The notes beneath the pieces are model-generated. The model did no database searches, was not told the DNA's origin, and worked only from the letters and a program-made list of their open reading frames with translations. From Microcella flavibacter (GTDB taxonomy: Bacteria > Actinomycetota > Actinomycetes > Actinomycetales > Microbacteriaceae): a stretch of DNA of 64,000 nucleotides. Positions 1 through 64,000 of this stretch are shown here, piece by piece (position 1 is the stretch's first letter; every line of letters begins with the position of its first letter). Location of the stretch: assembly GCF_012530535.1 (NCBI RefSeq), contig NZ_CP051299.1, positions 1,922,001 to 1,986,000 on the forward strand, given 5' to 3'. A program made the position numbers and the translations under genes.

Positions 1-132
1 GGCGGCACCGCCGCGCGTCCGCCGCGCGACCTCGGGTTCAGGTACAGCCGCGACTTCCGCGACCCCGACGGCCACCACTGGGAGGTCTTCTGGATGGACC
101 CGGTGGCCGCCGCGGAGGGACCGCCCGCCTGA
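1..132 (+). CDS. VOC/glyoxalase-family protein, C-terminal fragment
   Basis: The window opens inside a plus-strand gene. The last 43 codons read in frame 1 to a TGA stop. The visible tail contains DPDGHHWEVFWMDP, the typical final beta strand of the vicinal-oxygen-chelate (glyoxalase/bleomycin-resistance) fold. In that fold the Glu of the HxWEV motif usually supplies a metal ligand. The substrate cannot be told from this fragment. The gene converges on the minus-strand cofC operon with only six bases between the two stop codons. The 5' part lies outside the window. Confidence 0.7.
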   Translation, partial: GGTAARPPRDLGFRYSRDFRDPDGHHWEVFWMDPVAAAEGPPA

Positions 133-138
133 CCCCGG

Positions 139-753
139 CTAGGGCCCGGCGAGCACCGCGCTCGTGCGGGCTCCGAGCCCGAGGGCGCGCGCGGCCTCGA
201 GATCGTCGAGCGTGTCGACGTCGCGCTGCAGGGTGGCGAGGGCGAGGGGCGGGCCGGCGAGTCCGGCCGTGAGGTCGACGTAGCCGGCGTCGGCGTGGGC
301 CTCCGCCGATCCCGGCCCGAACCGCAGCGCGTGCGGCAGGCCCGCCGCCGCGACGACGAGCGCCGTTCCGGAGCCCCCGGCGTCGGGCACGAAGGCCCAG
401 CTGTGCTCGCTCGCGGCGAGCAGCGCCGACTCGAGGTCGGCGGGGTGCAGCGCCGGCAGGTCGCCCAGCAGGACGGCGGTGGGGGCATCCTCATCGCAGA
501 TCGCCAACCCCGCGCCGATCGCGACGATCAGACCGAAGCCCGGGTCGGGCACGACCCGCACCCCCTCGACCGGTTCGGGCAGCGCACCGACGACGACGAG
601 CTCGCCGACGGCCCGGCAGGCCCGCGCAGAGGCGAGCGTGTCGAGCGCGATCGCGTCGGCGAGCCGCGCGCGGCGATCGGCGTCGACCGCGAGCCGCGAC
701 TTGCCCCGGCCGCCGCCGCGCACGGGGACGACGAGGGAGACGGGGCGGGCCAT
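139..753 (-). CDS. cofC: CofC/FbiD, phospho(enol)pyruvate/phospholactate guanylyltransferase (F420 synthesis)
   Basis: A 204-residue nucleotidyltransferase. The N terminus carries the CofC glycine-rich signature (VPVRGGGRGKSRL) for GTP binding, followed by a LLGDLPAL metal-binding segment and a GSGTALVV stretch typical of the family. The enzyme joins GMP to 2-phospholactate or phosphoenolpyruvate, giving the activated precursor that CofD transfers to the deazaflavin Fo. The ATG follows a TAGGCT hexamer by six bases, and the TAG of that hexamer is the stop codon of the preceding transglutaminase gene. It may therefore have its own leaderless promoter as well as readthrough from cofE-moxR. The other F420 gene here, cofE, lies four genes upstream. 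CofD and the Fo synthase genes are not in the window. Confidence 0.9.
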   Translation of the reverse strand: MARPVSLVVPVRGGGRGKSRLAVDADRRARLADAIALDTLASARACRAVGELVVVGALPEPVEGVRVVPDPGFGLIVAIGAGLAICDEDAPTAVLLGDLPALHPADLESALLAASEHSWAFVPDAGGSGTALVVAAAGLPHALRFGPGSAEAHADAGYVDLTAGLAGPPLALATLQRDVDTLDDLEAARALGLGARTSAVLAGP

Positions 754-759
754 CGTCCG

Positions 760-765
760 AGCCTA
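760..765 (-). promoter_or_regulatory. candidate leaderless -10 (TAGGCT) of cofC
   Basis: TAGGCT ends six bases before the cofC ATG, with no Shine-Dalgarno between. A transcript would start at or next to the A of ATG. The first three bases are also the stop codon of the upstream gene. Confidence 0.45.
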
Positions 766-3183
766 GGCGGAGGGCCCGGGAGCGGAGGGACCGGGCGCGG
801 ACGGCCCGGCATCGGAGGGCGCGGGGGCGGAGCCGGCGGGGTCGGAGCGCGCGGCGGCTCCCGTCGCCGGCTGCTCCCCCGCCTCGAGCAGCGCGTCGTC
901 GGCGCGCGTCAGCAGCGAGACCGGGGCGACGCGGGCGAGGAGGCGGCGCCAGCCGGGCGACTGCGCCCGCAGCGCCGCGAGCACGCCGTCGATCACCGGC
1001 GGATCGACCCTCGAGCGGTCCGCCCCGAAGGCGCGGGCCTCCGCGGCGAGGAGGACGCGCTCGAGGTCGGCGCGGGCGGACGAGTCGCTCGCCGCCCAAG
1101 CATCGGCGAGCCCGCGCGGCGTCACCGTGAGCGCCGCCGGCAGCCCGAGATCGCGCGCGGTGTCGCGCACCTCGCGCCAGCGGTCGAGCGCGTCCTCCGA
1201 CCGGCGACGGCGCCGACGGCGCAGGGCCCGCGCGGCTGCAGGAGTGGCAAACAGGGCGAGCAGCAGCACCATCGCGACCGCCGCGACCACCGCGGGGTCG
1301 GGCCGGAAGCCGGCGGCCGAGCCCGCCTCGGTGCCGTCTCGCCCGCCGGCGCCGAAGCCGGGGGCGTCGCTCGGCACGAGCGGATCCGAGCCGTCGGGGC
1401 CCGGCGTCGGAGCCTCTGGGTCGGGCGCGTCGGTGGGCGTCTCGGGGTCGGGCGTGGAGGTCGGGATCGCGCCGGGCTCGGCGGCAGCGTCCGTCGCCGT
1501 CACGTCGTCGGCCGCGTAAGCCGGGGGGGCACCGCGGGACGGGGTCGGCTCGAATCGCACCCAGCCGATGCCGTCGAAGTGCAGCTCTGGCCACGAATGC
1601 AGATCATCGCTGCTCACAACATACTCGTTCGGCGCGTCAGGGTCGCGCACCCCGGGCAGGAACCCGACGGCGATTCGAGTGGGAATATCGAGCGTGCGGG
1701 CCATGAGCGTCATCGCCGAGGCGAACTGCACGCAGTAGCCGCTGCGCGCCTCGAGGAAACGCCCGACGATCTCGGCGCCTGTTCCGTCGTAGCTGCCGTC
1801 GACGGGCGCCTGCTCGCTGTACTCGAACGCGCCGCCGGTGAAGAAGCGCTGCAGGGCCAGCGCTTGATCGAACGCATTCTCGGCGTCTCCGACGACGGCG
1901 CGGGCCGTCTGCTCGACGATCGCCTCCGTCTCCTCCGGCACCGCGCGATAGCGCTCCAGACCGGGCGCGTCGACGCCGGCCGCCCGCAGCTGCTCGGGCG
2001 TCGGCTCGGCGATGAAGCTGTCGACCGTGTAGGCGCCGGTTCGCAGGGGCCCGCCGGGCGAGCGGAGGGTGACGCCGTCGCGGTCGATGATCCAGGAGCC
2101 ATCGAGATCGGTGACGCGCTCGGGCGCGCTCGGCAGCGGCACCCAGCGGGAGCGGAGGTTCGCGAGCGTGATGTCGGTCGTCACCTCGGTGCGCGGCATG
2201 CCGTCGCCGAACCACGCCGGAGGTCCGATGTCACCCGTCGGTTCCGCAGGGCCGTCGCTCTCGACTGGCTGAACGTTCTGACCCTCGAAGTCGGCCAGAT
2301 ACGCCAGAGTCAAGTACAGGCCGCCCTCCGCGGTAGTCGAGTATCGCAGCACAGTGACAGGAGCCCCTCGGCGAAGGTCATCACCGAGCGAGATCAGCGG
2401 ATTGACGCCGGTGGTGACGCCGGCGATGCCTTGGCCCGCGGGACGATCACCGACCACGACCGCCGGCAGGAGGGAGGGGGCGACGACAGCGAGCGCGACC
2501 ACAGCGGCCGCGATGCCGATCGCGCGCCCGGCCCCGGCGCCTCCCCCGCTCGCGGCCGGCCGGTGCACGGCGAGCAGCAGCAGGAACGCGGCGGCGGTCG
2601 CGAGCGCGGAGACGAGCGGCAGCTCGCCGGGCACGAGCACGACCGGCACGGCGAGCACCGCCAGCAGCGGCACCGCGGCAAGCGCCGGCCGCCGCAGCGC
2701 CGAGGCCGCCACGTCGGCGAGCAGTACGAGCGCACCGATGCCCGCCGCGAGCAGGAACCGGATGCCGTCCTCCGCGAACGCCGGGATGCCCTGCTCGGCG
2801 ATGCCCGTCTCGCCGTCGATCACGAGCTCGCCGATCCGGCGCACGACCCCCTCGAAGGGCAGCTCGTCGCCGACCGGCACGAGCGCGTCGAGCGCGAACA
2901 GGGCGATGAGCGCGATCGGCAGCGCGAGCACGCCGGCGACGACCGACCAGAGCCGCGCCCACGCCGGCGCGATGCGGCGCACGATGAGGCCCACCGCGAG
3001 CACGACCGCGGCGACGACGAGCGTCGAGGCGAACCAGGGGCCCTCCGCCTCGAGCAGCACGGTGAACCCGGTGAGCGCCGCCCCGGTCGCGAGCAGCAGG
3101 GCGAGGCTGACCGCGGGCGAGCCCGGTCCGGTGAACCCGCCGACGGGGGTGGATGCCCGTGCCCGCGCCGCCCGCTCAGCCAC
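763..3183 (-). CDS. TgpA-like membrane transglutaminase with intact catalytic Cys and His (module A)
   Basis: An 806-residue transglutaminase-like membrane protein. The N-terminal third is a bundle of hydrophobic helices (about residues 20-250). An extracytoplasmic region follows, then a transglutaminase core with catalytic Cys in SGYCVQFASAM (near residue 482) and His in DDLHSWPEL (near 530), followed by GWVRFEPTP. A Pro/Thr-rich linker, one more membrane helix and a cytoplasmic DUF4129-like tail close the protein. GTG 3183 was chosen because it overlaps the DUF58 stop by eight bases; the longer open frame upstream runs through the DUF58 gene. In this family the gene partners with MoxR and DUF58, as here. 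The exact substrate is unknown; a cell-envelope cross-linking or protease role is an inference. Confidence 0.85.
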   Translation of the reverse strand: MAERAARARASTPVGGFTGPGSPAVSLALLLATGAALTGFTVLLEAEGPWFASTLVVAAVVLAVGLIVRRIAPAWARLWSVVAGVLALPIALIALFALDALVPVGDELPFEGVVRRIGELVIDGETGIAEQGIPAFAEDGIRFLLAAGIGALVLLADVAASALRRPALAAVPLLAVLAVPVVLVPGELPLVSALATAAAFLLLLAVHRPAASGGGAGAGRAIGIAAAVVALAVVAPSLLPAVVVGDRPAGQGIAGVTTGVNPLISLGDDLRRGAPVTVLRYSTTAEGGLYLTLAYLADFEGQNVQPVESDGPAEPTGDIGPPAWFGDGMPRTEVTTDITLANLRSRWVPLPSAPERVTDLDGSWIIDRDGVTLRSPGGPLRTGAYTVDSFIAEPTPEQLRAAGVDAPGLERYRAVPEETEAIVEQTARAVVGDAENAFDQALALQRFFTGGAFEYSEQAPVDGSYDGTGAEIVGRFLEARSGYCVQFASAMTLMARTLDIPTRIAVGFLPGVRDPDAPNEYVVSSDDLHSWPELHFDGIGWVRFEPTPSRGAPPAYAADDVTATDAAAEPGAIPTSTPDPETPTDAPDPEAPTPGPDGSDPLVPSDAPGFGAGGRDGTEAGSAAGFRPDPAVVAAVAMVLLLALFATPAAARALRRRRRRRSEDALDRWREVRDTARDLGLPAALTVTPRGLADAWAASDSSARADLERVLLAAEARAFGADRSRVDPPVIDGVLAALRAQSPGWRRLLARVAPVSLLTRADDALLEAGEQPATGAAARSDPAGSAPAPSDAGPSAPGPSAPGPSA

Positions 3184-4426
3184 GCCGCACCCCCTCGCGC
3201 AGCAGGGCCTCCGCGGGCGTGCGATCCTCGGGGCGCCCGAGCAGCGACCACCAGGCGTCCGCCAGCGGCGCCGTCGGCTCGACCGAGGCGGTGAGCCAGC
3301 CCGCCCGGCGGAAGGCGTCCTCCGCCTCGCGGCCCGCCGGGCCGTCGGCGACCGGGCCGGAGGGGGCGACGAGCAGGGCGACGGCGACCGATCCGGGGGC
3401 GCGCTGGGCGAGCATCCACTGCACGGTGCCCGCATCGGGGCGGCAGGCGACGGCGACGAGCGGCACGGAGGCGGCGGTGCCCGGCACGGCGTCGAGCGGC
3501 GCGGCCGGGGCGAGCTCGAGCACCGCGAGCTCGCCCAGCACGCGGCCGACCGGCCCGTCGGCGGCGGGGGCGTCGTCGGCGCGCGGCGAGGGCGTGACGA
3601 GGTCGACGGCGTAGCCGCGCTCGGCGAGGTGGGCGGCCGCCGAGGCGGCCATGCGCACGGACCACTCGAAGGCGGGCGAGGCGGGCTCGCGGCGCGGCCG
3701 GTGGTCGGGGTACGAGGAGCGCTGGTCGTCGACGAGCAGACGGGCGCGGGGACCGGCCTGGGGCTCGTCCTGCCGCACCATGAGCTCGCCCTGCCGGGCC
3801 GAGACGCGCCAGTGCACGCGGCGCATGGCGTCGCCGCTGCGGTACTCGCGCGTGATGACGTCGTCATCGGCGCGCTCGCGCGAGCGGCTGCTGCGCGGCC
3901 CGCTCTCGGCGCTCGGATCGGGCACGGGGCCGGCGGGCAGCGGCTCGACGGCGGGCAGCACGAGCTGCGTCGTGACGGCGACGGTGCTCGTCACCCGCAC
4001 GGCGAGGGCGAAGGGGTCGCGATCCTCGATGAGGAGCGGGCCGACCGAGGCGAGGCCGCGGCGCTCGGGCCAGTAGCGGTAGCCGAGGGCCCGCGTACGG
4101 CGGGGCCGCACCTCGGCGAGGCGGCCCGGTCCCGCGTACCCGGGCGTCATGGGCACGCGCTCGATCCACTCGGCGGCGCGGGCCCGGCCCGAGACGAGCA
4201 CCTCGACGCGCACGGGCTCGTCGACGGTCGCGACGACGGGCTGCAGGTGGCGGCCGATGGCCAGCCGGGGGCGCGACGCCGCGACGACGATGAGGCCGAC
4301 GATCGGTGCAGCCGCGGCGACGACCGCGAGCGGCAGCAGCTCGGGGCGCTCGAGCCCGTAGGCGAGCGCAGCGAGGTTGGCGGCGACGACGAGGAACGCC
4401 CAGCCCCTGCCGGTCAACCGCGGCAC
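3176..4426 (-). CDS. DUF58 (von Willebrand A-like) protein, module A
   Basis: A 416-residue DUF58 protein. Two hydrophobic helices lie near the N terminus (residues about 10-55). A beta-rich segment follows, then the diagnostic DUF58 block YRSGDAMRRVHWRVSARQGE, then a vWA-like C-terminal half with LLVDDQRSSYPD. The GTG start at 4426 lies eight bases after the moxR stop, and the reading frame upstream of it is antisense-like shadow within moxR. DUF58 proteins are routinely encoded between a MoxR ATPase and a transglutaminase. They are thought to bridge the ATPase to a membrane client, but their biochemical role is not settled. Confidence 0.85.
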   Translation of the reverse strand: MPRLTGRGWAFLVVAANLAALAYGLERPELLPLAVVAAAAPIVGLIVVAASRPRLAIGRHLQPVVATVDEPVRVEVLVSGRARAAEWIERVPMTPGYAGPGRLAEVRPRRTRALGYRYWPERRGLASVGPLLIEDRDPFALAVRVTSTVAVTTQLVLPAVEPLPAGPVPDPSAESGPRSSRSRERADDDVITREYRSGDAMRRVHWRVSARQGELMVRQDEPQAGPRARLLVDDQRSSYPDHRPRREPASPAFEWSVRMAASAAAHLAERGYAVDLVTPSPRADDAPAADGPVGRVLGELAVLELAPAAPLDAVPGTAASVPLVAVACRPDAGTVQWMLAQRAPGSVAVALLVAPSGPVADGPAGREAEDAFRRAGWLTASVEPTAPLADAWWSLLGRPEDRTPAEALLREGVRRG

Positions 4427-4434
4427 GGCGCCCC

Positions 4435-5499
4435 TCAGCGCCGCGCGCCGGGGACGGGCACGGGGGTCGCGGCGATGATGCGGTGCACGACGTCGTCCAC
4501 GCCCCGCACGGGCGAGCCGTCGGGATGCTGCGCCCGGGGCACGAGGATCATGCGGTGCGAGAGCACCGTGGTCGCGAGGGCGTCGATGTCGTCGGGCAGC
4601 ACGAAGTCGCGGCCGTCGAGGGCGGCGCGGGCGCGGGCGGCGCGCACGAGCTGCAGCGTGGAGCGCGGGCTCGCCCCGAGCCGCAGCGCCGAGTCGTCGC
4701 GCGTGGCCTGCACGATCGCGACGGCGTACTGCTCGACGGCGGGGCTCACGAAGACCTCGCGCACGGTGGCGACCATGCGGCGCAGACCCGCGACGTCGAC
4801 GATCGGCTGCAGACGCTCGAGCGGGGAGCCGTGCTCGCGGTCGCGCAGCATCTGCTGCTCGCTCGCGGCGTCGGGGTAGCCGATCGAGATGCGCGCCATG
4901 AAGCGGTCGCGCTGCGCCTCCGGGAGGGCGTAGGTGCCCTCCATCTCGACGGGGTTCTGCGTCGCGACGACGAGGAACGGCTTCTCGAGCACGTGCGTGA
5001 GCCCGTCGACGGTGACCTGCCCCTCCTCCATGCACTCGAGCAGGGCGCTCTGCGTCTTGGGGCTCGCACGGTTGATCTCGTCGCCGATGACGATGTGGGC
5101 GAAGACCGGGCCCGGCGTTAACTCGAACACGCCCTGCTGCTGCCGGTAGACGCTCACGCCGGTGATGTCGGCGGGCAGCAGGTCGGGGGTGAACTGGATG
5201 CGGCTGACGCTGCCGGCGATGCAGGTGGCGAGCGCGCGGGCGAGCACGGTCTTGCCGACGCCCGGCACGTCCTCGATGAGCAGGTGGCCCTCGGCCAGTA
5301 GCACGGTGAGCGCCATGTCGACGGCCTCGGGCTTGCCGTCGAGCACCCCGTTCATCGCGTGGCGGATGGCGTCGCCGAGCTCGGCGAAGCGCTCCATCGT
5401 CAGCGGGCCGGACCCGGCGGCGCCGTCGCTCGCGGTCGCGGGGGCGTCGGGGTGGTGGCCGGCGGGGCCGGGGCTCGTCGTCGTGCTCACGTCGGGCAT
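4435..5499 (-). CDS. MoxR-family AAA+ ATPase, module A
   Basis: A 354-residue AAA+ ATPase of the MoxR family. A 35-residue disordered Ser/Thr/Pro-rich start precedes the core. Visible motifs are Walker A DVPGVGKTVLARAL, a Walker B region with IGDEINRASPKTQSALLE, sensor 1 in VVATQNPVEMEGTY, and the ALPEAQRDRFM segment. MoxR ATPases act as chaperone-like motors, often with vWA-domain partners. The ATG at 5499 gives the usual family length and lies 46 bases after the cofE stop, so cofE, moxR, DUF58, transglutaminase and cofC may share a transcript. A second MoxR paralogue occurs at 34777-35745. Confidence 0.9.
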   Translation of the reverse strand: MPDVSTTTSPGPAGHHPDAPATASDGAAGSGPLTMERFAELGDAIRHAMNGVLDGKPEAVDMALTVLLAEGHLLIEDVPGVGKTVLARALATCIAGSVSRIQFTPDLLPADITGVSVYRQQQGVFELTPGPVFAHIVIGDEINRASPKTQSALLECMEEGQVTVDGLTHVLEKPFLVVATQNPVEMEGTYALPEAQRDRFMARISIGYPDAASEQQMLRDREHGSPLERLQPIVDVAGLRRMVATVREVFVSPAVEQYAVAIVQATRDDSALRLGASPRSTLQLVRAARARAALDGRDFVLPDDIDALATTVLSHRMILVPRAQHPDGSPVRGVDDVVHRIIAATPVPVPGARR

Positions 5500-5545
5500 C
5501 CTCGCATGCCCCGGTGACGAAACGGTCGACGGCCGGTCGGGAAGG

Positions 5546-6379
5546 TCAGGATTGCTCGGATGCTCCGGCCGCGGCGGCACGACCCGCCGCGAGCCCGGCC
5601 TCGTACCCCTCGGCGTAGCCCGCCGCCCGCCCCTCGGCGCGCGCCTCGCGGTGGCCGAGGTAGAACATGTCCTCCTCGGCGCGGCGCACGAGCTGCCGAC
5701 CGCCGGGGGCTGCCGCATCGAGCAGGCGCGCCATTCCGCGGATCACGGCCACGGGCATCCCGCTGGATTTGCCCTTCACGAGGTCGGCGGCCGCCGCGAT
5801 CTCGTCGCCCACGGCGGGGGCGGTGACCTCGAGCAGCTTGCCGCTCGCGTCGCGCCCGCCGCGCAGGTCGTCGAGCAGGCGCACGCCGCTCGCGCCGATC
5901 GCGATATCGGTCTGGCCCTCGCGCCAGGCGCGGCCCGCGGTGTCGGTGATGACGACGCCGACCGGGCCGCCCACGCGGTCCTCCACCGCCGCGCGGATCG
6001 CCGCCGCGCTCGCGTCGGGGTCGAGCGGCAGCAGCAGCACCGTGCCGTCGGCGGTGTTGCTCGCGTCGACCCCGGCCGCGGCCATGACGAGCCCGAGACG
6101 GTTCTCGACGATGCGGGTCACCCCGCCCGGGTGCTCGCGCGTGGCGACGACGCGCACCGTCTCGTCGGTGATGGCCTGCTCGCGGTCGGCCGCCTCGCGG
6201 ATGCGCCCCTCGGCCTTGCTGACGATCTTGCTCGTCACGGCGAGGATGTCGCCCGGCCGCACGTCGCCCTCCGCCGCGGCGTGAGCGATCAGGGCCGGCA
6301 GGTCGTCGCCGGGCACGATCTCGCCGATGCCGGGCAGCACGAGCACGGTCAGGGCGGCGGGATGCTCGAGCGCGGTCAC
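5546..6379 (-). CDS. cofE: CofE, coenzyme F420-0:L-glutamate ligase
   Basis: A 277-residue CofE-family ligase that adds gamma-linked glutamates to F420-0. Family signatures seen are [13 protein letters not shown] near the N terminus, [34 protein letters not shown] and a C-terminal [14 protein letters not shown]. The GTG at 6379 is preceded six bases upstream by GAGAAT, a weak leaderless -10. An ATG 12 bases earlier hits a stop after two codons, so GTG is the best start. Unlike mycobacterial FbiB there is no fused nitroreductase domain; the protein ends in an Ala/Gly-rich tail. If the organism uses the phosphoenolpyruvate route, the dehydro-F420 reductase must be encoded elsewhere. Confidence 0.9.
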
Positions 6380-6458
6380 GCTGCCATTCTCGCGCCCCCG
6401 GCTCGACGCGCGCTCGTCGCCCGGCCCTCGCCGCGGGGCAACCGGCGGTCGCCCGCCC

Positions 6459-7030
6459 TCAGACCGGCGATTCGCCGCGCTCGAGCTGCGCGACGTAGCC
6501 GGCGAGCTTGCGCGCCCGCGTCTCGGCCCGCACGACGCCGTCGAGCCGGAAGACGATGCCGAAGCGCTGCTGCGCGGCGAGGCCGGCGAAGGTCGCTGCC
6601 GCGGCGGGTGCGGCCTCGGGGCGGCGCGCAGGTCGGCCGGCACCTCCATGCACTTCTGCCGGTAGGCGGCCGCCCAGCGTCCGTCGGCCTGGGCCCGCTC
6701 GACCTGGGCGAGACCCACGGAGCGCATGCGGCCCTCCTCCGTCAGCCGCGCGACGATGCCGACGTTGCGCTGCGACCACGCCGACCGGGGGCGCCGCGGC
6801 GTGAACACCTGCAGCGAGTAGTCCGCGTCGAGGCCGTAGATCTGCCCGTCGATCCAGCCGAAGCAGAGGGCCGATTCGAGCGCCTCGTCGTAGGTGATGC
6901 CCGGCGCGGTCGACCGCTTCTTGCGCAACTGCAGGCGCACGCCGGGGTGATCCTCGTGGGCCGCGAGCCACGCCTCCCACGCGTCGACGGAGTCGAAGCG
7001 CATCACGGGCTTCTCGCTGTTGGCGACCAT
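6459..7030 (-). pseudogene. YdeI/OmpD-associated (bacteriocin-protection-like) protein, frameshifted
   Basis: Two overlapping frames together spell one protein of about 190 residues. The ATG at 7030 begins a frame with [31 protein letters not shown] and [14 protein letters not shown], hallmarks of the YdeI/OmpD-associated family. Near 6620 the homology passes to the next frame, which reads [14 protein letters not shown] and ends with [18 protein letters not shown]. One base appears missing in the CGCGCCGCCCCGAGG stretch. Without the shift the first frame continues as low-complexity Pro/Arg/Ser residues and runs into cofE. This is either a real pseudogene or a one-base sequencing error in a C-rich run. 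The start has a leaderless-type TAGGGT six bases upstream. Confidence 0.75.
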
Positions 7031-7036
7031 GCCAGC

Positions 7037-7042
7037 ACCCTA
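7037..7042 (-). promoter_or_regulatory. candidate leaderless -10 (TAGGGT) of the YdeI-like gene
   Basis: TAGGGT followed by GCTGGC and ATG, an exact six-base spacing with no ribosome-binding site. It matches the pattern before many other genes in the window. Confidence 0.4.
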
Positions 7043-7080
7043 GGGCCGAGGGCCGACGCCGGGGCCTGGTCGACCGCTCG

Positions 7081-7488
7081 TCAGCGCGCGGCGCCGCTGG
7101 TGGACCCCCCGCCGGCGTCGCGCGTGCGACGGGCCTCGACCTCGGCCTCGAGGCGGCGGATGCGGGCCTCGGTCTCTGCCTGGGCGATCTCGGCGTCGAG
7201 GCGGGCGAGCTCGGCCTCGGTGGAGCTGAGCGGGGCGCTCGCGGCAGCGGACGACGCGGCGGGCCGCTCCCACCGCCGCGGATCGCCGAACGAGACGGCC
7301 TCGGGGCGCGGGCCGTAGTCGCGGCCGATCGTCCACCAGAGGATCGCCCCGACGAGCGGGATGATGATGACGAGGATGATCCAGAAGGTCTTCGGCAGGT
7401 GGTTCACCTGGTGCTCGCCGCGCATGATGATGTCGGCGAGGGTGAGCACGGCGAGCAGGATCGGCAGCCCGGCCAGGATCAGGTACAC
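7081..7488 (-). CDS. small membrane protein with PLDc_N domain and coiled-coil tail
   Basis: A 135-residue protein. Residues 1-60 contain two hydrophobic helices, with the phospholipase-D-nuclease N-terminal (PLDc_N) signature around LPKTFWIILVIIIPLVGAIL and WWTIGRDYGPRP. The second half is charged and Ala/Glu/Arg-rich (AELARLDAEIAQAETEARIRRLE), predicted to form a coiled coil in the cytoplasm. No phospholipase HKD motif is present, so it is not an enzyme despite the domain name. The GTG start follows TAGGGT by six bases. Function unknown. Confidence 0.8.
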   Translation of the reverse strand: MYLILAGLPILLAVLTLADIIMRGEHQVNHLPKTFWIILVIIIPLVGAILWWTIGRDYGPRPEAVSFGDPRRWERPAASSAAASAPLSSTEAELARLDAEIAQAETEARIRRLEAEVEARRTRDAGGGSTSGAAR

Positions 7489-7494
7489 GCGGTC

Positions 7495-7500
7495 ACCCTA
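7495..7500 (-). promoter_or_regulatory. candidate leaderless -10 (TAGGGT) of the PLDc_N gene
   Basis: TAGGGT, six-base spacer GACCGC, then the GTG start. No Shine-Dalgarno is visible. Confidence 0.45.
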
Positions 7501-7554
7501 GTGAGGAAACCGCGTCTTGCGCCAGGGTCGCCGTGAGCATCCCGCCGCTGCCAT

Positions 7555-7639
7555 GCACGAATGCAGGACGTCCGAGCATGACCACGGCGTGTCGCCGCCA
7601 CCATCGAAGAGACGCGCCGCGGACGTCCTGCATTTGTGC
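7555..7639. repeat. intergenic inverted repeat, 20-base arms
   Basis: The arm GCACGAATGCAGGACGTCCG at 7555-7574 is repeated in reverse complement at 7620-7639 with 19 of 20 matches. The intervening segment is 45 bases. Each arm contains the palindrome GGACGTCC. The element fills the gap between the PLDc_N gene and the 3' end of the F420 oxidoreductase gene and contains no gene. It could be a dispersed intergenic palindrome (REP/MITE-like) or an unusual long-loop terminator. Confidence 0.6.
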
Positions 7640-7694
7640 ACGCTCGCGGCGGAAGAGCAGCACCCGTGCCGCCGCCGATCGGGACGACGGCCGG

Positions 7695-8702
7695 TCAGCG
7701 GTGCAGCTTCGGCAGCACCTCGCGCCCGAAGACCTCGAGGAACTCGGCCTGGTTTCGCCCGACGTTGTGCAGGTACACGCGGTCGAAGCCGAGGTCGAGG
7801 TAGCGCTGGATGGCCGCGCGGTGCACGTCGGGGTCGGCGCTCACGAGCAGCCGGTCGTCGAAGTCGTCGGGGCGCACGAGCTTCGCGATCTGCTCGAGGT
7901 CGTGCGGCGAGCGGATGTCGCTCTTCGCGAAGCGCATCCCTCCGTTCGGCCACTCGACGAGGGCGTTCGTCATCGCCTGCTCCTCGCTCGGCGCCCACGA
8001 CAGGTGCAGCCGCAGCACGCGGCTCGTGCTCGCGAGGTCGCGGCCCGCCTCGCGGGCGCCGTCCGCGAAGCGCTGGAAGAGCATCCCGATCTTGTCGATC
8101 GGCGCCGCCTCGATGATGAGGCCGTCGACGGTGCGCCCGGCGCGCTTGGCGGTGACGGGGCCGGCAGTGGCGATGAGGATGCGCGGCGCCTCGACCGGCA
8201 TCGTCCACAGCCGCGCGGTGCCCAGACGGAAGAACTCGCCGTCGTGCCGGGCCTCCTTGCCGGCGAGGGATGCCGAGAACAGCTTCGTGATGATCGTGAC
8301 GGCCTCGAACATGCGGTTGAGCCGCTCGGCGGGCTCGGGCCAGTACTGCCCGGTGACGTGCTCGCTGATGGCCTCGCCGCTGCCGATGCCGAGCCAGTGC
8401 CGGCCCGGGTAGAGGGCGGCGAGGGTGGCCGAGGACTGCGCGACCGCGGCGGGATGCACGCGGAAGGTCGGCGTCACCGGCCCCACTCCGATATCGCCCG
8501 CGGTCGCGGCGCCGAGCGCCCCGGCGACGGGCCAGACGGCGCTCGCCTGGCCCTGCTGCGGGGTGAAGGGGGCGAAGGCGTCCGCCGCCATCGTTCCGCG
8601 GAACCCGTGCTGCTCGGCGAGCCGCGCGAGCGCCACGGCCTCGGCCGGCGGGTACTGCTCGAGCGCTGCGGCGTAGCCGATGAGCGGGGCGGCGGGCGTC
8701 AT
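7695..8702 (-). CDS. LLM-class F420-dependent oxidoreductase (G6PDH-like subfamily)
   Basis: A 335-residue luciferase-like TIM-barrel oxidoreductase. The N terminus (IGYAAALEQYPPAEAVALAR, then AADAFAPFTPQQGQASAVW) and the segment RHWLGIGSGEAISEHVTG match the F420-dependent group that includes glucose-6-phosphate dehydrogenase-like enzymes. The late ILIATAGPVTAKRAG strand is also typical. Hydride transfer to or from F420 is expected; the substrate is unknown. With cofE and cofC on the same strand nearby, it is a likely user of the cofactor made there. The ATG at 8702 was chosen because homology begins at once and a CAGACT hexamer sits six bases upstream. The open frame extends a further 53 codons without family similarity. 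Confidence 0.85.
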   Translation of the reverse strand: MTPAAPLIGYAAALEQYPPAEAVALARLAEQHGFRGTMAADAFAPFTPQQGQASAVWPVAGALGAATAGDIGVGPVTPTFRVHPAAVAQSSATLAALYPGRHWLGIGSGEAISEHVTGQYWPEPAERLNRMFEAVTIITKLFSASLAGKEARHDGEFFRLGTARLWTMPVEAPRILIATAGPVTAKRAGRTVDGLIIEAAPIDKIGMLFQRFADGAREAGRDLASTSRVLRLHLSWAPSEEQAMTNALVEWPNGGMRFAKSDIRSPHDLEQIAKLVRPDDFDDRLLVSADPDVHRAAIQRYLDLGFDRVYLHNVGRNQAEFLEVFGREVLPKLHR

Positions 8703-8708
8703 TCGGCT

Positions 8709-8714
8709 AGTCTG
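8709..8714 (-). promoter_or_regulatory. weak leaderless -10 (CAGACT) of the LLM oxidoreductase
   Basis: CAGACT, six bases (AGCCGA), then ATG. It differs from TANNNT at the first base but keeps A2 and T6. Confidence 0.3.
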
Positions 8715-8809
8715 CCCCGCCGGGCGCATGCTCGTCGCCGCCGCTCGCGGGGATCCCCTCATGACATCGCGGTTCGGCGCGCTGACGCGCGACACGCCCG
8801 GGATCTCTC

Positions 8810-8839
8810 TTGCGCATCCCGGGCCGGCGGGGGTAGGTT
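8810..8839 (+). promoter_or_regulatory. sigma-70-like promoter for the small ORF at 8882
   Basis: TTGCGC (8810-8815) and TAGGTT (8834-8839) are separated by 18 bases. Transcription would start about 40 bases before the ATG at 8882. It is one of the best -35/-10 pairs seen in the window. Confidence 0.5.
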
Positions 8840-8881
8840 CCTCAGGCACGCGACCACCCACTACGCCGAAAGGAGGCCAGC

Positions 8882-8947
8882 ATGATGTTCATCACTCTCG
8901 AGGGGTTCCCCCTCACCGCCGGCGTCGTCGGCGTCCTCTCCGCCTGA
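8882..8947 (+). CDS. 21-residue small protein or leader peptide
   Basis: A 22-codon ORF (MMFITLEGFPLTAGVVGVLSA, stop TGA). A very strong Shine-Dalgarno AAAGGAGG sits eight bases before the first ATG, and the promoter described at 8810 precedes it. Such a full expression signal for a tiny hydrophobic product is unusual and argues against chance. It lies 263 bases before the next plus-strand gene (9211). It could be a stand-alone small membrane protein or a translated leader for that gene. No similarity is recognised. Confidence 0.45.
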   Translation: MMFITLEGFPLTAGVVGVLSA

Positions 8948-9210
8948 CCGGGTAGCAGATTCCGCCGCCCGCTCACGCGGTGGCGACGCTCTCGAAGCCC
9001 GATCCCCGGCTGACGCCTCCGCGTCCTCCGGCGGTCACGCCCCGTTCACGACCCCTCCCCCTTCCGCGGCCATGCTGTCGCCGATCGACGAGGGCGTCGA
9101 TCCCCTCCCGCCGCCACGAGCGGCACCCTCCCCGGCTCGGCCCCCGCCGAGGCGCGCCACCGCGCGCCGACGATGGATGCTGCGCCCGCGCCACGAAGGA
9201 ACGAACCCTC

Positions 9211-9468
9211 ATGAGCACCCTGCTCACCGCTCGACCGAGCATCCCGACCACCGTCCATCCGCCGTCCGTGCCCGCGCGCCCGCGCCGGGTCGGCCTGCCC
9301 GACCGCATCGCCCTGCGCATCGGCATCGCCCTTGTGCAGTGGAGCCGCCGACCGCGCGTCATCGTCGCGCGCGCGTCGATCGCGCACCGCCACGAGGCGC
9401 AGCGCCGCCGCCGCGACCGCGAGCAGCAGTGGCAGAGCGCCGCGCTGCTGCTCCTGCCGCCGCGATGA
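9211..9468 (+). CDS. small basic hypothetical protein
   Basis: An 85-residue Arg-rich protein. A Ser/Pro/Thr-rich start is followed by a short amphipathic or hydrophobic segment (RIALRIGIALVQWSRR) and a strongly basic C-terminal helix (HRHEAQRRRRDREQQWQ). The central segment recurs in small uncharacterised proteins of related actinobacteria (recollection, not searched). The ATG at 9211 has GAAGGA about ten bases upstream; the open frame before it lacks signals. It could bind membranes or nucleic acid; no function is assigned. A strong hairpin at 9503-9540 follows. Confidence 0.6.
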   Translation: MSTLLTARPSIPTTVHPPSVPARPRRVGLPDRIALRIGIALVQWSRRPRVIVARASIAHRHEAQRRRRDREQQWQSAALLLLPPR

Positions 9469-9502
9469 CCGCGGCAGCCGCCGCAGCATCCGCATCACCC
9501 GT

Positions 9503-9540
9503 GAAGGCCGTCGCCGAGGTTCGCCTGGGCGGCGGCCTTC
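9503..9540. terminator. bidirectional terminator hairpin
   Basis: GAAGGCCGTCGCC (9503-9515) pairs with GGCGGCGGCCTTC (9528-9540), 13 pairs including one G-T, with a 12-base loop. It lies between convergent genes (the plus-strand gene ending 9468 and coaD ending 9557). No long T run follows, as is common in GC-rich actinobacteria. Confidence 0.6.
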
Positions 9541-9556
9541 CGCCGTCGACGGGGCT

Positions 9557-10048
9557 CTAGTCCTCGGTCGGCGCCTGCAGGAACTCGGCTACCGCGCGCG
9601 GCACGTAGGGGGCGACGTCGCCGCCGAGCGAGGCGACCTGCCGCACGAGCGAGCTCGAGACGTGCGCGTGGGCGGGGTCGGGCAGCATGAAGATGGTCTC
9701 GACGCCGGCGAGGTTGCGGTTCACGATCGCCATGGGCGTCTCGTAGGCCACGTCGATCTGCGAGCGGATGCCCTTGATGAGCACGCTCGCGCCGACGTCG
9801 GTGCAGTAGTCGACGAGCAGGCCGACGCTCCAACTGGTCACGAGGATCGAGTCGGGCAGCGCGCGGTCGGCGACCGCCTGCTCGATGAGCGCGACCCGCT
9901 GCGCGATCGGCAGCATGGCCGTCTTGCCCGGGTTGTGCACCACCACGACGTGCACCTCGTCGAAGATGCGGGCGGCGCGCTCGATGACATCGAGATGCCC
10001 GAGCGTGATGGGATCGAACGACCCGGGGACGACAGCGACTCTGCTCAC
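9557..10048 (-). CDS. coaD: phosphopantetheine adenylyltransferase
   Basis: A 163-residue CoaD, the usual family length. It transfers AMP from ATP to 4'-phosphopantetheine, the penultimate step of coenzyme A synthesis. The nucleotidyltransferase motif is seen as [14 protein letters not shown], and the later [15 protein letters not shown] block and ISSSLVRQ-like SSSLVRQVA end match the family. The GTG start at 10048 follows TAGGCT by seven bases, suggesting a leaderless transcript. Its neighbours (EEP-fold gene, recG, and rsmD farther on) recall the conserved actinobacterial recG-rsmD-coaD neighbourhood. Confidence 0.95.
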
Positions 10049-10055
10049 GGCGCTC

Positions 10056-10061
10056 AGCCTA
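10056..10061 (-). promoter_or_regulatory. candidate leaderless -10 (TAGGCT) of coaD
   Basis: TAGGCT, seven bases, then the GTG start. No Shine-Dalgarno is visible. Confidence 0.4.
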
Positions 10062-10106
10062 GCGAGGCCGTGTTTCCGCGACGTGACGGCCGGCCCGTCG
10101 CGCCGG

Positions 10107-10796
10107 TCAGGCCGCGCTCTCGGCCTCCTCGGCGTCCTGCGCCGTCACGAGGATGGGCAGGTGGTCGCTCGCCCCGCGCGGCAGGGTCTGCACGCTGTCG
10201 ATGAGCAGGTTGAACGAGGTGGCGAAGTCGAAGTGCCCGCGGAAGAACTTGTACCGCGTGTACGTGCGCCGATCGCTGAGCGAGAGCTCGTACCCCGACT
10301 CGCGCACCTCGGCCGTCAGGAAGTCCTTGAACAGCGGGTAGTTGAAGTCGCCGACCATGAGCGTGGGCAGACCGTCGCCGAAGCCGCGCAGGGCCTCGTG
10401 CGCGGCGCGGATCTGGTTGCGGCGCAGCGAGTTGAGGGCCGTGAGGGGCGCGGCGTGGAAGGAGGCGACGACGAGCTCGTGCCCCGACTCGCGGTCGACG
10501 AGGTGGGTGCCGAGCAGCCGCTCGTGCGCGGGCGCCGCGATGATGTCGTGCAGCGACTTCTTGAGCTGGAACGCCCCCGTCGCCTTCGACTCGAAGCGCT
10601 CGCGGTCGTAGTAGATCGCCAGCCCCAGCCGGTTGCGCTTGGTCGCGTCGGCGAGGTGCAGCGGGCCGAGCTCGGCCGGCAGATCGACGGTGTCGACCTC
10701 CTGCAGGCACAGCAGCTCGGGCGAGTGGGCGTCGATGAGCGCCGAGAGCTCGCCGATCGCGGCGTGCTTGCGCAGGTTGTAGCTGATGGCCTTCAT
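10107..10796 (-). CDS. endonuclease/exonuclease/phosphatase (DNase I-fold) protein
   Basis: A 229-residue protein of the EEP superfamily. The metal and phosphate motifs occur in order: SYNLRKH at the N terminus, CLQEVD near residue 37, GDFNYP near 145 and ASDHLPI near the C terminus. These belong to Mg-dependent phosphodiesterases such as exonuclease III, sphingomyelinases and inositol phosphatases; the substrate cannot be decided. ATG 10796 was chosen, with GGGGAGGG just upstream. The gene begins 13 bases after the recG stop, so co-expression with recG is likely. A TAGGCT hexamer overlaps the recG stop codon. Confidence 0.85.
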
Positions 10797-10809
10797 GACC
10801 CTCCCCAGC

Positions 10810-12990
10810 CTAATTCTTCGCCAGGAAGGCGCGCGCACCATCGTCGAGCCGTCTTTCGAGGGCGTCTCTCAGATCGGGATGCCCGGCGAGCGAGGCATCC
10901 CCCTCGAGCACCCCGGCCGCGGCCTCGCGCGCCGCCCCGATGAGGTCGCCGTCCTTCGCGACGCGCAGCAGCCTGAGGCTGGATCGGCCCCCGCTCTGCG
11001 TCGACCCGAGCACGTCGCCCTCGCGCCGCAGCTCGAGGTCGACCTGCGCGAGCTCGAACCCGTCGAGGGTCGCGGCGACCGCCTCGACCCGCTCGCGCGC
11101 GAGGGTCTCGGGCAGCGCGGCGGTGACGAAGAGGCAGAGGCCCGGCACGCCGCCGCGGCCGACGCGGCCGCGCAGCTGGTGCAGCTGGCTGACGCCGAAG
11201 CGGTCGGCGTCGACGACGACCATCGTCGAGGCGTTGGGCACGTCGACGCCGACCTCGATGACGGTGGTGGCGACGAGCACGTCGATCTCGCCCGCGGCGA
11301 AGGAGCGCATGACGGCGTCCTTCTCCTCGGTGCCCATCCGCCCGTGCAGCGGCTCGATGCGGCGGCCGGCGAGGGAGGGGTGCTCGCGCAGCAGGGGCAC
11401 GAGCTCGGAGACGGAGGCCGGCGGGCGGTCGGCGACCTCGGCTGCAGCATCCGCCTCATCGCCGTCGGCGAGCGCGTCGGGGTCGTCCTCCTTCGTCGCC
11501 GCATCGATCGCGGGCACGACGACGAAGCCCTGGCGGCCCTGCGCGAGCTCCTCGCCGAGGCGCGCCCAGGCGCGGTGCCACAGCTCGCGGCGCTCGGCGA
11601 GCGGCACGACGTGGCTGACGATGGGGATGCGCCCGGCGGGCAGCGTCGTGATCGTCGACACGTCGAGATCGCCGAAGACGGTCATGGCGACGGTGCGCGG
11701 GATGGGCGTGGCGGTGAGCACGAGCACGTGCGGCGGCACGGCGCCCTTGCGCCGCAGGGTCTCGCGCTGCTCGACGCCGAAGCGGTGCTGCTCGTCGACG
11801 ACGACGAGGCCGAGGTCGGCGAACTGCACGAGCTCGCCGAGCAGCGCGTGGGTGCCGACGACGATGCGGGATGCTCCGCTCGCGATCGACAGCAGCACCT
11901 GGCGGCGCTGCGCCTGGCCGAGCTGGCCGGTGAGCAGCACAGGCCGCAGGCGGGCGGCGAGATCCGGCCCGAGCGCCGCGACGATGGAGCGCAGGTGCTG
12001 GGCAGCGAGCACCTCCGTCGGGGCGAGCAGCGCGCTCTGGCCGCCGTCCTCGGCGACGGCGAGCATCGCCCGCACGGCGACGAGGGTCTTGCCCGAGCCG
12101 ACCTCGCCCTGCACGAGCCGGTTCATCGGCACCGCCTGGGCCATGTCGCGCGCGACCTCCTCGCCGACGAGCTGCTGGTCGTCGGTGAGGGAGAAGGGCA
12201 GGGCCGCGTCGAAGCCGGCGAGCAGTGCGCCGGGGTGCCGCGGGGTCGCGGGGCTCTCGCGCAGCTGGGCGCGGCGCTGCAGCAGCGCGGCCTGCAGCAG
12301 GAATGCCTCGTGGAACCGCAGGGTGTCGCGCGCGGTGCGCCACTGGCGGTCGTCCTCGGGCTGGTGGATCCAGGTGAGGGCGCGCTCGAGGTCGAGCAGA
12401 TCGAACTCGGCGCGCACGGCGGGCGGGACGGGGTCGGTCATGCCGGCGATCGACGCGAGAGCGACATCCATCGCCTTCGCGATCTGCCAGCTGGCGACCG
12501 TCGAGGTGGCGGGGTAGATCGGGATGGGCTGCATCGCCCACCTCTTGGCCTGCTCGCTGCCGACGGCGGGCGCCTCGTCGGGGTCGAAGAGCTCGTAGTC
12601 GGGGTGGGCGAGCTGGCGGATGCCCCGGTACTCGCCGACCTTGCCGGCGAAGATGCCGCGGCGGCCGACCGTGAGGTCGTTCTTGCGCCAGGCCTGGTTG
12701 AAGAAGGTGAGGATGAGGATGCCCCGCCCGTCGCTGATCTTCACCTCGAGGATGGAGCCGCGGCGGGCGCGCATCGTGCGCTCGGTGACCTCGAGCACGT
12801 CGGCGACGATCGTGACCGACTCGTCGACCTGCAACTCGCTCAGCGCGGTGAGCTCGCCGCGGCGGGCGTAGCGGCGCGGGTAGTGGCTCAGCAGGTCGCC
12901 GACGGTGAGCATGCCGAAGCCCCGCTTGAGCGCGTTGGCGCTGCGGTCGCCGAGGGCGCTCGCGAGCTTCGCGTCGAGGGGGCCGGTCAC
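10810..12990 (-). CDS. recG: ATP-dependent DNA helicase RecG
   Basis: A 726-residue RecG helicase that regresses stalled replication forks and processes recombination intermediates. The N-terminal wedge/OB region (residues 1-250) includes GDLLSHYPRRYARR. The helicase core shows Walker A GEVGSGKTLVA, VVDEQHRFGVEQR (motif II), LTATPIPRT (motif III) and the late QLRGRVGRGG (motif VI). A charged Glu/Asp/Ala-rich insertion lies between the two helicase lobes, around the segment encoded near 11450. The GTG start is seven bases after TACCGT. The EEP gene follows 13 bases downstream. Confidence 0.95.
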   Translation of the reverse strand: MTGPLDAKLASALGDRSANALKRGFGMLTVGDLLSHYPRRYARRGELTALSELQVDESVTIVADVLEVTERTMRARRGSILEVKISDGRGILILTFFNQAWRKNDLTVGRRGIFAGKVGEYRGIRQLAHPDYELFDPDEAPAVGSEQAKRWAMQPIPIYPATSTVASWQIAKAMDVALASIAGMTDPVPPAVRAEFDLLDLERALTWIHQPEDDRQWRTARDTLRFHEAFLLQAALLQRRAQLRESPATPRHPGALLAGFDAALPFSLTDDQQLVGEEVARDMAQAVPMNRLVQGEVGSGKTLVAVRAMLAVAEDGGQSALLAPTEVLAAQHLRSIVAALGPDLAARLRPVLLTGQLGQAQRRQVLLSIASGASRIVVGTHALLGELVQFADLGLVVVDEQHRFGVEQRETLRRKGAVPPHVLVLTATPIPRTVAMTVFGDLDVSTITTLPAGRIPIVSHVVPLAERRELWHRAWARLGEELAQGRQGFVVVPAIDAATKEDDPDALADGDEADAAAEVADRPPASVSELVPLLREHPSLAGRRIEPLHGRMGTEEKDAVMRSFAAGEIDVLVATTVIEVGVDVPNASTMVVVDADRFGVSQLHQLRGRVGRGGVPGLCLFVTAALPETLARERVEAVAATLDGFELAQVDLELRREGDVLGSTQSGGRSSLRLLRVAKDGDLIGAAREAAAGVLEGDASLAGHPDLRDALERRLDDGARAFLAKN

Positions 12991-12995
12991 GCCCT

Positions 12996-14066
12996 CTACG
13001 GTAGCCGCGCCGACCGACGCCGCCGCGCGGGGGCGGGGATCGCGACCGGGGAGGTGCGGGGGTGCGCGACGTGGTCGCCGGTGGGGGCGGATCCGGCGGC
13101 GGCGTCATCGGCGTCGAGCTCCGGCGCGGCCGGCCCGGCGATGCCGTCGGCGTGCTCGGCATCGCCGCTCGTGTCGGAGCGCACGAAGGCGATGCCGCCG
13201 AGGATGAGCAGCCCGCCGAGGCCCTGCAGCGCGGTGAGCTGCTCGCCGATGAGCAGGAAGGCCCACAGCGAGGCCATCGCCACCTCGAGCAGGCCCATGA
13301 AGGCGGCGAGGCGCGCGCCGAGGATGGCGCTCGCGCTGATGCTCGAGGCGTAGGCGATCGCGGTGGAGATGATGCCGACGAGCAGCAGCGGCACCCACCA
13401 GGCGGCGACTGTGCCCAGCACCTCGACGTCGGCGAAGGAGGCCGTCATCGGCAGCAGGCCGGTGAGGCCGACGAGGCCGAGCAGCGCGGCGCTCAGCAGC
13501 AGGGCGACGCAGGCGAGAGCGATCGAGGGAAGGCCGTGCGCGGGGCGCGCGGCGATGACGTAGTAGCCGGCGGCACCGACCATGGCGCCCGCGGCGAGCG
13601 CGACGCCCACCGGGTCGAGCGCGCCGTCGCCGCCGGGCGCGACGATGAGCACGAGCCCGGCCACGGCGAGCGCCGAGCCGATGAGCACGACGGGGCGCGG
13701 GGCGCGGCGGCTGAGCACCCAGGCGACGAGAACGAGCAGCAGCGGCGCCATGTACTCGATGAGGATGGCCGTGCCGACGGGGATGGTCTGCAGCGAGGCG
13801 AAGTAGAACAGCTGCGTGCCGACGACGCCGACGAGCGCCATGCCGAGGATGCGCCAGCGGCCGACCCACAGCGTGCGCCAGCGGCCGCGCAGCTGCACGA
13901 GCGCGATGGGCAGCAGCACGAGACCGCCGATGAGCACGCGCACGGCGACGGCCGCGGCGGGGCTCCAACCGGCCTGCAGGAGCGGCTTGACGAGGGCGCC
14001 CGAGGTGCCGAAGGAGGCGGCGGCGAGGAGTCCGAGGGCGAGGCCGGCGGCGATCGGGCGGGGCAT
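12996..14066 (-). CDS. EamA/RhaT-type DMT-superfamily transporter
   Basis: A 356-residue ten-helix transporter with two EamA repeats. The first contains ALGLLAAASFGTSGALVKPL and VGVVGTQLFYFASLQTIPVG; the second GAAGYYVIAA and FMGLLEVAMASLWAFLLIGE. Such proteins export amino acids or other metabolites; no substrate can be named. About 55 residues of Asp/Ala/Pro-rich tail follow the last helix. The open frame starts at GTG 14090, but AGACAGG lies six bases before the ATG at 14066, which is preferred; ATG 14072 is an alternative. The gene is divergent from the CGNR regulator at 14152, an arrangement that often means the regulator controls the exporter. Confidence 0.85.
   Translation of the reverse strand: MPRPIAAGLALGLLAAASFGTSGALVKPLLQAGWSPAAAVAVRVLIGGLVLLPIALVQLRGRWRTLWVGRWRILGMALVGVVGTQLFYFASLQTIPVGTAILIEYMAPLLLVLVAWVLSRRAPRPVVLIGSALAVAGLVLIVAPGGDGALDPVGVALAAGAMVGAAGYYVIAARPAHGLPSIALACVALLLSAALLGLVGLTGLLPMTASFADVEVLGTVAAWWVPLLLVGIISTAIAYASSISASAILGARLAAFMGLLEVAMASLWAFLLIGEQLTALQGLGGLLILGGIAFVRSDTSGDAEHADGIAGPAAPELDADDAAAGSAPTGDHVAHPRTSPVAIPAPARRRRSARLP
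12998..13003 (-). promoter_or_regulatory. candidate leaderless -10 (TACCGT) of recG
   Basis: TACCGT, seven bases, then GTG of recG. It overlaps the 3' end of the upstream EamA gene, so recG may be expressed independently. Confidence 0.4.
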
Positions 14067-14151
14067 GGGCATCCTGTCTCGGATTGGCACCGTCAGGAGT
14101 GCGGCACCCGTTCACCGCTGACGCTAGGCTCTCGATGGATAAGGAGTCAAA

Positions 14152-14718
14152 TTGCATTTCGCCCCTGACACCGATGAGGTGCTGCGCTTCGACATCGCGC
14201 TCGCCAACACCGCGCCGACGGCCTCCCGCAGCGGGCTCGACGAGCTCGCGACCCCGGCCGATCTCACCGCTCTGCTCGACGAGTGGCGCTTCTCGGGCCG
14301 CTTCGACCGCGACGCCGCGGAGCTCGCCGCGGTGCACGGGTTCCGCGACGAGCTGCGGGCGCTCTGGGCGCTCGATCGCGACGCGATGGCCGGGCGCGTC
14401 AATGCGATGCTGCGCGAGACCGACGCCCAGCCCCGGCTCGAGCGCCATGACGGATTCGACTGGCACCTGCACACGACGCCGATGGATGCTCCGCTCATCG
14501 ACCGCATCCGCGCCGAGGCCGCGCTCGCCCTCGTCGACGTCGTGCGCACCGACGAGACGGAGCGCATGCGGGTCTGCGCCGCCCCCGACTGCACGGGCCT
14601 GCTCATCGACCTGTCGCGCAACGGATCGAAGCGCTTCTGCAGCGTGCGGTGCGGCAACCGCGTGAACATGATCGCGTTCCGGGAGCGGCGGTCCGACCGG
14701 GCTAGCGTGGAACCGTGA
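14152..14718 (+). CDS. CGNR zinc-finger (ABATE-domain) transcriptional regulator
   Basis: A 188-residue protein. An N-terminal ABATE domain (FDIALANTAPTASRSGLDEL, LLDEWRFSGRFDRDAAEL) is followed by a C-terminal CGNR zinc finger, with cysteines in RVCAAPDC and RFCSVRCGNR. Family members are stress-linked putative transcription factors. The TTG start at 14152 is supported by AAGGAG six bases upstream and by homology starting immediately. It diverges from the EamA transporter, its probable target, and its stop overlaps the GTG of rsmD by four bases (GTGA), giving translational coupling. Confidence 0.8.
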   Translation: MHFAPDTDEVLRFDIALANTAPTASRSGLDELATPADLTALLDEWRFSGRFDRDAAELAAVHGFRDELRALWALDRDAMAGRVNAMLRETDAQPRLERHDGFDWHLHTTPMDAPLIDRIRAEAALALVDVVRTDETERMRVCAAPDCTGLLIDLSRNGSKRFCSVRCGNRVNMIAFRERRSDRASVEP

Positions 14719-15335
14719 CGCGCATCATCGCCGGGTTCGCCGGCTCCCTCACCCTGCAGGTGCCGAAGGTCGGCACGAGGCCGACGAGCGATCGCGTGCG
14801 CGAGGCGATCTTCAGCGCGCTGTCGGCGCGCGGGCTCATCGAGGGCGCGCGCGTGCTCGACCTCTACGCCGGCAGCGGAGCGCTCGGGTTGGAGGCGGCC
14901 TCGCGCGGAGCATCCCGCGTCGTGCTCGTCGAGAAGAGCCACGCCGCGGTGCAGGTCTGCAAGCGCAACGCCGAGCTCGTGCGGGCCCGCGCCCGCGGGG
15001 ACGGGCCCGACGTCACGGTGAGCGGCAAGCCCGTGCAGTCGTTCCTGACCTCGACCGCGGGCAGTGCGGCGCACCGGTACGACCTCGTGCTCGTCGATCC
15101 GCCCTACGAGCTCGGCGGGCTCGAGCTCGACCACGTGCTCCGCGCGCTCGTGCCGCACCTCGCGCCCGACGCGGTCGTCGTGCTCGAGCGCTCGAGCCGC
15201 AGCCCCGTGCCCGAGTGGCCCGCGGGGCTCGCGCTCGACCGGCGCAGCGACTACGGCGAGACGGCGGTGTTCTGGCTCGACGCCCTCGCGGACGAGACGG
15301 ACGGGCCGGACGGATCGGACGAGCCGGGCGCCTAG
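14715..15335 (+). CDS. rsmD: 16S rRNA (guanine966-N2)-methyltransferase RsmD
   Basis: A 206-residue SAM-dependent methyltransferase acting on 16S rRNA G966. Motifs seen are the RsmD start RIIAGFAGSLTLQVPKVGTR, PTSDRVREAIFSAL, the SAM loop DLYAGSGALGLEAASRG and the catalytic LVDPPYELGG. The GTG start overlaps the CGNR stop. The final TAG overlaps the stop of the convergent thiL in a shared CTAG, so there is no intergenic terminator. Confidence 0.95.
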   Translation: MTRIIAGFAGSLTLQVPKVGTRPTSDRVREAIFSALSARGLIEGARVLDLYAGSGALGLEAASRGASRVVLVEKSHAAVQVCKRNAELVRARARGDGPDVTVSGKPVQSFLTSTAGSAAHRYDLVLVDPPYELGGLELDHVLRALVPHLAPDAVVVLERSSRSPVPEWPAGLALDRRSDYGETAVFWLDALADETDGPDGSDEPGA

Positions 15336-16369
15336 CCCGCCTGCCCGCTCCAGTCCGCGAACGGATCCCACCCGCCGCGCTCGTCGACCGCGCGCCCGTC
15401 GACGAGCACCGCCGGCGCGGGGGCGCCCGCCGAGTCGAGAGGCGCCGCGACGACCCGCCCGATCTCGACGAAGCCGCCCGGCAGCCCCGCCGCGGCGACC
15501 TCCGCCGGGAACGTCGCGAGCAGCGAGTGGTCCTCCCCGCCGGCGAGCGCGTGCGGGCCCGCCGCCGCGAGCAGCGCGCCGTCGAGGTCGAGCCCGACGC
15601 CGCTCGCGCGAGCGACCCGGCGGGCGTCGAGCGCCAGGCCGTCGCTGAGGTCGAGCATGGCGGTGGCTCCGGCCCGGGCGGCGAGGGGGCCGTCGGCGAT
15701 GGGCGGTCGCGGCGCGAGCTGGGCCGACAGCGGTTCGGGATGCTCGGCGCGCAGCCGGGCGGCGGCAGCGGCATCCGGCGCCCCCGTTGCATCGACGCCC
15801 CGCTCGAACAGCAGCGCGAGCCCCTCGGCCGCGAGCCCCAGCGGGCCGGAGACCGCGATCACGTCGCCCTCCCCCGCGCCGGAGCGCGTCACGGGCGCGC
15901 GCCCCTCGAGATCGCCGAACGCCGTCACGGCGATCGTCAGCACGCTCGAGACGCTGAGGTCGCCGCCGACGACGCCGCAGCCCGGCGCGAGCGCGGCGCA
16001 GGCGTCGCGCATGCCGTCGGCGAAGGCCTCGAGCTCGGCCACCGGGGTGCCGCCGGGCGCGGCGAGGGCGACGACGAGGGCGGTCGGCCGGGCGCCCATC
16101 GCGGCGACGTCGCTGAGGTTGGTGGCCGCGGCCTTCCAGCCGAGGTCGTGCATGGTCGACCACGCCGTGCGGAAGTCGGGGCCGTGGATCATCATGTCGG
16201 TCGTCACCACGTAGCGGCCGTCGGCGGCGGCGAGCACGGCGGCGTCGTCGCCCGGCCCGAGGAGGGTCGCGGCCGACTCGGGCAGGCGCGGGATGATGCG
16301 GGCGAGGGCGGCGAGCTCGCCGACGGCGTCGAGGGAGTCGAGCGGGTCGGCGGTGCACGCAACGGGCAT
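15332..16369 (-). CDS. thiL: thiamine-monophosphate kinase
   Basis: A 345-residue ThiL that phosphorylates thiamine monophosphate to the diphosphate. Seen are LLGPGDDAAVL near residue 36, TTDMMIHGPDFRTAW, GWKAAATNLSDVAAMGARP and GVVGGDLSVSS, then MLDLSDGLALDARR in the C-terminal ATP domain. The ATG is six bases after TACCGT, pointing to leaderless transcription. The 39-base gap to the divergent membrane protein at 16409 holds both -10 elements. Its position next to DUF3515 and a ddl-type gene matches other actinobacteria. Confidence 0.93.
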   Translation of the reverse strand: MPVACTADPLDSLDAVGELAALARIIPRLPESAATLLGPGDDAAVLAAADGRYVVTTDMMIHGPDFRTAWSTMHDLGWKAAATNLSDVAAMGARPTALVVALAAPGGTPVAELEAFADGMRDACAALAPGCGVVGGDLSVSSVLTIAVTAFGDLEGRAPVTRSGAGEGDVIAVSGPLGLAAEGLALLFERGVDATGAPDAAAAARLRAEHPEPLSAQLAPRPPIADGPLAARAGATAMLDLSDGLALDARRVARASGVGLDLDGALLAAAGPHALAGGEDHSLLATFPAEVAAAGLPGGFVEIGRVVAAPLDSAGAPAPAVLVDGRAVDERGGWDPFADWSGQAG

Positions 16370-16375
16370 ATGCCC

Positions 16376-16381
16376 ACGGTA
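16376..16381 (-). promoter_or_regulatory. candidate leaderless -10 (TACCGT) of thiL
   Basis: TACCGT, spacer GGGCAT, then ATG of thiL. It faces the CAGACT element at 16397-16402 for the divergent gene. Confidence 0.45.
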
Positions 16382-16396
16382 GCGCGGCGCGCCCGG

Positions 16397-16402
16397 CAGA
16401 CT
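16397..16402 (+). promoter_or_regulatory. weak leaderless -10 (CAGACT) of the gene at 16409
   Basis: CAGACT, spacer GGGGGC, then ATG at 16409. The first base differs from TANNNT. Confidence 0.3.
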
Positions 16403-16408
16403 GGGGGC

Positions 16409-16885
16409 ATGAGCGACGAGACGCCTGCCACCCCGTACGGCCCCGCCGAGCCGGCGTCCGCCGCCGCGCCTGTCGCCGCCCCGGCCCCGGCCGCCGCCGG
16501 TGCACCTATCCTCGCCGACGACGTCGTCGCGCGCGCCCGCGCCGGCATGCGCACGGCCGCGCGCGTGCTCGGCCTCACCTCGATCGGACTGCTCGTCGCC
16601 TTCGTGATCCTCGTCGTCGTCGAGCAGGCGACCGGCCCCGTCGCCGACATCACCGAGCCGGTCGGGGGCATCCTCGGCATCGGCTCGCCGCTGCTCGCCG
16701 TCGTCGCGCTCAACATCCTCGTGTGGCGCGCGCTCGTCCCCGGTCTCGCCCGACTGGCGCCGAGCACCCGCGTCGTGGCGATCGTCGGCATCGGCCTCGC
16801 CATCGCCGGCGTGAGCGTCATCCTGCTGGCCGGCCTGCTCTGGGCCGGCGTCATCGCGATCCTCCTGCTCGAGGGGTTCAGCTGA
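16409..16885 (+). CDS. small integral membrane protein, unknown function
   Basis: A 158-residue protein. A 45-residue Ala/Pro-rich cytoplasmic start is followed by three or four hydrophobic helices (VLGLTSIGLLVAFVILVVV, GIGSPLLAVVALNILVW, VVAIVGIGLAIAGVSVILLA and onward). No catalytic motif is visible. The stop overlaps the ATG of the next membrane protein by one base (TGATG), so the two are co-translated and may form a complex. Confidence 0.7.
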   Translation: MSDETPATPYGPAEPASAAAPVAAPAPAAAGAPILADDVVARARAGMRTAARVLGLTSIGLLVAFVILVVVEQATGPVADITEPVGGILGIGSPLLAVVALNILVWRALVPGLARLAPSTRVVAIVGIGLAIAGVSVILLAGLLWAGVIAILLLEGFS

Positions 16886-17259
16886 TGCCCGCCCCGTCCC
16901 TCTCCGCCGCCCAGCTGCGCGGCCTCGCGCGGCTGCTGCTGACGATCGCCGGCGTCGCGGCCGTGGTCGTGCTGGCCGCCGCGATCATCGCGCCGCGCAT
17001 CCCGATGCCCGCCGATCTGCGCGCCCTCGCCGACGCGGCCCGTTTCATCGGCCCGCCGCTCGCCCTGCTCACCGGCGTCGTGGCGCTCGTGCTCGCGCGC
17101 CGGCGCGAGCGCCGCGCCGACCGCGGAGCGCCCGAGCGCGACGCGGCCGCGCTCGTGTTCCGCGGCATGCTGCTGACCGCCGGCGGGCTCATCCTGCTCG
17201 GCATCGTCAGCGCCCTCTGGAGCGCCGCCGTCCTCGCCGCGGGCGACCTCCTCCCCTGA
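16885..17259 (+). CDS. small integral membrane protein, unknown function
   Basis: A 124-residue protein with three predicted helices (LLLTIAGVAAVVVLAAAII, FIGPPLALLTGVVALVLA, and one near the C terminus). A basic, acidic cytoplasmic loop (RRRERRADRGAPERD) separates the second and third. The start overlaps the previous stop. No family is recognised; it is a likely partner of the 16409-16885 product. Confidence 0.65.
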   Translation: MPAPSLSAAQLRGLARLLLTIAGVAAVVVLAAAIIAPRIPMPADLRALADAARFIGPPLALLTGVVALVLARRRERRADRGAPERDAAALVFRGMLLTAGGLILLGIVSALWSAAVLAAGDLLP

Positions 17260-17304
17260 CGGACGCGGGGGCGGGATGCTCGGCTCGCGCCCACCGCCGG
17301 CCGA

Positions 17305-17310
17305 TACCCT
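17305..17310 (+). promoter_or_regulatory. candidate leaderless -10 (TACCCT) of the DUF3515 gene
   Basis: TACCCT, seven bases, then ATG at 17318. No Shine-Dalgarno is seen. Confidence 0.4.
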
Positions 17311-17317
17311 GAGCACG

Positions 17318-17905
17318 ATGACCGCTCCCGCCCGCCGCCGCACGCTCGCGCTCGCCGCCGCCCTGCCGCTCGCCCTCCTGCTCGGAGGCTGCGCGGGCAC
17401 CGTCAACCTCGAGGCCGCCCCCGAGGCGAACGCCGTCGCGTGCGCCGAGATCTCGGTGCGGCTGCCCGACGCCGTGGGCGAGCTCGAGCGCCGGTCGACG
17501 AACGCGCAGGCCACCGCCGCCTGGGGCGATCCGGCCGCCGTGATCTACCGCTGCGGCCTTCCGCCGATCGGGCCGAGCGACCTGCCCTGCTTCACGGTCG
17601 ACGGCGTCGACTGGCTGCTCGACGACTCCGGCGCGCCCGACTTCGCCTTCGTCAGCTACGGCCGCACCCCGGTCACCGAGGTCATCGTCGACAACGACGT
17701 CGTGCGCGGCCCCGAGGCGCTGCGCCCGATCAGCGCGGCCGTCGCCGCGGTGCCGGCCGAGATGCGCTGCCTCGATGCGACCGACGTGTTCGGCGGCGGC
17801 ACGGTCGCGCCGGGCGAGGAGCCCGCACCCGAGGAGCCCGCGGCTCCGTCGGAGACCCCGGCACCCGAGGAGACGACGCTTCCCGAGGGGTCGACCGCTC
17901 CCTAG
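17318..17905 (+). CDS. DUF3515 lipoprotein
   Basis: A 195-residue secreted protein. The signal peptide ends in the lipobox LLGGC near residue 25, so it should be lipid-anchored outside the membrane. The body carries the DUF3515 features ACAEISVRLPDAVGELERR, a conserved Cys in IYRCGLPPIGPS, DGVDWLLDD and EMRCLDAT. The tail is Pro/Glu/Thr-rich. In many actinobacteria this gene sits between ddl and thiL, exactly as here; its role is unknown, though a cell-wall link is implied. The stop shares CTAG with the convergent ligase gene. Confidence 0.85.
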   Translation: MTAPARRRTLALAAALPLALLLGGCAGTVNLEAAPEANAVACAEISVRLPDAVGELERRSTNAQATAAWGDPAAVIYRCGLPPIGPSDLPCFTVDGVDWLLDDSGAPDFAFVSYGRTPVTEVIVDNDVVRGPEALRPISAAVAAVPAEMRCLDATDVFGGGTVAPGEEPAPEEPAAPSETPAPEETTLPEGSTAP

Positions 17906-19050
17906 GCGCGCGGCCCGTCGAGCCCGACGAGCTTGCCCGCGATGCCGCCCGCGGCGCGCAGCGCGGCCCCGCCGCCGAAGCCGGCCTGCGGGAACACGAT
18001 GCGCTTGTCGCGCGCCTCGACGATCGCGTCGACGAGCACCTCGGCGGCGGGGCGCTTCGTGGCCCAGAGGTAGAGCGAGAGCGCGCCGGGGATCGAGTTG
18101 ACCTCGTTGACGAACAGGTCGCCGGTGGCCTCGTCGAGCAGCAGGTCGACGCGCACGATGCCGGTGAGACGGGTGACGTCGGCGACCCGCTCGGCGAGGG
18201 AGCGCGCGGCGGCGTGCACCGCGTCGGGCACCTGCGCGGGGAACTCGCGGGGCGCGCTCGACAGGCCCGCCTCCGCTCCGGCGCCGCCCGCGAGGTACTT
18301 CTCGGCGTAGGAGTAGAGCGCGCTGTCGCCGGCGCCGCGCAGCGGCTTCTCGAGGTCGCTGATCTCGAGCTGCGGGTGCGTGCGGAAGGAGATGTTGAGG
18401 TCGACGAGCTGCGGCCGGTACGGCTCGAGCACCGCGCCGGTGCGCAGGTGAACGCTGGCGCCCGCGAGCGCGCGCGCGGCATCCAGATCGTCGGCGATCT
18501 CGATGCCGATCGACGAGCCGCCGAAGCGGGGCTTGACGATGTAGGGGCCGCCGAAGCTCGGCTCGGTGATGGTGGACACGGCCTCGCGCGGCAGCGAGGG
18601 GATGCCTGCCGCGTGCATGAGGCCGCCGAAGGCGAGCTTGTCCATGCCGACCGCGCCGGCGAAGATCGTCGACCCGGTGGCCGGGATGCCCAGCGTCGAG
18701 AAGAGCGCCGCGCCGCCGCCGCCCTCGCCCGCGCCGCCGTGCAGGCACAGCAGGGCCGCCTCGATCTCGAGCTTCTCGGCCCCGAGCCGCTTGCGGCGGT
18801 ACAGACCGGGCTCGCCGGAGAGGCGCACCTCGAGCGCCACGCTCTCGCGCGGAGCGCCCTCGAGGTAGTCCTTCGCCTCGGTCGCGTCGGGCACGCGGAA
18901 CCACTCCCCCGTCGGCGACCAGTAGATCGGCACGACGCGGTGGCCGGCGGCGACGAGCACGCGCTCGGCCTGCAGACCGGTGAGGATGGAGATCTCGTGC
19001 TCGGGGCTCGGCCCGCCGAAGACGACGGCCCAAGGGGCGTTCTGGTTCAT
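17902..19050 (-). CDS. ddl: D-alanine--D-alanine ligase-like ATP-grasp ligase
   Basis: A 382-residue ATP-grasp ligase. The N terminus WAVVFGGPSPEHEISILTG matches the Ddl family, as do the central YIVKPRFGGSSIGIEIADDL and the metal-binding VRVDLLLDE and FVNEVNSIPG. After NEVNSIPG the canonical GFTxxSMYP segment is replaced by ALSLYLWATKR, and this helps shape the second D-Ala site. It may be the housekeeping ligase, as the DUF3515/thiL neighbourhood suggests. It may also make a different dipeptide or depsipeptide for the adjacent membrane Mur ligase. ATG 19050, with AAGGTG upstream, is preferred to GTG 19056. Confidence 0.8.
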   Translation of the reverse strand: MNQNAPWAVVFGGPSPEHEISILTGLQAERVLVAAGHRVVPIYWSPTGEWFRVPDATEAKDYLEGAPRESVALEVRLSGEPGLYRRKRLGAEKLEIEAALLCLHGGAGEGGGGAALFSTLGIPATGSTIFAGAVGMDKLAFGGLMHAAGIPSLPREAVSTITEPSFGGPYIVKPRFGGSSIGIEIADDLDAARALAGASVHLRTGAVLEPYRPQLVDLNISFRTHPQLEISDLEKPLRGAGDSALYSYAEKYLAGGAGAEAGLSSAPREFPAQVPDAVHAAARSLAERVADVTRLTGIVRVDLLLDEATGDLFVNEVNSIPGALSLYLWATKRPAAEVLVDAIVEARDKRIVFPQAGFGGGAALRAAGGIAGKLVGLDGPRA

Positions 19051-19101
19051 GGGCACCTTGCGAGGTCGCGCGCCGCGCTCAATCCGTGCCCGGGCGGCGA
19101 C

Positions 19102-20685
19102 TCACGGATAGTGGTCGGGCAGGTCGTTCTCGTAGAGGATAACGCCCCGGTCGGCGGCGAGCTCGACGGCCGCGCGCACCGCCGCGTCGCGCGCGTCGAC
19201 CACGCGGGCCGAGGTGCCGTAGCCCGCGAGGAGCGCCGGGCGGTTCGTGCGGCCGACGGCGAAGAGGGTTCCGCCCGCGGCCTTGATCGCCGCCGCGAAG
19301 TCGCGGTTGCGCTCGGCCTGCACGGGGCCGAGCTCGACCATGCCGGGGGTGACGACGACGAGCTCGCCGCCGCGCTCCGCCGCGAGCTGCGCGGCGCCCT
19401 CGAGCGCGCGCAGGGCGCCCACGGGGTTCGAGTTGTAGGTGTCGTCGATGATGAGCGCCCCGCTCGGCGCCTGCTGCACCTCCGCGCGGTGCTGCGAGCC
19501 GGGCAGCGAGCCGAGCCGCGCCCCGATGGTCGCGACGGGCACGTCGGCCGCGTACGCGATGCCGGCGGCCACGGCGATGTTGACGGCGTGGCCGGTGCTC
19601 GAGACCTCGACGGCGATCGGATCCGCGCCCCGCCCGACGACCAGGGATGCCCCGCCCTCGCCGCGCGCATCCAGCACGATGTCGGCGTCGGCCGCGGGGT
19701 CGAGCGAGACGGAGACCACGCGCTTGCCGGCCGCCGCGCACTGCTCGGCCAGGCGCGCGATGCGCGGATCGTCGATCGGCAGCACGACCGTGCGCGCCCT
19801 CTCGGTGATCTCGGCCTTCGCGCGGAAGATGACGTCGGTCGACCGCATGCGCTGCAGGTGGCCCTCGCCGACGACGGTGATCGCGGCGATGTCGGGCGGG
19901 AAGTGCGTCGTGAGCTCGCGGATCTCGCCCGCGCCGAAGATGCCCATCTCGGCGACGAAGATCTCGGTGCCGGGAACGAGCTTGTCGTTGACCGCGCGCG
20001 AGAGGCCGAGCCGGTTGTTGAAGGAGGCGGGGCTCGCGACCGTCGTGTACGTGCCGCTCAGCAGGTGGGCGACGTAGTTCTTGGTGCTCGTCTTGCCGTA
20101 CGAGCCGGTGATGGCGACGACGCGGGGGCCGACTTGCCTCAGGCGCGCCCGGGCCTGCACGACGAACTTCTTCGACATGGCCTTCTCGATCGGGGCCGTG
20201 ATCGCGAGCGCCAGGTCGGTGAGCGGCGCGCTCAGCAGCAGCACGAGCGCCGGACCGACGGGGCCGAGCAGCGCCGCGAGGCCGACGCCGGCGATGAGGT
20301 GCACGACGATCCAGGCGGCGAGCAGGCGCTTGACCCGAGCGGTGAGGGCGAAGCGGGCGCTGCGGCCGCGCACCGGCAGTCCGTACGGCAGGCGGGCGAG
20401 CACGAGGATGGCGGCGAGCGCGAGGAAGGGGCCGGCGTCGGCGAGACCGTCGAGCGCGACGCCGCCGGGGCCCGCGATCACGGCGAGGGCGAGGAGCACG
20501 ACGACGACCGCCGTGCCGATCGCCGTGATCGGCTCGCGCGCGACCCAGAGGGCCGCCATGCGGCTCACCCAGGTGGGCACGTAGTGCTCGCGCTGGGCGA
20601 CGCGCAGCCAGCGCGCGGCGACGGGCACGGCCGCGATCGCGGCCAGCCCGAGCGCGATGAGGGTGATCGGCTCGGTGAGGATCAT
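19102..20685 (-). CDS. membrane-anchored Mur ligase (MurF-like)
   Basis: A 527-residue protein built as a membrane domain plus a Mur ligase. Residues 1-170 hold about five hydrophobic helices. The ligase follows, with P-loop ITGSYGKTSTKNYVAHLL, EMGIFGAGEIRELT, ITVVGEGHLQRM and the C-terminal DDTYNSNPVGALRAL. These match MurF (UDP-MurNAc-tripeptide:D-Ala-D-Ala ligase), which is normally soluble and about 450-500 residues without TM helices. The ATG overlaps the upstream hydrolase stop (ATGA), and the Ddl-like gene follows 51 bases on. The trio may act on lipid-linked or otherwise membrane-bound peptidoglycan precursors (inference). The true murF would be expected in the dcw cluster elsewhere. 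Confidence 0.8.
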   Translation of the reverse strand: MILTEPITLIALGLAAIAAVPVAARWLRVAQREHYVPTWVSRMAALWVAREPITAIGTAVVVVLLALAVIAGPGGVALDGLADAGPFLALAAILVLARLPYGLPVRGRSARFALTARVKRLLAAWIVVHLIAGVGLAALLGPVGPALVLLLSAPLTDLALAITAPIEKAMSKKFVVQARARLRQVGPRVVAITGSYGKTSTKNYVAHLLSGTYTTVASPASFNNRLGLSRAVNDKLVPGTEIFVAEMGIFGAGEIRELTTHFPPDIAAITVVGEGHLQRMRSTDVIFRAKAEITERARTVVLPIDDPRIARLAEQCAAAGKRVVSVSLDPAADADIVLDARGEGGASLVVGRGADPIAVEVSSTGHAVNIAVAAGIAYAADVPVATIGARLGSLPGSQHRAEVQQAPSGALIIDDTYNSNPVGALRALEGAAQLAAERGGELVVVTPGMVELGPVQAERNRDFAAAIKAAGGTLFAVGRTNRPALLAGYGTSARVVDARDAAVRAAVELAADRGVILYENDLPDHYP

Positions 20686-21422
20686 GCCGGGGCGTTCCGT
20701 TCTCTCAGCATCGACATGAGCTCCTCGCGCACGGAGAGCTCGAGGTCGCCGGTCAGCAGGTGCTCCGAGCCCGGCACCACGCGGAACCGGGCGCCGCACC
20801 GCTCGGCGGCGATGCGTCCGGCCTCGGTCGGCGCAGCGGTGTCGTGCTCGCCCCAGACCATGCTCACGGGGCAGGTCAGGGAGCGCAGGTCGTCGTCGTA
20901 GCTCTCGTTGACGGCCGAGACGAGCACGCCGCGCATGACGCCCTGGGCGGCGCGGTAGTCGGCGGATCCGCGCTGGTTGCGCAGGTCATCCATGCGGGCG
21001 TCGCTCAGCAGGCCGCGGGCGTTCGCCCAGCGCGCGAGACGGTACGAGAGCGGCGGCTTCACCGTCGGCGCGAGGCGCACGAGCGGGGCGCCGGTGAGGA
21101 CGAGGCCGCTGACCAGCTCGGGGCGACGAGCCGCCAGGCGCACCGCGACGCGGCCGCCGAAGGAGTGCCCGACCACGACGACGGGCGCGTAGGCGGCGAT
21201 CGCCTCGGCGACCAGCTCGGCGTACTGCTCGGTGCTCCAGACGGTGTCGGGGGCGGGCGCGGGGCCGAAACCGGGCAGGTGGATGCTCACCGCATCCAGC
21301 CCGGAGAGGATCGTCGCGAAGTCTCCGCCGTCGCGCCCCCAGCCGTGCAGGGCGACCACCGCGGGCGGCGTCGAGCCCGACTTCTCGGCCAGGACGCGGC
21401 CGCCGGCGAGGGAGGTGATCAC
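20682..21422 (-). CDS. alpha/beta hydrolase linked to the Mur ligase
   Basis: A 246-residue alpha/beta hydrolase. The oxyanion region VVALHGWGRDGG, nucleophile elbow VVGHSFGGRVAVRLA, acid MVWGEHDTAAP and final His in VVPGSEHLLTGD make a complete Ser-Asp-His triad. GTG 21422 lies six bases after TAGGCT, so this is probably the first gene of the hydrolase-Mur ligase-Ddl unit. Its stop overlaps the ligase start by four bases. The tight coupling suggests a role in peptidoglycan precursor metabolism, for example esterase or thioesterase action, but the substrate is unknown. Confidence 0.8.
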   Translation of the reverse strand: MITSLAGGRVLAEKSGSTPPAVVALHGWGRDGGDFATILSGLDAVSIHLPGFGPAPAPDTVWSTEQYAELVAEAIAAYAPVVVVGHSFGGRVAVRLAARRPELVSGLVLTGAPLVRLAPTVKPPLSYRLARWANARGLLSDARMDDLRNQRGSADYRAAQGVMRGVLVSAVNESYDDDLRSLTCPVSMVWGEHDTAAPTEAGRIAAERCGARFRVVPGSEHLLTGDLELSVREELMSMLRERNAPA

Positions 21423-21428
21423 CCGCTC

Positions 21429-21434
21429 AGCCTA
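21429..21434 (-). promoter_or_regulatory. candidate leaderless -10 (TAGGCT) of the hydrolase-Mur ligase-Ddl unit
   Basis: TAGGCT, spacer GAGCGG, then GTG at 21422. It lies in the 93-base gap after gpsA. Confidence 0.45.
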
Positions 21435-21515
21435 TCGGGCGGCGCACCCCCCGAGCGGGGGTCAGCGCGCCGGGGTGTGCGCATCGCGCATGCGGAGGGT
21501 CGGTCGCCCGTGCGG

Positions 21516-22598
21516 CTACTCGCCCTGCGGCTCGTCGCTGTCGGTGGCGAGGTGGGGGGCGAGCTCGCGCGGGTCGAGGGTGCCCTCGAGCACCTGCGCG
21601 ACCTGGGCGACGATCGGCATGTGCACGCCGCGCTGCTCGGCGAGCTCGAGGATGGGGCCGACCGACGAGAGTCCCTCGGCGGTCTGGTTCATCTGCGCGA
21701 TGACCTCGGTGAAGGCGTAGCCCTGCCCGAGCAGGCGGCCGGCGGTGTTGTTGCGCGAGAGCTTCGACTCGCACGTGGCGATGAGGTCGCCGAGCCCGGC
21801 GAGCCCGATCATCGTCTCGGCGCGCGCGCCGTAGGCCACCGCGAAGTGGGTGAGCTCGACGAGGCCGCGGGTGATGATCGAGGCCTTCGTGTTCTCGCCG
21901 TAGCCGACGCCGTCGGCGATGCCCACGGCGACCGCGATGAGGTTCTTCAGCACGCCGCCGAACTCGGTGCCGATGACGTCGGTGTTGACGAAGCTGCGGA
22001 AGTAGTCGTTCGTCGCGGCCTGCGCGACGGCGACGGCCGTGGCATGGTCGGCGCTCGCGACGACGGCCGCGGTCGGCTGCTTCTTCGCGATCTCGAGGGC
22101 AAGGTTCGGCCCGCTCACGACCGCGATGCGCTCGAGGTCGATGCCGAGCTCGCTCGCGATGACCTCGCTCATGCGCAGCCCGGTGCCGCGCTCGACGCCC
22201 TTCATGAGGCTCACGACCGGCACGTCCGGCGGCACGATGTCGCGGATCGAGTGCAGGTTCGACCGCAGCGACTGGCTCGGCACCGAGAGGTAGACCTGCT
22301 GCGCGCCGGCGAGCACGCGCTCGAGCCGGTCGTGCGCGCGCAGGTTCGGCGGCAGGTTGATGCCGGGCAGGTAGTCGCTGTTGCGGTGGGTCTCGGTGAT
22401 CTCCTGCGCGACCTCGCGACGGCGCGCCCACAGGGTCGTCTGCGCTCCGGCGTCGGCGAGCACCTTCGCGAAGGTCGTGCCCCACGAGCCGGCGCCCAGC
22501 ACGGCGATGCGCAGGGCGTCGGGGGCGAGGCCCTCGAGGGGCAGCGAGATGGCCTCGGTCAGGGGCGGGTGCTCGATCGCGCGGGCGGCGTCACTCAA
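21516..22598 (-). CDS. gpsA: NAD(P)-dependent glycerol-3-phosphate dehydrogenase
   Basis: A 360-residue GpsA that makes sn-glycerol 3-phosphate for phospholipid synthesis. The nucleotide-binding motif is IAVLGAGSWGTTFAKVLADAG near residue 30. Catalytic and substrate segments VVSLMKGVERGTGLRMSEV, GPNLALEIAKK, LKNLIAVAVGIADGVGYGENTKA and MIGLAGLGDLIATC all match. The TTG start overlaps the plsC stop by eight bases, and no better start exists before the Rossmann motif. Pairing with plsC joins two steps of phosphatidate formation. Confidence 0.95.
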   Translation of the reverse strand: MSDAARAIEHPPLTEAISLPLEGLAPDALRIAVLGAGSWGTTFAKVLADAGAQTTLWARRREVAQEITETHRNSDYLPGINLPPNLRAHDRLERVLAGAQQVYLSVPSQSLRSNLHSIRDIVPPDVPVVSLMKGVERGTGLRMSEVIASELGIDLERIAVVSGPNLALEIAKKQPTAAVVASADHATAVAVAQAATNDYFRSFVNTDVIGTEFGGVLKNLIAVAVGIADGVGYGENTKASIITRGLVELTHFAVAYGARAETMIGLAGLGDLIATCESKLSRNNTAGRLLGQGYAFTEVIAQMNQTAEGLSSVGPILELAEQRGVHMPIVAQVAQVLEGTLDPRELAPHLATDSDEPQGE

Positions 22599-23322
22599 AG
22601 CGTCCGGTCTCCTTCTGGTTGTTCTTGATCGGGTCCCAGCGCTCGGCCGGCGGCGTCTCGCCGCGCAGCTCGCCGAGCAGCCCGGCGATGGCCCCCATCA
22701 CGCGGTCGGTGCCCTCGACGAGCGTCGCCTGGTCGAGGGGGCGCCCGCGCAGGTCGCTGAGATCGACGGGGTCGCCGATCTTGCATTCGATGCGCTTGCG
22801 GGGGAAGAAGCTGATCCTCTTCGAGTACCGCGCCATGACGTGCTGGGTGCCCCAGTGGGCGGCGGGGATGATGTCGACGCCCGATTCGAGCGCCATGCGC
22901 ACGGCGCCCGACTTGCCGCGCATCGGCCACATCTCGGGGTCGCGCGTGAGCGTGCCCTCGGGGTAGATGATGACGGCGAGGCGCCGATCGACCAGCTGCT
23001 GCGCCGCCTTGAGCGGAGCATCCGACCGCCCCCGCCCCTCGCGCTCGACGGGGATCTGCCCGGAGGCGGTGAGGATGCGGCCGATGACGGGGATGCGGAA
23101 CAGGCTGCCCTTGGCGAGGAACCGGGGCACCCGGCCGAGGCCCCACATGAAGCGCCCCATGATGACCGGGTCGATCTCGCTGTAGTGGTTGGGGGCGAGG
23201 ATGAACGCGCCCTGCTTCGGCAGCTTGTGCCCGTCGATCGTGACGAACTTGGCCATGACGGTCAGCAGCGGCAGGCAGAGGGCGGCGATGCCGTGCCAGA
23301 GGAGGGTCTTCTCGCGGGTCAC
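22591..23322 (-). CDS. plsC: 1-acyl-sn-glycerol-3-phosphate acyltransferase
   Basis: A 243-residue LPLAT-family acyltransferase making phosphatidic acid. The NHX4D motif is NHYSEIDPV near residue 45, and the second motif is IYPEGTLTRDPEMWP. A hydrophobic helix lies near the N terminus. The GTG start follows TAGCCT by six bases. The end overlaps gpsA, so the two are translationally coupled. A terminator-like hairpin separates it from the upstream murA. Confidence 0.88.
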   Translation of the reverse strand: MTREKTLLWHGIAALCLPLLTVMAKFVTIDGHKLPKQGAFILAPNHYSEIDPVIMGRFMWGLGRVPRFLAKGSLFRIPVIGRILTASGQIPVEREGRGRSDAPLKAAQQLVDRRLAVIIYPEGTLTRDPEMWPMRGKSGAVRMALESGVDIIPAAHWGTQHVMARYSKRISFFPRKRIECKIGDPVDLSDLRGRPLDQATLVEGTDRVMGAIAGLLGELRGETPPAERWDPIKNNQKETGRFE

Positions 23323-23328
23323 CGCCCC

Positions 23329-23334
23329 AGGCTA
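23329..23334 (-). promoter_or_regulatory. candidate leaderless -10 (TAGCCT) of plsC-gpsA
   Basis: TAGCCT, spacer GGGGCG, then the GTG of plsC. It lies just downstream of the murA terminator hairpin. Confidence 0.45.
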
Positions 23335-23392
23335 GTGCTCGGCGGCACGTCGGCGAGGGCACCCGCGCGGGGCGCCGTCGCGCAGTCGCGCA

Positions 23393-23431
23393 GGGGCGCG
23401 TTCGGTCGGCTCAGCCGAGCGATGGCGCCCC
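23393..23431 (-). terminator. nested hairpin after murA
   Basis: GGGGCGC (23393-23399) pairs with GCGCCCC (23425-23431) around an inner perfect stem TCGGCT/AGCCGA (23406-23411 and 23413-23418). It lies directly downstream of the murA stop at 23440 and before the plsC promoter. No T run follows. Confidence 0.5.
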
Positions 23432-23439
23432 CGCGCGGC

Positions 23440-24807
23440 TCAGACGAGCTCGAAGTCGGCGCCGAGCTGCTCGAGCTTGTCGATGAACAGCTCGTAGCCG
23501 CGGCTGATGATGCCGACGTTGCTGATCGTCGACGTGCCCTCGGCGGCGAGCGCCGCGATGAGGTGGCTGAACCCGCCGCGCAGGTCGGGCACGCGCACGT
23601 CGGCGCCCGTGAGGTGGGTCGGGCCGGTGACGACGGCGGCCTGCTCGAGCGGACGGCGCGGCACGCGGCGCGTGATCGAGGCGATGCCGCTCTGGTGCAC
23701 CGTGATGTCGGCGCCCATGGTGTTGAGCGCGTCGGTGAAGCCGAAGCGGTTCTCGTACACCGTCTCGTGCACGACCGAGGTGCCCTCGGCCTGCGTGAGC
23801 GCGACGATGAGCGGCTGCTGCCAGTCGGTCATGAAGCCGGGGTGCACGTCGGTCTCTACCATGACGGGCTTGAGGGGCGTGCCCGGGTGGTAGAACCGGA
23901 TGCCGTCCTCGAGCACCTCGAACTCGCCGCCCACCTTGCGGTAGACGTTGAGGAAGGTCATGAGCTCCTGCTGCTTGGCCCCGCCGACGGTGATGTCGCC
24001 GTGGGTCGCGAGCGCGGCGGATGCCCAGCTCGCGGCCTCGTTGCGGTCGAAGATCGCCGTGTGCACGTAGCCCCGCAGCTTCTGCACGCCCTCGATGACG
24101 ATGACGCGGTTCGGCTCCACCGAGATGATGGCGCCCATCTTCTGCAGGATCGCGATGAGATCCATGATCTCGGGCTCGATGGCGGCGTTCTTCAGCTCGG
24201 TCGTGCCCTCGGCGCGCACGGCGGAGAGGAGCACCTGCTCGGTCGCGCCGACGCTCGGGAACGGCAGCTCGATGTTCGCGCCGATGAGGCCGTCGGGGGC
24301 GGTGAGGTGGATGCCGTCGTCGAGCTTCTCGACCACGGCCCCGAGCGCGCGCAGCGCGTTGAGGTGGAAGTCGATCGGCCGGTCGCCGATGCGGCAGCCG
24401 CCGAGGTCGGGGATGAACGCCTCGCCGAGCTGGTGCAGCAGCGGGCCGCAGAACAGGATCGGGATGCGGCTGGAGCCGGCGTGCGCGTTGATCTCGGCGA
24501 AGTGCGCGCTCGACACATTGCTGGGGTCGAGGCGCAGCTCGCCGGGCATGAGCTCGTCGACGACCACGCCGTGGGCCTCGAGGAGGCCCTTGACGACGTG
24601 CACGTCGCTGATCTCGGGGACGCCCTTGAGGATGCTCGGGGTGTCGGCCAGCAGCGCGGCGACCATCGCCTTGGTGACGAGGTTCTTGGCCCCGCGCACC
24701 TCGATGCGACCGTTCAGCGGCTTTCCGCCGCGGATGACGATCGTGTCGGAGGTGAGGCCGACGCGCTGCGCCGCCTTGCGGGAGTCCAGATCGAGGTGGG
24801 AGTTCAT
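23440..24807 (-). CDS. murA: UDP-N-acetylglucosamine 1-carboxyvinyltransferase
   Basis: A 455-residue MurA, the first committed enzyme of peptidoglycan synthesis, which transfers enolpyruvyl from phosphoenolpyruvate to UDP-GlcNAc. Seen are RGAKN with the conserved Lys near residue 41, LGGCRIGDRPIDFHL with catalytic Cys near 138, and the C-terminal LRGGFSHLIAALAAEGTS. Mycobacterial MurA has Asp at that position and resists fosfomycin; the Cys here predicts the sensitive type. The ATG at 24807 has GGAAG upstream; the longer open frame before it overlaps leuD. It follows leuD by 34 bases and may be cotranscribed. Confidence 0.95.
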   Translation of the reverse strand: MNSHLDLDSRKAAQRVGLTSDTIVIRGGKPLNGRIEVRGAKNLVTKAMVAALLADTPSILKGVPEISDVHVVKGLLEAHGVVVDELMPGELRLDPSNVSSAHFAEINAHAGSSRIPILFCGPLLHQLGEAFIPDLGGCRIGDRPIDFHLNALRALGAVVEKLDDGIHLTAPDGLIGANIELPFPSVGATEQVLLSAVRAEGTTELKNAAIEPEIMDLIAILQKMGAIISVEPNRVIVIEGVQKLRGYVHTAIFDRNEAASWASAALATHGDITVGGAKQQELMTFLNVYRKVGGEFEVLEDGIRFYHPGTPLKPVMVETDVHPGFMTDWQQPLIVALTQAEGTSVVHETVYENRFGFTDALNTMGADITVHQSGIASITRRVPRRPLEQAAVVTGPTHLTGADVRVPDLRGGFSHLIAALAAEGTSTISNVGIISRGYELFIDKLEQLGADFELV

Positions 24808-24841
24808 GTACCGCTCTTCCGGGTGTGGGGAGGCCTCGGGG

Positions 24842-25438
24842 TCACCGGGCGGGGAGGGTCGTGGGGCGCCATGCTTCGCGGCGCCCCTCGAAATCGGTGA
24901 TCGCCTGCTCGTCCCGCAGGGTGAGCCCGATGTCGTCGAGCCCCTCCATGAGACGCCACCGCGTGTAGTCGTCGATCTCGAAGGGGGCAACGATATCGCC
25001 CACCCGCACATTCCTCTCGACCAGGTCCACGGTCGCCTCGCAGCCGGGATCGGCCTCGAGGGCCGCCCACATGCGCTCGACGGTCGGCTCGTCGACGACG
25101 GCGGTGAGCAGGCCCTGCTTGCCGGCGTTGCCGCGGAAGATGTCGGCGAACTTCGGGCTGATGACGGCGCGGAACCCGAAGTCGCGCAGCGCCCAGACGG
25201 CGTGCTCGCGGCTCGATCCGGTGCCGAAGTCGGGGCCGGCGATGAGGATGCGCGCGCCGGCGTACTCGGGGCGGTTGAGCACGAACTCGGGGTCGTTCCG
25301 CCAGTTCGAGAAAAGGCCGTCCTCGTAGCCGGTCTTCGTGACCCGCTTGAGGTAGACGGCGGGGATGATCTGGTCGGTGTCGACGTTCGAGCGCTTCAGC
25401 GGCGCGGCCACGCCGGTGATGACGGAGGTCTTGTCCAT
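24842..25438 (-). CDS. leuD: 3-isopropylmalate dehydratase small subunit
   Basis: A 198-residue LeuD, normal length. With LeuC it isomerises 2- and 3-isopropylmalate in leucine synthesis. Family motifs are [39 protein letters not shown], and [20 protein letters not shown]. The ATG shares one base with the leuC stop (TGATG), so the subunits are translationally coupled. Confidence 0.97.
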
Positions 25439-26934
25439 CAGGCCGTCACCCCCTCGATGCCCGTGAAGGCCGGATCGACGGCGACGCCCATCGCGATGAG
25501 GTCGGCGGGGCTCGACAGCGTGCCGCGGATCGCGGTCGCCGCGGCGACGAGCGGGCTCACCAGGTGGGTGCGGCCTCCCTTGCCCTGGCGGCCCTCGAAG
25601 TTGCGGTTGCTCGTCGAGGCGCAGCGCTCGCCGGGGGCGAGCTGGTCGGGGTTCATGCCGAGGCACATCGAGCAGCCGGCGAAGCGCCACTCGGCGCCGA
25701 ACTCCTCGACCACCTTGTCGATGCCCTCCGCCTCGGCCTCGAGGCGCACGCGGGCCGAGCCGGGGACGACCATGACGCGCACGCCGTCGGCCTTCTTCTG
25801 GCCCTTGATGATCGAGGCGAAGGCGCGCAGGTCGTCGAGCCGGCTGTTCGTGCACGAGCCCATGAAGACCGCGTCGACGGGGATCTGCTTCATCGGCGTG
25901 CCCGCCTGCAGATCCATGTACTCGAGCGCGCGCTCGGCCGCGGCGCGGTCGTTCGGGTCGATGATCGTCGTCGGGTCGGGCACGGCCGCGCTGAGCGAGA
26001 CGCCCTGCCCGGGGTTCGTGCCCCACGTGACGAAGGGCTCGAGCTCGTTCGCGTCGAGGAACACCTCGGCGTCGAAGACGGCGTCGTCGTCGGTGCGGAG
26101 CGTGCGCCAGTACTCGACCGCGGCATCCCAGTCGGCGCCCTCGGGGGCGTGCGGGCGGCCCTGCAGGTAGGCGAAGGTCGTCTCGTCGGGGGCGACCATG
26201 CCGGCCCGCGCGCCCGCCTCGATCGACATGTTGCAGATCGTCATGCGGCCATCCATCGACAGGGCGCGGATCGCGCTGCCGCGGTACTCGAGCACGTAGC
26301 CCTGGCCGCCGCCGGTGCCGATCTGGGCGATGACGGCGAGGATGATGTCCTTCGCGGTGACGCCCGGCTTGAGCTCGCCCTCGACCGTGATCGCCATGGT
26401 CTTGAAGGGCTTGAGCGGCAGCGTCTGCGTGGCGAGCACGTGCTCGACCTCGCTCGTGCCGATGCCCATCGCGAGCGCGCCGAAGGCGCCGTGCGTGGAG
26501 GTGTGCGAGTCGCCGCAGACGACCGTGATGCCCGGCATGGTGAGCCCGAGCTGCGGGCCGACGACGTGCACGATGCCCTGCTCGACGTCGCCGAGGGAGT
26601 GCAGGCGCACGCCGAACTCGGCGCAGTTCTTGCGCAGGGTCTCGATCTGGATGCGGCTCGTCGGCTCGGCGATGGGCTTGTCGATGGCGAGGGTCGGGGT
26701 GTTGTGGTCCTCCGTCGCGATCGTCAGATCGGGGCGGCGCACCGGCCGGCCGGCCATGCGCAGGCCGTCGAAGGCCTGCGGGCTCGTGACCTCGTGCACG
26801 AGGTGCAGGTCGATGTAGAGCAGGTCGGGCTCGCCGTTCTCGCCCTTGGCGACGAGGTGGTCGTCCCAGACTTTCTCAGCGAGGGTGCGGGGGCGGCGCG
26901 CCTCGGCGGCCTCCGCGCGGGTGTCGTCAGTCAT
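25438..26934 (-). CDS. leuC: 3-isopropylmalate dehydratase large subunit
   Basis: A 498-residue aconitase-fold large subunit. The three cluster-ligating Cys are seen in [13 protein letters not shown] and in the paired [12 protein letters not shown]. Other signatures are [23 protein letters not shown] and [18 protein letters not shown] charged 20-residue N-terminal extension precedes [11 protein letters not shown]. The ATG has GGAACGAG just upstream. A 73-base segment with a stem-loop separates it from a 15-codon leader ORF rich in Leu codons, suggesting translation-linked control by leucine. Confidence 0.97.
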
Positions 26935-26967
26935 CTCGTTCCACGTCCTTCTTCGATCCGATGCGTG

Positions 26968-27003
26968 CAGGCCGACGGCGAACTCCGCGACGAGACCGGC
27001 CTG
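26968..27003 (-). promoter_or_regulatory. leuC leader stem-loop
   Basis: CAGGCCG and CGGCCTG (26997-27003 and 26968-26974 in transcript order) form a seven-pair stem with a 22-base loop, between the leader-peptide stop and the leuC ribosome-binding site. It is placed where an attenuator or RBS-sequestering structure would be. No U run follows, so control of leuC translation or a Rho-type mechanism is more likely than an intrinsic terminator. Confidence 0.45.
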
Positions 27004-27007
27004 AGGA

Positions 27008-27055
27008 TCAGGAGTCGTCGCGGCGACGAAGGAGGAGCGAGCGTTCGCGCGGCAT
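27008..27055 (-). CDS. leucine-type leader peptide upstream of leuCD
   Basis: A 15-codon ORF reading [15 protein letters not shown] and ending in TGA. It has three consecutive Leu codons (CTC CTC CTT) followed by three Arg codons. The ATG lies exactly six bases after TACTCT, so the transcript probably begins with the leader ATG itself (leaderless). It is followed by the stem-loop and then leuC 73 bases on. Leucine-rich leader peptides before leu genes are established in actinobacteria and enterobacteria. Ribosome stalling at the Leu triplet under leucine shortage is the inferred control. Confidence 0.6.
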
Positions 27056-27061
27056 CCGGTC

Positions 27062-27067
27062 AGAGTA
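27062..27067 (-). promoter_or_regulatory. -10 element (TACTCT) of the leu leader transcript
   Basis: TACTCT, spacer GACCGG, then the leader ATG at 27055. No clear -35 is seen. Confidence 0.5.
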
Positions 27068-27129
27068 CCACCGGGCTATGAGAGCGCCGGGCGGGGGGCG
27101 GGGTCGGCAGGGCGCGCGGGATGCTGCGC

Positions 27130-27801
27130 TCAGGCGGCGACCGGGCTCCAGCGCGCCGCCCGCACGATGCCGTCGAACAGCCGCAGCATCTCGGCCTCGA
27201 GCGCGCCGAGCGGGGTCGAGGCGTGCAGCAGCAGCACGCGCTTCGAGTCGGGCACGGTCATCCAGTACTCGGCGTCGAGCCGGTCGATCGTCTGCGGCTG
27301 CGGGCTGCCGTCGGGCAGGGCGAGCGGCTCCCCCTCGATCGCGACGTGCTGCTGCGTGCGGCGGTGCAGCCGCAGCACCGCCGAGTCGACGTGCTCGAGG
27401 CGCTCGAGGCTGGCGGGGGCATCCGGCCGCGTCGCCCGCAGCACCTGCTCGAGCACGCGCCCCGTCTCGGCGACGCCCGTGCCGATCGCGGGGCTGAGGC
27501 GCAGGGCGGGCTCGAATACGGTGAGGGTCGCCGGCGTCGGGATGCCCGGCGCGAGCTCGAGCGCCAGGTGGAAGCTGCGCCCCTCCCCCGCCACGGCGTC
27601 GGCGAGGCCGCCCTCGAGGCTCGCCCGCAGCTCGCGCCGCAGGGCCGCCCGGTCGTCGGAGCGCCCGACGGTCTCGTCGACGAGGCGCCGCACTGCCGCG
27701 CGCGCCGCCTCCGGGTCGGTGAGCGGGATCGACCGCCACGAGCCGGGCAGCCGCAGCTCGAGCGTCGGAGCGGCGGATGCCGCGCGCGCCTCAGCCGGCA
27801 T
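27130..27801 (-). CDS. hypothetical protein, last gene of the signalling/secretion locus
   Basis: A 223-residue soluble protein without recognised family. There is no signal peptide or membrane helix. It contains an alternating Arg/Ala helical region (residues 25-75), a mixed alpha/beta part with TLTVFEPALRLSP and a conserved-looking YWMTVPDSKRVLLLHASTPL near the C terminus, reminiscent of proteins that describe a cell-surface or secretion accessory fold. It overlaps the upstream lipoprotein gene by 11 bases and ends the run of tightly packed genes. It could be a cytoplasmic chaperone or immunity-type partner of the hydrolase protein two genes upstream. This is inference from position only. 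Confidence 0.6.
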   Translation of the reverse strand: MPAEARAASAAPTLELRLPGSWRSIPLTDPEAARAAVRRLVDETVGRSDDRAALRRELRASLEGGLADAVAGEGRSFHLALELAPGIPTPATLTVFEPALRLSPAIGTGVAETGRVLEQVLRATRPDAPASLERLEHVDSAVLRLHRRTQQHVAIEGEPLALPDGSPQPQTIDRLDAEYWMTVPDSKRVLLLHASTPLGALEAEMLRLFDGIVRAARWSPVAA

Positions 27802-28288
27802 CGGCGCCCGCCGCGCCGTAGCGCTCCTCGAGGATCGCGTCGGGGAGGGCGATGCGGCGGTCGACCACGTCGCGCGGCGCGATGCCGAGCGCGGCGGCGG
27901 CGGGGCGGAGGTCGATGACCTGCTCGACGGCGCGCGGCGGCGCCTCGGGCCGCTGCCCGGCCACCGCCTCGAGCGAGATCGAGACGAGGGCGATCGGGCT
28001 CGAGGCCCAGGCCTCCCGCGCCGCGCGATCGACCGCGTCGGCGAGCGCCGCGTCGTCGACGGGGTCGATGTAGAGCCGCACGCGCAGGGTGCGGTCGCTC
28101 GGGCCGGAGGACGCCGTCGTGACGAAGACGCCGTCCGCCTCCGGCACCGCCGCCCCCACCGCGCGCTCGACCACGGCCGTCGCCTCGGCCTCGCGATCGG
28201 CGCTCGAGCCGCCCGACGCGCAGGCGGCGAGGCCCAGCGGGAGCATCCCGACGGCCATCAGGGTCATCCATCGTCGTGATCGCGTCAT
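27791..28288 (-). CDS. lipoprotein, unknown function
   Basis: A 165-residue protein with a signal peptide ending in the lipobox LGLAAC (Cys near residue 23) and a GGSS linker, so it should be an outer-leaflet lipoprotein. The rest is an alpha/beta domain with VFVTTASSGPSDRTLRVRLYID and ISLEAVAGQRPE. No family is recognised. It starts five bases after the stop of the hydrolase gene and overlaps the next gene by 11 bases. In this context it may be an envelope partner of the hydrolase. Confidence 0.7.
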   Translation of the reverse strand: MTRSRRWMTLMAVGMLPLGLAACASGGSSADREAEATAVVERAVGAAVPEADGVFVTTASSGPSDRTLRVRLYIDPVDDAALADAVDRAAREAWASSPIALVSISLEAVAGQRPEAPPRAVEQVIDLRPAAAALGIAPRDVVDRRIALPDAILEERYGAAGADAG

Positions 28289-28293
28289 GCGCC

Positions 28294-29982
28294 CTATCCT
28301 TCCGCGCCCGCGTAGGTGCGCACGCGCTCGTTCCCGGTGAAGAACCGGCTCTGCCGCTCGAGCACCTCGGGCGAGGGCCCGCCGCCCGCGAGCTCGCGCT
28401 CGGCGGTGAGGGCGTAGGTGCCCGCGTTGTGAGGCGTGCCGGGCCGTCCGCGCGCATCGAGCGGGTCGTCGACGATCGTGACCCAGTTCGGGCTCTGCCG
28501 AGGACCCGCCGCATCGAGCATCGGCACGACGTCGCCGCGGTGCTGGATCGAGACGACCGCGACGTCGTCGGGGATGTCGAAGCGGTCGATCGGGGCGCCC
28601 GCGGCGTACACGGCGTCGATCGAGAACGGCAGGTCGGGATCGGCCGCCATCTTGCCGGCCAGGATGCCGCCCTGGCTCCAGCCGGTGAGCATGACCGGGT
28701 CGTCGGGGCCGATGCCCGCGTCGTGCATCGCCTGGATGACCGCGCGCTCGTAGGGCGCCTGGATGCCCGGCGCGAGCATGAGCGCGAGGTTCGAGCCCAG
28801 ATCGTTCAGCGCGCCCTGATCGCCGCGCGGATCGGGGGCGCCCTCGATCGCGCCATTCAGCAGCTCCCAGTCCTGCGTGCTCGGCAGGGTCACGCGCCAG
28901 GCGCCGGTCGGCTCGCCCTTCTCGTCGAGGATCTCGACGATCTCGACGTGGGTCTCGTCGGCGCCGCCGTCGAGGTCGAGCTCGCCGTTGCGGCGCAGCT
29001 GCGCCCCGTAGGGGTCGTCCGGGTCGTACCGCGGGTCGTCAGGCCCGTAGACCACGCCGTCCTCGGAGAGCGGCTCGAGCACCGGCGCCGGGGAGAAGCG
29101 CTCGCGGGCGAGCGTCAACAGGATGTAGCCGACGAGCGCCGCGAGGGCGACGAGCGCGACCTTCGTCAGCACCGAGAGCGCGACCAGGGCGAGCGCCCCC
29201 AGCACGCCCAGGAGAGCGGCGATGAGCGGCGCGAGCAGCACGATGAGCGCGATGACCGCGAGCACGGCGATGATCACCGCGAGCGCGACGGCGAGGGCGG
29301 TGGCGATCGCTACGAGCGCATCGACGACGGCCGCCACGACGTCGGCGATCCACTCCGCCGCCGCGCTCGCGAGCCCGGCGACCATGTCGACGAGGGCGGC
29401 GGCGCGATCCCGCAGGCGGTCGTCGAACTCCTCGAGAGCATCCCGGATGCGCCGGGCGGTGCGCTCGGCCGCCGCATCGCGCTCGGCGATCGCGTCGCCC
29501 ATGACCTCCCACGCCCGCCGGACGCGGGCGTCGAGCAGCGTCATCCGGTCGCGCAGCGCCGTCAGCTCGTCCTCGAGCGCGGCGACGCGCGCCGCGGCGT
29601 CCTCGCCCGCCTCGCGCGCGGATCGCAGGGCCCCCTCGACCACGCCGTACTCGGCGCGGACGACGCCGAGGGTCGCGAGCGCGTCGCGCTCCTCCTCCAC
29701 CGCGGAGCGCGCGTCGTCCTGCGCGTCGGCGAGCTGCACGGCGTAGACGCTGAGCGCCTCGGCCGTATCCGCGTAGCGCGGGTGCAGCCGCTCGAGCGCG
29801 GCGCTCAGCTCCTCGGAGTCGCACACGATCGACTCGATCGCCCGACCCTGCATCTCGCCCTGCGCGAGACCCTCGAGCAGCGCCGCGGCGTCGCGGATCG
29901 CCTCGGCGACCCCCGCGAAGACGCGCGCCTCGTCCTGCACCGCGATCGCGTCGCCGGGCAGGAGGGCGGGAGGCGCGCTCAT
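28294..29982 (-). CDS. coiled-coil/TM/alpha-beta-hydrolase protein, T7SS-effector-like
   Basis: A 562-residue three-part protein. Residues 1-200 are long Ala/Glu/Arg helices resembling WXG/LXG-type coiled coils. Residues about 205-310 are a block of hydrophobic helices. The C-terminal part (about 330-562) is an alpha/beta hydrolase with nucleophile elbow LTGWSQGGILAGKMA, acid in QHRGDVVPML and His in GTPHNAGTY, similar in order to PE-PPE/cutinase-type hydrolases. The ATG overlaps the stop of a WXG100-like gene (ATGA). Effectors of type VII systems are often encoded just after a small WXG partner, so secretion or surface exposure is inferred. No ESX core gene is in the window. Confidence 0.7.
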   Translation of the reverse strand: MSAPPALLPGDAIAVQDEARVFAGVAEAIRDAAALLEGLAQGEMQGRAIESIVCDSEELSAALERLHPRYADTAEALSVYAVQLADAQDDARSAVEEERDALATLGVVRAEYGVVEGALRSAREAGEDAAARVAALEDELTALRDRMTLLDARVRRAWEVMGDAIAERDAAAERTARRIRDALEEFDDRLRDRAAALVDMVAGLASAAAEWIADVVAAVVDALVAIATALAVALAVIIAVLAVIALIVLLAPLIAALLGVLGALALVALSVLTKVALVALAALVGYILLTLARERFSPAPVLEPLSEDGVVYGPDDPRYDPDDPYGAQLRRNGELDLDGGADETHVEIVEILDEKGEPTGAWRVTLPSTQDWELLNGAIEGAPDPRGDQGALNDLGSNLALMLAPGIQAPYERAVIQAMHDAGIGPDDPVMLTGWSQGGILAGKMAADPDLPFSIDAVYAAGAPIDRFDIPDDVAVVSIQHRGDVVPMLDAAGPRQSPNWVTIVDDPLDARGRPGTPHNAGTYALTAERELAGGGPSPEVLERQSRFFTGNERVRTYAGAEG

Positions 29983-30269
29983 CGCGGCGCCTCGCTCACG
30001 GCATCGCCCATGCGGGCGTCGAGGTCGGCGAAGGTGTCGACGATGGCCTCGATCCCGTCGTGCACCATCGCCACCTGGTCGAGGAGCGCGGCGCGCCGTC
30101 GGCGCCAGCCGTCGGTGACGTCGGCGACGGCGTCGGAGAGGCCGGCGTGCCCGCAGGCGCCGCCCGCCGTGCGGCCGGCGTCGCCCGCACCGTCGAGCGA
30201 GGATCGCGCGCCGCCGAGCAGGGAGAGCAGGGAGTCGAGCTGCGCACCGCGCAGGTGGACATCGGCCAT
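29979..30269 (-). CDS. WXG100-like small helical protein
   Basis: A 96-residue, probably all-helical protein of ESX-substrate size. The central turn contains TDGWRRRRAAL, equivalent to a W-X turn between two helices. A late TFADLD gives FxxxD where the T7SS export signal would have YxxxD. The ATG at 30269 was chosen because GGAG lies nine bases upstream; ATG 30284 has no spacing to its purine-rich stretch. Its stop overlaps the hydrolase start. It may be an export chaperone or partner for that protein. Assignment to the WXG100 superfamily is by size and motif only. Confidence 0.55.
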   Translation of the reverse strand: MADVHLRGAQLDSLLSLLGGARSSLDGAGDAGRTAGGACGHAGLSDAVADVTDGWRRRRAALLDQVAMVHDGIEAIVDTFADLDARMGDAVSEAPR

Positions 30270-30327
30270 GGTCAGCAGCTCCATCCTCGTCGCATGGGTC
30301 CATCCCCTCACGGGCCGGCGATCGTGT

Positions 30328-30350
30328 CGATGGGGAGGGCTCCCCGATCG
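30328..30350 (-). other. intra-operon hairpin between FHA and WXG genes
   Basis: In the 92-base gap, GGGGAG (30332-30337) pairs with CTCCCC (30340-30345), extended by CGAT/ATCG with one bulged base. It is the largest gap inside the 27-46 kb gene run. It may tune expression of the distal secreted-protein genes or act as a partial terminator. Confidence 0.4.
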
Positions 30351-30361
30351 CGCCGAGCCGG

Positions 30362-31066
30362 TCAGCCCTCGGCGAGCTCCACGGCGAGCTCGAGGAGGCC
30401 GAGACCCAGGCGATCGCCCGCCCCGACGGCCGCGCGGGCGCCGGCCGCGAGCTCCTCGCGCTCGTCGCCGCGCGTGACGCTCACCCCGTTCGTCGAGTGC
30501 AGGTCGTGCACCTCGACGCCCTGCGGGGTCGCGACGACGAGCGCGTGCGTCTTCGATACCGACTTCGCCGGGTCGACGACCGCGACCGCGCGAGCGCGGG
30601 GATGCTCGGCCGGGGCCACCGGATCGCGCCCGAGCACGACCGCCGCGCCGACCGGGCAACGCGTGCCGTCGGGCAGCACGAGGGCGAGAGAGCGCACGAC
30701 GGTCGACTCGGCCGTGACGGGGGCGGCGGGCGGGGCGGGGGCGGATTCGGGTGCAGGAGCGGATGCCGGCGCGGAGAGGGGGCCGGCGGGCGCGGCGGTC
30801 GGCGCCGGGACCGCCTCCGCCCCCGCGGGCGGAGGCCCGGGCGCGGAGGGCGGCTGGATCGGTGCGGGCTCGGGGATGACCGGAGCCGCGGCCGGCGGCG
30901 GCGCCAGCGGGCTCGGCGGCCGCACGGGCACCCGGTGCGTGGCCGACTCGACGGGGGCGTTGATCGGCACGATCGGCCGCGGCGCATCGGGGGACGGCGG
31001 CGCGGGCACCTCGACCTTCGGCGTGCCCGGCGGGGGCGGCGGGATGAAGAATCGGTCGTCGGCCAT
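30362..31066 (-). CDS. FHA-domain protein (proline-rich)
   Basis: A 234-residue protein. Residues 1-120 are a Pro/Ala-rich disordered arm starting RFFIPPPPPG. The C-terminal 110 residues form an FHA domain with VVLGRDPV (Gly-Arg), SVSKTHALV (Ser and His of the phosphothreonine pocket) and STNGVSV (Asn-Gly). All canonical binding residues are therefore present. It should bind a phosphothreonine made by the kinase at 42135-43832. ATG 31066 lies four bases after the transglutaminase-like stop and has GAGAGG upstream. Confidence 0.85.
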   Translation of the reverse strand: MADDRFFIPPPPPGTPKVEVPAPPSPDAPRPIVPINAPVESATHRVPVRPPSPLAPPPAAAPVIPEPAPIQPPSAPGPPPAGAEAVPAPTAAPAGPLSAPASAPAPESAPAPPAAPVTAESTVVRSLALVLPDGTRCPVGAAVVLGRDPVAPAEHPRARAVAVVDPAKSVSKTHALVVATPQGVEVHDLHSTNGVSVTRGDEREELAAGARAAVGAGDRLGLGLLELAVELAEG

Positions 31067-31070
31067 GGGC

Positions 31071-33437
31071 TCAGCCTCTCGCACGTCGGCGCGCCACGCG
31101 GAACCGCGCGCGCTGCCGCTGCCACGGGGTCAGCGTCGCGGCGAGCGCGGCGACGCCCTCGTCGACCCGGCTCCAGCGCTCGTCGACCCGCTCGGGCTCG
31201 ATCGCGCCGCCGCCGAACACGTCGCCGTCGACCTCGCGCGCGAGCGTCGCGACGCCGCCGGCCGCGGATCCGTCGGCACCGCGCGCGGCGAGCACGGCGG
31301 CGGCCGCCTCGCCCTCGCGGCGCCGGGTGCCGCCGGTCGGCACGGGCGCGCCGTGCTCGGCGAAGCGGTCGGTGAGCTCCTGCCAGGCGCCCGCGACGGC
31401 GCGCTCGGGATCGGCGCGGCGGCGGGCGGCACGGCGGCGGGCGCGCAGCGCCGCCGCGATCCCGAGCGGGATGCCGTACAGCAGCAGCAGCGCCAGGAGC
31501 GCGCCGCCGACGCCGATCAGCCAGGTCGGGATGACGAAGCCCTGCTCCTCGTCGTCGGGCTCGGACTCCTCGAGCTCGACCGCCGTCAGCAGGTCCTCCT
31601 CCGCGGTCTCCAGGCGCGGGGGCTGCCGCACCTGCGGCTGCGGCTCGCTCTGCGGCAGCGGCACCTGATCCTGCGGGATGTCGGTCTCGTCCGGGGTCGG
31701 GTAGAAGGGGATCCAGCCGACGCCCTCGAACGGCACCTCGACCCACGCGGTCACGTCGGAGCCGAGCACGGCGACCTCGTCGGCGCCCTCGGGCACCTCG
31801 GGGGCGAAGCCCATGACGACCCGCGCCGGATAGCCGAGGTGGCGGGCCATGAGCGCGAAGGCCGCGGCGAACTGCTCCTCGTCGCCGATGAGCGGCGTGC
31901 GGGTGAACAGCTCGACCATGCGGTCGGCGCCGTGCCCGGCGCGCGAGGGCGCCGCGTCGGTCGGCAGGCCGTTGCTGTAGAAGCCCTCGGAGCTCAGCCG
32001 CTGCTCGATCGTGCGCAGCTGGGCGATCGCGCTGGTCTCCTGCCCCGCGAGCTCGACGGCGCGGGAGGTGAGCACGTCGGGCACGTCGTCGACGGGCGGC
32101 AGGGCGACCTGCGCGGTCGGCACGTCGACGAGGGCGGCGTCCTCCGGGATGCTCTGCTCGGCGCCGGCGAGGCGGTACCGCGCACCGTTCTCCAGACCCG
32201 AGGAGAGGATCGCGGAGCCCGTGGTCGGGTTGTACCGCAGGTCGTCGGCGCGGGCCGCTGAGTCGTCGTCGAGCAGCTCGAGCTCGCTCGTGTAGCCCAG
32301 CTCGGGCATCCACACGTCGTCGTACGCGCCGATCTCGACCGTCAGCGAGGCCTCGGCGCCCGTCTCGGCGAGCGGGGGCGCGGGCAGGTCGGTGCCGACG
32401 AGCTGGAAGGTGCCGGAGCCCTCCTCGGCGACGGCGCGGCCGGCGACGTTCCAGAGCTGGCCGTCGTAGGCGTCCATCGTGGCGAGCCGCAGCCGCTGCC
32501 CCGACTGCAGGCCCTGCACCGTGAAGAGCGTCTCCTCCGCGAGGGTGCCGGTGTACTGCCGGAACCCGGCGAGCGGGCTCGGGTACTCGACGGGGTCGAA
32601 GGGCGGCTCGATCTCCTCGCGCAGCACGAAGCGCTCGGCTGGGGCGGGCGCAAGCACGGTGCCGGCGACGATGCCGACCACCATGCCGCCCGCGACGACG
32701 ATCGCGGCCCCGCCGAGGCGACGGCGGCGGTAGCCCGGGTGCGGGGAGTCGAGCACGCCCTCGGCGCGCGCGCGGCGCCAGCCCATCCAGACGAGGCAGA
32801 TCACGGCGAAGGTGATGCCGCGGATGGCGGCGTAGTACGGCTCGTCGGTGCCGAGCAGGATGCCCGCGACGTAGAGCAGCGTCGGCAGCAGCACGATGAC
32901 CGCCGCCCGCGGGATCGAGCGGCGGCGCGGCAGCCAGCGCAGCGCGAGGAGTCCGCCGACGAGCACGACCGCCCACGCCGCGAAGTACGGCAGCGCCGCG
33001 ATGTAGTACGGCGCCTGGATGGGGGCGGCGAGGGTGAGCACGTCGTTCCAGCCGAAGACCGCGCCGATCGCGAGCCCCGCGATGGAGGAGGCGCTCGGCA
33101 GGACGCCGAGGATGGCGAGCTCGGGCATGGTGATCGGCGTGCCGAGCAGGAAGTAGACGAGCACGCCGAGCAGCACCGCCGGCAGGGCGGCGAGCCGCAG
33201 CCACGCCGCCGCCGCGGCCGCGAGCGCCCCGGCCGCCACGCCGCCGAGCCCCACGAGCAGGAAGTTCTCGTCGCCGTAGGCCGTCTCGAACCCGAGCACC
33301 GCGATGATCGACAGCACGACGACGACCCCGAGGTCGGCGAGCGCGCGCCGCGTGAACACCGGCGCCACGGCGGCGGGGGCGGCCGATCGGCGGCCCGAGG
33401 AGGGCGCCGCGGCCGGCGGCGCGAGCGTGCCGCTCAC
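31071..33437 (-). CDS. transglutaminase-fold membrane protein with lost catalytic triad (module B)
   Basis: A 788-residue homologue of the protein at 763-3183. Residues 30-270 are membrane helices. The extracytoplasmic region ends in a transglutaminase-like core (about residues 480-580), and a further TM helix near 660 precedes a basic cytoplasmic tail. In the core the expected Cys position reads IGDEEQFAAAFALMAR (Glu), the His position reads GSDVTAWVEV (Thr), and the acid position reads IPFYPTPDE (Tyr), so all three triad positions differ. The surrounding fold is well preserved, so it is probably a selected pseudoenzyme, not a decayed gene. GTG 33437 overlaps the DUF58 stop (GTGA). The role may be scaffolding or binding of the surface protein. 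Confidence 0.85.
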   Translation of the reverse strand: MSGTLAPPAAAPSSGRRSAAPAAVAPVFTRRALADLGVVVVLSIIAVLGFETAYGDENFLLVGLGGVAAGALAAAAAAWLRLAALPAVLLGVLVYFLLGTPITMPELAILGVLPSASSIAGLAIGAVFGWNDVLTLAAPIQAPYYIAALPYFAAWAVVLVGGLLALRWLPRRRSIPRAAVIVLLPTLLYVAGILLGTDEPYYAAIRGITFAVICLVWMGWRRARAEGVLDSPHPGYRRRRLGGAAIVVAGGMVVGIVAGTVLAPAPAERFVLREEIEPPFDPVEYPSPLAGFRQYTGTLAEETLFTVQGLQSGQRLRLATMDAYDGQLWNVAGRAVAEEGSGTFQLVGTDLPAPPLAETGAEASLTVEIGAYDDVWMPELGYTSELELLDDDSAARADDLRYNPTTGSAILSSGLENGARYRLAGAEQSIPEDAALVDVPTAQVALPPVDDVPDVLTSRAVELAGQETSAIAQLRTIEQRLSSEGFYSNGLPTDAAPSRAGHGADRMVELFTRTPLIGDEEQFAAAFALMARHLGYPARVVMGFAPEVPEGADEVAVLGSDVTAWVEVPFEGVGWIPFYPTPDETDIPQDQVPLPQSEPQPQVRQPPRLETAEEDLLTAVELEESEPDDEEQGFVIPTWLIGVGGALLALLLLYGIPLGIAAALRARRRAARRRADPERAVAGAWQELTDRFAEHGAPVPTGGTRRREGEAAAAVLAARGADGSAAGGVATLAREVDGDVFGGGAIEPERVDERWSRVDEGVAALAATLTPWQRQRARFRVARRRARG

Positions 33438-34780
33438 GGCTTCACCGCCCGGACGATGCCGCGCAGATCGCTGAGCGAGCCGATCGTCGCCACGACGGTC
33501 TGCCCGATGCGCGCGAGGCCGGGGTTCGCGCCCCGCTCCACCCGCATGACGATCGACTGCGTGTCGCCGCGGAACAGGCTCGTCACCGATCGCGCCTCCT
33601 CGATCGACGTCTGCGAGCCGACGACGAGCACCATGACGCTCGGCGCCGGGGTGCGCCGGGTGATGTCGCGCACGACGGCGCGCAGCGGGCGCTGCTGCAG
33701 CGGCTGCAGCTCGATGCGGCTGGTGTCGTCGAGCAGCGTCGACGGGGTGGCCGTGCGGAGCATCCCGGATTCGGTGACGACGGTGAGGCGCGTCGCATCG
33801 CGGACGACCTGCACGCCGAGCGAGGCCATGACCGAGACGCCGAGCTCGAACTCGTCGTCGTCGGCCCACGAGCGGCCCTGGATGCTCTGCACGAGCAGCA
33901 GCTCGCTGCGCCGCGTCTCGGTGAACTGCCGCACCATGAGCTGCCCGGTGCGGGCCGAGGTGCGCCAGTGCACGTTGCGCAGCGGATCGCCGGGCTCGTA
34001 GGCGCGCAGGGCGTGGAAGGCGATGTCGTTCGAGGTGATGACGGGGGTGTTCTCGCCCTCGAGGTCGCGCACGAGGCCCGCCGCCGAGGACTGCAGGCGG
34101 CTGATGACGGGGTGCACGAAGAGCTCGACCGGGTCCGTCCAGCGCACGGTGCGGCGCAGGATGCCCAGCTGGTCGCCGCGCACGGTGAGCGCGGGGCCCG
34201 CGACGATGACGGCCCGGCGATGGGTCGGCACGGCGAACAGCTCGTCGTGCTCGGCCTCGGGGGCGAGGGAGGGGATGGTGAACTCGGCGAGCCCGGCGCC
34301 GACGGGCAGCTCCATGCGGGAGGGCAGCGAGCGCCGGGCGGCGCTGTTCGCGACGACGAGTCGGCCGTAGGCGCGGTCGCCCACGGTGACGCGCGGCGGC
34401 TCGAGCTCGAGGGCGACGCGGTAGTCGGCCCGCCCGATGAGGAAGGCGGCCGAGATCAGCAGGGCGCCGAGCAGGGTGAGCGAGAGGTAGGTCAGCTCGG
34501 GCCAGCCGAGCAGCGCCCCGGCGATGCCGGAGGCGAGCGCGCCGACGATGACGAACCAGCCGACCGGTCCGACGACGCCGAGCACGGGGCCGACGGCCGC
34601 GGCGACGGGGCGGGCGACCGGCGCGATCGCGCCGCCGAGGCGGGCGGCCGCCGGGCGCACCCGCACGACCGCCGCGCGCGCGGCAGCGCCGGCGCCGGAG
34701 CGCGCGCCCGCGACGGCGCGCCCGGCCGCGGCGCCGGAGCGCTGCAGTCGGGTCGCCGCGCCGCTGAGGAGGGTGGTCAT
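33434..34780 (-). CDS. DUF58 protein, module B
   Basis: A 448-residue DUF58 protein. A 65-residue Ala/Arg-rich basic N-terminal extension, absent from the module A copy, precedes two membrane helices (about residues 70-115). The DUF58 signature YEPGDPLRNVHWRTSARTGQ lies near residue 260, followed by a vWA-like half. The ATG overlaps the MoxR stop by four bases and the stop overlaps the transglutaminase-like start by four, so the three are translationally coupled. It probably links the MoxR ATPase to the membrane complex. Confidence 0.85.
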   Translation of the reverse strand: MTTLLSGAATRLQRSGAAAGRAVAGARSGAGAAARAAVVRVRPAAARLGGAIAPVARPVAAAVGPVLGVVGPVGWFVIVGALASGIAGALLGWPELTYLSLTLLGALLISAAFLIGRADYRVALELEPPRVTVGDRAYGRLVVANSAARRSLPSRMELPVGAGLAEFTIPSLAPEAEHDELFAVPTHRRAVIVAGPALTVRGDQLGILRRTVRWTDPVELFVHPVISRLQSSAAGLVRDLEGENTPVITSNDIAFHALRAYEPGDPLRNVHWRTSARTGQLMVRQFTETRRSELLLVQSIQGRSWADDDEFELGVSVMASLGVQVVRDATRLTVVTESGMLRTATPSTLLDDTSRIELQPLQQRPLRAVVRDITRRTPAPSVMVLVVGSQTSIEEARSVTSLFRGDTQSIVMRVERGANPGLARIGQTVVATIGSLSDLRGIVRAVKP

Positions 34781-35745
34781 GCCGCGCGGTGCACCGGCGG
34801 GGTGACCGAGACGAGCACGCGGTCGACGATCTGCTCGGCGGTGGTGCCGGCGAACTCGGCCTCGGGGTCGACCATGATGCGGTGGGCGAGCACCGGCACG
34901 GCGAGGTCGCGCACGTCGTCGGGCAGCACGTAGGTGCGGCCCTGCGAGATGGCCCAGGTCTTGACGACGCGGGCGAGGGCGAGGGCGCCGCGCATGCTGA
35001 CGCCCAGCGCGACGTCCTTGTCGTGCCGGGTCGCGGTGACGACGTCGTTGAGGTACTCGATGACCGCCTGGTCGACGAAGACCTCGCTCGCGAGGGCGGC
35101 CATCGTCAGCACGGTCTCGGCGTTGACGATCGGGGTGACGGCGGATGCCCGCGAGCGGTTGGACGAATCGAGCAGCAGCGCGACCGAGGAGTCGCGGTCG
35201 GGGTAGCCGAGGGAGGTCTTGATGAGGAAGCGGTCGAGCTGCGCCTCGGGCAGCGAGTAGGTGCCGGCCTGCTCGACGGGGTTCTGGGTGGCGATGACCA
35301 TGAACGGCGCGCCGACGTCGTGGCTGACGCCGTCGACCGTGACGCGCCCCTCCTCCATGACCTCGAGCAGCGCCGACTGGGTCTTGGGGCTCGCGCGGTT
35401 GATCTCGTCGGCGAGCACGACGGAGGCGAAGATCGGCCCGCGGTGGAACTCGAAGACCCCCTTGCCCTGGTCGTAGATCGTGACGCCGGTGACGTCGGAG
35501 GGCAGCAGGTCGGGCGTGAACTGGATGCGCGAGTTCGAGCCGTGCAGCGTGGTGGCGAGCGCCTTCGCGAGCACGGTCTTGCCCGTGCCGGGGAAGTCCT
35601 CGAGCAGCACGTGACCGTTCGAGAGCATCGCGGCGACGACGAGACGGATCACGTGATCCTTGCCGAGGATCGCCTGGTCGACGCTCGAGGCGAGCTTGGT
35701 GAAGGCGTCGGCGAACCAGTCGGCCTGCTCCTGGGTGACGGTCAT
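34777..35745 (-). CDS. MoxR-family AAA+ ATPase, module B
   Basis: A 322-residue MoxR ATPase. Walker A is DFPGTGKTVLAKAL, Walker B region VLADEINRASPKTQSALLE, and sensor 1 VIATQNPVEQAGTYSLPEAQ. It matches the module A copy closely but lacks that copy's disordered start. ATG 35745 has CAAGGAG five bases upstream. It follows the giant surface-protein gene by 44 bases. In the bifidobacterial PFNA cluster the equivalent gene is aaa-atp, between fn3 and duf58, the same order as here. Confidence 0.9.
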   Translation of the reverse strand: MTVTQEQADWFADAFTKLASSVDQAILGKDHVIRLVVAAMLSNGHVLLEDFPGTGKTVLAKALATTLHGSNSRIQFTPDLLPSDVTGVTIYDQGKGVFEFHRGPIFASVVLADEINRASPKTQSALLEVMEEGRVTVDGVSHDVGAPFMVIATQNPVEQAGTYSLPEAQLDRFLIKTSLGYPDRDSSVALLLDSSNRSRASAVTPIVNAETVLTMAALASEVFVDQAVIEYLNDVVTATRHDKDVALGVSMRGALALARVVKTWAISQGRTYVLPDDVRDLAVPVLAHRIMVDPEAEFAGTTAEQIVDRVLVSVTPPVHRAA

Positions 35746-35789
35746 GGATGCTCCTTGAGGGGTGGTGATGATCGGGATGCGCGGCGGCG

Positions 35790-38700
35790 CTACCAGGACT
35801 GCACGGTGTTCGACTGCACGCCCGTGTTGGCGTCGCGCGCGAAGTACGGCGCGAATCCGCTGTAGCAGGTCAGCTGCCACTCGCCGTTGCCGTTGCCGTC
35901 GACCTGCCGGTTGTACGGCCCGACGAAGGTGCCGTCGGGCTGCGCGACCCGCCGGCCATCGGTCCAGCACTGCAGGCTCAGCGTGCTGTTCGGGGCGAAG
36001 TTCCGGGCGGTCACGTAGTAGTACCGGCCGGTGCTGTTCGGCGGGTCGCCGACGCCGCGCAGCGTCAGGCTCGGGCTGGGCGGCGGAGCGGGCGGATCGA
36101 GCAGGCGGGCGCTGCCGGAGCGGATCTCGCTGCGCACGCCGTTCGTGAGGGTGCGCACCTCGATGCTCACCTGCTGGCTCGCACTGCCGCCGGTGAAGCG
36201 CGCCTCGCGGTTGTTCGGCCCGGTGGTCTGCCAGCCGCCCCCGCCGTTGAAGCGGTACTCGTACTGCCCGACCTGGCCGCCGGCCGGATCCCAGCGGAAC
36301 GTCACGGCGGAGGTGGTGCGGTCGCTCGCGCTGATCGCGCCCGGCCGGTCGGGCATCGGCGTCGCCGAGTTGCCGGTGCGGGTCCCCGGGCTCCAGTCGC
36401 GCGCGTTGCGCGCCTCGACCACCGCGGTGTACCCGTTGCCGACGGTCTTGCCGGCGAAGGTGTGGCTGGTGACGGCGCCCAGCTCGACGACCGATCCGTC
36501 GCTGAGCGTCACGCGGTAGTTGGTGATCGGGCGCCCGTTGCTCGCGCCGGGGCTCCAGCTGACGGTGACGTTGCCATTGCCGTTGCTCGTCGCCGAGATG
36601 CTCGCGCTCGCCGGCGCCGAGGGGGCGCCGTACGGCCGGGCGGTGGCGCTGGTCGCGGAGTCCTCGCTCCAGCCGTGCGCGTTGTGCGCGCCGACCCGGA
36701 AGCTGTAGTCCTGGCCGTTGACGAGGCCCTCGATGGTGTGCTGCCCGGCCTGGGCGACCGTGCGCTGCTCGCCGCCCCATTTGATGACGTAGGAATCGAT
36801 CGGGTTGCCGTTGGAGGCGGGCGGCTGGAAGCTGATGGTCACCGAGCCGTCGCCCTCGGTGACGATGGCGGGCGCCCCCGGACGGTCGGGGCGGTCCTCG
36901 ACGGTGACGATGAACGAGCCCTGCACCTGGCGCGCCGGGTCCTCCGTCGCATCGCCGACCACGTAGACCACGGCCACGTCGCCGATGAAGGAGGACACGG
37001 CATCCACCGTGATCTCGCCGGAGGCGCGGTTCAGTGAGACGCGCGCGCCCGAGGCCGAGTTCGTGATCGACGCCGACTCGAGGCTCAGCGGCTCGCCCGA
37101 GGCGGCGAAGGGGTTGAAGTCGTTGGCGAGCACGTTCACGGTCGCGCTGTCGCCGCGCTGGGCCACAGCGCGGTCCTCGGCCGGCTGGGCGAGCGGCCGC
37201 GTGCTCGAGACCGTCGTGACGGTCACGGTGCCGGGCACCTCGAACTCCTCGTAGCGGAGGGTCACCTCGTAGGTGCCGACCGTGCCCGGCTGCGTTCCGC
37301 GCGGGGAGGAGACGGTGAACTGCGAGCCGGAGAGCCGCGCGTCGATGGCGGCGACCCCGCCCGTCGGGCCGGAGTAGGCGACCTCGGCGATGATCGCCGG
37401 GTTGGGGTGCCCGGTGGAGTCGCGCAGGTCGATGGTGACCGGCTCCTCCCCCGCCTCGATGGTCACGTTCTGCGGCGTGAACGTCGGCGGAGCATCCCGG
37501 AAATCGGGGTCGCCCACCGTGATGGGCAGCGTGATCAGGGCGGTGCGGCCGGTCGGATCGTCCGCCGATTCGCCGTCGGTCACCTCGAAACTGAGGGATG
37601 CCCCGCCGCGGTAGTCCGTGAAGGGCGCGTAGCGCAGCGTGTCGGCGTCGACGACGAGCTCGCCGCCCGAGCTGTTCGTGGCGCTGACCGTCGCGGGGCC
37701 GGTGATGATCGCGGGCTGCCCGCTCGGCACGATGAGGATGTCCTCGAGATCCCACTCGCCGGTGCCGTTCATCTCGACGATCTGCTCGGGCAGCGCGGGA
37801 TCGAGGTACGGCGGCGGGAAGGTCTCGTCGTCGCCGGCCGCGGGCGGCACGATGATGAAGGCCTGCGCCGAGAGCTCGTCGAGCTCGTTCGTCAGGCGGT
37901 AGGCGATCGCGATGCGGTACTGCTCGGCCACCACCGCGATCGTGCCGTCCTCGCGCACGGTCGCCGCGTCGGCGTTCGGGCCCTCGACGCTCACGACGAG
38001 GTCGCTCAGGCGCCCGCCGGGGTTCGTCGCGCCCTCGCGCACGTCGACGACCACGGCCTCCTCGCCGACGACCTCGGCCGGCTCGAGCACGTGGTCGATG
38101 GCCGTGGGCGGCAGGATCTCGGCATCGGCGCGCACCTCGACCTGCACGAAGGCGGTGTCGACGCCGCGGGCGTCGTTCGCGATCTGGTACCGCAGCGTGT
38201 ACGTGCCCTCCTCCTCCGGAGCGGTCACGACGATCTGGGTGCGGTCGATCTCGGCCTCGAGCCCGCGATCGACCTCCACGATGTCGCTCAGCGAGATCGT
38301 GCGGCCCCCGGGATCGGAGTCGTTGGCGAGCACGGGCACGGTCGCGGTGCGGCCGGGCCGCACGACCGCGCGGTCGTCGACGGCGTTCGGCGGCAGCAGC
38401 TGCTCCGGCGGCGGGATGACGCCGATGCGCACGGTGCCGATCGCGGTGAGGCCGAAGGTGTCCTGCACGCGGTAGCGGAACTCGTCGGTGCCGCGGGAGT
38501 CGGCGAAGGCCTCGTAGGTGATCGAGGTGCTGGTCGTGCCGACCACCCGGCCGAGCGAGCCGGCCGAGGTCAGCCCGACGAGCACGGTCGAGTCGCCGTC
38601 CGGGTCGATGCGGTCGAGCGGGATGTCGATGGTCGTCGTCGACCCGGCGACGACGCGGCCGGTGAGCGGCACCGGGATGGGCTCGCGGTTGTTCTCCGCA

Positions 38701-41324
38701 TCCGCCGCGACGACCGTGATGCGCACCTGCGCCGTCGCGCTCTCGCCGAAGTCGTCGGTGATGCGGTAGCCGACCGAGTAGACGCCCGGCTCCTCCGGCG
38801 CCTGATACCGCACGCGGTCGCCCGAGACGAAGGCGATGCCGCCGACGTTCTCGAGATCGAGCAAATCGGGGGCCAGCTCGATGCGCGAGCCGTCGGGGTG
38901 CCGGTCGTTGTCGAGCACGTCGACCGCGACGATGTCGCGGGAGCGCACGGTGACCGGGTCGTCGACGGCGATGGGCGGCTGGTGCTTGACGAGCGGGGGC
39001 AGCGGGATGACCGTCACGCCCGCCGTCGACGACCCGAGCCCGTCGGAGATCGTGTAGGTGAACTGGGCCTGCTCGGTCACGGCGGTCGAGGCGGTGACGC
39101 GGATCACCTGGTTGCCGAGCACCTCGACCGAGAGCCCGGGGTCGATCGTCGAGGTGTCGACCGACTGCACCGCCATGACGCGCCCGCCCGGCGAGACGTC
39201 GTTCGCGAGCACCGAGACCGTGGTCGGCTGGCCGGGGCGCAGGAACGCGACGTCCTTCACCGCGACCGGGGGCAGCTCGTTCTCGGGGTTCTCGAGCACG
39301 TCGACGCGGATGAGCCCGACGCTGTCGGAGGCCCCCGCACCGAGCGTGTAGACGAGGTAGTAGACGCCGGCGGCCTCGGCCGAGGCGGTGATGGTGCCAC
39401 GGTCGAGCGTCGGCACGGCCTCGACGCCCTCCGTGAGCGGCTCGACCCCGCGCAGCTCGAGCGGGGCGCCCGAGGGCGAGAGGTCGTTGAGCAAGGGCTC
39501 GACGACGACGGGCTCGCCCACGTAGGTCGTGACGAAGTCGGCCGTGCCGACCGGGTCGACCGTGCCGGCGGCCTTCACGTCGATCGTCAGCACGCCGCTC
39601 GCCTCGGCGCGGCCGTCGCCGACCGTGAAGGGCACCTCGGTGATGCCGAGCTGGCCTGAGCGGTGCTCGAAGCTCACGATGCCGTCGGGGCTCGAGCTCA
39701 CGATGTCGTTGCCGCTCGGGGCGGCCGCGACGAGCAGGATGTCGTCGCCGTCGGGGTCGATCCAGTCGGCGAGCACGTTGTACTCGATCGTCTGGCCCTG
39801 CTCGATCGTGACGGCCGTGCTGCGCACGGAGCGCGGCGGCTCGTTGAGGTCGTCGGGGCGCAGCGTCACCTGCACCTGCGCCTCGGCGACGCCGCCGGGC
39901 CGGCCGTCGGTGACGGTGTACCGGAAGGTGACCGTGCCGCGCGCCTCGGGCCCGGGGGTGAGCTGCAGCGCCCGCCCGCCGTCGATCGCGGCGAGCGCGC
40001 CCCAGCTCTCGGGCACGCCCGAGGTGTCGGAGACGGTCAGCACGTCGCCGTCGGGGTCGGAGTCGTTGTCGAGCACCGGCAGCACCGTCGAGGAGCCCGG
40101 GCGCACGCCGAACTGGTCGTCGCGCGCGAGCGGCGGGCGGTTCTGCTCGGTGCGCTCGGCGAGCGTGTCCTCGAACGACTGCGTCGCCGACTTCTCGTCG
40201 CCCTCCTCGGTCTGCTCCTGCTCGGGCGGCGTCACCTCGTCCCAGTTCTGCACGAGCGCCATGTCGGAGTCGACGAGCCACGAGTCGCCGGTCGTCATGT
40301 TGTTGAGGGCGATGACGGAGCGGTTGACCCGGAACTCGAGCCGGTCGCCGAGGGTGGGGAGGCTGAGGTCCTCCACTCCGGCCCTGCCGTCGTCGCACGC
40401 GTAGGCGTAGCGGGCGGAGCCCGCCCAGGCGCCGTGAGCGCAGCCGTCGAGCCGCACGGGCGCGGAGACCTCGTCGGGGCCGGCGGCAGCGGCATCCACC
40501 TCGCCGTCGATCGTCGTGATCTCACCGCCGTCGAGGGGCACGCTCAGCAGCCCGGTGCCCGTCGCGACGAGGGCGGCCTCGTGCTCGGCGCCCGCCTGCT
40601 GGATGCGGATGCCCGCCTCGGGCAGCCCGATCGGCGCGCGCCCGGCGACGACGAGCGCGGAGTCGGCGGTGTCGAGGGCGACGGCGGTCTCGCCGACGGC
40701 GGAGAGCACGTGCTCGCCGAGCGGCCCGAAGGCCTCGGTGGTCGGCGTGGAGCCGGGCGCGGCGATGGTGTGCAGCTCATCGGACTCGGGGTCGCTCGCG
40801 AAGGCCGTGCCGTCGACGGAGACGGCGATGCGCCCGCCCCGGCCGAGCTCGATCGCGGGCTCCTCGCTCAGCACGTCGAGCACGATGCCGTTGGCGATGT
40901 CGGTCACCCAGACCTCGCCCGAGGCGGGGTCGTGCACGGCGAGGGTCGTGCCGCCGAGCGCGACCTCCGCGCCGACGGGGATCTCGGTGAGGCTCTCGAG
41001 CGTCGTGTACGAGGGGTTGATCGTCTCGACGGTGCCGAGGCTCGGATCGTGCAGCACGACCGCGTCGCCGTTCTGCAGCACGTCGGCCTGCCCGGTGACG
41101 GTCGGCACGGCGGCGTTGAGCGCCTCGATCTGGCGGTTCAGCCGGCCGGCCAGCTGCTCCTCGCCGTTGGTGACCCAGACGATGCGGGCGTCGAGGTCGA
41201 CCTCGTCGACCGGGAACCCCTCGTGCAGCACGGCGAGCACCGTCGGAACGGCGATGACGAGGGCGAGCGCCGTCGTCGAGGCGATGGATGCTCTGGTGCG
41301 CTTCGCACCGCCGAACACACCCAC
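35790..41324 (-). CDS. giant Ig-like/fibronectin type III surface protein
   Basis: A 1844-residue protein. Residues 14-32 form a single membrane anchor with no cleavage signal, so the bulk is likely outside. Residues 40-390 look like a beta-propeller-like sensor (repeats such as VVLHDPSLGTVETI, LAVHDPASGEVWV). About eleven Ig/cadherin-like repeats of 95-100 residues follow (about 400-1460), most with a VLDNDSDPDGD or VLANDSDPGGR type loop. Three fibronectin type III domains come next (about 1490-1750), then a final beta domain with two Cys (LQCWTDG, LTCYSG). There is no LPXTG motif. GTG 41324 has GGGGAG upstream; GTG 41318 is an alternative. It corresponds to fn3 of the PFNA cluster; adhesion or sensing is inferred. 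Confidence 0.9.
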   Translation of the reverse strand: MGVFGGAKRTRASIASTTALALVIAVPTVLAVLHEGFPVDEVDLDARIVWVTNGEEQLAGRLNRQIEALNAAVPTVTGQADVLQNGDAVVLHDPSLGTVETINPSYTTLESLTEIPVGAEVALGGTTLAVHDPASGEVWVTDIANGIVLDVLSEEPAIELGRGGRIAVSVDGTAFASDPESDELHTIAAPGSTPTTEAFGPLGEHVLSAVGETAVALDTADSALVVAGRAPIGLPEAGIRIQQAGAEHEAALVATGTGLLSVPLDGGEITTIDGEVDAAAAGPDEVSAPVRLDGCAHGAWAGSARYAYACDDGRAGVEDLSLPTLGDRLEFRVNRSVIALNNMTTGDSWLVDSDMALVQNWDEVTPPEQEQTEEGDEKSATQSFEDTLAERTEQNRPPLARDDQFGVRPGSSTVLPVLDNDSDPDGDVLTVSDTSGVPESWGALAAIDGGRALQLTPGPEARGTVTFRYTVTDGRPGGVAEAQVQVTLRPDDLNEPPRSVRSTAVTIEQGQTIEYNVLADWIDPDGDDILLVAAAPSGNDIVSSSPDGIVSFEHRSGQLGITEVPFTVGDGRAEASGVLTIDVKAAGTVDPVGTADFVTTYVGEPVVVEPLLNDLSPSGAPLELRGVEPLTEGVEAVPTLDRGTITASAEAAGVYYLVYTLGAGASDSVGLIRVDVLENPENELPPVAVKDVAFLRPGQPTTVSVLANDVSPGGRVMAVQSVDTSTIDPGLSVEVLGNQVIRVTASTAVTEQAQFTYTISDGLGSSTAGVTVIPLPPLVKHQPPIAVDDPVTVRSRDIVAVDVLDNDRHPDGSRIELAPDLLDLENVGGIAFVSGDRVRYQAPEEPGVYSVGYRITDDFGESATAQVRITVVAADAENNREPIPVPLTGRVVAGSTTTIDIPLDRIDPDGDSTVLVGLTSAGSLGRVVGTTSTSITYEAFADSRGTDEFRYRVQDTFGLTAIGTVRIGVIPPPEQLLPPNAVDDRAVVRPGRTATVPVLANDSDPGGRTISLSDIVEVDRGLEAEIDRTQIVVTAPEEEGTYTLRYQIANDARGVDTAFVQVEVRADAEILPPTAIDHVLEPAEVVGEEAVVVDVREGATNPGGRLSDLVVSVEGPNADAATVREDGTIAVVAEQYRIAIAYRLTNELDELSAQAFIIVPPAAGDDETFPPPYLDPALPEQIVEMNGTGEWDLEDILIVPSGQPAIITGPATVSATNSSGGELVVDADTLRYAPFTDYRGGASLSFEVTDGESADDPTGRTALITLPITVGDPDFRDAPPTFTPQNVTIEAGEEPVTIDLRDSTGHPNPAIIAEVAYSGPTGGVAAIDARLSGSQFTVSSPRGTQPGTVGTYEVTLRYEEFEVPGTVTVTTVSSTRPLAQPAEDRAVAQRGDSATVNVLANDFNPFAASGEPLSLESASITNSASGARVSLNRASGEITVDAVSSFIGDVAVVYVVGDATEDPARQVQGSFIVTVEDRPDRPGAPAIVTEGDGSVTISFQPPASNGNPIDSYVIKWGGEQRTVAQAGQHTIEGLVNGQDYSFRVGAHNAHGWSEDSATSATARPYGAPSAPASASISATSNGNGNVTVSWSPGASNGRPITNYRVTLSDGSVVELGAVTSHTFAGKTVGNGYTAVVEARNARDWSPGTRTGNSATPMPDRPGAISASDRTTSAVTFRWDPAGGQVGQYEYRFNGGGGWQTTGPNNREARFTGGSASQQVSIEVRTLTNGVRSEIRSGSARLLDPPAPPPSPSLTLRGVGDPPNSTGRYYYVTARNFAPNSTLSLQCWTDGRRVAQPDGTFVGPYNRQVDGNGNGEWQLTCYSGFAPYFARDANTGVQSNTVQSW

Positions 41325-41369
41325 CCGGCTCCCCTCGTCTCGTCGACCGATCCCCTCGGTCCGCGCACG

Positions 41370-41396
41370 ACCGTACCACGGGCGAGAAACCGTCAG
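41370..41396 (-). promoter_or_regulatory. candidate internal promoter before the giant gene
   Basis: CTGACG (41391-41396) and TACGGT (41370-41375) with a 15-base gap (16 if CCTGAC is used) lie in the 100-base gap between the giant gene and the gene ending 41425. The predicted 5' UTR is about 40 bases. It would allow expression of the surface protein and module B separately from the kinase set. Confidence 0.4.
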
Positions 41397-41424
41397 GTAC
41401 CCGTGCCCGGGTGCCGAATCGGGC

Positions 41425-42138
41425 TCACCGCGCGGGCTTCTCCGCGCCGGCCTCCCCGGCCGCGTCGTCGAGCAGCGGCAGGTCGTCCAGGGCCACGAGA
41501 TGCGTCGCGATCGCGTACTCGACGAGCCGCGCGCGGCGGTTCACGGCGAGCTTGCCCGCCCCGCCGCGCAGGCCGTCGACGCCGATCTTGTCGAGCTTCT
41601 CACACACGTTGTCGAGCTTGCGGTTGAAGGTCGTCGTCGGCCAGCCGAGCCGCGCCGCCGCCTCGGCCGAGCTCGGCAGCTCGGCCCGTCCGCGCCGGGC
41701 CTGCAGCAGGAACGGCTCGCAGAGCGCGAGGATCAGCATCCGCTGCGTGCGGGTGAAGGTGATCGGCGCGATCGTCGTCGATCCGGCCGTCGACCCCGCG
41801 AGCGGCGAGGTGCGGAAGTGATCGCCGTCGGAGTGGATCGCGAAGTCGTAGGTCGTCGACCCGGCCGTGAAGACGACCTGCAGCTCGGGGAACACGATCG
41901 GCAGCTTCGCCCCCGGCGAGAGCCAGGCCTGCACCGATCCGGCGGCGTCGGAGACGGTGGCGGTGAGCAGCTGGCCGACGTTGTGCAGCCACCAGAGGTC
42001 GAACTCGTGCCGCAGCGACAGAAACCGGCGGTGCAGGTACGGGTTCTCGTCGATCGAGAGGTCGGCCTCGCGCCCGATGAAGAACTCGTCGGCGACGTCG
42101 AACCACTCGCCGCAGTACTCGACGCGCAGCGGGGTCAT
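41425..42138 (-). CDS. FHA-like plus winged-helix regulator
   Basis: A 237-residue protein with no signal or membrane helix. Residues 1-110 look like a degenerate FHA domain: EFFIGREADLSID gives the Gly-Arg, but the usual SxxH reads PYLHRRFLSL and the Asn is at LHNVGQLL. Residues 125-205 form a DNA-binding-like domain (FTRTQRMLILALCEPFLL, then AEAAARLGWPTTTFNRKLDN, helix-turn-helix shaped). It could be a transcription factor that reads phosphorylation by the adjacent kinase. ATG 42138 overlaps the kinase stop (ATGA) and is preferred to GTG 42147. Confidence 0.7.
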   Translation of the reverse strand: MTPLRVEYCGEWFDVADEFFIGREADLSIDENPYLHRRFLSLRHEFDLWWLHNVGQLLTATVSDAAGSVQAWLSPGAKLPIVFPELQVVFTAGSTTYDFAIHSDGDHFRTSPLAGSTAGSTTIAPITFTRTQRMLILALCEPFLLQARRGRAELPSSAEAAARLGWPTTTFNRKLDNVCEKLDKIGVDGLRGGAGKLAVNRRARLVEYAIATHLVALDDLPLLDDAAGEAGAEKPAR

Positions 42139-43832
42139 GCCGTGCACCCCCGGGTCGTGGGCGAGAGCGATCCGGCGCGCTGCACGGCGACCTCAACGCA
42201 GACCTGCGTGCCCGGCGCGACGCCCTCGACGACGATGCGGCCCTCCTCGGCCTCCTGCACGACGGCGGTGTCGCTCGGGTTCGTCACGGGGAACCAGCGG
42301 AAGACGTCGCGCTCCTGCGGATCGGGGTTCGTGACGGTGAAGGTGACCGTGCCGTCGGCCTCGACGACGCCCTGCTGGATGCCCGGCGGCTCGATCACGG
42401 CGACCACCGCTCCCCCGCCCCCGTCGGGCGCGCTCGTCGGGCTCGTGCCCTCGGGGACGATGCTCGGCCCCACGACGACGGCGACCGCCACGACGGCGGC
42501 GAGCACGAGGGCGCCGAGGGCGCCGACGAGCACGTTGCGGCGGCGGGCGGCGGGATCGCGGGACTCGTCGGGCTGCGCCTCGGCCTCCTCCGCCGCGGGC
42601 TGCTCGGCCGGCGGCGCGGGGGGCCGGACGGTGGCGTCGAGGGCGGCGCCGCGCATGATCGTCGCCTCCATCGGCGCCGAGCCGGTCAGCGCCGAGGCGC
42701 CGTCGGTCTCGGCCCCGCGGATGACCGTGGCCTCGGGGACGGCGGCGGCCCCGCCGCTCGGCGGCGGCCCGGCGGGCGCCGGGGGGATGCTCGCGGGCGG
42801 CGCCGGCGGCGCCGGCGCCGGGGCTTGCGCCTGGATGACCGAGACGCCGCGCACGCGCGTCTCGTCGGCGTCGGGCGAGGAGGCCTCGGCCGGTGCCGCC
42901 TCGGCGGCGGCGAGCTGCGGCACGTCGAGCGTCGTCGCCTGGAACCCGAGCTCCATCTCGACCCGCTGCAGCGCGCGGCCGAACTCGATGGCGCTCGCGA
43001 AGCGGTCGGCGGGCTCGCTCGCCATGCCCTTCGCGAGCACGGCGACGAGGCTGCGGGGCAGATCGGCCCGCGGCATCGGCGTGACGATGCCGCGCTCGAT
43101 CCGGCCGATGAGGTCGAGCGCGCCGTTCGAGCGGCCCTCGACCTCGAAGGGGCTGCGGCCGGCGAGGAGGGTGTGCACGGTCGCCGCCAGTGAGAAGACG
43201 TCGGAGCGGACATCCGGTCGCGGGTCGTCGGCGAACATCTCGGGGGGCGACCACGGGATCGACAGCCCGACCGTCTGCCCGCCGCCCGTCGTCGCGGCCT
43301 CCTCGACGGCGCGGCGGCTCGTGGTGGTGTGCACGGGCAGCTCGCTCTCGACCGCCGAGGAGATGCCGAAGTCGGTCAGCGCCGGCCAGCCGTAGTCGTT
43401 GGTGAGCACGTTGGCGGGCTTGATGTCGCGGTGCAGGATGCCCGCCGCATGGGCCGTGGCGACGGCGCCGCTGATGCGCACGCCGACGCGCAGGGCGTCG
43501 GTGATGCTGAAGGGCCGCCGCTTGTACTGCTCGGCGAGGCTCGGGCCCGCGCAGTACTCCATGACGAAGTACGGCCGGCCGTCCTCGGCCACCGCGGCGC
43601 CGTAGATCGTGACGATGTAGGGATGCGCGGAGAGCTGCGCCATGAGGTTCGCCTCGGCGACGAAGGCCTGCGTCGACTGCGTCGACAGGTCGTCGGCGAG
43701 CAGCACCTTCACCGCGACCTTGCGCCGCGGCAGCTGCTGCTCGTAGAGGAACACGTCGGCGAATCCGCCGGAGCCGAGCAGCCGCACCGGCTCGAGCCCG
43801 GGCAGCACCGGGGGCTCTCCCGCACGACGCAC
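42135..43832 (-). CDS. membrane Ser/Thr protein kinase (PknB-type/Pkb2-like)
   Basis: A 565-residue receptor-like kinase. The catalytic domain shows LGSGGFADVFLY (P-loop), VAVKVL (Lys 42), ILHRDIKPANVL (catalytic Asp 136), LTDFGIS (Asp 154) and WSPPEMF. The activation loop carries an unusual Thr/Gly-rich insertion (TTTSRRAVEEAATTGGGQT). A disordered Pro/Ala linker leads to a TM helix at about 432-457 and a 108-residue outer domain with two Cys near the end. There are no PASTA repeats, so it differs from classic PknB. GTG 43832 lies two bases after the FHA stop with GGGAGGG upstream. Confidence 0.9.
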   Translation of the reverse strand: MRRAGEPPVLPGLEPVRLLGSGGFADVFLYEQQLPRRKVAVKVLLADDLSTQSTQAFVAEANLMAQLSAHPYIVTIYGAAVAEDGRPYFVMEYCAGPSLAEQYKRRPFSITDALRVGVRISGAVATAHAAGILHRDIKPANVLTNDYGWPALTDFGISSAVESELPVHTTTSRRAVEEAATTGGGQTVGLSIPWSPPEMFADDPRPDVRSDVFSLAATVHTLLAGRSPFEVEGRSNGALDLIGRIERGIVTPMPRADLPRSLVAVLAKGMASEPADRFASAIEFGRALQRVEMELGFQATTLDVPQLAAAEAAPAEASSPDADETRVRGVSVIQAQAPAPAPPAPPASIPPAPAGPPPSGGAAAVPEATVIRGAETDGASALTGSAPMEATIMRGAALDATVRPPAPPAEQPAAEEAEAQPDESRDPAARRRNVLVGALGALVLAAVVAVAVVVGPSIVPEGTSPTSAPDGGGGAVVAVIEPPGIQQGVVEADGTVTFTVTNPDPQERDVFRWFPVTNPSDTAVVQEAEEGRIVVEGVAPGTQVCVEVAVQRAGSLSPTTRGCTA

Positions 43833-43834
43833 GC

Positions 43835-45025
43835 TCAGCCCTCCCGCACCGTGAGGGTGATGCCGCCGAGGTCGACGACGGTGCCGCCGAGCACGACGCT
43901 CGACTCGCCCGCGCGCAGCTGGCGCGGCGTCGCGCCCGGAGCCCGCAGCACGGTGCCGTTGCGCGAGTGCAGGTCGGTGACGACGACCGAGTCGCCCTCG
44001 AGGTCGAACCGCACGTGGTTGCGCGAGATGTCGTCGGCGCCCGGCAGTCCCACGAGCTGCGGGATGCGCCCGTCGCTCACGCGGCTGGTGCTGGGCGCGC
44101 GGCCCACGATGATGGAGCCGTCGAGGGCGGCGCTGCCGCCCGTGGAGATGTCGAGCACGTAGCGCGCGCCCCCGGCGCCCTCCGGCGCGGCGGCGGCCTC
44201 GGCGCGCATCGCCGCGAGGTCGCCGGCGACGACGGTGAGGCCGTCGTGGTCGCCGGCGTCGGGCGCCGCGGGGGCGGGGAGCGGCGCGGCGCGGCGGTCG
44301 GGGCAGGGTTGGCGGCCGGGGCCGCGACCGGGCCGGGGGCGACGGCGGCGTCCCGGCGCCGTGGGGATGATCGTGTGCTCGGGCGCGCGGGTGCGGTGGA
44401 CGTCGTCGAGCGACGAGGCGAGCGGCGCGGGAGACGCCGCGGGCGGCTCGGGCGATGCCGCCGCCGGCTCGGACGCTGCCGCGGGCGCCGCGTCGGGCGC
44501 CGCCGCGCGCTGCAGATGCGGCACGACGACCGTGCGGTCGAGCTCCGCCGCCGCCGACCGCTCGGGCTCGGCGGGGGTCAGCTCCACGACCACCCCGGCG
44601 GCGCGCACCGCGCCCGAGGCGAGCGGGAGCGGCGCGGATGCCGCCGCCGCGGCGCCGCCGCGGCGCCGCACGCCCACGGTCACCGCGTCGGTCAGCAGGT
44701 GCTCCGCCCAGGTGACCACGGTGGAGGCGTCGATGGTCGAGGCTCCGCCGTCGGCCGCGACGACCTCGGCCACGAGCGGGCCGCGCACCACGAGCCGGGC
44801 GCCGCCCTCGTCGACGGGCACGAGCAGGGCGAAGGCGGGGGTCGCGGCGAGCCCGCCGGTCGTGAGCGCGGCCATGGCCTCGGCGACGGAATCCCGCCCC
44901 TGCAGCGCCGCCCACAGCGCGTCGACGTCGAGCGCGTGCTCGGCGTCGTCGACGACGAGCACGGCGCCCGCCGCCGCGACGATCAGGAGGCCGTCGGATG
45001 CGGGCTCGTAGCGCAGGGCGCTCAT
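43835..45025 (-). CDS. FHA-domain protein with long linker
   Basis: A 396-residue cytoplasmic protein. Residues 1-160 are an Ala/Val-rich alpha/beta domain of unknown type. The last 100 residues are a canonical FHA domain: IIVGRAPSTSRV, DDISRNHVRFDL, SRNGTVLR. Between them is a linker that is Ala/Pro/Ser-rich except for an Arg/Gly/Pro-rich run (PGRRRRPRPGRGPGRQPCP) encoded near 44280-44340. Another frame there would encode Ala/Pro-rich sequence, hinting at two compensating frameshifts. The ATG overlaps the PP2C stop. It should bind phosphothreonine on the kinase or its clients. Confidence 0.85.
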   Translation of the reverse strand: MSALRYEPASDGLLIVAAAGAVLVVDDAEHALDVDALWAALQGRDSVAEAMAALTTGGLAATPAFALLVPVDEGGARLVVRGPLVAEVVAADGGASTIDASTVVTWAEHLLTDAVTVGVRRRGGAAAAASAPLPLASGAVRAAGVVVELTPAEPERSAAAELDRTVVVPHLQRAAAPDAAPAAASEPAAASPEPPAASPAPLASSLDDVHRTRAPEHTIIPTAPGRRRRPRPGRGPGRQPCPDRRAAPLPAPAAPDAGDHDGLTVVAGDLAAMRAEAAAAPEGAGGARYVLDISTGGSAALDGSIIVGRAPSTSRVSDGRIPQLVGLPGADDISRNHVRFDLEGDSVVVTDLHSRNGTVLRAPGATPRQLRAGESSVVLGGTVVDLGGITLTVREG

Positions 45026-45867
45026 GCGTCTCCTCGGTTCGGGCGGGGCGCGGTCTCCTCCGGCACGACGGGGGCGTCGCGGGTGGCGCTGGCCTCGTGC
45101 GCGCGGGTCGCGCCGTCGACCTCGACGACGATCACGGAGACGTTGTCGTGACCGCCGCGCTCGAGGGCGAGGTCGACGAGCACCTCGGCGATGGTGGCGT
45201 CCCCCGGACGGAAGCGGGCGAGGGCCTCGGCGATCTCGACGTCGGCGAGCTCCTTGCTGAGGCCGTCGGAGCAGACGACGAAGCCGTGGCCGGGGCGCAG
45301 CGGGATGAGCCAGACGTCGGGGGTGAGCTCGGCGGCGACGCCGAGTGCCTTCGTGATGACGTTGCGGTCAGGGTGCTGCCGCGCCTCGTCGGGCGAGATG
45401 ACGCCCGCGTCGACGAGCTCCTGCACGGCGGAGTGGTCGGTGCTCACCTGGCGCAGGTCGCGGCCGTCCCAGGTGTAGACGCGGGAGTCGCCGATGTTGA
45501 TGGCCATCCAGTGCGGCACGGGCGGCAGCCCGGCGTCGACGAGCACGACGCCCGTCAGCGTCGTGCCGGCGAGCCCCGCCGGCTTCTCATCGGGTTCGTG
45601 GCCGATGGCGATGACGGAGTCGTTGGCGGCGGCGATGGCGGCGAGCACCTCCGCCGGCCCGGGCGCCGTGCCGCGCAGGTCGGCGAGCGCGGCGACGGCG
45701 CGGCGACTGGCCTCGTCGCCGCGCGCGTGGCCGCCCATCCCGTCGGCGACGACGTAGACGGGATGCTCGGCCAGCAGGGTGTCCTCGTTGACGGCCCGCA
45801 CGCGCCCGCGGTCGCTCGCCGCGCTCGCGCTCACGCGCGGGGTGCCGGAGGAGGGCGCGGTCGTCAT
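45022..45867 (-). CDS. PP2C-family Ser/Thr phosphatase (PrpC/PstP-like)
   Basis: A 281-residue PP2C. Metal-binding Asp motifs are complete: VRAVNEDTLL, VYVVADGMGGHARGDEAS, INIGDSRVYTW, FVVCSDGLSKEL and GGHDNVSVIVVEV. It should dephosphorylate the kinase at 42135-43832 and its targets. ATG 45867 has GGAGGGGG seven bases upstream. It is the first gene of the tightly packed run; prpC is also part of the PFNA cluster, where it sits at the other end. Confidence 0.93.
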   Translation of the reverse strand: MTTAPSSGTPRVSASAASDRGRVRAVNEDTLLAEHPVYVVADGMGGHARGDEASRRAVAALADLRGTAPGPAEVLAAIAAANDSVIAIGHEPDEKPAGLAGTTLTGVVLVDAGLPPVPHWMAINIGDSRVYTWDGRDLRQVSTDHSAVQELVDAGVISPDEARQHPDRNVITKALGVAAELTPDVWLIPLRPGHGFVVCSDGLSKELADVEIAEALARFRPGDATIAEVLVDLALERGGHDNVSVIVVEVDGATRAHEASATRDAPVVPEETAPRPNRGDA

Positions 45868-45963
45868 GCCGGGTCCCCCTCCTTCGCCGGATCGAGCGCT
45901 CGTCGCCCGCCGTCGAGATGGAGCGGGGCGAGCCGTGCGCATCGCACGTGTGCTCGGCTCAAC

Positions 45964-45969
45964 ACTGTA
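45964..45969 (-). promoter_or_regulatory. candidate -10 (TACAGT) for the PP2C-kinase operon
   Basis: TACAGT lies about 95 bases before the PP2C ATG in the 135-base gap after terC. No convincing -35 is visible. It would head the 13-gene run. Confidence 0.35.
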
Positions 45970-46002
45970 GCGGGATGCTCGCCGTCGACGACGGCGCCGG
46001 CC

Positions 46003-47124
46003 TCAGTCGACCGGGCCCGCGCCGCCCTCGGGGCGGCCGGCCGCGGTGCGGGCGGCATCGCGCCCCTCTGCCCGCGGCTTCTCGCCCTCGGCGGTCGCCT
46101 CGACGACGACCGGCTCGTCCTCCTCGGTGGCCGGCCCCGCGTCGCGCAGCGAGATGCCGTCGTGGCGCATCTTCACGAGGCTGGCGATGACCGCGACGGC
46201 CATCGCGATCACGATGACGATGAGCGAGGTGATCGTGCCGATCTCGGGCACGGGCACGGGCTCGCCGCCGTTGATGAAGAACACCTCGTTCTCGTGCAGC
46301 GCGTGCAGCGTCAGCTTCACGCCGATGAAGGCGAGGATGAAGGCGATGCCGAACTTGAGGTACACGAGCTTGTCGACGAGGTGGCCGAGCAGGAAGTAGA
46401 GCTGCCGCAGGCCCATGAGGGCGAAGATGTTCGCGGTGAAGACGATGAACGGGCTCTGCGTGATGCCGAAGATCGCCGGGATCGAGTCGATCGCGAAGAT
46501 GAGGTCGGTCGTGCCGATCGCGATGAACACGATGAGCAGCGGGGTCCAGATCTTGCGGCCGTCGACGACGGTGCGCATCTTCATGCCGTGGAACTCGTCG
46601 GTGATGGCGATGCGCCTGCGCAGGAACCCGATGAGCTTCGACTCGCGCTCCTCGTCGTCCTCACGACCGGAGAAGGCCTGCTGCGCCGCGGTGATGAGCA
46701 GGAAGATGCCGAAGATGTAGAAGATCCAGCTGAGGTTCTCGATGAGGGCGGCCCCCACGAGGATGAAGGCGCCGCGCAGCAGCAGCGCGAGGATGATGCC
46801 CACCATCAGCACCTCCTGCTGCATCTTCTTGGGCACCGCGAACTGGGCCATGATGATGACGAAGACGAACAGGTTGTCGATCGAGAGGCTGTACTCGGTC
46901 AGCCAGCCCGCGACGAACTCGCCGCCCGCATCCGGCCCGACGACCGTCGCCATGAGCCCCGCGAAGATCAGCGCGAGCGTCACGTAGAAGGCGACCCAGA
47001 GGCCCGACTCCTTCGGGCTCGGCACGTGCGGGCGCTTGACGACGAGCAGCAGGTCGGCGAGCAGGATGAGCGAGAGCACGACGAACGAGCCGATCTCGAA
47101 CCAGACGGGGATGACGAAGTCCAC
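46003..47124 (-). CDS. TerC-family membrane protein (metal export type)
   Basis: A 373-residue protein with about nine helices. The family's metal-site segments are both seen: SLSIDNLFVFVIIM and LIFAIDSIPAIFGIT. TerC/Alx/MeeF-type proteins export Mn or load it into secreted proteins, and some confer tellurite resistance. A 70-residue charged Glu/Ala-rich tail follows the last helix. The GTG start has AAAGG five bases upstream. The leader was searched for a Mn riboswitch (yybP-ykoY), and none was evident. Confidence 0.88.
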   Translation of the reverse strand: MDFVIPVWFEIGSFVVLSLILLADLLLVVKRPHVPSPKESGLWVAFYVTLALIFAGLMATVVGPDAGGEFVAGWLTEYSLSIDNLFVFVIIMAQFAVPKKMQQEVLMVGIILALLLRGAFILVGAALIENLSWIFYIFGIFLLITAAQQAFSGREDDEERESKLIGFLRRRIAITDEFHGMKMRTVVDGRKIWTPLLIVFIAIGTTDLIFAIDSIPAIFGITQSPFIVFTANIFALMGLRQLYFLLGHLVDKLVYLKFGIAFILAFIGVKLTLHALHENEVFFINGGEPVPVPEIGTITSLIVIVIAMAVAVIASLVKMRHDGISLRDAGPATEEDEPVVVEATAEGEKPRAEGRDAARTAAGRPEGGAGPVD

Positions 47125-47197
47125 GAGGGCCTTTCACGAGGGGGATGCGAGGAGGGGGCGGCGGAAGCGGCGGCGGTGCGGCCCTCGCGCGGAGTCG

Positions 47198-47225
47198 AGT
47201 GTAGACCCGTGGATGCCCGGCTCAC
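47198..47225 (-). promoter_or_regulatory. candidate promoter of terC
   Basis: GTGAGC (47220-47225), 16-base spacer, TACACT (47198-47203). It gives a 5' UTR of about 65 bases before the GTG at 47124. Confidence 0.4.
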
Positions 47226-47254
47226 GCCGCCGAGCAGCCGCATGCGGCGCGCGC

Positions 47255-47815
47255 TCAGCCCAGGAAGATGGCGGGGTCGAACTCGTCGATCGGGATGACG
47301 CGCAGGCGCGGCAGGGGCGAGTCGAAGACGTGCGCGTCGTGCTCGAGGTCGAGCAGCTCGACGCCCGGGATGCTGAGCGCGCCGCTGCGGAATTCGGAGA
47401 AGCCGACGACCCCGACCCGGCGCGCGCCGTCGACGAGTGCGGCGAGGTCCTCGGCGAAGTCGCCGTCGTTGCTGACGAGCATGACGTCGGCGTCGCGCTC
47501 GCGCAGCGCCTGCAGCGTGCGCTCGATGGCGATGTCGACGACCTTCTGGTCGCTCGAGCCCGAGAGCGGCACGACGACGTAGTGCAACGACTTCAGCGCT
47601 TGCACGAAGGTGAGCGGCATGCCCGAGGTGGCGTTGAGGAAGAACACGCCCTGCGCCGGCTGCTGCCAGCGCTCGGCGGCGAAGGCGGAGAGGCGGTCCC
47701 AGCGGGGGCGCTCCTCGGGCCGCGGGCGGCGGTCGAGGATGGACGTGCCGAGGGTCGCGTCGATGTTCTCGCCGTCGACCAGCACCCAGGTGGTGCGCTC
47801 GTGCCGCTCGTGCAT
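47255..47815 (-). CDS. NYN-domain (PIN-like) RNase-type protein
   Basis: A 186-residue protein of the NYN/PIN-like nuclease group. Acidic active-site positions occur in VLVDGENIDATLG, SSDQKVVDIAIERTL and LVSNDGDFAEDLAAL, with VGVVGFSEFRS after. Such proteins act on RNA; target unknown. ATG 47815 has GGAGG four bases upstream and is preferred to ATG 47851, which lacks a ribosome-binding site. Confidence 0.8.
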   Translation of the reverse strand: MHERHERTTWVLVDGENIDATLGTSILDRRPRPEERPRWDRLSAFAAERWQQPAQGVFFLNATSGMPLTFVQALKSLHYVVVPLSGSSDQKVVDIAIERTLQALRERDADVMLVSNDGDFAEDLAALVDGARRVGVVGFSEFRSGALSIPGVELLDLEHDAHVFDSPLPRLRVIPIDEFDPAIFLG

Positions 47816-47942
47816 GGTGCCTCCGTCGGTGCCGGGTGCCGTGTCAGGCATACGGACGGACGGCTCCCTGACGATAGCGCGGCGATTGAGACGGTCACTC
47901 CGTCGTGTCTCGATCCGGGATCCGTGGGTCTATAGCTGTGGC

Positions 47943-48023
47943 ATGGTGAAGAGAGAGGGCGGTCGGCTATTTGGTGCCGTCCACGATGTCAATAGCCCCC
48001 TTAGGGGACTGATCAACCCGTGA
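47943..48023 (+). CDS. possible 26-residue leaderless ORF
   Basis: ATG at 47943 follows TATAGC by exactly six bases and opens 26 codons (MVKREGGRLFGAVHDV and onward) to TGA. It lies in the base-composition outlier region, 53 bases before the DUF2510 gene, and spans a short CCCC-TTA-GGGG hairpin. It may be a leader peptide, a gene remnant or chance. Confidence 0.25.
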   Translation: MVKREGGRLFGAVHDVNSPLRGLINP

Positions 48024-48076
48024 TCGCGCTGGTATTTTTTGAGAAGCATTCGCTATAGCAGACAAGGCTGATCAAG

Positions 48077-48724
48077 ATGACGAACGAGTCCCCTACGGCA
48101 CCGGCTGGCTGGTACCCCACCCCAAGTGGATCCCAGCGTTATTGGGATGGATCTAGTTGGTCAGAACTCCCGCCACCGCCGGCGGACGATGCGGCGGCCG
48201 TTCAGCGCAAGCACCCCAAGAAATCGGTGCTGATTGGGCTGAGCGCCCTCGGGGCGGTGGCACTGATCGCAGGCATCGTCGGCGTCTCGATGAATGTTGC
48301 CGCCGACGCTGAAGCCGGCGCTAAAGCAGAAGCGGCAGCGCTGGCTGAAGCCGAGGCGCAAGCGGAGGCTGACGCAGAAGCCGAGATCGCAGCGGATGAA
48401 GCTCGGGAGGCTGAACTCGCACAAGAGGCTGCGGACGAACGCGAACGAGAAAGTCGAAGCGCGACCATCCCGGAGATCGAGGCAGCCATCGTAGGTATGG
48501 CGAACGGGCACATGGCAGATGGCATCATCGATGGCCCCGTTCTCGACGCCGTCTGCAGCCCCACCGGGGGAGGCTCGACTGATGACTTGACCGAGCAAAC
48601 AACAGTTTTCGACTGTTTCGTGTCCTCGGAAGACAACGGTGACGGCACATTCAGCGGTTATGGCTACAACGCGACCATGAACTGGTCGACCGGCAGCTAC
48701 ACATTTGGGCTCGGGGCACCGTAG
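48077..48724 (+). CDS. DUF2510 membrane protein, atypical base composition
   Basis: A 215-residue protein. The N terminus is a DUF2510 motif (PAGWYPTPSGSQRYWDGSSW). A basic stretch and one TM helix follow (about residues 48-72), then an Ala/Glu coiled coil (residues 75-130). An outer domain carries two Cys (AVCSPTGG, VFDCFVSS) and ends in a beta-rich YGYNATMNWSTGSYTF. The region has clearly lower GC and more A/T-ending codons than its neighbours, and lies next to tRNA-Glu, which suggests acquisition by transfer. AAGG lies ten bases before the ATG. Function unknown. Confidence 0.7.
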   Translation: MTNESPTAPAGWYPTPSGSQRYWDGSSWSELPPPPADDAAAVQRKHPKKSVLIGLSALGAVALIAGIVGVSMNVAADAEAGAKAEAAALAEAEAQAEADAEAEIAADEAREAELAQEAADERERESRSATIPEIEAAIVGMANGHMADGIIDGPVLDAVCSPTGGGSTDDLTEQTTVFDCFVSSEDNGDGTFSGYGYNATMNWSTGSYTFGLGAP

Positions 48725-48791
48725 GGCGAAGCAACGAGTAATTGCGCCATCGCACAACGCTCAGACAGGCCAACCATCCACAAAATGCAAA

Positions 48792-48816
48792 GAACCCCCG
48801 GTCAGACCGGGGGTTC
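48792..48816 (-). terminator. intrinsic terminator after tRNA-Glu
   Basis: A perfect 12-pair palindrome, GAACCCCCGGTC and GACCGGGGGTTC around one A, followed on the minus strand by TTTGCATTTT. It lies 11 bases after the tRNA 3' end and also after the convergent DUF2510 gene, so it may work both ways. Confidence 0.8.
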
Positions 48817-48826
48817 TTCGTGTGGG

Positions 48827-48899
48827 TGACCCCAGCGGGATTCGAACCCGCGTTACCGCCGTGAGAGGGCAGCGTACTAGGCCGCTATACGATGGGGCC
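48827..48899 (-). tRNA. tRNA-Glu (anticodon CTC)
   Basis: A 73-base cloverleaf on the minus strand. The acceptor GGCCCCA pairs with TGGGGTC (one G-T). The anticodon loop CTCTCAC gives CTC at 48863-48865. The T arm is GCGGGTTCGAATCCCGC. The CCA end is not encoded (discriminator A then CCC). The anticodon stem holds a T-G wobble. Confidence 0.97.
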
Positions 48900-48995
48900 G
48901 CATTGCAACCTGACGAGTATGCCACAGGGTTCGGCCCCCGAGCAAAACGGGCGGGAGCCCTCGCGCACGGCGGGCGTGTCGCGCTCGCGGCGCGG

Positions 48996-49898
48996 TCAGG
49001 CGAGCACCCGCAGCGCCCCCGGCTCGACCGCGATGTCGAGCGGCAGCGGCGCGATGCGCTCCCCGTCGGCGTAGGCGACGACGCCCTCCGCCTCGATCCG
49101 CACCCGCGCCGCACGGCGCACGACGACGCGCGGGTCGCTCACGTGCGTGCCGGCGAAGACCCGCGGGTAGATGCGCAGGAAGGCGAGGCGCCCGAGCGGC
49201 CGCACGATGACGACGTCGAGCAGGCCGTCGTCGAGCTGCGCGTCGGGGGCGACGAGCATCCCGCCCCCGAAGGATCGGTTGTTGGCGACCGCGACGAGCA
49301 CGGCGCGCTCTCGGTGCTCGACCCCGTCGAGCACGAGGCGGTAGGCGATCGGGCGCAGCCTGAGCAGCTCCACGAGCAGGGCGAGGGTGTAGCGGCTGCG
49401 GCCGCGCGGGCGGCGCATGCCGTTGGCGCGCTCGTTGACGAGCGCGTCGAAGCCGGCCGACAGGATGCAGGCGAAGCGCGAGCCGGGCATCCCCTCGCCG
49501 GTGATCGCGGCCGCGTCGATGTGGCGGGCCGGGCGATCGAGCGCCGCCAGCAGCGCCGCGATGGCCGCCTCGATGTCGCCGATCGGGATGCCCAGCCCGC
49601 GCGCCACGTCGTTGCCGGTGCCGCTCGGCACCACCCCGAGGGGCACCTCGCGGCCGGCGAGCGCGAGCACGCCGAGGTGCACCATGCCGTCGCCGCCGAC
49701 GACGACGAGGGCATCGGCCCCCGCGGCGAGCGCCGAGCGGGTCGCGGCGAGGAGCGCCGCGAAGTCGGGCTCAGCGAGGGCGGTGACCTCATGCCCCGCG
49801 GCGCGGAGGGCGGCGACGACCTGCGGTCCGACGGCGCGGCCGCGCCCGGAGGAGGCCGTGGGGTTGAGTGCCGCGACGATGCGGCGGGCGGGGCTCAC
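48996..49898 (-). CDS. diacylglycerol/sphingosine kinase-family lipid kinase
   Basis: A 300-residue DAGK-catalytic-domain protein. The nucleotide loop VVVGGDGMVHLGV and PSGTGNDVARGLG are present, with the N-terminal AALNPTASSGRG and the C-terminal VAVANNRSFGGGMLVAPDAQ and DDGLLDVVIV blocks. These match DagK/YegS-like lipid kinases; diacylglycerol is the most likely substrate. The GTG start follows TACTCG by six bases, a near-match to the leaderless pattern. Confidence 0.88.
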   Translation of the reverse strand: MSPARRIVAALNPTASSGRGRAVGPQVVAALRAAGHEVTALAEPDFAALLAATRSALAAGADALVVVGGDGMVHLGVLALAGREVPLGVVPSGTGNDVARGLGIPIGDIEAAIAALLAALDRPARHIDAAAITGEGMPGSRFACILSAGFDALVNERANGMRRPRGRSRYTLALLVELLRLRPIAYRLVLDGVEHRERAVLVAVANNRSFGGGMLVAPDAQLDDGLLDVVIVRPLGRLAFLRIYPRVFAGTHVSDPRVVVRRAARVRIEAEGVVAYADGERIAPLPLDIAVEPGALRVLA

Positions 49899-49949
49899 GA
49901 CTCCCGAGTATGCGGGCAGACCGGTCGGCCGCGGCAGCGCGGCGCGCGG

Positions 49950-50231
49950 CTAGCGGCCCCGGTTGTTCTCGAGCTCGAAGACCGACAGCAGCTCGGCGAC
50001 CGCGCGCTCGCGGGCGTCGCCGCCCTCGTCGAACATGTCGGTCACGTGCGTGCGCAGGTGGTTCTCGACGAGCAGCTTGTTGAGGCTGCGCAGGCTCTTC
50101 TGGATCGCGAGCGACTGCGTGATGATGTCGACGCAGTACTCGTCGTTCTCGATCATCTTCTCGATGCCGCGCATCTGGCCCTGCAGGATGCGCGAGCGGT
50201 GCAGCGCCCGCTTCTTGATGTCGTCGATCAT
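49950..50231 (-). CDS. CsoR/RcnR-family metal-sensing repressor
   Basis: A 93-residue all-helical repressor. The family core SRILQGQMRGIEKMIENDEYC is followed by ENHLRTHVTDMF. The metal-site pattern is Cys 33, His 58 and His 62, where copper CsoR has Cys-His-Cys, so the metal may differ or binding may be weaker. A perfect CsoR-type operator lies ten bases upstream of its ATG, indicating autoregulation. It is divergent from the metallo-beta-lactamase-fold gene at 50300, whose promoter is close to the operator. Confidence 0.9.
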   Translation of the reverse strand: MIDDIKKRALHRSRILQGQMRGIEKMIENDEYCVDIITQSLAIQKSLRSLNKLLVENHLRTHVTDMFDEGGDARERAVAELLSVFELENNRGR

Positions 50232-50240
50232 CCGACCAAT

Positions 50241-50257
50241 ATACCCCTGGGGGGTAT
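50241..50257. promoter_or_regulatory. CsoR-type operator
   Basis: ATACCCC-TGG-GGGGTAT, seven-base perfect arms with a three-base centre, matching the TACCC...GGGTA boxes bound by CsoR-family repressors. It sits between csoR (start 50231) and the divergent gene at 50300. Confidence 0.75.
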
Positions 50258-50287
50258 TTTCCGCCAGCGCCCTCCAGGGTGCGCTCC

Positions 50288-50293
50288 TACAGT
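50288..50293 (+). promoter_or_regulatory. candidate leaderless -10 (TACAGT) of the MBL-fold gene
   Basis: TACAGT, spacer GTGCCC, then ATG at 50300. The operator lies 31-47 bases upstream of the -10, overlapping the -35 zone. Confidence 0.45.
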
Positions 50294-50299
50294 GTGCCC

Positions 50300-50935
50300 A
50301 TGATCATCACCAAGCGCGAGCACGCCTGCCTCATCGTCGAGAAGGAGGGCGCCGCCCTCGTCATCGATCCGGGCACCTTCACCGCCCCCTTCGAGGTGGA
50401 TGCCCTCACCGCGATCGTCGTCACCCACGAGCACCCCGACCACGTGACGCCCGAGCACCTCGACCGCCTGCGCGCCGCCGCGCCGGGCATCCCCCTCTAC
50501 GCGCCCGCCGGCGTCGCGGCCTCGCTGCCCGAGCAGCCGTGGACGGTCGTCGCCCCCGGCGAGACGGTGGAGGTCGGCCCGTTCTCCCTGCGCTTCACCG
50601 GCGGGCAGCACGCCGAGATCCACCGCAGCATCCCGATCATCGACAACGTCGGCGTGCTCGTCGACGAGCGGCTCTACTACCCCGGCGACTCGTTCGCGCT
50701 GCCCGGCGCCCCGGTCGAGGTGCTCGCCGCACCGTCAAGCGCGCCGTGGCTCAAGATCGGCGAGGTCATGGACTTCGTCGCCGCCGTCGGCGCCCGCCAG
50801 GCCTTCCCGACGCACGAGATGGTCAACTCCGAGGCCGGCAAGGCCATGGCCAACGGGCGCATCGAAGCCGTGCAGCAGCAGCACGGCGGCACCTTCGCGG
50901 CCCTGACGCCGGGCGATGCGCTCGACCTGGGCTGA
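50300..50935 (+). CDS. metallo-beta-lactamase-fold hydrolase
   Basis: A 211-residue MBL-fold protein. The metal motif is VVTHEHPDHVTPEHL, with a preceding VIDPGTF and later GGQHAEIH, YYPGDSF and FPTHEM supplying further His/Asp ligands. The order resembles the UlaG-like/L-ascorbate-lactonase branch. The substrate is unknown. ATG 50300 is favoured by the TACAGT element six bases before it; the frame upstream has no start signal. The nearby CsoR operator suggests metal-linked control. Confidence 0.82.
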   Translation: MIITKREHACLIVEKEGAALVIDPGTFTAPFEVDALTAIVVTHEHPDHVTPEHLDRLRAAAPGIPLYAPAGVAASLPEQPWTVVAPGETVEVGPFSLRFTGGQHAEIHRSIPIIDNVGVLVDERLYYPGDSFALPGAPVEVLAAPSSAPWLKIGEVMDFVAAVGARQAFPTHEMVNSEAGKAMANGRIEAVQQQHGGTFAALTPGDALDLG

Positions 50936-50985
50936 GCGGATCGGCCCGTCAGCTCCGGCTGCACGACGGACTGGCCGCGCAGGAC

Positions 50986-51005
50986 CGGCCCGCCGCAGCG
51001 GGCCG
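50986..51005 (+). terminator. terminator hairpin after the MBL-fold gene
   Basis: CGGCCCGC and GCGGGCCG with a CGCA loop, followed by TTAAC. It lies 50 bases after the stop at 50935. Confidence 0.5.
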
Positions 51006-51015
51006 TTAACGAGCG

Positions 51016-51037
51016 AAGGCCCGCCGGAGCGGGCCTT
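51016..51037 (-). terminator. terminator hairpin after tRNA-Gln
   Basis: AAGGCCCGC and GCGGGCCTT with a four-base loop (TCCG on the minus strand), starting nine bases beyond the tRNA 3' end. Confidence 0.55.
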
Positions 51038-51045
51038 GCGAAGAG

Positions 51046-51117
51046 CTGGGGTACCTGGACTCGAACCAAGAACAACTGAACCAGAATCAGCCGTGTTGCC
51101 AATTACACCATACCCCA
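51046..51117 (-). tRNA. tRNA-Gln (anticodon CTG)
   Basis: A 72-base cloverleaf. The acceptor TGGGGTA pairs with TACCCCA, the anticodon loop is TTCTGGT (CTG), and the T arm is CTTGGTTCGAGTCCAGG. Discriminator G; the CCA end is not encoded. Confidence 0.96.
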
Positions 51118-51248
51118 CCGGGTCGGCCTAGGGCCGATCCGAGCGGCCCACCCTGAGGCGAACCGAGTAGCAAGATTACCCTACCCGCGGCACGGGCACG
51201 AACCACCGGCGCCCGCCCGGCACGCGGCCGGGGTCGAGCGACGCCCGG

Positions 51249-51254
51249 TACGGT
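51249..51254 (+). promoter_or_regulatory. candidate leaderless -10 (TACGGT) of the cytochrome-b-like gene
   Basis: TACGGT, seven bases, then GTG at 51262. It overlaps an earlier in-frame GTG at 51253, which argues that 51262 is the true start. Confidence 0.4.
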
Positions 51255-51261
51255 GGATCCC

Positions 51262-52200
51262 GTGCCGAGCCCCGCCCTCCCCCGCCGTCGCGCGGCGGTC
51301 ATCGCGGGCGGCGTCGCGGTCGTGCTGCTCGTCGTGGCGGTGCTCGCGGCGCGGGCGTTCCGAGCCACCGAGGCGGGGGCATCCTTCATCGAGCAGTACC
51401 CGGGCGCCTACGCGACCCCCGAGGGCACGCCCGACGGCTTCCCCGCGTGGCTGCGGTGGACGCACTTCCTCTCCGCCTTCTTCCTGCTCTTCATCGTCAG
51501 CTCGGGGCTGCACCTGCGCCGCCGGCAGCGGCCGCCCGCGTTCGTCACACGGCGCCGCGAAGGGTTCCTGGCCGCGACGAACCCGACCCGGCTCGGCCTG
51601 CACTCCTGGTGGCACCTGGTCCTCGACACGCTCTGGGTACTGACGGGCCTGATCTACGTCGTGCTGCTCGTCGCCAGCGGCCACTGGGCGCGCATCGTGC
51701 CCACCGACCTCGCCGTGATCCCGAACGCGATCTCGGGCGCCATCCAGTACCTCTCGCTCTCGGTGCCGCGGGGCGACAGCTGGTTCCAGTACGGCAGCCT
51801 GCAGCAGCTCGCCTACTTCGCCACCGTCTTCGTCGCGTCGCCGCTCGCCCTCGTCACCGGCCTGCGCCTCTCCCCCGTCTGGCCCGATCGATGGATGCGC
51901 GCCCGCGGCCCGCTCTCCGACACCGCCGCGCGGCGCACGCACAGCCTGCTGCTCTGGTACTTCCTGGCATTCACGCTCGTCCACGTGAGCCTCGTCCTCC
52001 TCACCGGAGCGCGCAGCAACCTCAACGCCATGTACGTCGGAATCGACGACGCGAGCTCCTGGGTCGGCGTCGGCGTCTTCGCGCTCTCCACCGGCGTCAT
52101 GGCGGCAGCGTGGGTGCTGCTGCGGCCGCCCGCGCAGATCGCGATCGCCGAGCGGGTCGCCGACGTGCGGGTCATGCCGGCGGCGCCGAAACGCGGCTGA
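51262..52200 (+). CDS. cytochrome b561/b-type domain membrane protein
   Basis: A 312-residue membrane protein with about five helices. Helices carry well-placed His pairs: RWTHFLSAFFLLFIVSSGLH, then LHSWWHLVLDTLWVLTGLIY, and later RRTHSLLLWYFLAFTLVHV. This is the di-haem b-type arrangement of the cytochrome b561/Ni-Fe hydrogenase b-subunit superfamily. An N-terminal helix and short outer loop precede them. No oxidoreductase partner gene is adjacent, so the electron donor is unknown. GTG 51262 is preferred over 51253. Confidence 0.75.
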   Translation: MPSPALPRRRAAVIAGGVAVVLLVVAVLAARAFRATEAGASFIEQYPGAYATPEGTPDGFPAWLRWTHFLSAFFLLFIVSSGLHLRRRQRPPAFVTRRREGFLAATNPTRLGLHSWWHLVLDTLWVLTGLIYVVLLVASGHWARIVPTDLAVIPNAISGAIQYLSLSVPRGDSWFQYGSLQQLAYFATVFVASPLALVTGLRLSPVWPDRWMRARGPLSDTAARRTHSLLLWYFLAFTLVHVSLVLLTGARSNLNAMYVGIDDASSWVGVGVFALSTGVMAAAWVLLRPPAQIAIAERVADVRVMPAAPKRG

Positions 52201-52235
52201 CGCACCGCGGCCGTCGCCCGCCGGGCGAGGCGGGG

Positions 52236-52290
52236 GCGGCCGGGCTCAGCGCGGCCGGGCTCAGGGCGGCCGGGCTCAGCGCGGCCGGGC
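52236..52290. repeat. 15-bp tandem repeat, about 3.7 copies
   Basis: The unit GCGGCCGGGCTCAGC starts at 52236, 52251, 52266 and 52281. The fourth copy is incomplete and one copy has a GG change. The repeat spans the 3' end of the padR-type gene. Each unit holds an in-frame TGA for that gene, so three stops occur 15 bases apart. Confidence 0.85.
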
Positions 52291-52572
52291 GCGGCTGGAC
52301 CGTGCGGGCGTGGCCGCGAGCTTCGCCGCGGCGGCCCGCAGGCCCTCGGCGCCCTCCGGCGTGAGCGCGTAGAGCTGACGCGGGGCGCCCGCGTGCTCCC
52401 CCGGGTCGTCGTGGGCCTCGAGCCAGCCCGCGTCGAGCAGGCGGGCGAGAGCGGGATAGACCGTGCCCGAGGGCAGGCCGGTCAACTCGATGATGCTCAG
52501 GCCCCAGAGCGGGGCATCCGCCGCCGCGATCGCCTGCAGCACGGCCACGGTCTGCCGCGTGACCCGCTGCAC
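52276..52572 (-). CDS. PadR-type winged-helix regulator
   Basis: A 98-residue winged-helix protein. The core VLQAIAAADAPLWGLSIIEL, then TGLPSGTVYPALARLLDAGWLEAH and QLYALTPEGAEGL, matches the PadR family. It lacks the usual C-terminal dimerisation helix of longer PadR proteins and ends in a basic tail. The stop lies within a 15-bp tandem repeat. GTG 52572 lies eight bases after the gltX stop, so it may be expressed with gltX. Effector and target unknown. Confidence 0.82.
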   Translation of the reverse strand: MQRVTRQTVAVLQAIAAADAPLWGLSIIELTGLPSGTVYPALARLLDAGWLEAHDDPGEHAGAPRQLYALTPEGAEGLRAAAAKLAATPARSSRARPR

Positions 52573-52580
52573 GGGCGGCT

Positions 52581-54098
52581 CTAGACGGTGGCGCGGAGGG
52601 CGCGCAGGCGGGCGAGGGTCGACTCGCGGCCGAGCAGCTCCATCGACTCGAACAGCGGCGGGCTCACCCGGCGGCCCGAGAGCGCGACGCGCAGCGGGCC
52701 GAAGGCGAGGCGCGGCTTGAGTCCGAGGCCGTCGACGATCGCGGCGCGCAGGGCGGCCTCGATGGGCTCGGGCGTGAAGTCGTCGAGCCCCTCGAGCGCA
52801 GCCAGCCCTGCGTCGAGCACCGCGGGGGCGTCGGCGCCGAGCGAGCCGCGGGCGTCGTCCTCCACGATGAGGGCCGCGTCGTCCACGAACAGGAAGCCGA
52901 GCATCCCGGGCACCTCGCCCAGCAGCCCGACGCGCTCCTGCACCAGCGGAGCGGCCGCCGACAGCAGGGCGCGCTGGCCCTCATCGGGGGCGCCGGCGAG
53001 CACGCCCGCCCCGATCAGGTACGGGATGCTCCGCTCGACGAACACGTCGACGGGCAGCAGCCGCACATGGTCGCCGTTGAGGGCCTCGGCCTTCTTCAGG
53101 TCGAACCGCGCCGGGTTGGGGTTCACGTCGGCGACGTCGAAGGCGGCCGTCATCTCGTCCATCGTGAAGACGTCGCGGTCGTGGCTGAGCGACCAGCCGA
53201 GCAGCGAGAGGTAGTTGAGCAGCCCCTCGGGCACGAAGCCGCGGTCGCGGTGGTGGAACAGGTTCGACTCGGGGTCGCGCTTGGAGAGCTTCTTGTTGTT
53301 CTCGCCCATGACGTAGGGCAGGTGGCCGAACTGCGGCACCGCCTGCGCGACGCCGATGTCGACGAGGGCCGCGTAGAGCGCGATCTGGCGCGGCGTCGAC
53401 GAGAGCAGATCCTCGCCGCGCAGCACGTGCGTGATGCCCATGAGGGCGTCGTCGACGGGGTTGACGAAGGTGTACAGCGGCTGGCCGTTGGGTCGCACGA
53501 GCACGAAGTCGACCATGCTGCTCGCGGGGAAGGTGATCTCACCGCGCACGAGGTCGGTGAAGGTGATGTCGGCCTCGGGCACCCGCAGGCGCAGCGCCGG
53601 CGAACGGCCCTCGGCGCGGTAGGCGGCGCGCTGCTGCTCGGTGAGCTCGCGCTCGCTGTTGTCGTAGCCGCGCTTCGGGTCGAGACCGTTCGCGATGTTG
53701 CGCGCCTCGATCTCCTCGCCCGTGAGGTAGCTCTCGTAGAGGTGCCCGGCCTCGAGCAGCTGCGCGATGATGCCCTGATAGATCTCGCCGCGCTGCGACT
53801 GCCGGTACGGCGCGTGCGGGCCGCCGACCTCGACGCCCTCGTCCCAGTCGAGGCCGAGCCAGCGCAGCGCATCGAGCAGCTGGTGGTAGCTCTCCTCGCT
53901 GTCGCGGGCCGCATCCGTGTCCTCGATGCGGAAGATCAGCTTGCCGCCCGTGTGCCGCGCGTACGCCCAGTTGAACAGGGCCGTGCGGATGAGCCCGACG
54001 TGCGGGGTGCCGGTCGGCGAGGGGCAGAAGCGCACCCGCACGTCGGCGCCGGTGGCGGAGGAGAAGAGGGGCGCGGGGGCGGTGCTGGCGGCGTTCAT
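52581..54098 (-). CDS. gltX: glutamyl-tRNA synthetase
   Basis: A 505-residue class I synthetase. The HIGH-type motif reads [20 protein letters not shown] and the KMSKS-type motif [13 protein letters not shown]. The Rossmann insert and C-terminal anticodon domain are of normal length. It charges tRNA-Glu, one copy of which lies at 48827-48899; a separate GlnRS is not seen, so tRNA-Gln (51046-51117) may be charged via GatCAB. The ATG lies 11 bases after the MFS stop, so the two may be cotranscribed. Confidence 0.96.
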
Positions 54099-54109
54099 CG
54101 CCCCCGATC

Positions 54110-55447
54110 CTACCGGCGGGCGGGTCGGCGCCCGGCGGTGCGGGTCAGCAGCAGCGCCACCACGACGACCGCGGTCAGCCCGAGCGCCGCGAACGAGAGA
54201 CCGCTGTACCCGGCCATCGCGAGCACCACGCCGGCGAGCGCCCCGCCGACCGCGCCCGATCCGCTCATGAGCAGGTCGCTGCGGCCCTGCACGACCGTGC
54301 GCCGCGCGGGCGCGGTGGAGTCGGTGAGCAGAGCGGATCCGGCGACCGTCGAGGCGCTCCAGCCGAGCCCGAGCGCGATCAGGCCCGCGACGACCCACCC
54401 CTCGCTCTCGGCGCCGAGCCCCGTCATCAGCAGGCTCGCGACGAGCATCCCCTGACCCAGCAGGATGGTGCCCCACCGGCCGAGCCGGTCGCTCAGGATG
54501 CCGAAGACGGGCGAGAGCGCGTACATGCCCGCGATGTGCAGGCTGATCGTGAGACCGACGATCGTGAGCGTCGCGCCGTGGTCGGTGAGGTGCACGGGCG
54601 TCATCGCCATGACGCTCACCATCGTCGCGTGGCTGAGCGCGATGGCGATGAGGGCGAGACGGATGCCCGGCCGATCGTCGACCTCGACCGCCGCGGTCTG
54701 CCCGCCGCCGGCGTCGCGGGCGGCGGCGTCCCGCCGCTCCTGCTCGAGGGCGAGGCGCCGCGCGACCCGCAGCGGGTCGGGCCGGAGCGCCACGAGGTAC
54801 AGCACCGCGGCCAGCGCCTGCGCGGCGATCGTGAACAGGAACGGCCCCGTCAGCGCGGGCATGCCGAGCACGGCGCCGAGCGACTCCCCCGGCCCGATGA
54901 GGTTCGGCCCGCTCACCGCGCCGACGGTGGTCGCCCAGACGACGAGCGAGAGATCGCGGCCGCGCGTCGCGGGGGCGGCGAGGTCGGCGGCGGCGAAGCG
55001 CGACTGCAGGTTCACGGCGGTGCCGACCCCGATGAGCAGGATGCCCACCAGCAGCAGGGGTGTCGACGCGAGCCCCCCGGCCACGATGCACAGCGCGGCC
55101 CCCGTCGCCGCGAGCGCGGCGCCGGTCGCGAGCGCCCTCGCCCGCCCGGCCCGCGCGGCGAGCCTCGCGAGCGGGATCGCCGCGAGCGCGGCGCCGAGCG
55201 TCGCCATCGTGGCGGCGAGGCCGCTGAGCGCGGGTGAGCCGCTCACCTCGGCGACGACGATGGCGCCGATCGAGAGCGTCGACCCCATGCCGAGACCGGC
55301 GAGCACCTGGCCGGCCATGAGCGTTCCGCGGGTGCGGCGCTGCAGCCGGGCGACCTCATCGGGCGCGAGATCCGGCACGAGGTCGGGCGCATCGGCGAGC
55401 GGATCGCCCGGGGCGCCCGGGCGTCGCGGGGTGCGCGCGGTGGTCAT
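54110..55447 (-). CDS. MFS transporter
   Basis: A 445-residue 12-helix major facilitator protein with a 40-residue Pro/Asp-rich cytoplasmic start and a charged central loop ([17 protein letters not shown]). MFS loop motifs are recognisable in [16 protein letters not shown] and [16 protein letters not shown] drug or metabolite export role is likely, without a definable substrate. The ATG follows TACGGT by six bases. gltX begins 11 bases downstream. Confidence 0.85.
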
Positions 55448-55453
55448 CCCCTC

Positions 55454-55459
55454 ACCGTA
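55454..55459 (-). promoter_or_regulatory. candidate leaderless -10 (TACGGT) of the MFS-gltX unit
   Basis: TACGGT, spacer GAGGGG, then ATG at 55447. Confidence 0.45.
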
Positions 55460-55499
55460 CGCCAGCCGAGAGGCGCGGAGCGAGGCCGATCAGCGCGCG

Positions 55500-56279
55500 T
55501 CAGTAGTCGCGGTCGTCGCGGTTCTTGGCGGGGTTCGAGAGGGTGCCGAGCCCCTCGATCGTGATGTCGACGGTCTGGCCGTCGACGAAGCTGCCGAGGC
55601 CGTCGGGGGTGCCGGTGAGGATGACGTCGCCGGGCAGCAGCGTCCACACGTCGGTGATGAACTCGATGAGCTCGGGGATGCCGTGCAGCAGGTCGCGGGT
55701 GTTGCCCTTGCGGCGCAGCTCGCCGTCGACGTGCGTCTCGATCTCGAGGGCGGTCGGGTCGATCTCGGTGTCGATGAAGGGGCCGAGCGGGCAGAAGGTG
55801 TCGTAGCCCTTCGCGCGCGCCCACTGGCCGTCGGCGAACATGACGTCGCGGGCCGAGACGTCGTTGGCGATCGTGACGCCGAAGACGACGTCGCGCCAGT
55901 CCTCCTTCTTCACGCGCTTCGCGACCTTGCCGATGACGAGCGCGAGCTCGCCCTCGTGCACGATGCGGCCCTCGACCGGCGGGATGATGATCGGATCGCC
56001 GGGGCCGACCACGGCGGTGTTCGGCTTGAGGAAGATGAGCGGGGTGGACGGGCCCTCGTGCCCCATCTCCTTGCGGTGGGCGGCGTAGTTCATGCCGACG
56101 CAGATCACCTTCGATCGCGGGATGACCGGCGCGAGGATCGTCGCCTGCGCGAGCGGCACGCGCTCGCCGGTGGTCTCGAAGCCGTGAAACATGGGGTCGC
56201 CCGCGAGCACAACCAGGTCGTCGTCATCGAGCACGCCGAAGCGCGGGTCTCCGTCGGTGCTGAATCGCGCGATCTTCAC
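55500..56279 (-). CDS. fumarylacetoacetate hydrolase-family protein
   Basis: A 259-residue FAH-domain enzyme. Metal and catalytic segments are VICVGMNYAAHRKEMGHE, LIFLKPNTAVVGPGDPI, HEGELALVIGK, ANDVSARDVMF and VILTGTPDGLG. Members hydrolyse or decarboxylate beta-diketo acids or act as acylpyruvases/oxaloacetate decarboxylases; the exact substrate is uncertain. The GTG start is six bases after TAGGCT, with a perfect 20-base palindrome just upstream that may be a repressor site. Confidence 0.88.
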   Translation of the reverse strand: MKIARFSTDGDPRFGVLDDDDLVVLAGDPMFHGFETTGERVPLAQATILAPVIPRSKVICVGMNYAAHRKEMGHEGPSTPLIFLKPNTAVVGPGDPIIIPPVEGRIVHEGELALVIGKVAKRVKKEDWRDVVFGVTIANDVSARDVMFADGQWARAKGYDTFCPLGPFIDTEIDPTALEIETHVDGELRRKGNTRDLLHGIPELIEFITDVWTLLPGDVILTGTPDGLGSFVDGQTVDITIEGLGTLSNPAKNRDDRDY

Positions 56280-56285
56280 GGGTGG

Positions 56286-56291
56286 AGCCTA
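56286..56291 (-). promoter_or_regulatory. candidate leaderless -10 (TAGGCT) of the FAH gene
   Basis: TAGGCT, spacer CCACCC, then GTG at 56279. Confidence 0.45.
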
Positions 56292-56308
56292 CTCTCGAAA
56301 CGGGGTCT

Positions 56309-56328
56309 TTCCATGCAGATGCATGGAA
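56309..56328. promoter_or_regulatory. palindromic operator candidate
   Basis: TTCCATGCAGATGCATGGAA: nine-base perfect arms around GA. It covers the -35 position relative to the TAGGCT at 56286-56291. Binding factor unknown; no regulator gene is adjacent. Confidence 0.5.
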
Positions 56329-56365
56329 CTGTGAGCGTTCGGTGCCGCGGGGCACCGGCCGGCGA

Positions 56366-56866
56366 TCAGACCGGGGTCACCACGTAGGTGGCGGTGGTCT
56401 CGCCGTTCGTCGTCGCGATCGCGAGGTTCACGACGTACTCGGCGCCGGTGAAGGTGCCGAAGGCGCTCGTGGGATCGCTCGAGACGTTGCTCGCAGCGAA
56501 GCCAGCGCCCTCGAGCGCCGCGCGGGCACCCTCGAAGGCGGCCGCGTCGTCGATGCGCACCTGCGCCACCCAGCCGACGCCGTCCGGACCGCCGGCGCCC
56601 CCGACGATCTCGCCGCCCAGGAGGGGGATGGCCTGCGGGAACGAGGCCGGCAGCTCGCCATCGGTCGACAGCTCGGCGCCGCCGAGCACGTCCTCCGCGA
56701 GACCGCGGACGGACTCGTCGAGGCCCTCGGTCACCTGATCCACGCCCGAGCCGACGACGCCTTCGACGAGGTTGTCGAGCGGGGTGCCCGTGCACGCGGA
56801 GGTGCCGAGCACGAGGCCCGCGGCGAGGACGGCGGTCAGGGTGAGGCGCGAGCGCGAGGCGGGCAT
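56366..56866 (-). CDS. lipoprotein, unknown function
   Basis: A 166-residue protein. The signal peptide ends in LGTSAC (Cys near residue 25), so it should be lipid-anchored outside. The mature part has an acidic Gly/Val/Leu helix region (residues 28-70) and a small alpha/beta domain (PQAIPLLGGEIV, VAQVRIDDAAAFEGARAAL, YVVNLAIATTNGETTATYVV). No family is named. The ATG has AAGGAG six bases upstream. A strong hairpin separates it from typA. Confidence 0.75.
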   Translation of the reverse strand: MPASRSRLTLTAVLAAGLVLGTSACTGTPLDNLVEGVVGSGVDQVTEGLDESVRGLAEDVLGGAELSTDGELPASFPQAIPLLGGEIVGGAGGPDGVGWVAQVRIDDAAAFEGARAALEGAGFAASNVSSDPTSAFGTFTGAEYVVNLAIATTNGETTATYVVTPV

Positions 56867-56889
56867 CCGGGTCTCCTTCTCGAAGGGGA

Positions 56890-56923
56890 GCGCGCGGCGC
56901 GGGGCAGAGCCCGCGCCGCGCGC
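56890..56923 (-). terminator. strong hairpin after typA
   Basis: GCGCGCGGCGCGGG and its exact complement form a 14-pair all-GC stem with a six-base loop, seven bases after the typA stop. On the minus strand TCCCCTTCG follows. Confidence 0.65.
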
Positions 56924-56930
56924 CGGTGGA

Positions 56931-58838
<1,908 letters not shown>

Positions 58839-58949
58839 ACGAGAAGCCTTACGAATCAGGGGGTGGACGGCCCGGAGCGCGCGGAACGGCGGGGGCCGGT
58901 GGATCAGTCTACCCGCTGACCACCGCCGCCCGCCCGGTTCCGCGTCGGA

Positions 58950-60746
58950 TCAGGCGTCGGCGGTCTCCGCGAGCACCTGGCGGCGCAGCTCGCGGCGGTC
59001 GCGCTGCAGCGCCGGGTCGGGCACCGGCACCGCCGCGATGAGGCGCTGCGTGTACGGCTCCTGCGGCGAGCGGAGGATCTGGTCGCGCTCCCCCAGCTCG
59101 ACGATGCGGCCGTGGTGCATGACCGCGATGCGGTCGGCCATGATGTCGACGACCGCGAGGTCGTGGCTGATGAAGAGGCAGGCGAACTTGTAGTGCTCCT
59201 GCAGCTCCTTCAGCAGATCCAGCACGATGGCCTGCACCGAGACGTCGAGCGCCGAGGTGGGCTCATCGGCCACGAGCAGCTCGGGGCCGAGCGAGAGCGC
59301 GCGGGCGATGCCGACGCGCTGCTTCTGACCGCCCGAGAGCTCGTAGGGGTAGCGGTTGCGGTAGTTGCGCGGCAGCCGCACCGAGTCGAGCAGCTCCTCG
59401 ACCTTGCGGTCGAGCTCGGCACCCTTGGCGACGCCCGCCAGCAGCATCGGCTCGCCGATGCTCTCGCCGATCGGCATGCGGGGGTTGAGCGAGGACGACG
59501 GGTCCTGGAAGACGATGCCGACCTTGCGGAAGGCCTCGCGGCGCTGGCCGCGGTCGGCGTTCGACAGCGCGATGCCGCCGACGGTGAGCTCGCCCTCGGC
59601 GATGGGCTGCAGGCCGATGGCGGCGCGGCCGATCGTCGACTTGCCCGAGCCGGACTCGCCGACGAGCCCGAGCACCTCGCCCTTGACGATCTGGAAGCTG
59701 ACGTCGTCGACGGCGCGGAACGCCGCGACGCGACCGCGCTTGCCGTACTCGATGGCGACGTTCTCGAGCGTCAGCACCGCCTCGGTCGAGCGCTCGCCGG
59801 CACGGGCCGCGTGCGACACGGTGACCCCGACGGATCCGGTGGCGGGCGCGGCGGCCGGCGCCCCGCCCTGCTCGTCGTGGACGACGTCGGCCAGCGCGGC
59901 GGTCAGGTCGATGGCCTCGTCGGCGCCGCCGCCCTCGCCGAGGCGGGGCACGGCCGCGAGGAGCGCCTGCGTGTAGGGGTGCTGCGGCGCCGCGAAGACG
60001 TCGGCGACGGTGCCCGACTCGACGATGTCGCCCTCCTTCATCACGACGATGCGGTCGGCGAGGTCGGCGACGACGCCCATGTCGTGGGTGATGAGGAGAA
60101 CGGCCGAGCCGAGGCGGTCCTTCAGATCGCGCATGAGCTCGAGGATCTCGGCCTGCACGGTGACGTCGAGCGCCGTCGTCGGCTCGTCGGCGATGAGCAG
60201 CTTGGGGTCGCACGAGATCGACTGCGCGATCATCGCGCGCTGGCGCTGGCCGCCCGAGAGCTGGTGGGGGTAGGAGTTGAACGCCTTCTCGGGGTCGGGC
60301 ATCTCGACCATCGCGAGCAGCTCGAGCGCGCGCTCCTTGGCCTTGGAGGGGATGATGCCGAAGTGCAGGCGCAGCGTCTCGACGATCTGGAACCCGACCG
60401 TGTAGACGGGGTTGAGCGCCGTCATCGGCTCCTGGAAGATGACCGCGATGTCCTTGCCGCGCACCTTGCGCATCGCGGCGTCGGGGAGGCCCCGCAGCTC
60501 GCGACCGCCGAGCTTGACGCTGCCCGTGATGCGGGCGTTGTCGGGCAGCAGGTCGAGGATGGCCATGGAGCTCGCGCTCTTGCCGGAGCCGGACTCGCCG
60601 ACGATGGCGAGCACCTCGCCCGCGGCGACGCTGTAGGTGAGGTTCTTGGCCGCGGGCACCCAGGCGCGGTCGACGCCGAAGTCGACGCTGAGGTCGCGCA
60701 CCTCGAGCACGGTGCCGGTGGTCTTGATGGTCTCGGTGACGGTCAT
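58950..60746 (-). CDS. oligopeptide ABC transporter, fused double ATPase (DppD-DppF type)
   Basis: A 598-residue protein with two full ABC ATPases. The first (about residues 12-270) has GESGSGKSASS, LSGGQRQRAM and LLIADEPTTALD. The second (about 330-590) has GESGSGKSTIG, LSGGQKQRVG and LLVADEPTSALD. Each domain is of the oligopeptide/dipeptide type, and the downstream signature HPYTQALLAAVP / EPYTQRLIAAVP is present in both. ATG 60746 has AGGAG eight bases upstream. It serves the permeases at 61455-63991 on the same strand, although an opposite-strand gene lies between. Confidence 0.92.
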   Translation of the reverse strand: MTVTETIKTTGTVLEVRDLSVDFGVDRAWVPAAKNLTYSVAAGEVLAIVGESGSGKSASSMAILDLLPDNARITGSVKLGGRELRGLPDAAMRKVRGKDIAVIFQEPMTALNPVYTVGFQIVETLRLHFGIIPSKAKERALELLAMVEMPDPEKAFNSYPHQLSGGQRQRAMIAQSISCDPKLLIADEPTTALDVTVQAEILELMRDLKDRLGSAVLLITHDMGVVADLADRIVVMKEGDIVESGTVADVFAAPQHPYTQALLAAVPRLGEGGGADEAIDLTAALADVVHDEQGGAPAAAPATGSVGVTVSHAARAGERSTEAVLTLENVAIEYGKRGRVAAFRAVDDVSFQIVKGEVLGLVGESGSGKSTIGRAAIGLQPIAEGELTVGGIALSNADRGQRREAFRKVGIVFQDPSSSLNPRMPIGESIGEPMLLAGVAKGAELDRKVEELLDSVRLPRNYRNRYPYELSGGQKQRVGIARALSLGPELLVADEPTSALDVSVQAIVLDLLKELQEHYKFACLFISHDLAVVDIMADRIAVMHHGRIVELGERDQILRSPQEPYTQRLIAAVPVPDPALQRDRRELRRQVLAETADA

Positions 60747-60826
60747 GATGCGGTCTCCTGCGAGTGGGGGAGGAACGGCGAGCGCGAGGATTGGTGCGCC
60801 GGTTCCGCGGGTGTCAGCATGGGGGG

Positions 60827-61444
60827 ATGAGTGCACGCGGCAGCGGCGAGCCGGTCATCGTCTGGTCGAGGTTCAATCGGGGCGTCGCCATCGCGGCCTG
60901 GGTCTTCAGCGCGGTGATCGCCGTGTCGCTGCTCTTCACGCCCGATGCCCGCTACCTCGCGGCGCTCGCCGTGCCCGTGGCGCTGAGCCTGCTGGCCTGG
61001 GCGATCTACTGGCGTCCGCGCGTCGTCGTCGACGGCGGGGCGGTCGAGCTCGTCAACGCCACCCGCACGGTGCGCATCCCGTGGGAGGCCGTCACCGGCG
61101 TCACGACGCGCTTCGCGCTGACGATCCTCACCGAGCGCGGCCGGTACCCGGCCACGGGCGCCCCCGCACCGGGCGCCTACGGCACCTACGCCGCGAACCG
61201 CGAGCTCTCGCGCGACGTGCGCGACCGCGCCGCGGGCCCCGACTCGTACCGGCAGTCCGGCGAGCTCGAGGGCACCGACTCCGGCGAGGCCTCGGCCGTC
61301 GTGCTGCAGCACTGGGACGTCTGGTCGCGGGCCGGTGGTCGACGCGGCGCCGCGGCCGTCGAGGTGCGCTGGCACCTGACGGCGATCGGCGCGACGACCG
61401 CGGCGACCGCGCTCGCGGTGGTCTCGCTCATCACGCTCCCGTGA
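60827..61444 (+). CDS. bacterial PH-domain membrane protein
   Basis: A 205-residue protein. Two membrane helices (about residues 18-60) are followed by a bPH_6-like PH domain (RPRVVVDGGAVELVNATRTV, then IPWEAVTGVTTRFAL). A long loop rich in Gly/Ser/Asp and a final hydrophobic helix (ATTAATALAVVSLITL) complete it. The ATG follows CAGCAT by six bases. It is on the opposite strand inside the oligopeptide transporter genes and probably inserted into that operon. Function unknown. Confidence 0.75.
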   Translation: MSARGSGEPVIVWSRFNRGVAIAAWVFSAVIAVSLLFTPDARYLAALAVPVALSLLAWAIYWRPRVVVDGGAVELVNATRTVRIPWEAVTGVTTRFALTILTERGRYPATGAPAPGAYGTYAANRELSRDVRDRAAGPDSYRQSGELEGTDSGEASAVVLQHWDVWSRAGGRRGAAAVEVRWHLTAIGATTAATALAVVSLITLP

Positions 61445-61454
61445 GGCGATCACC

Positions 61455-62453
61455 TCAGCGGACCTTCTTGGGGTTGAACCGGCGCTGACGCGGGTCGAAG
61501 GCGTCGCGCAGGCCGTCGCCCACGAAGTTGACGCAGAGCGCCAGCAGGATGATGAACAGGCCCGGCCACCAGAACAGCCACGGGCGCTGCGTGAACGCCG
61601 ACTGGTTCTCGCTGATGAGCCCGCCGAGCGAGACGTCGGGGCGCTGGATGCCGTAGCCGAGGAAGGCGAGGCCCGTCTCGAGCAGGATCGACGCGGCCAT
61701 GAGCAGCGTCGCCGCCACGATGACGACGCCGATCGCGTTCGGCAGGATGTGCTTGAAGATGATGCGCAGGTCGCTCGCCCCGGCGACGCGGGCGGCGTCG
61801 ACGAACTCGCGCTCGCGCAGCGACAGGAACTCGGCGCGTACGAGACGGGCGATGCCCGTCCAGATGAAGAGGCCGAGGATCGCTCCGAGCAGGGCCGGCC
61901 CGAGCCCGCCGGCGAGACGCCCGACGAGGGCGCCGATCACGATCACCGGGATGATGATGATGAGATCGGTGAAGCGCATGAGCACGGCATCCACCCAGCG
62001 GCGGTAGTAGCCGGCGACGGCGCCGATGACGGTTCCGATGATCGTCGCGATGCCGCCGATGAGGAACATGATGAGGATCGAGTTCTGGATGCCCCGCATG
62101 ACCTGCGCGAAGTAGTCGCGGCCGATGCGGTCCTGACCGAAGGGATGCTCGCCCAGGCTGATGCCGTCACCGCCGGCCCACTCGGGCACGACCGACAGGG
62201 TCGGCGCACCGCCGGGCAGGAACTGGTCGTTGAGCTGCACCCAGTTGTACTTCCACCATCCGGGGATGGGGCCGAGGCCGATGGCGCTCACCGAGAACGC
62301 CCCGACCAGGACGAAGATGACGAGGGCGGCCATCGCGACCTTGTTGCGCACGAAGCGCCGGAAGATGAGGCGGCCCTGGCTGAGGCCCTCCTCGCTGCGG
62401 TCGCGGGGCAGGGGGGCGGGCGCGGTCGCGCCCGGATCGATCACGGAGGTCAT
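61455..62453 (-). CDS. oligopeptide ABC transporter permease C (DppC/OppC type)
   Basis: A 332-residue permease with six helices. The N terminus is a cytoplasmic Pro/Arg-rich tail, followed by the OppC-N helix (VAMAALVIFVLVGAFSVSAIG) and the EAA-loop region DAARVAGASDLRIIFKHILPN. The ATG shares a base with the permease B stop (TGATG), so the two are coupled. It pairs with permease B to form the channel energised by the double ATPase at 58950-60746. No substrate-binding lipoprotein is in the window. Confidence 0.92.
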   Translation of the reverse strand: MTSVIDPGATAPAPLPRDRSEEGLSQGRLIFRRFVRNKVAMAALVIFVLVGAFSVSAIGLGPIPGWWKYNWVQLNDQFLPGGAPTLSVVPEWAGGDGISLGEHPFGQDRIGRDYFAQVMRGIQNSILIMFLIGGIATIIGTVIGAVAGYYRRWVDAVLMRFTDLIIIIPVIVIGALVGRLAGGLGPALLGAILGLFIWTGIARLVRAEFLSLREREFVDAARVAGASDLRIIFKHILPNAIGVVIVAATLLMAASILLETGLAFLGYGIQRPDVSLGGLISENQSAFTQRPWLFWWPGLFIILLALCVNFVGDGLRDAFDPRQRRFNPKKVR

Positions 62454-63991
62454 CAGCGCACCCGCACTCTCGGGTCGAGGGCCGCGTAGGCCAGGTCGGC
62501 GAAGAAGTTGAACGCGATCGCGACCACCGCGATCACGACGAAGTAGCCCATCACGGGGTTCGGGTCGGTGCGCCCGAGCGAGGTGAAGAACAGGGCCCCC
62601 ATGCCGGAGATCGCGAAGATCTGCTCCGTGATGATCGCGCCGCCGAGGATGGCGCCGATGTCGGCAGCCACGATCGTCGTGATCGGGATGAGCGAGTTGC
62701 GGAACGCGTGCCGCACGACGACGACGCGCTTCGACAGGCCCTTCGCCCGCGCGGTGCGGATGTAGTCCTGGTTGAGCGTGTCGAGCATGCCGGCGCGGGC
62801 GTACCGCGTGTAGCCGGCGAAGGAGATGAGCAGCAGCGTGAGCGTCGGCAGCGCGAGGTGGGTGAAGCTGTCGAGGCCGAGCACCCAGAAGTCGCCCGCG
62901 AGGCCCGGGGTCTCCGACCCCACCGTCGCGATGGGTCGGCCTCCGATGCGAGGGCTCGAGGCGTACGTCTGCCAGGACTGCATGAAGCGGTCGAGGATGA
63001 CGAGGGCGTAGAGGCTCAGCGCGGTGATCGCGCCGACCCGCATGGAGACGCCGCGGTCGAAGCCGCCGGCGAGCCAGCCGCTCGCGAGGCCGACCGCGAC
63101 GAGCACGACGCCGATGATGATGATCGTGCCGAGCGTCGAGATGTCGAGCAGGCCCTGGAGCGTGAAGTAGACCACGACGCCGATCAGCGCGTTGACGCCC
63201 GCGACGATGAGGGCGCGCCGGTTCTCGAGGCCGGCCAGGAGCGCGGTGATGCCGACGGCGAGACCGACGGCCGCGAGCACGATGACGACGGGGCCGAGGC
63301 TCGGATTCGTGAACCAGTCGATGCCCTGCATGACGGCGAGCACGAGCGCGGTGACGAGACCGGAGCCGACGAAGACGACGAGGCGGCGGCGGAGGTCTCC
63401 CCCGACGAGCACCTGCCAGATCGCTCCCGCGATGATGCCGATGAGGACGATCGCCCACACGGGGATCTCGGGGTTCTGCAGGAAGTCGTTGAAGCCGATG
63501 GCCACGAAGACCTTCAGCAGCACGGCCACCCAGAACGACGGCAGCGAGTACAGCAGGAAGGAGAGGAAGGTGACCGAGTAGTCGAAGCCGGTGTCCTTGC
63601 GCAGCGCGGAGACAATGCCGACCGTGACGCCGAGGAGGATCGCGAGGATCGTCGCGGCGGTGACGAGCTGGAGCGTCGAGGCCATGGCCCGCGGCAGCAG
63701 GGTGGCGACCTGCGCGTTGGCGAGGTTGACGCCGAGGTCGCAGAGGTTGGCGAAGGGGACGAGGCATCCGGCAGCGCCGCCGAGCCAGTCGAGCCATCGC
63801 ACGGGGATGGGGAGATCGAGGTTGAGCGCGTCGATGCGCTGCGCGATCAGAGTGTCGCGGTTGGGATTGCGGCTCTCGTAGAACTCCTGGAGCGGATCGC
63901 CGGAGAGCGCCGTGAGCGTGTACATGATCAGGGAGGCCCCGATCAGGATGAGGATCGAGACGCCGACGCGTCTCATGATGTAGGCGAACAT
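62453..63991 (-). CDS. oligopeptide ABC transporter permease B with large membrane insertion
   Basis: A 512-residue permease, about 180 residues longer than typical DppB/OppB (310-340). The usual N terminus (YIMRRVGVSILILIGASLIM, ALSGDPL) and the EAA loop (RTARAKGLSKRVVVVRHAFRN) are normal. Residues about 178-345 are extra and hydrophobic (for example VVIVLAAVGLAVGITALLAG, IIIIGVVLVAVGLASGWLAG), encoding roughly five or six additional helices between the third and fourth canonical ones. The ATG has AGGTAGACC upstream, at the window edge. Confidence 0.9.
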   Translation of the reverse strand: MFAYIMRRVGVSILILIGASLIMYTLTALSGDPLQEFYESRNPNRDTLIAQRIDALNLDLPIPVRWLDWLGGAAGCLVPFANLCDLGVNLANAQVATLLPRAMASTLQLVTAATILAILLGVTVGIVSALRKDTGFDYSVTFLSFLLYSLPSFWVAVLLKVFVAIGFNDFLQNPEIPVWAIVLIGIIAGAIWQVLVGGDLRRRLVVFVGSGLVTALVLAVMQGIDWFTNPSLGPVVIVLAAVGLAVGITALLAGLENRRALIVAGVNALIGVVVYFTLQGLLDISTLGTIIIIGVVLVAVGLASGWLAGGFDRGVSMRVGAITALSLYALVILDRFMQSWQTYASSPRIGGRPIATVGSETPGLAGDFWVLGLDSFTHLALPTLTLLLISFAGYTRYARAGMLDTLNQDYIRTARAKGLSKRVVVVRHAFRNSLIPITTIVAADIGAILGGAIITEQIFAISGMGALFFTSLGRTDPNPVMGYFVVIAVVAIAFNFFADLAYAALDPRVRVR

Positions 63992-64000
63992 GGTCTACCT

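Follow-up and report, generated by a model that had tools for sequence, protein, structure and literature searches.

A LEU-type leader element upstream of leuCD in Microcella flavibacter and other Microbacteriaceae

The LEU element was described in 2005 for actinobacterial leuA operons (Seliverstov et al., PMC1262725). In the text of that paper leuA is the target, and the element consists of a leader ORF that contains several Leu codons in succession, a base stem involving the Shine-Dalgarno (SD) sequence, and a stem with a pseudoknot, with no clear terminator. All of these features recur in the sequence reported here, whereby the copy from the actinobacterium Microcella flavibacter precedes leuC. 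The same authors refer to earlier work on leuA of S. coelicolor, in which mutations of the leader had some effect but one inconsistent with classical attenuation. For the leuA leader LeuL1 of S. lividans, a leaderless transcript has been reported from RNA-seq start sites (PMC8079986); like the leuC leader it is a Leu leader without a typical terminator, whereas its target is leuA and the start of the leuC leader is predicted from sequence. Leaderless polycysteine leaders from mycobacteria (Canestrari et al., 2020, as cited in PMC13236596) resemble the leuC leader as sensor ORFs in front of a biosynthetic operon, with cysteine as the amino acid instead. The leuCD genes are known as a target of NdgR/LtbR, a regulator of the IclR family that is encoded beside leuC (PMC4340878), so that the same genes are controlled by a protein there and, as we propose, by an RNA leader in M. 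flavibacter.

The analysed window comprises 64,000 nucleotides of the M. flavibacter genome, in which the leader with its parts, leuC and leuD lie on the minus strand. The preliminary description of this DNA had proposed a leucine leader peptide upstream of leuCD, and the layout that it gave is present in the sequence: TACTCT, six bases, a 15-codon ORF with three Leu codons in a row, a stem-loop, and leuC. Extended to TGG-TACTCT, the motif (TGGTACTCT, 27070-27062) is a predicted extended -10 promoter, with 6 nt between it and the leader ATG at 27055. The leader ORF (27055-27008; 15 codons plus stop) reads ATG CCG CGC GAA CGC TCG CTC CTC CTT CGT CGC CGC GAC GAC TCC TGA. Its three Leu codons CTC CTC CTT (27029-27037) are the putative sensor and would at the same time form the 5' strand of the base stem as an anti-SD; the 3' strand is the SD region of leuC, GAAGAAGGA (26946-26954). 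The stop codon of the leader, which lies within the loop of the predicted stem I, is separated from the leuC start by 73 nt. The leuC gene (25438-26934, ATG at 26934) encodes the large subunit of 3-isopropylmalate dehydratase (NCBIfam TIGR00170, 739 bits), and leuD for the small subunit (TIGR00171, 183 bits) is next in the predicted operon; the span of 24842-25450 is the stretch translated for the search, and the leuD ATG is to be placed a few codons below its upper boundary. A terminator scan found no intrinsic terminator between leader and leuC, so that the hallmark of a classical transcription attenuator is missing there. A sigma-70 scan gave nothing, and comparison with the Rfam families, including T-box elements and riboswitches, yielded no match at gathering score or with E < 1; a single further Rfam match was dismissed as chance.

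In order to describe conservation, 59 distinct leuC-upstream copies were aligned. TANNNT is present in all 59 and is preceded by TG in 56, and the distance between the -10 motif and the start codon is 6 nt in 41 copies and 7 nt in 18; the motif was sought 4-10 nt before the start, with 6-7 nt favoured at the six loci where a choice existed. No -35 consensus is visible among these copies. Judged by this promoter spacing, the leader transcript is very probably leaderless and starts at or very near the leader ATG. The length from start codon to stem takes only the values 26, 29, 32 or 35 nt, thus the reading frame never shifts, and in 53 of the 59 copies the spacing between stop codon and stem is the same. 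Leu counts in the three frames are 214:23:17. The preliminary description had named conservation of the Leu codons with synonymous drift among relatives as a check on its proposal, and this is what the alignment gave: Leu occupies the three run positions in 59, 56 and 50 of the 59 copies, with exchange among CTC, CTT and CTG. The strict frame together with the Leu conservation argues that the leader ORF is read, and with the pairing described below it supports the proposed leucine leader peptide. Two loci from the same genus as M. flavibacter (L022 and L023) have just two Leu codons in the run. The last run codon is CTT in 58 of 59 copies, although CTT makes up 1.1% of the Leu codons in leuC genes. 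This would be expected if pairing with the AAG of the SD were required; alternatively, CTT might be retained for the slow decoding of a rare codon. The Arg triplet behind the Leu run, which had been called unexplained, can be understood as a by-product of the stem: its bases are part of stem I or lie next to it, so that no separate function is needed, and the two codons after the run encode Arg in 32 and 38 of the 59 copies, with Ser, Cys, Pro, Leu or Gly in most of the others.

The stem-loop itself stands, with nine pairs in this sequence in place of the seven first counted. Its 5' arm CCGCGACGA (27023-27015) lies within the Arg-Arg-Asp-Asp codons and its 3' arm is TCGTCGCGG (26993-26985). 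Most relatives have ten pairs, and in an alignment of 47 copies the ten pairs are formed in 99.4% of the cells, with two covarying pairs. RNAalifold recovered stem I as the sole element; base stem and pseudoknot were absent from its prediction. The pseudoknot would join CAGGCC in the loop (27003-26998) with GGCCTG (26973-26968) in six perfect base pairs, and relatives show compensations, namely CAGGCG/CGCCTG (L084), CAGGCA/TGCCTG (L065), ACCGACC/GGTCGGT (L074) and CCCCGGC/GCCGGGG (L070), as well as a further one in L083. With about one genome per genus, which controls in part for ancestry, pseudoknot strands from the same genome pair better than swapped ones (p 0.003). We know of no LEU pseudoknot in the mycobacterial polycysteine leaders. 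On the same kind of sample, in which ancestry is again partly controlled, the duplex between Leu run and SD is stronger for matched pairs, with -10.7 kcal/mol, than for swapped ones, with -9.5 +- 0.34 kcal/mol (0 of 5000 swaps). Furthermore, the codon after the run co-varies with the SD flank, whereby CGN goes with CGAAG and AGN mostly occurs without it (Fisher p 0.003, and p 0.02 outside the source genus, both ignoring kinship). The single-sequence fold of the leader is no more stable than shuffled sequences (z = +1.7), so thermodynamics alone would miss the element. By its sequence anatomy, the leuC leader is a LEU element: the Leu-codon run in a leader ORF, the base stem between this run and the SD, for which the support is statistical, and the conserved stem with its pseudoknot were all found. 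The described position upstream of leuA does not apply, as the copy precedes leuC; position was treated here as context and not as anatomy.

How far the element extends was surveyed in the leuC upstream regions of 81 loci from 80 Microbacteriaceae genomes, scored by a pattern together with a covariance model, R1. This model was built from leuC copies and one leuA copy, and its strict filters may miss weak copies; its E-values are circular for the sequences from which it was built. The element is present at 66 of the 81 loci, including all 23 examined from the genus of M. flavibacter. It is missing from 15, one of which is a second leuC copy (loci without it are L027, L040, L042, L055, L058, L066, L068, L069, L071-L073, L076, L077 and L079). 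The leader scores E = 2.6e-14 in its own genome, a value that is partly circular as the model contains the sequence; this match and the presence at 66 of 81 family loci place the leuC element beyond chance. Another match in the same genome (C1:2587685), the third there, was rejected as a palindromic hairpin between other genes. In a named set of 80 leuC loci, some of whose genomes overlap the family survey, 19 have an R1 match just upstream, all of them Microbacteriaceae (Leifsonia, Microbacterium, Agromyces, Leucobacter, Cryobacterium, Glaciibacter, Rathayibacter and others). No such match was found before the named leuC loci of Arthrobacter, Kocuria, Streptomyces, Mycobacterium and other families, nor before those of Curtobacterium, Frigoribacterium, Agrococcus, Salinibacterium and Rhodoluna. 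Among 138 genomes of the class, a match directly before leuC occurs only in the four that are Microbacteriaceae, as judged by eye from the listed coordinates. A literature search, which covered article text without figures and only a minority of the subscription papers, found no case of a leuC-borne LEU element; its placement on leuCD thus appears to be previously unreported.

M. flavibacter also carries a second LEU copy before leuA, where the leader GTG TTC GGT CAG CTT CTT CTT CGC TGC CGC GAC GAG GTC TAG begins six bases after TACCCT. This second copy, the pseudoknot and the complementarity of Leu codons and SD go beyond the preliminary description. The covariance model also finds the leuA element L165, whose leader MRFGLLLLSCRGEGL is identical to S. 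lividans LeuL1; additional strong matches in other genomes precede either leuA paralogues or leuB. Mean identity of the leuC copies is 0.65 to leuA copies of the family and 0.55 to leuA copies of other families, and for 53 of 59 leuC copies the nearest leuA copy comes from within the family. Some peptides are identical, such as VLFGLLLLSCRDES, which occurs at both leuA and leuC in G036. The identity pattern and the identical peptides favour a duplication, by which the leuC element would have arisen from a leuA copy inside the Microbacteriaceae. Copies from the same genome are not more alike than copies across genomes (0.683 vs. 0.679, p 0.20), hence there is no sign of continuing gene conversion. 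LEU-like matches also occur just upstream of second leuA copies in G028, G049, G051, G076 and G133.

An IclR-family protein, to which we give the name NdgR by position and family, is encoded divergently beside leuC, where PMC4340878 locates NdgR/LtbR; among 59 further genomes from the order, 56 have it with at least 58% identity. No NdgR/LtbR-type ortholog was found in any of the 90 Microbacteriaceae genomes searched, in which the best hit had 41% identity, and the regulator is also missing at the Microbacteriaceae loci without a leuC element. Its absence and the leuC element are to be read as an association, since they represent a single event at the family level. It might be that NdgR/LtbR was lost in the ancestor of the Microbacteriaceae and that leuCD came under the control of a duplicated leuA LEU element instead, a scenario for and against which we see equal weight. 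One leucine-reading RNA module would then control several genes of the pathway, and the related elements near leuB in other families, with their Ile/Val/Leu codons, would take a different amino-acid input.

Judged by sequence comparison, the leuC leader is a genuine LEU element that is conserved and has a target so far undescribed in the literature text covered; it likely acts by translational attenuation. We consider it probable that a stalled ribosome keeps the Leu codons from masking the leuC SD. The first transcribed base would be the A of the leader ATG or one close to it, and on such a transcript the ribosome would load at the 5' end without an SD. When leucine is ample, the ribosome would pass the Leu codons, reach the stop codon in the stem I loop and leave; the Leu run could then pair with the leuC SD in a duplex stabilised by stem I together with the pseudoknot, and initiation at leuC would be low. 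Under a shortage of charged tRNA-Leu, the ribosome would stay on the Leu codons and block the base stem, which would leave the SD accessible for translation of leuCD. Seven codons separate the last Leu codon from the leader stop. With the usual ribosome footprint, a ribosome on the Leu run would cover the mask and one that has reached the stop would be clear of it, and termination would thus uncover the run. The sequence fits a Leu run that is both sensor and SD mask. What the comparison shows is the anatomy, the conservation, the reading frame and the signals of base pairing, and from these we infer the leaderless start, the stalling, the SD unmasking and the leucine response at leuC. If Leu codons also mask the SD in leuA leaders, mutations of those leaders would be expected to have mixed effects.

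A different outcome of the same ribosome movement would be transcriptional attenuation by Rho, whereby the ribosome decides on Rho loading onto the untranslated stretch before leuC. Seliverstov et al. suggest Rho for terminator-less cys leaders of mycobacteria (PMC1262725), no intrinsic terminator was found before leuC, and the 73 nt between leader stop and leuC start would make coupling possible; however, the conserved pairing of Leu run and SD would have no obvious role, and we regard this mechanism as unlikely. Much less probable is the predicted binding of a regulatory protein to the pseudoknot with the ORF being secondary. Seliverstov et al. prefer this for the leuA elements and name a DEAD-box protein as candidate; against it, the strictly kept frame and the conserved Leu codons speak for an ORF that is read, and the pseudoknot varies in sequence while its pairing is kept. 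Least probable of all is a constitutive leader without leucine sensing, whose sole role would be to bring ribosomes to leuC by reinitiation: an increase of downstream translation in this way has been proposed for leaders (PMC4833913) and leader start and stop are conserved, but the Leu run, the rare CTT codons and the SD pairing would be left unexplained.

With the leuC copies, an RNA regulator that is still poorly understood gains leuCD as a target besides leuA in a large part of the Microbacteriaceae, and about 60 diverse sequences become available for structure and mutation tests. Under translational attenuation, compensatory mutations could separate the sensor role proposed for the Leu codons from their proposed role as SD mask, and such a dual role may help to explain the non-classical behaviour of the earlier leuA leader mutants. 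As the element coincides with the absence of the neighbouring regulator gene, it offers a natural case of putative RNA control where relatives use a protein.

LEU-like stems were also observed before leuB in other actinobacterial families (L115, L116, L158 and L166-L174), with leader peptides containing Ile/Val/Leu codons, for example MRHIFVLRCRGGA, MRQVLVLITCRGGA and MQWAVRILGCRDGVR. Such peptides next to similar stems suggest that the codon content of these leaders is tuned. The leuB-near elements lie about 150-500 nt before leuB and occur in at least 17 of the 138 genomes of the class. Four of the small ORFs on the leuB side were compared with Pfam and NCBIfam and gave no match. These ORFs, of about 20-45 codons, are located between the element and leuB in L115 (minus strand), L116, L166, L167, L168, L172 and L173, and have a common end like ALQESMDRRDNGG.
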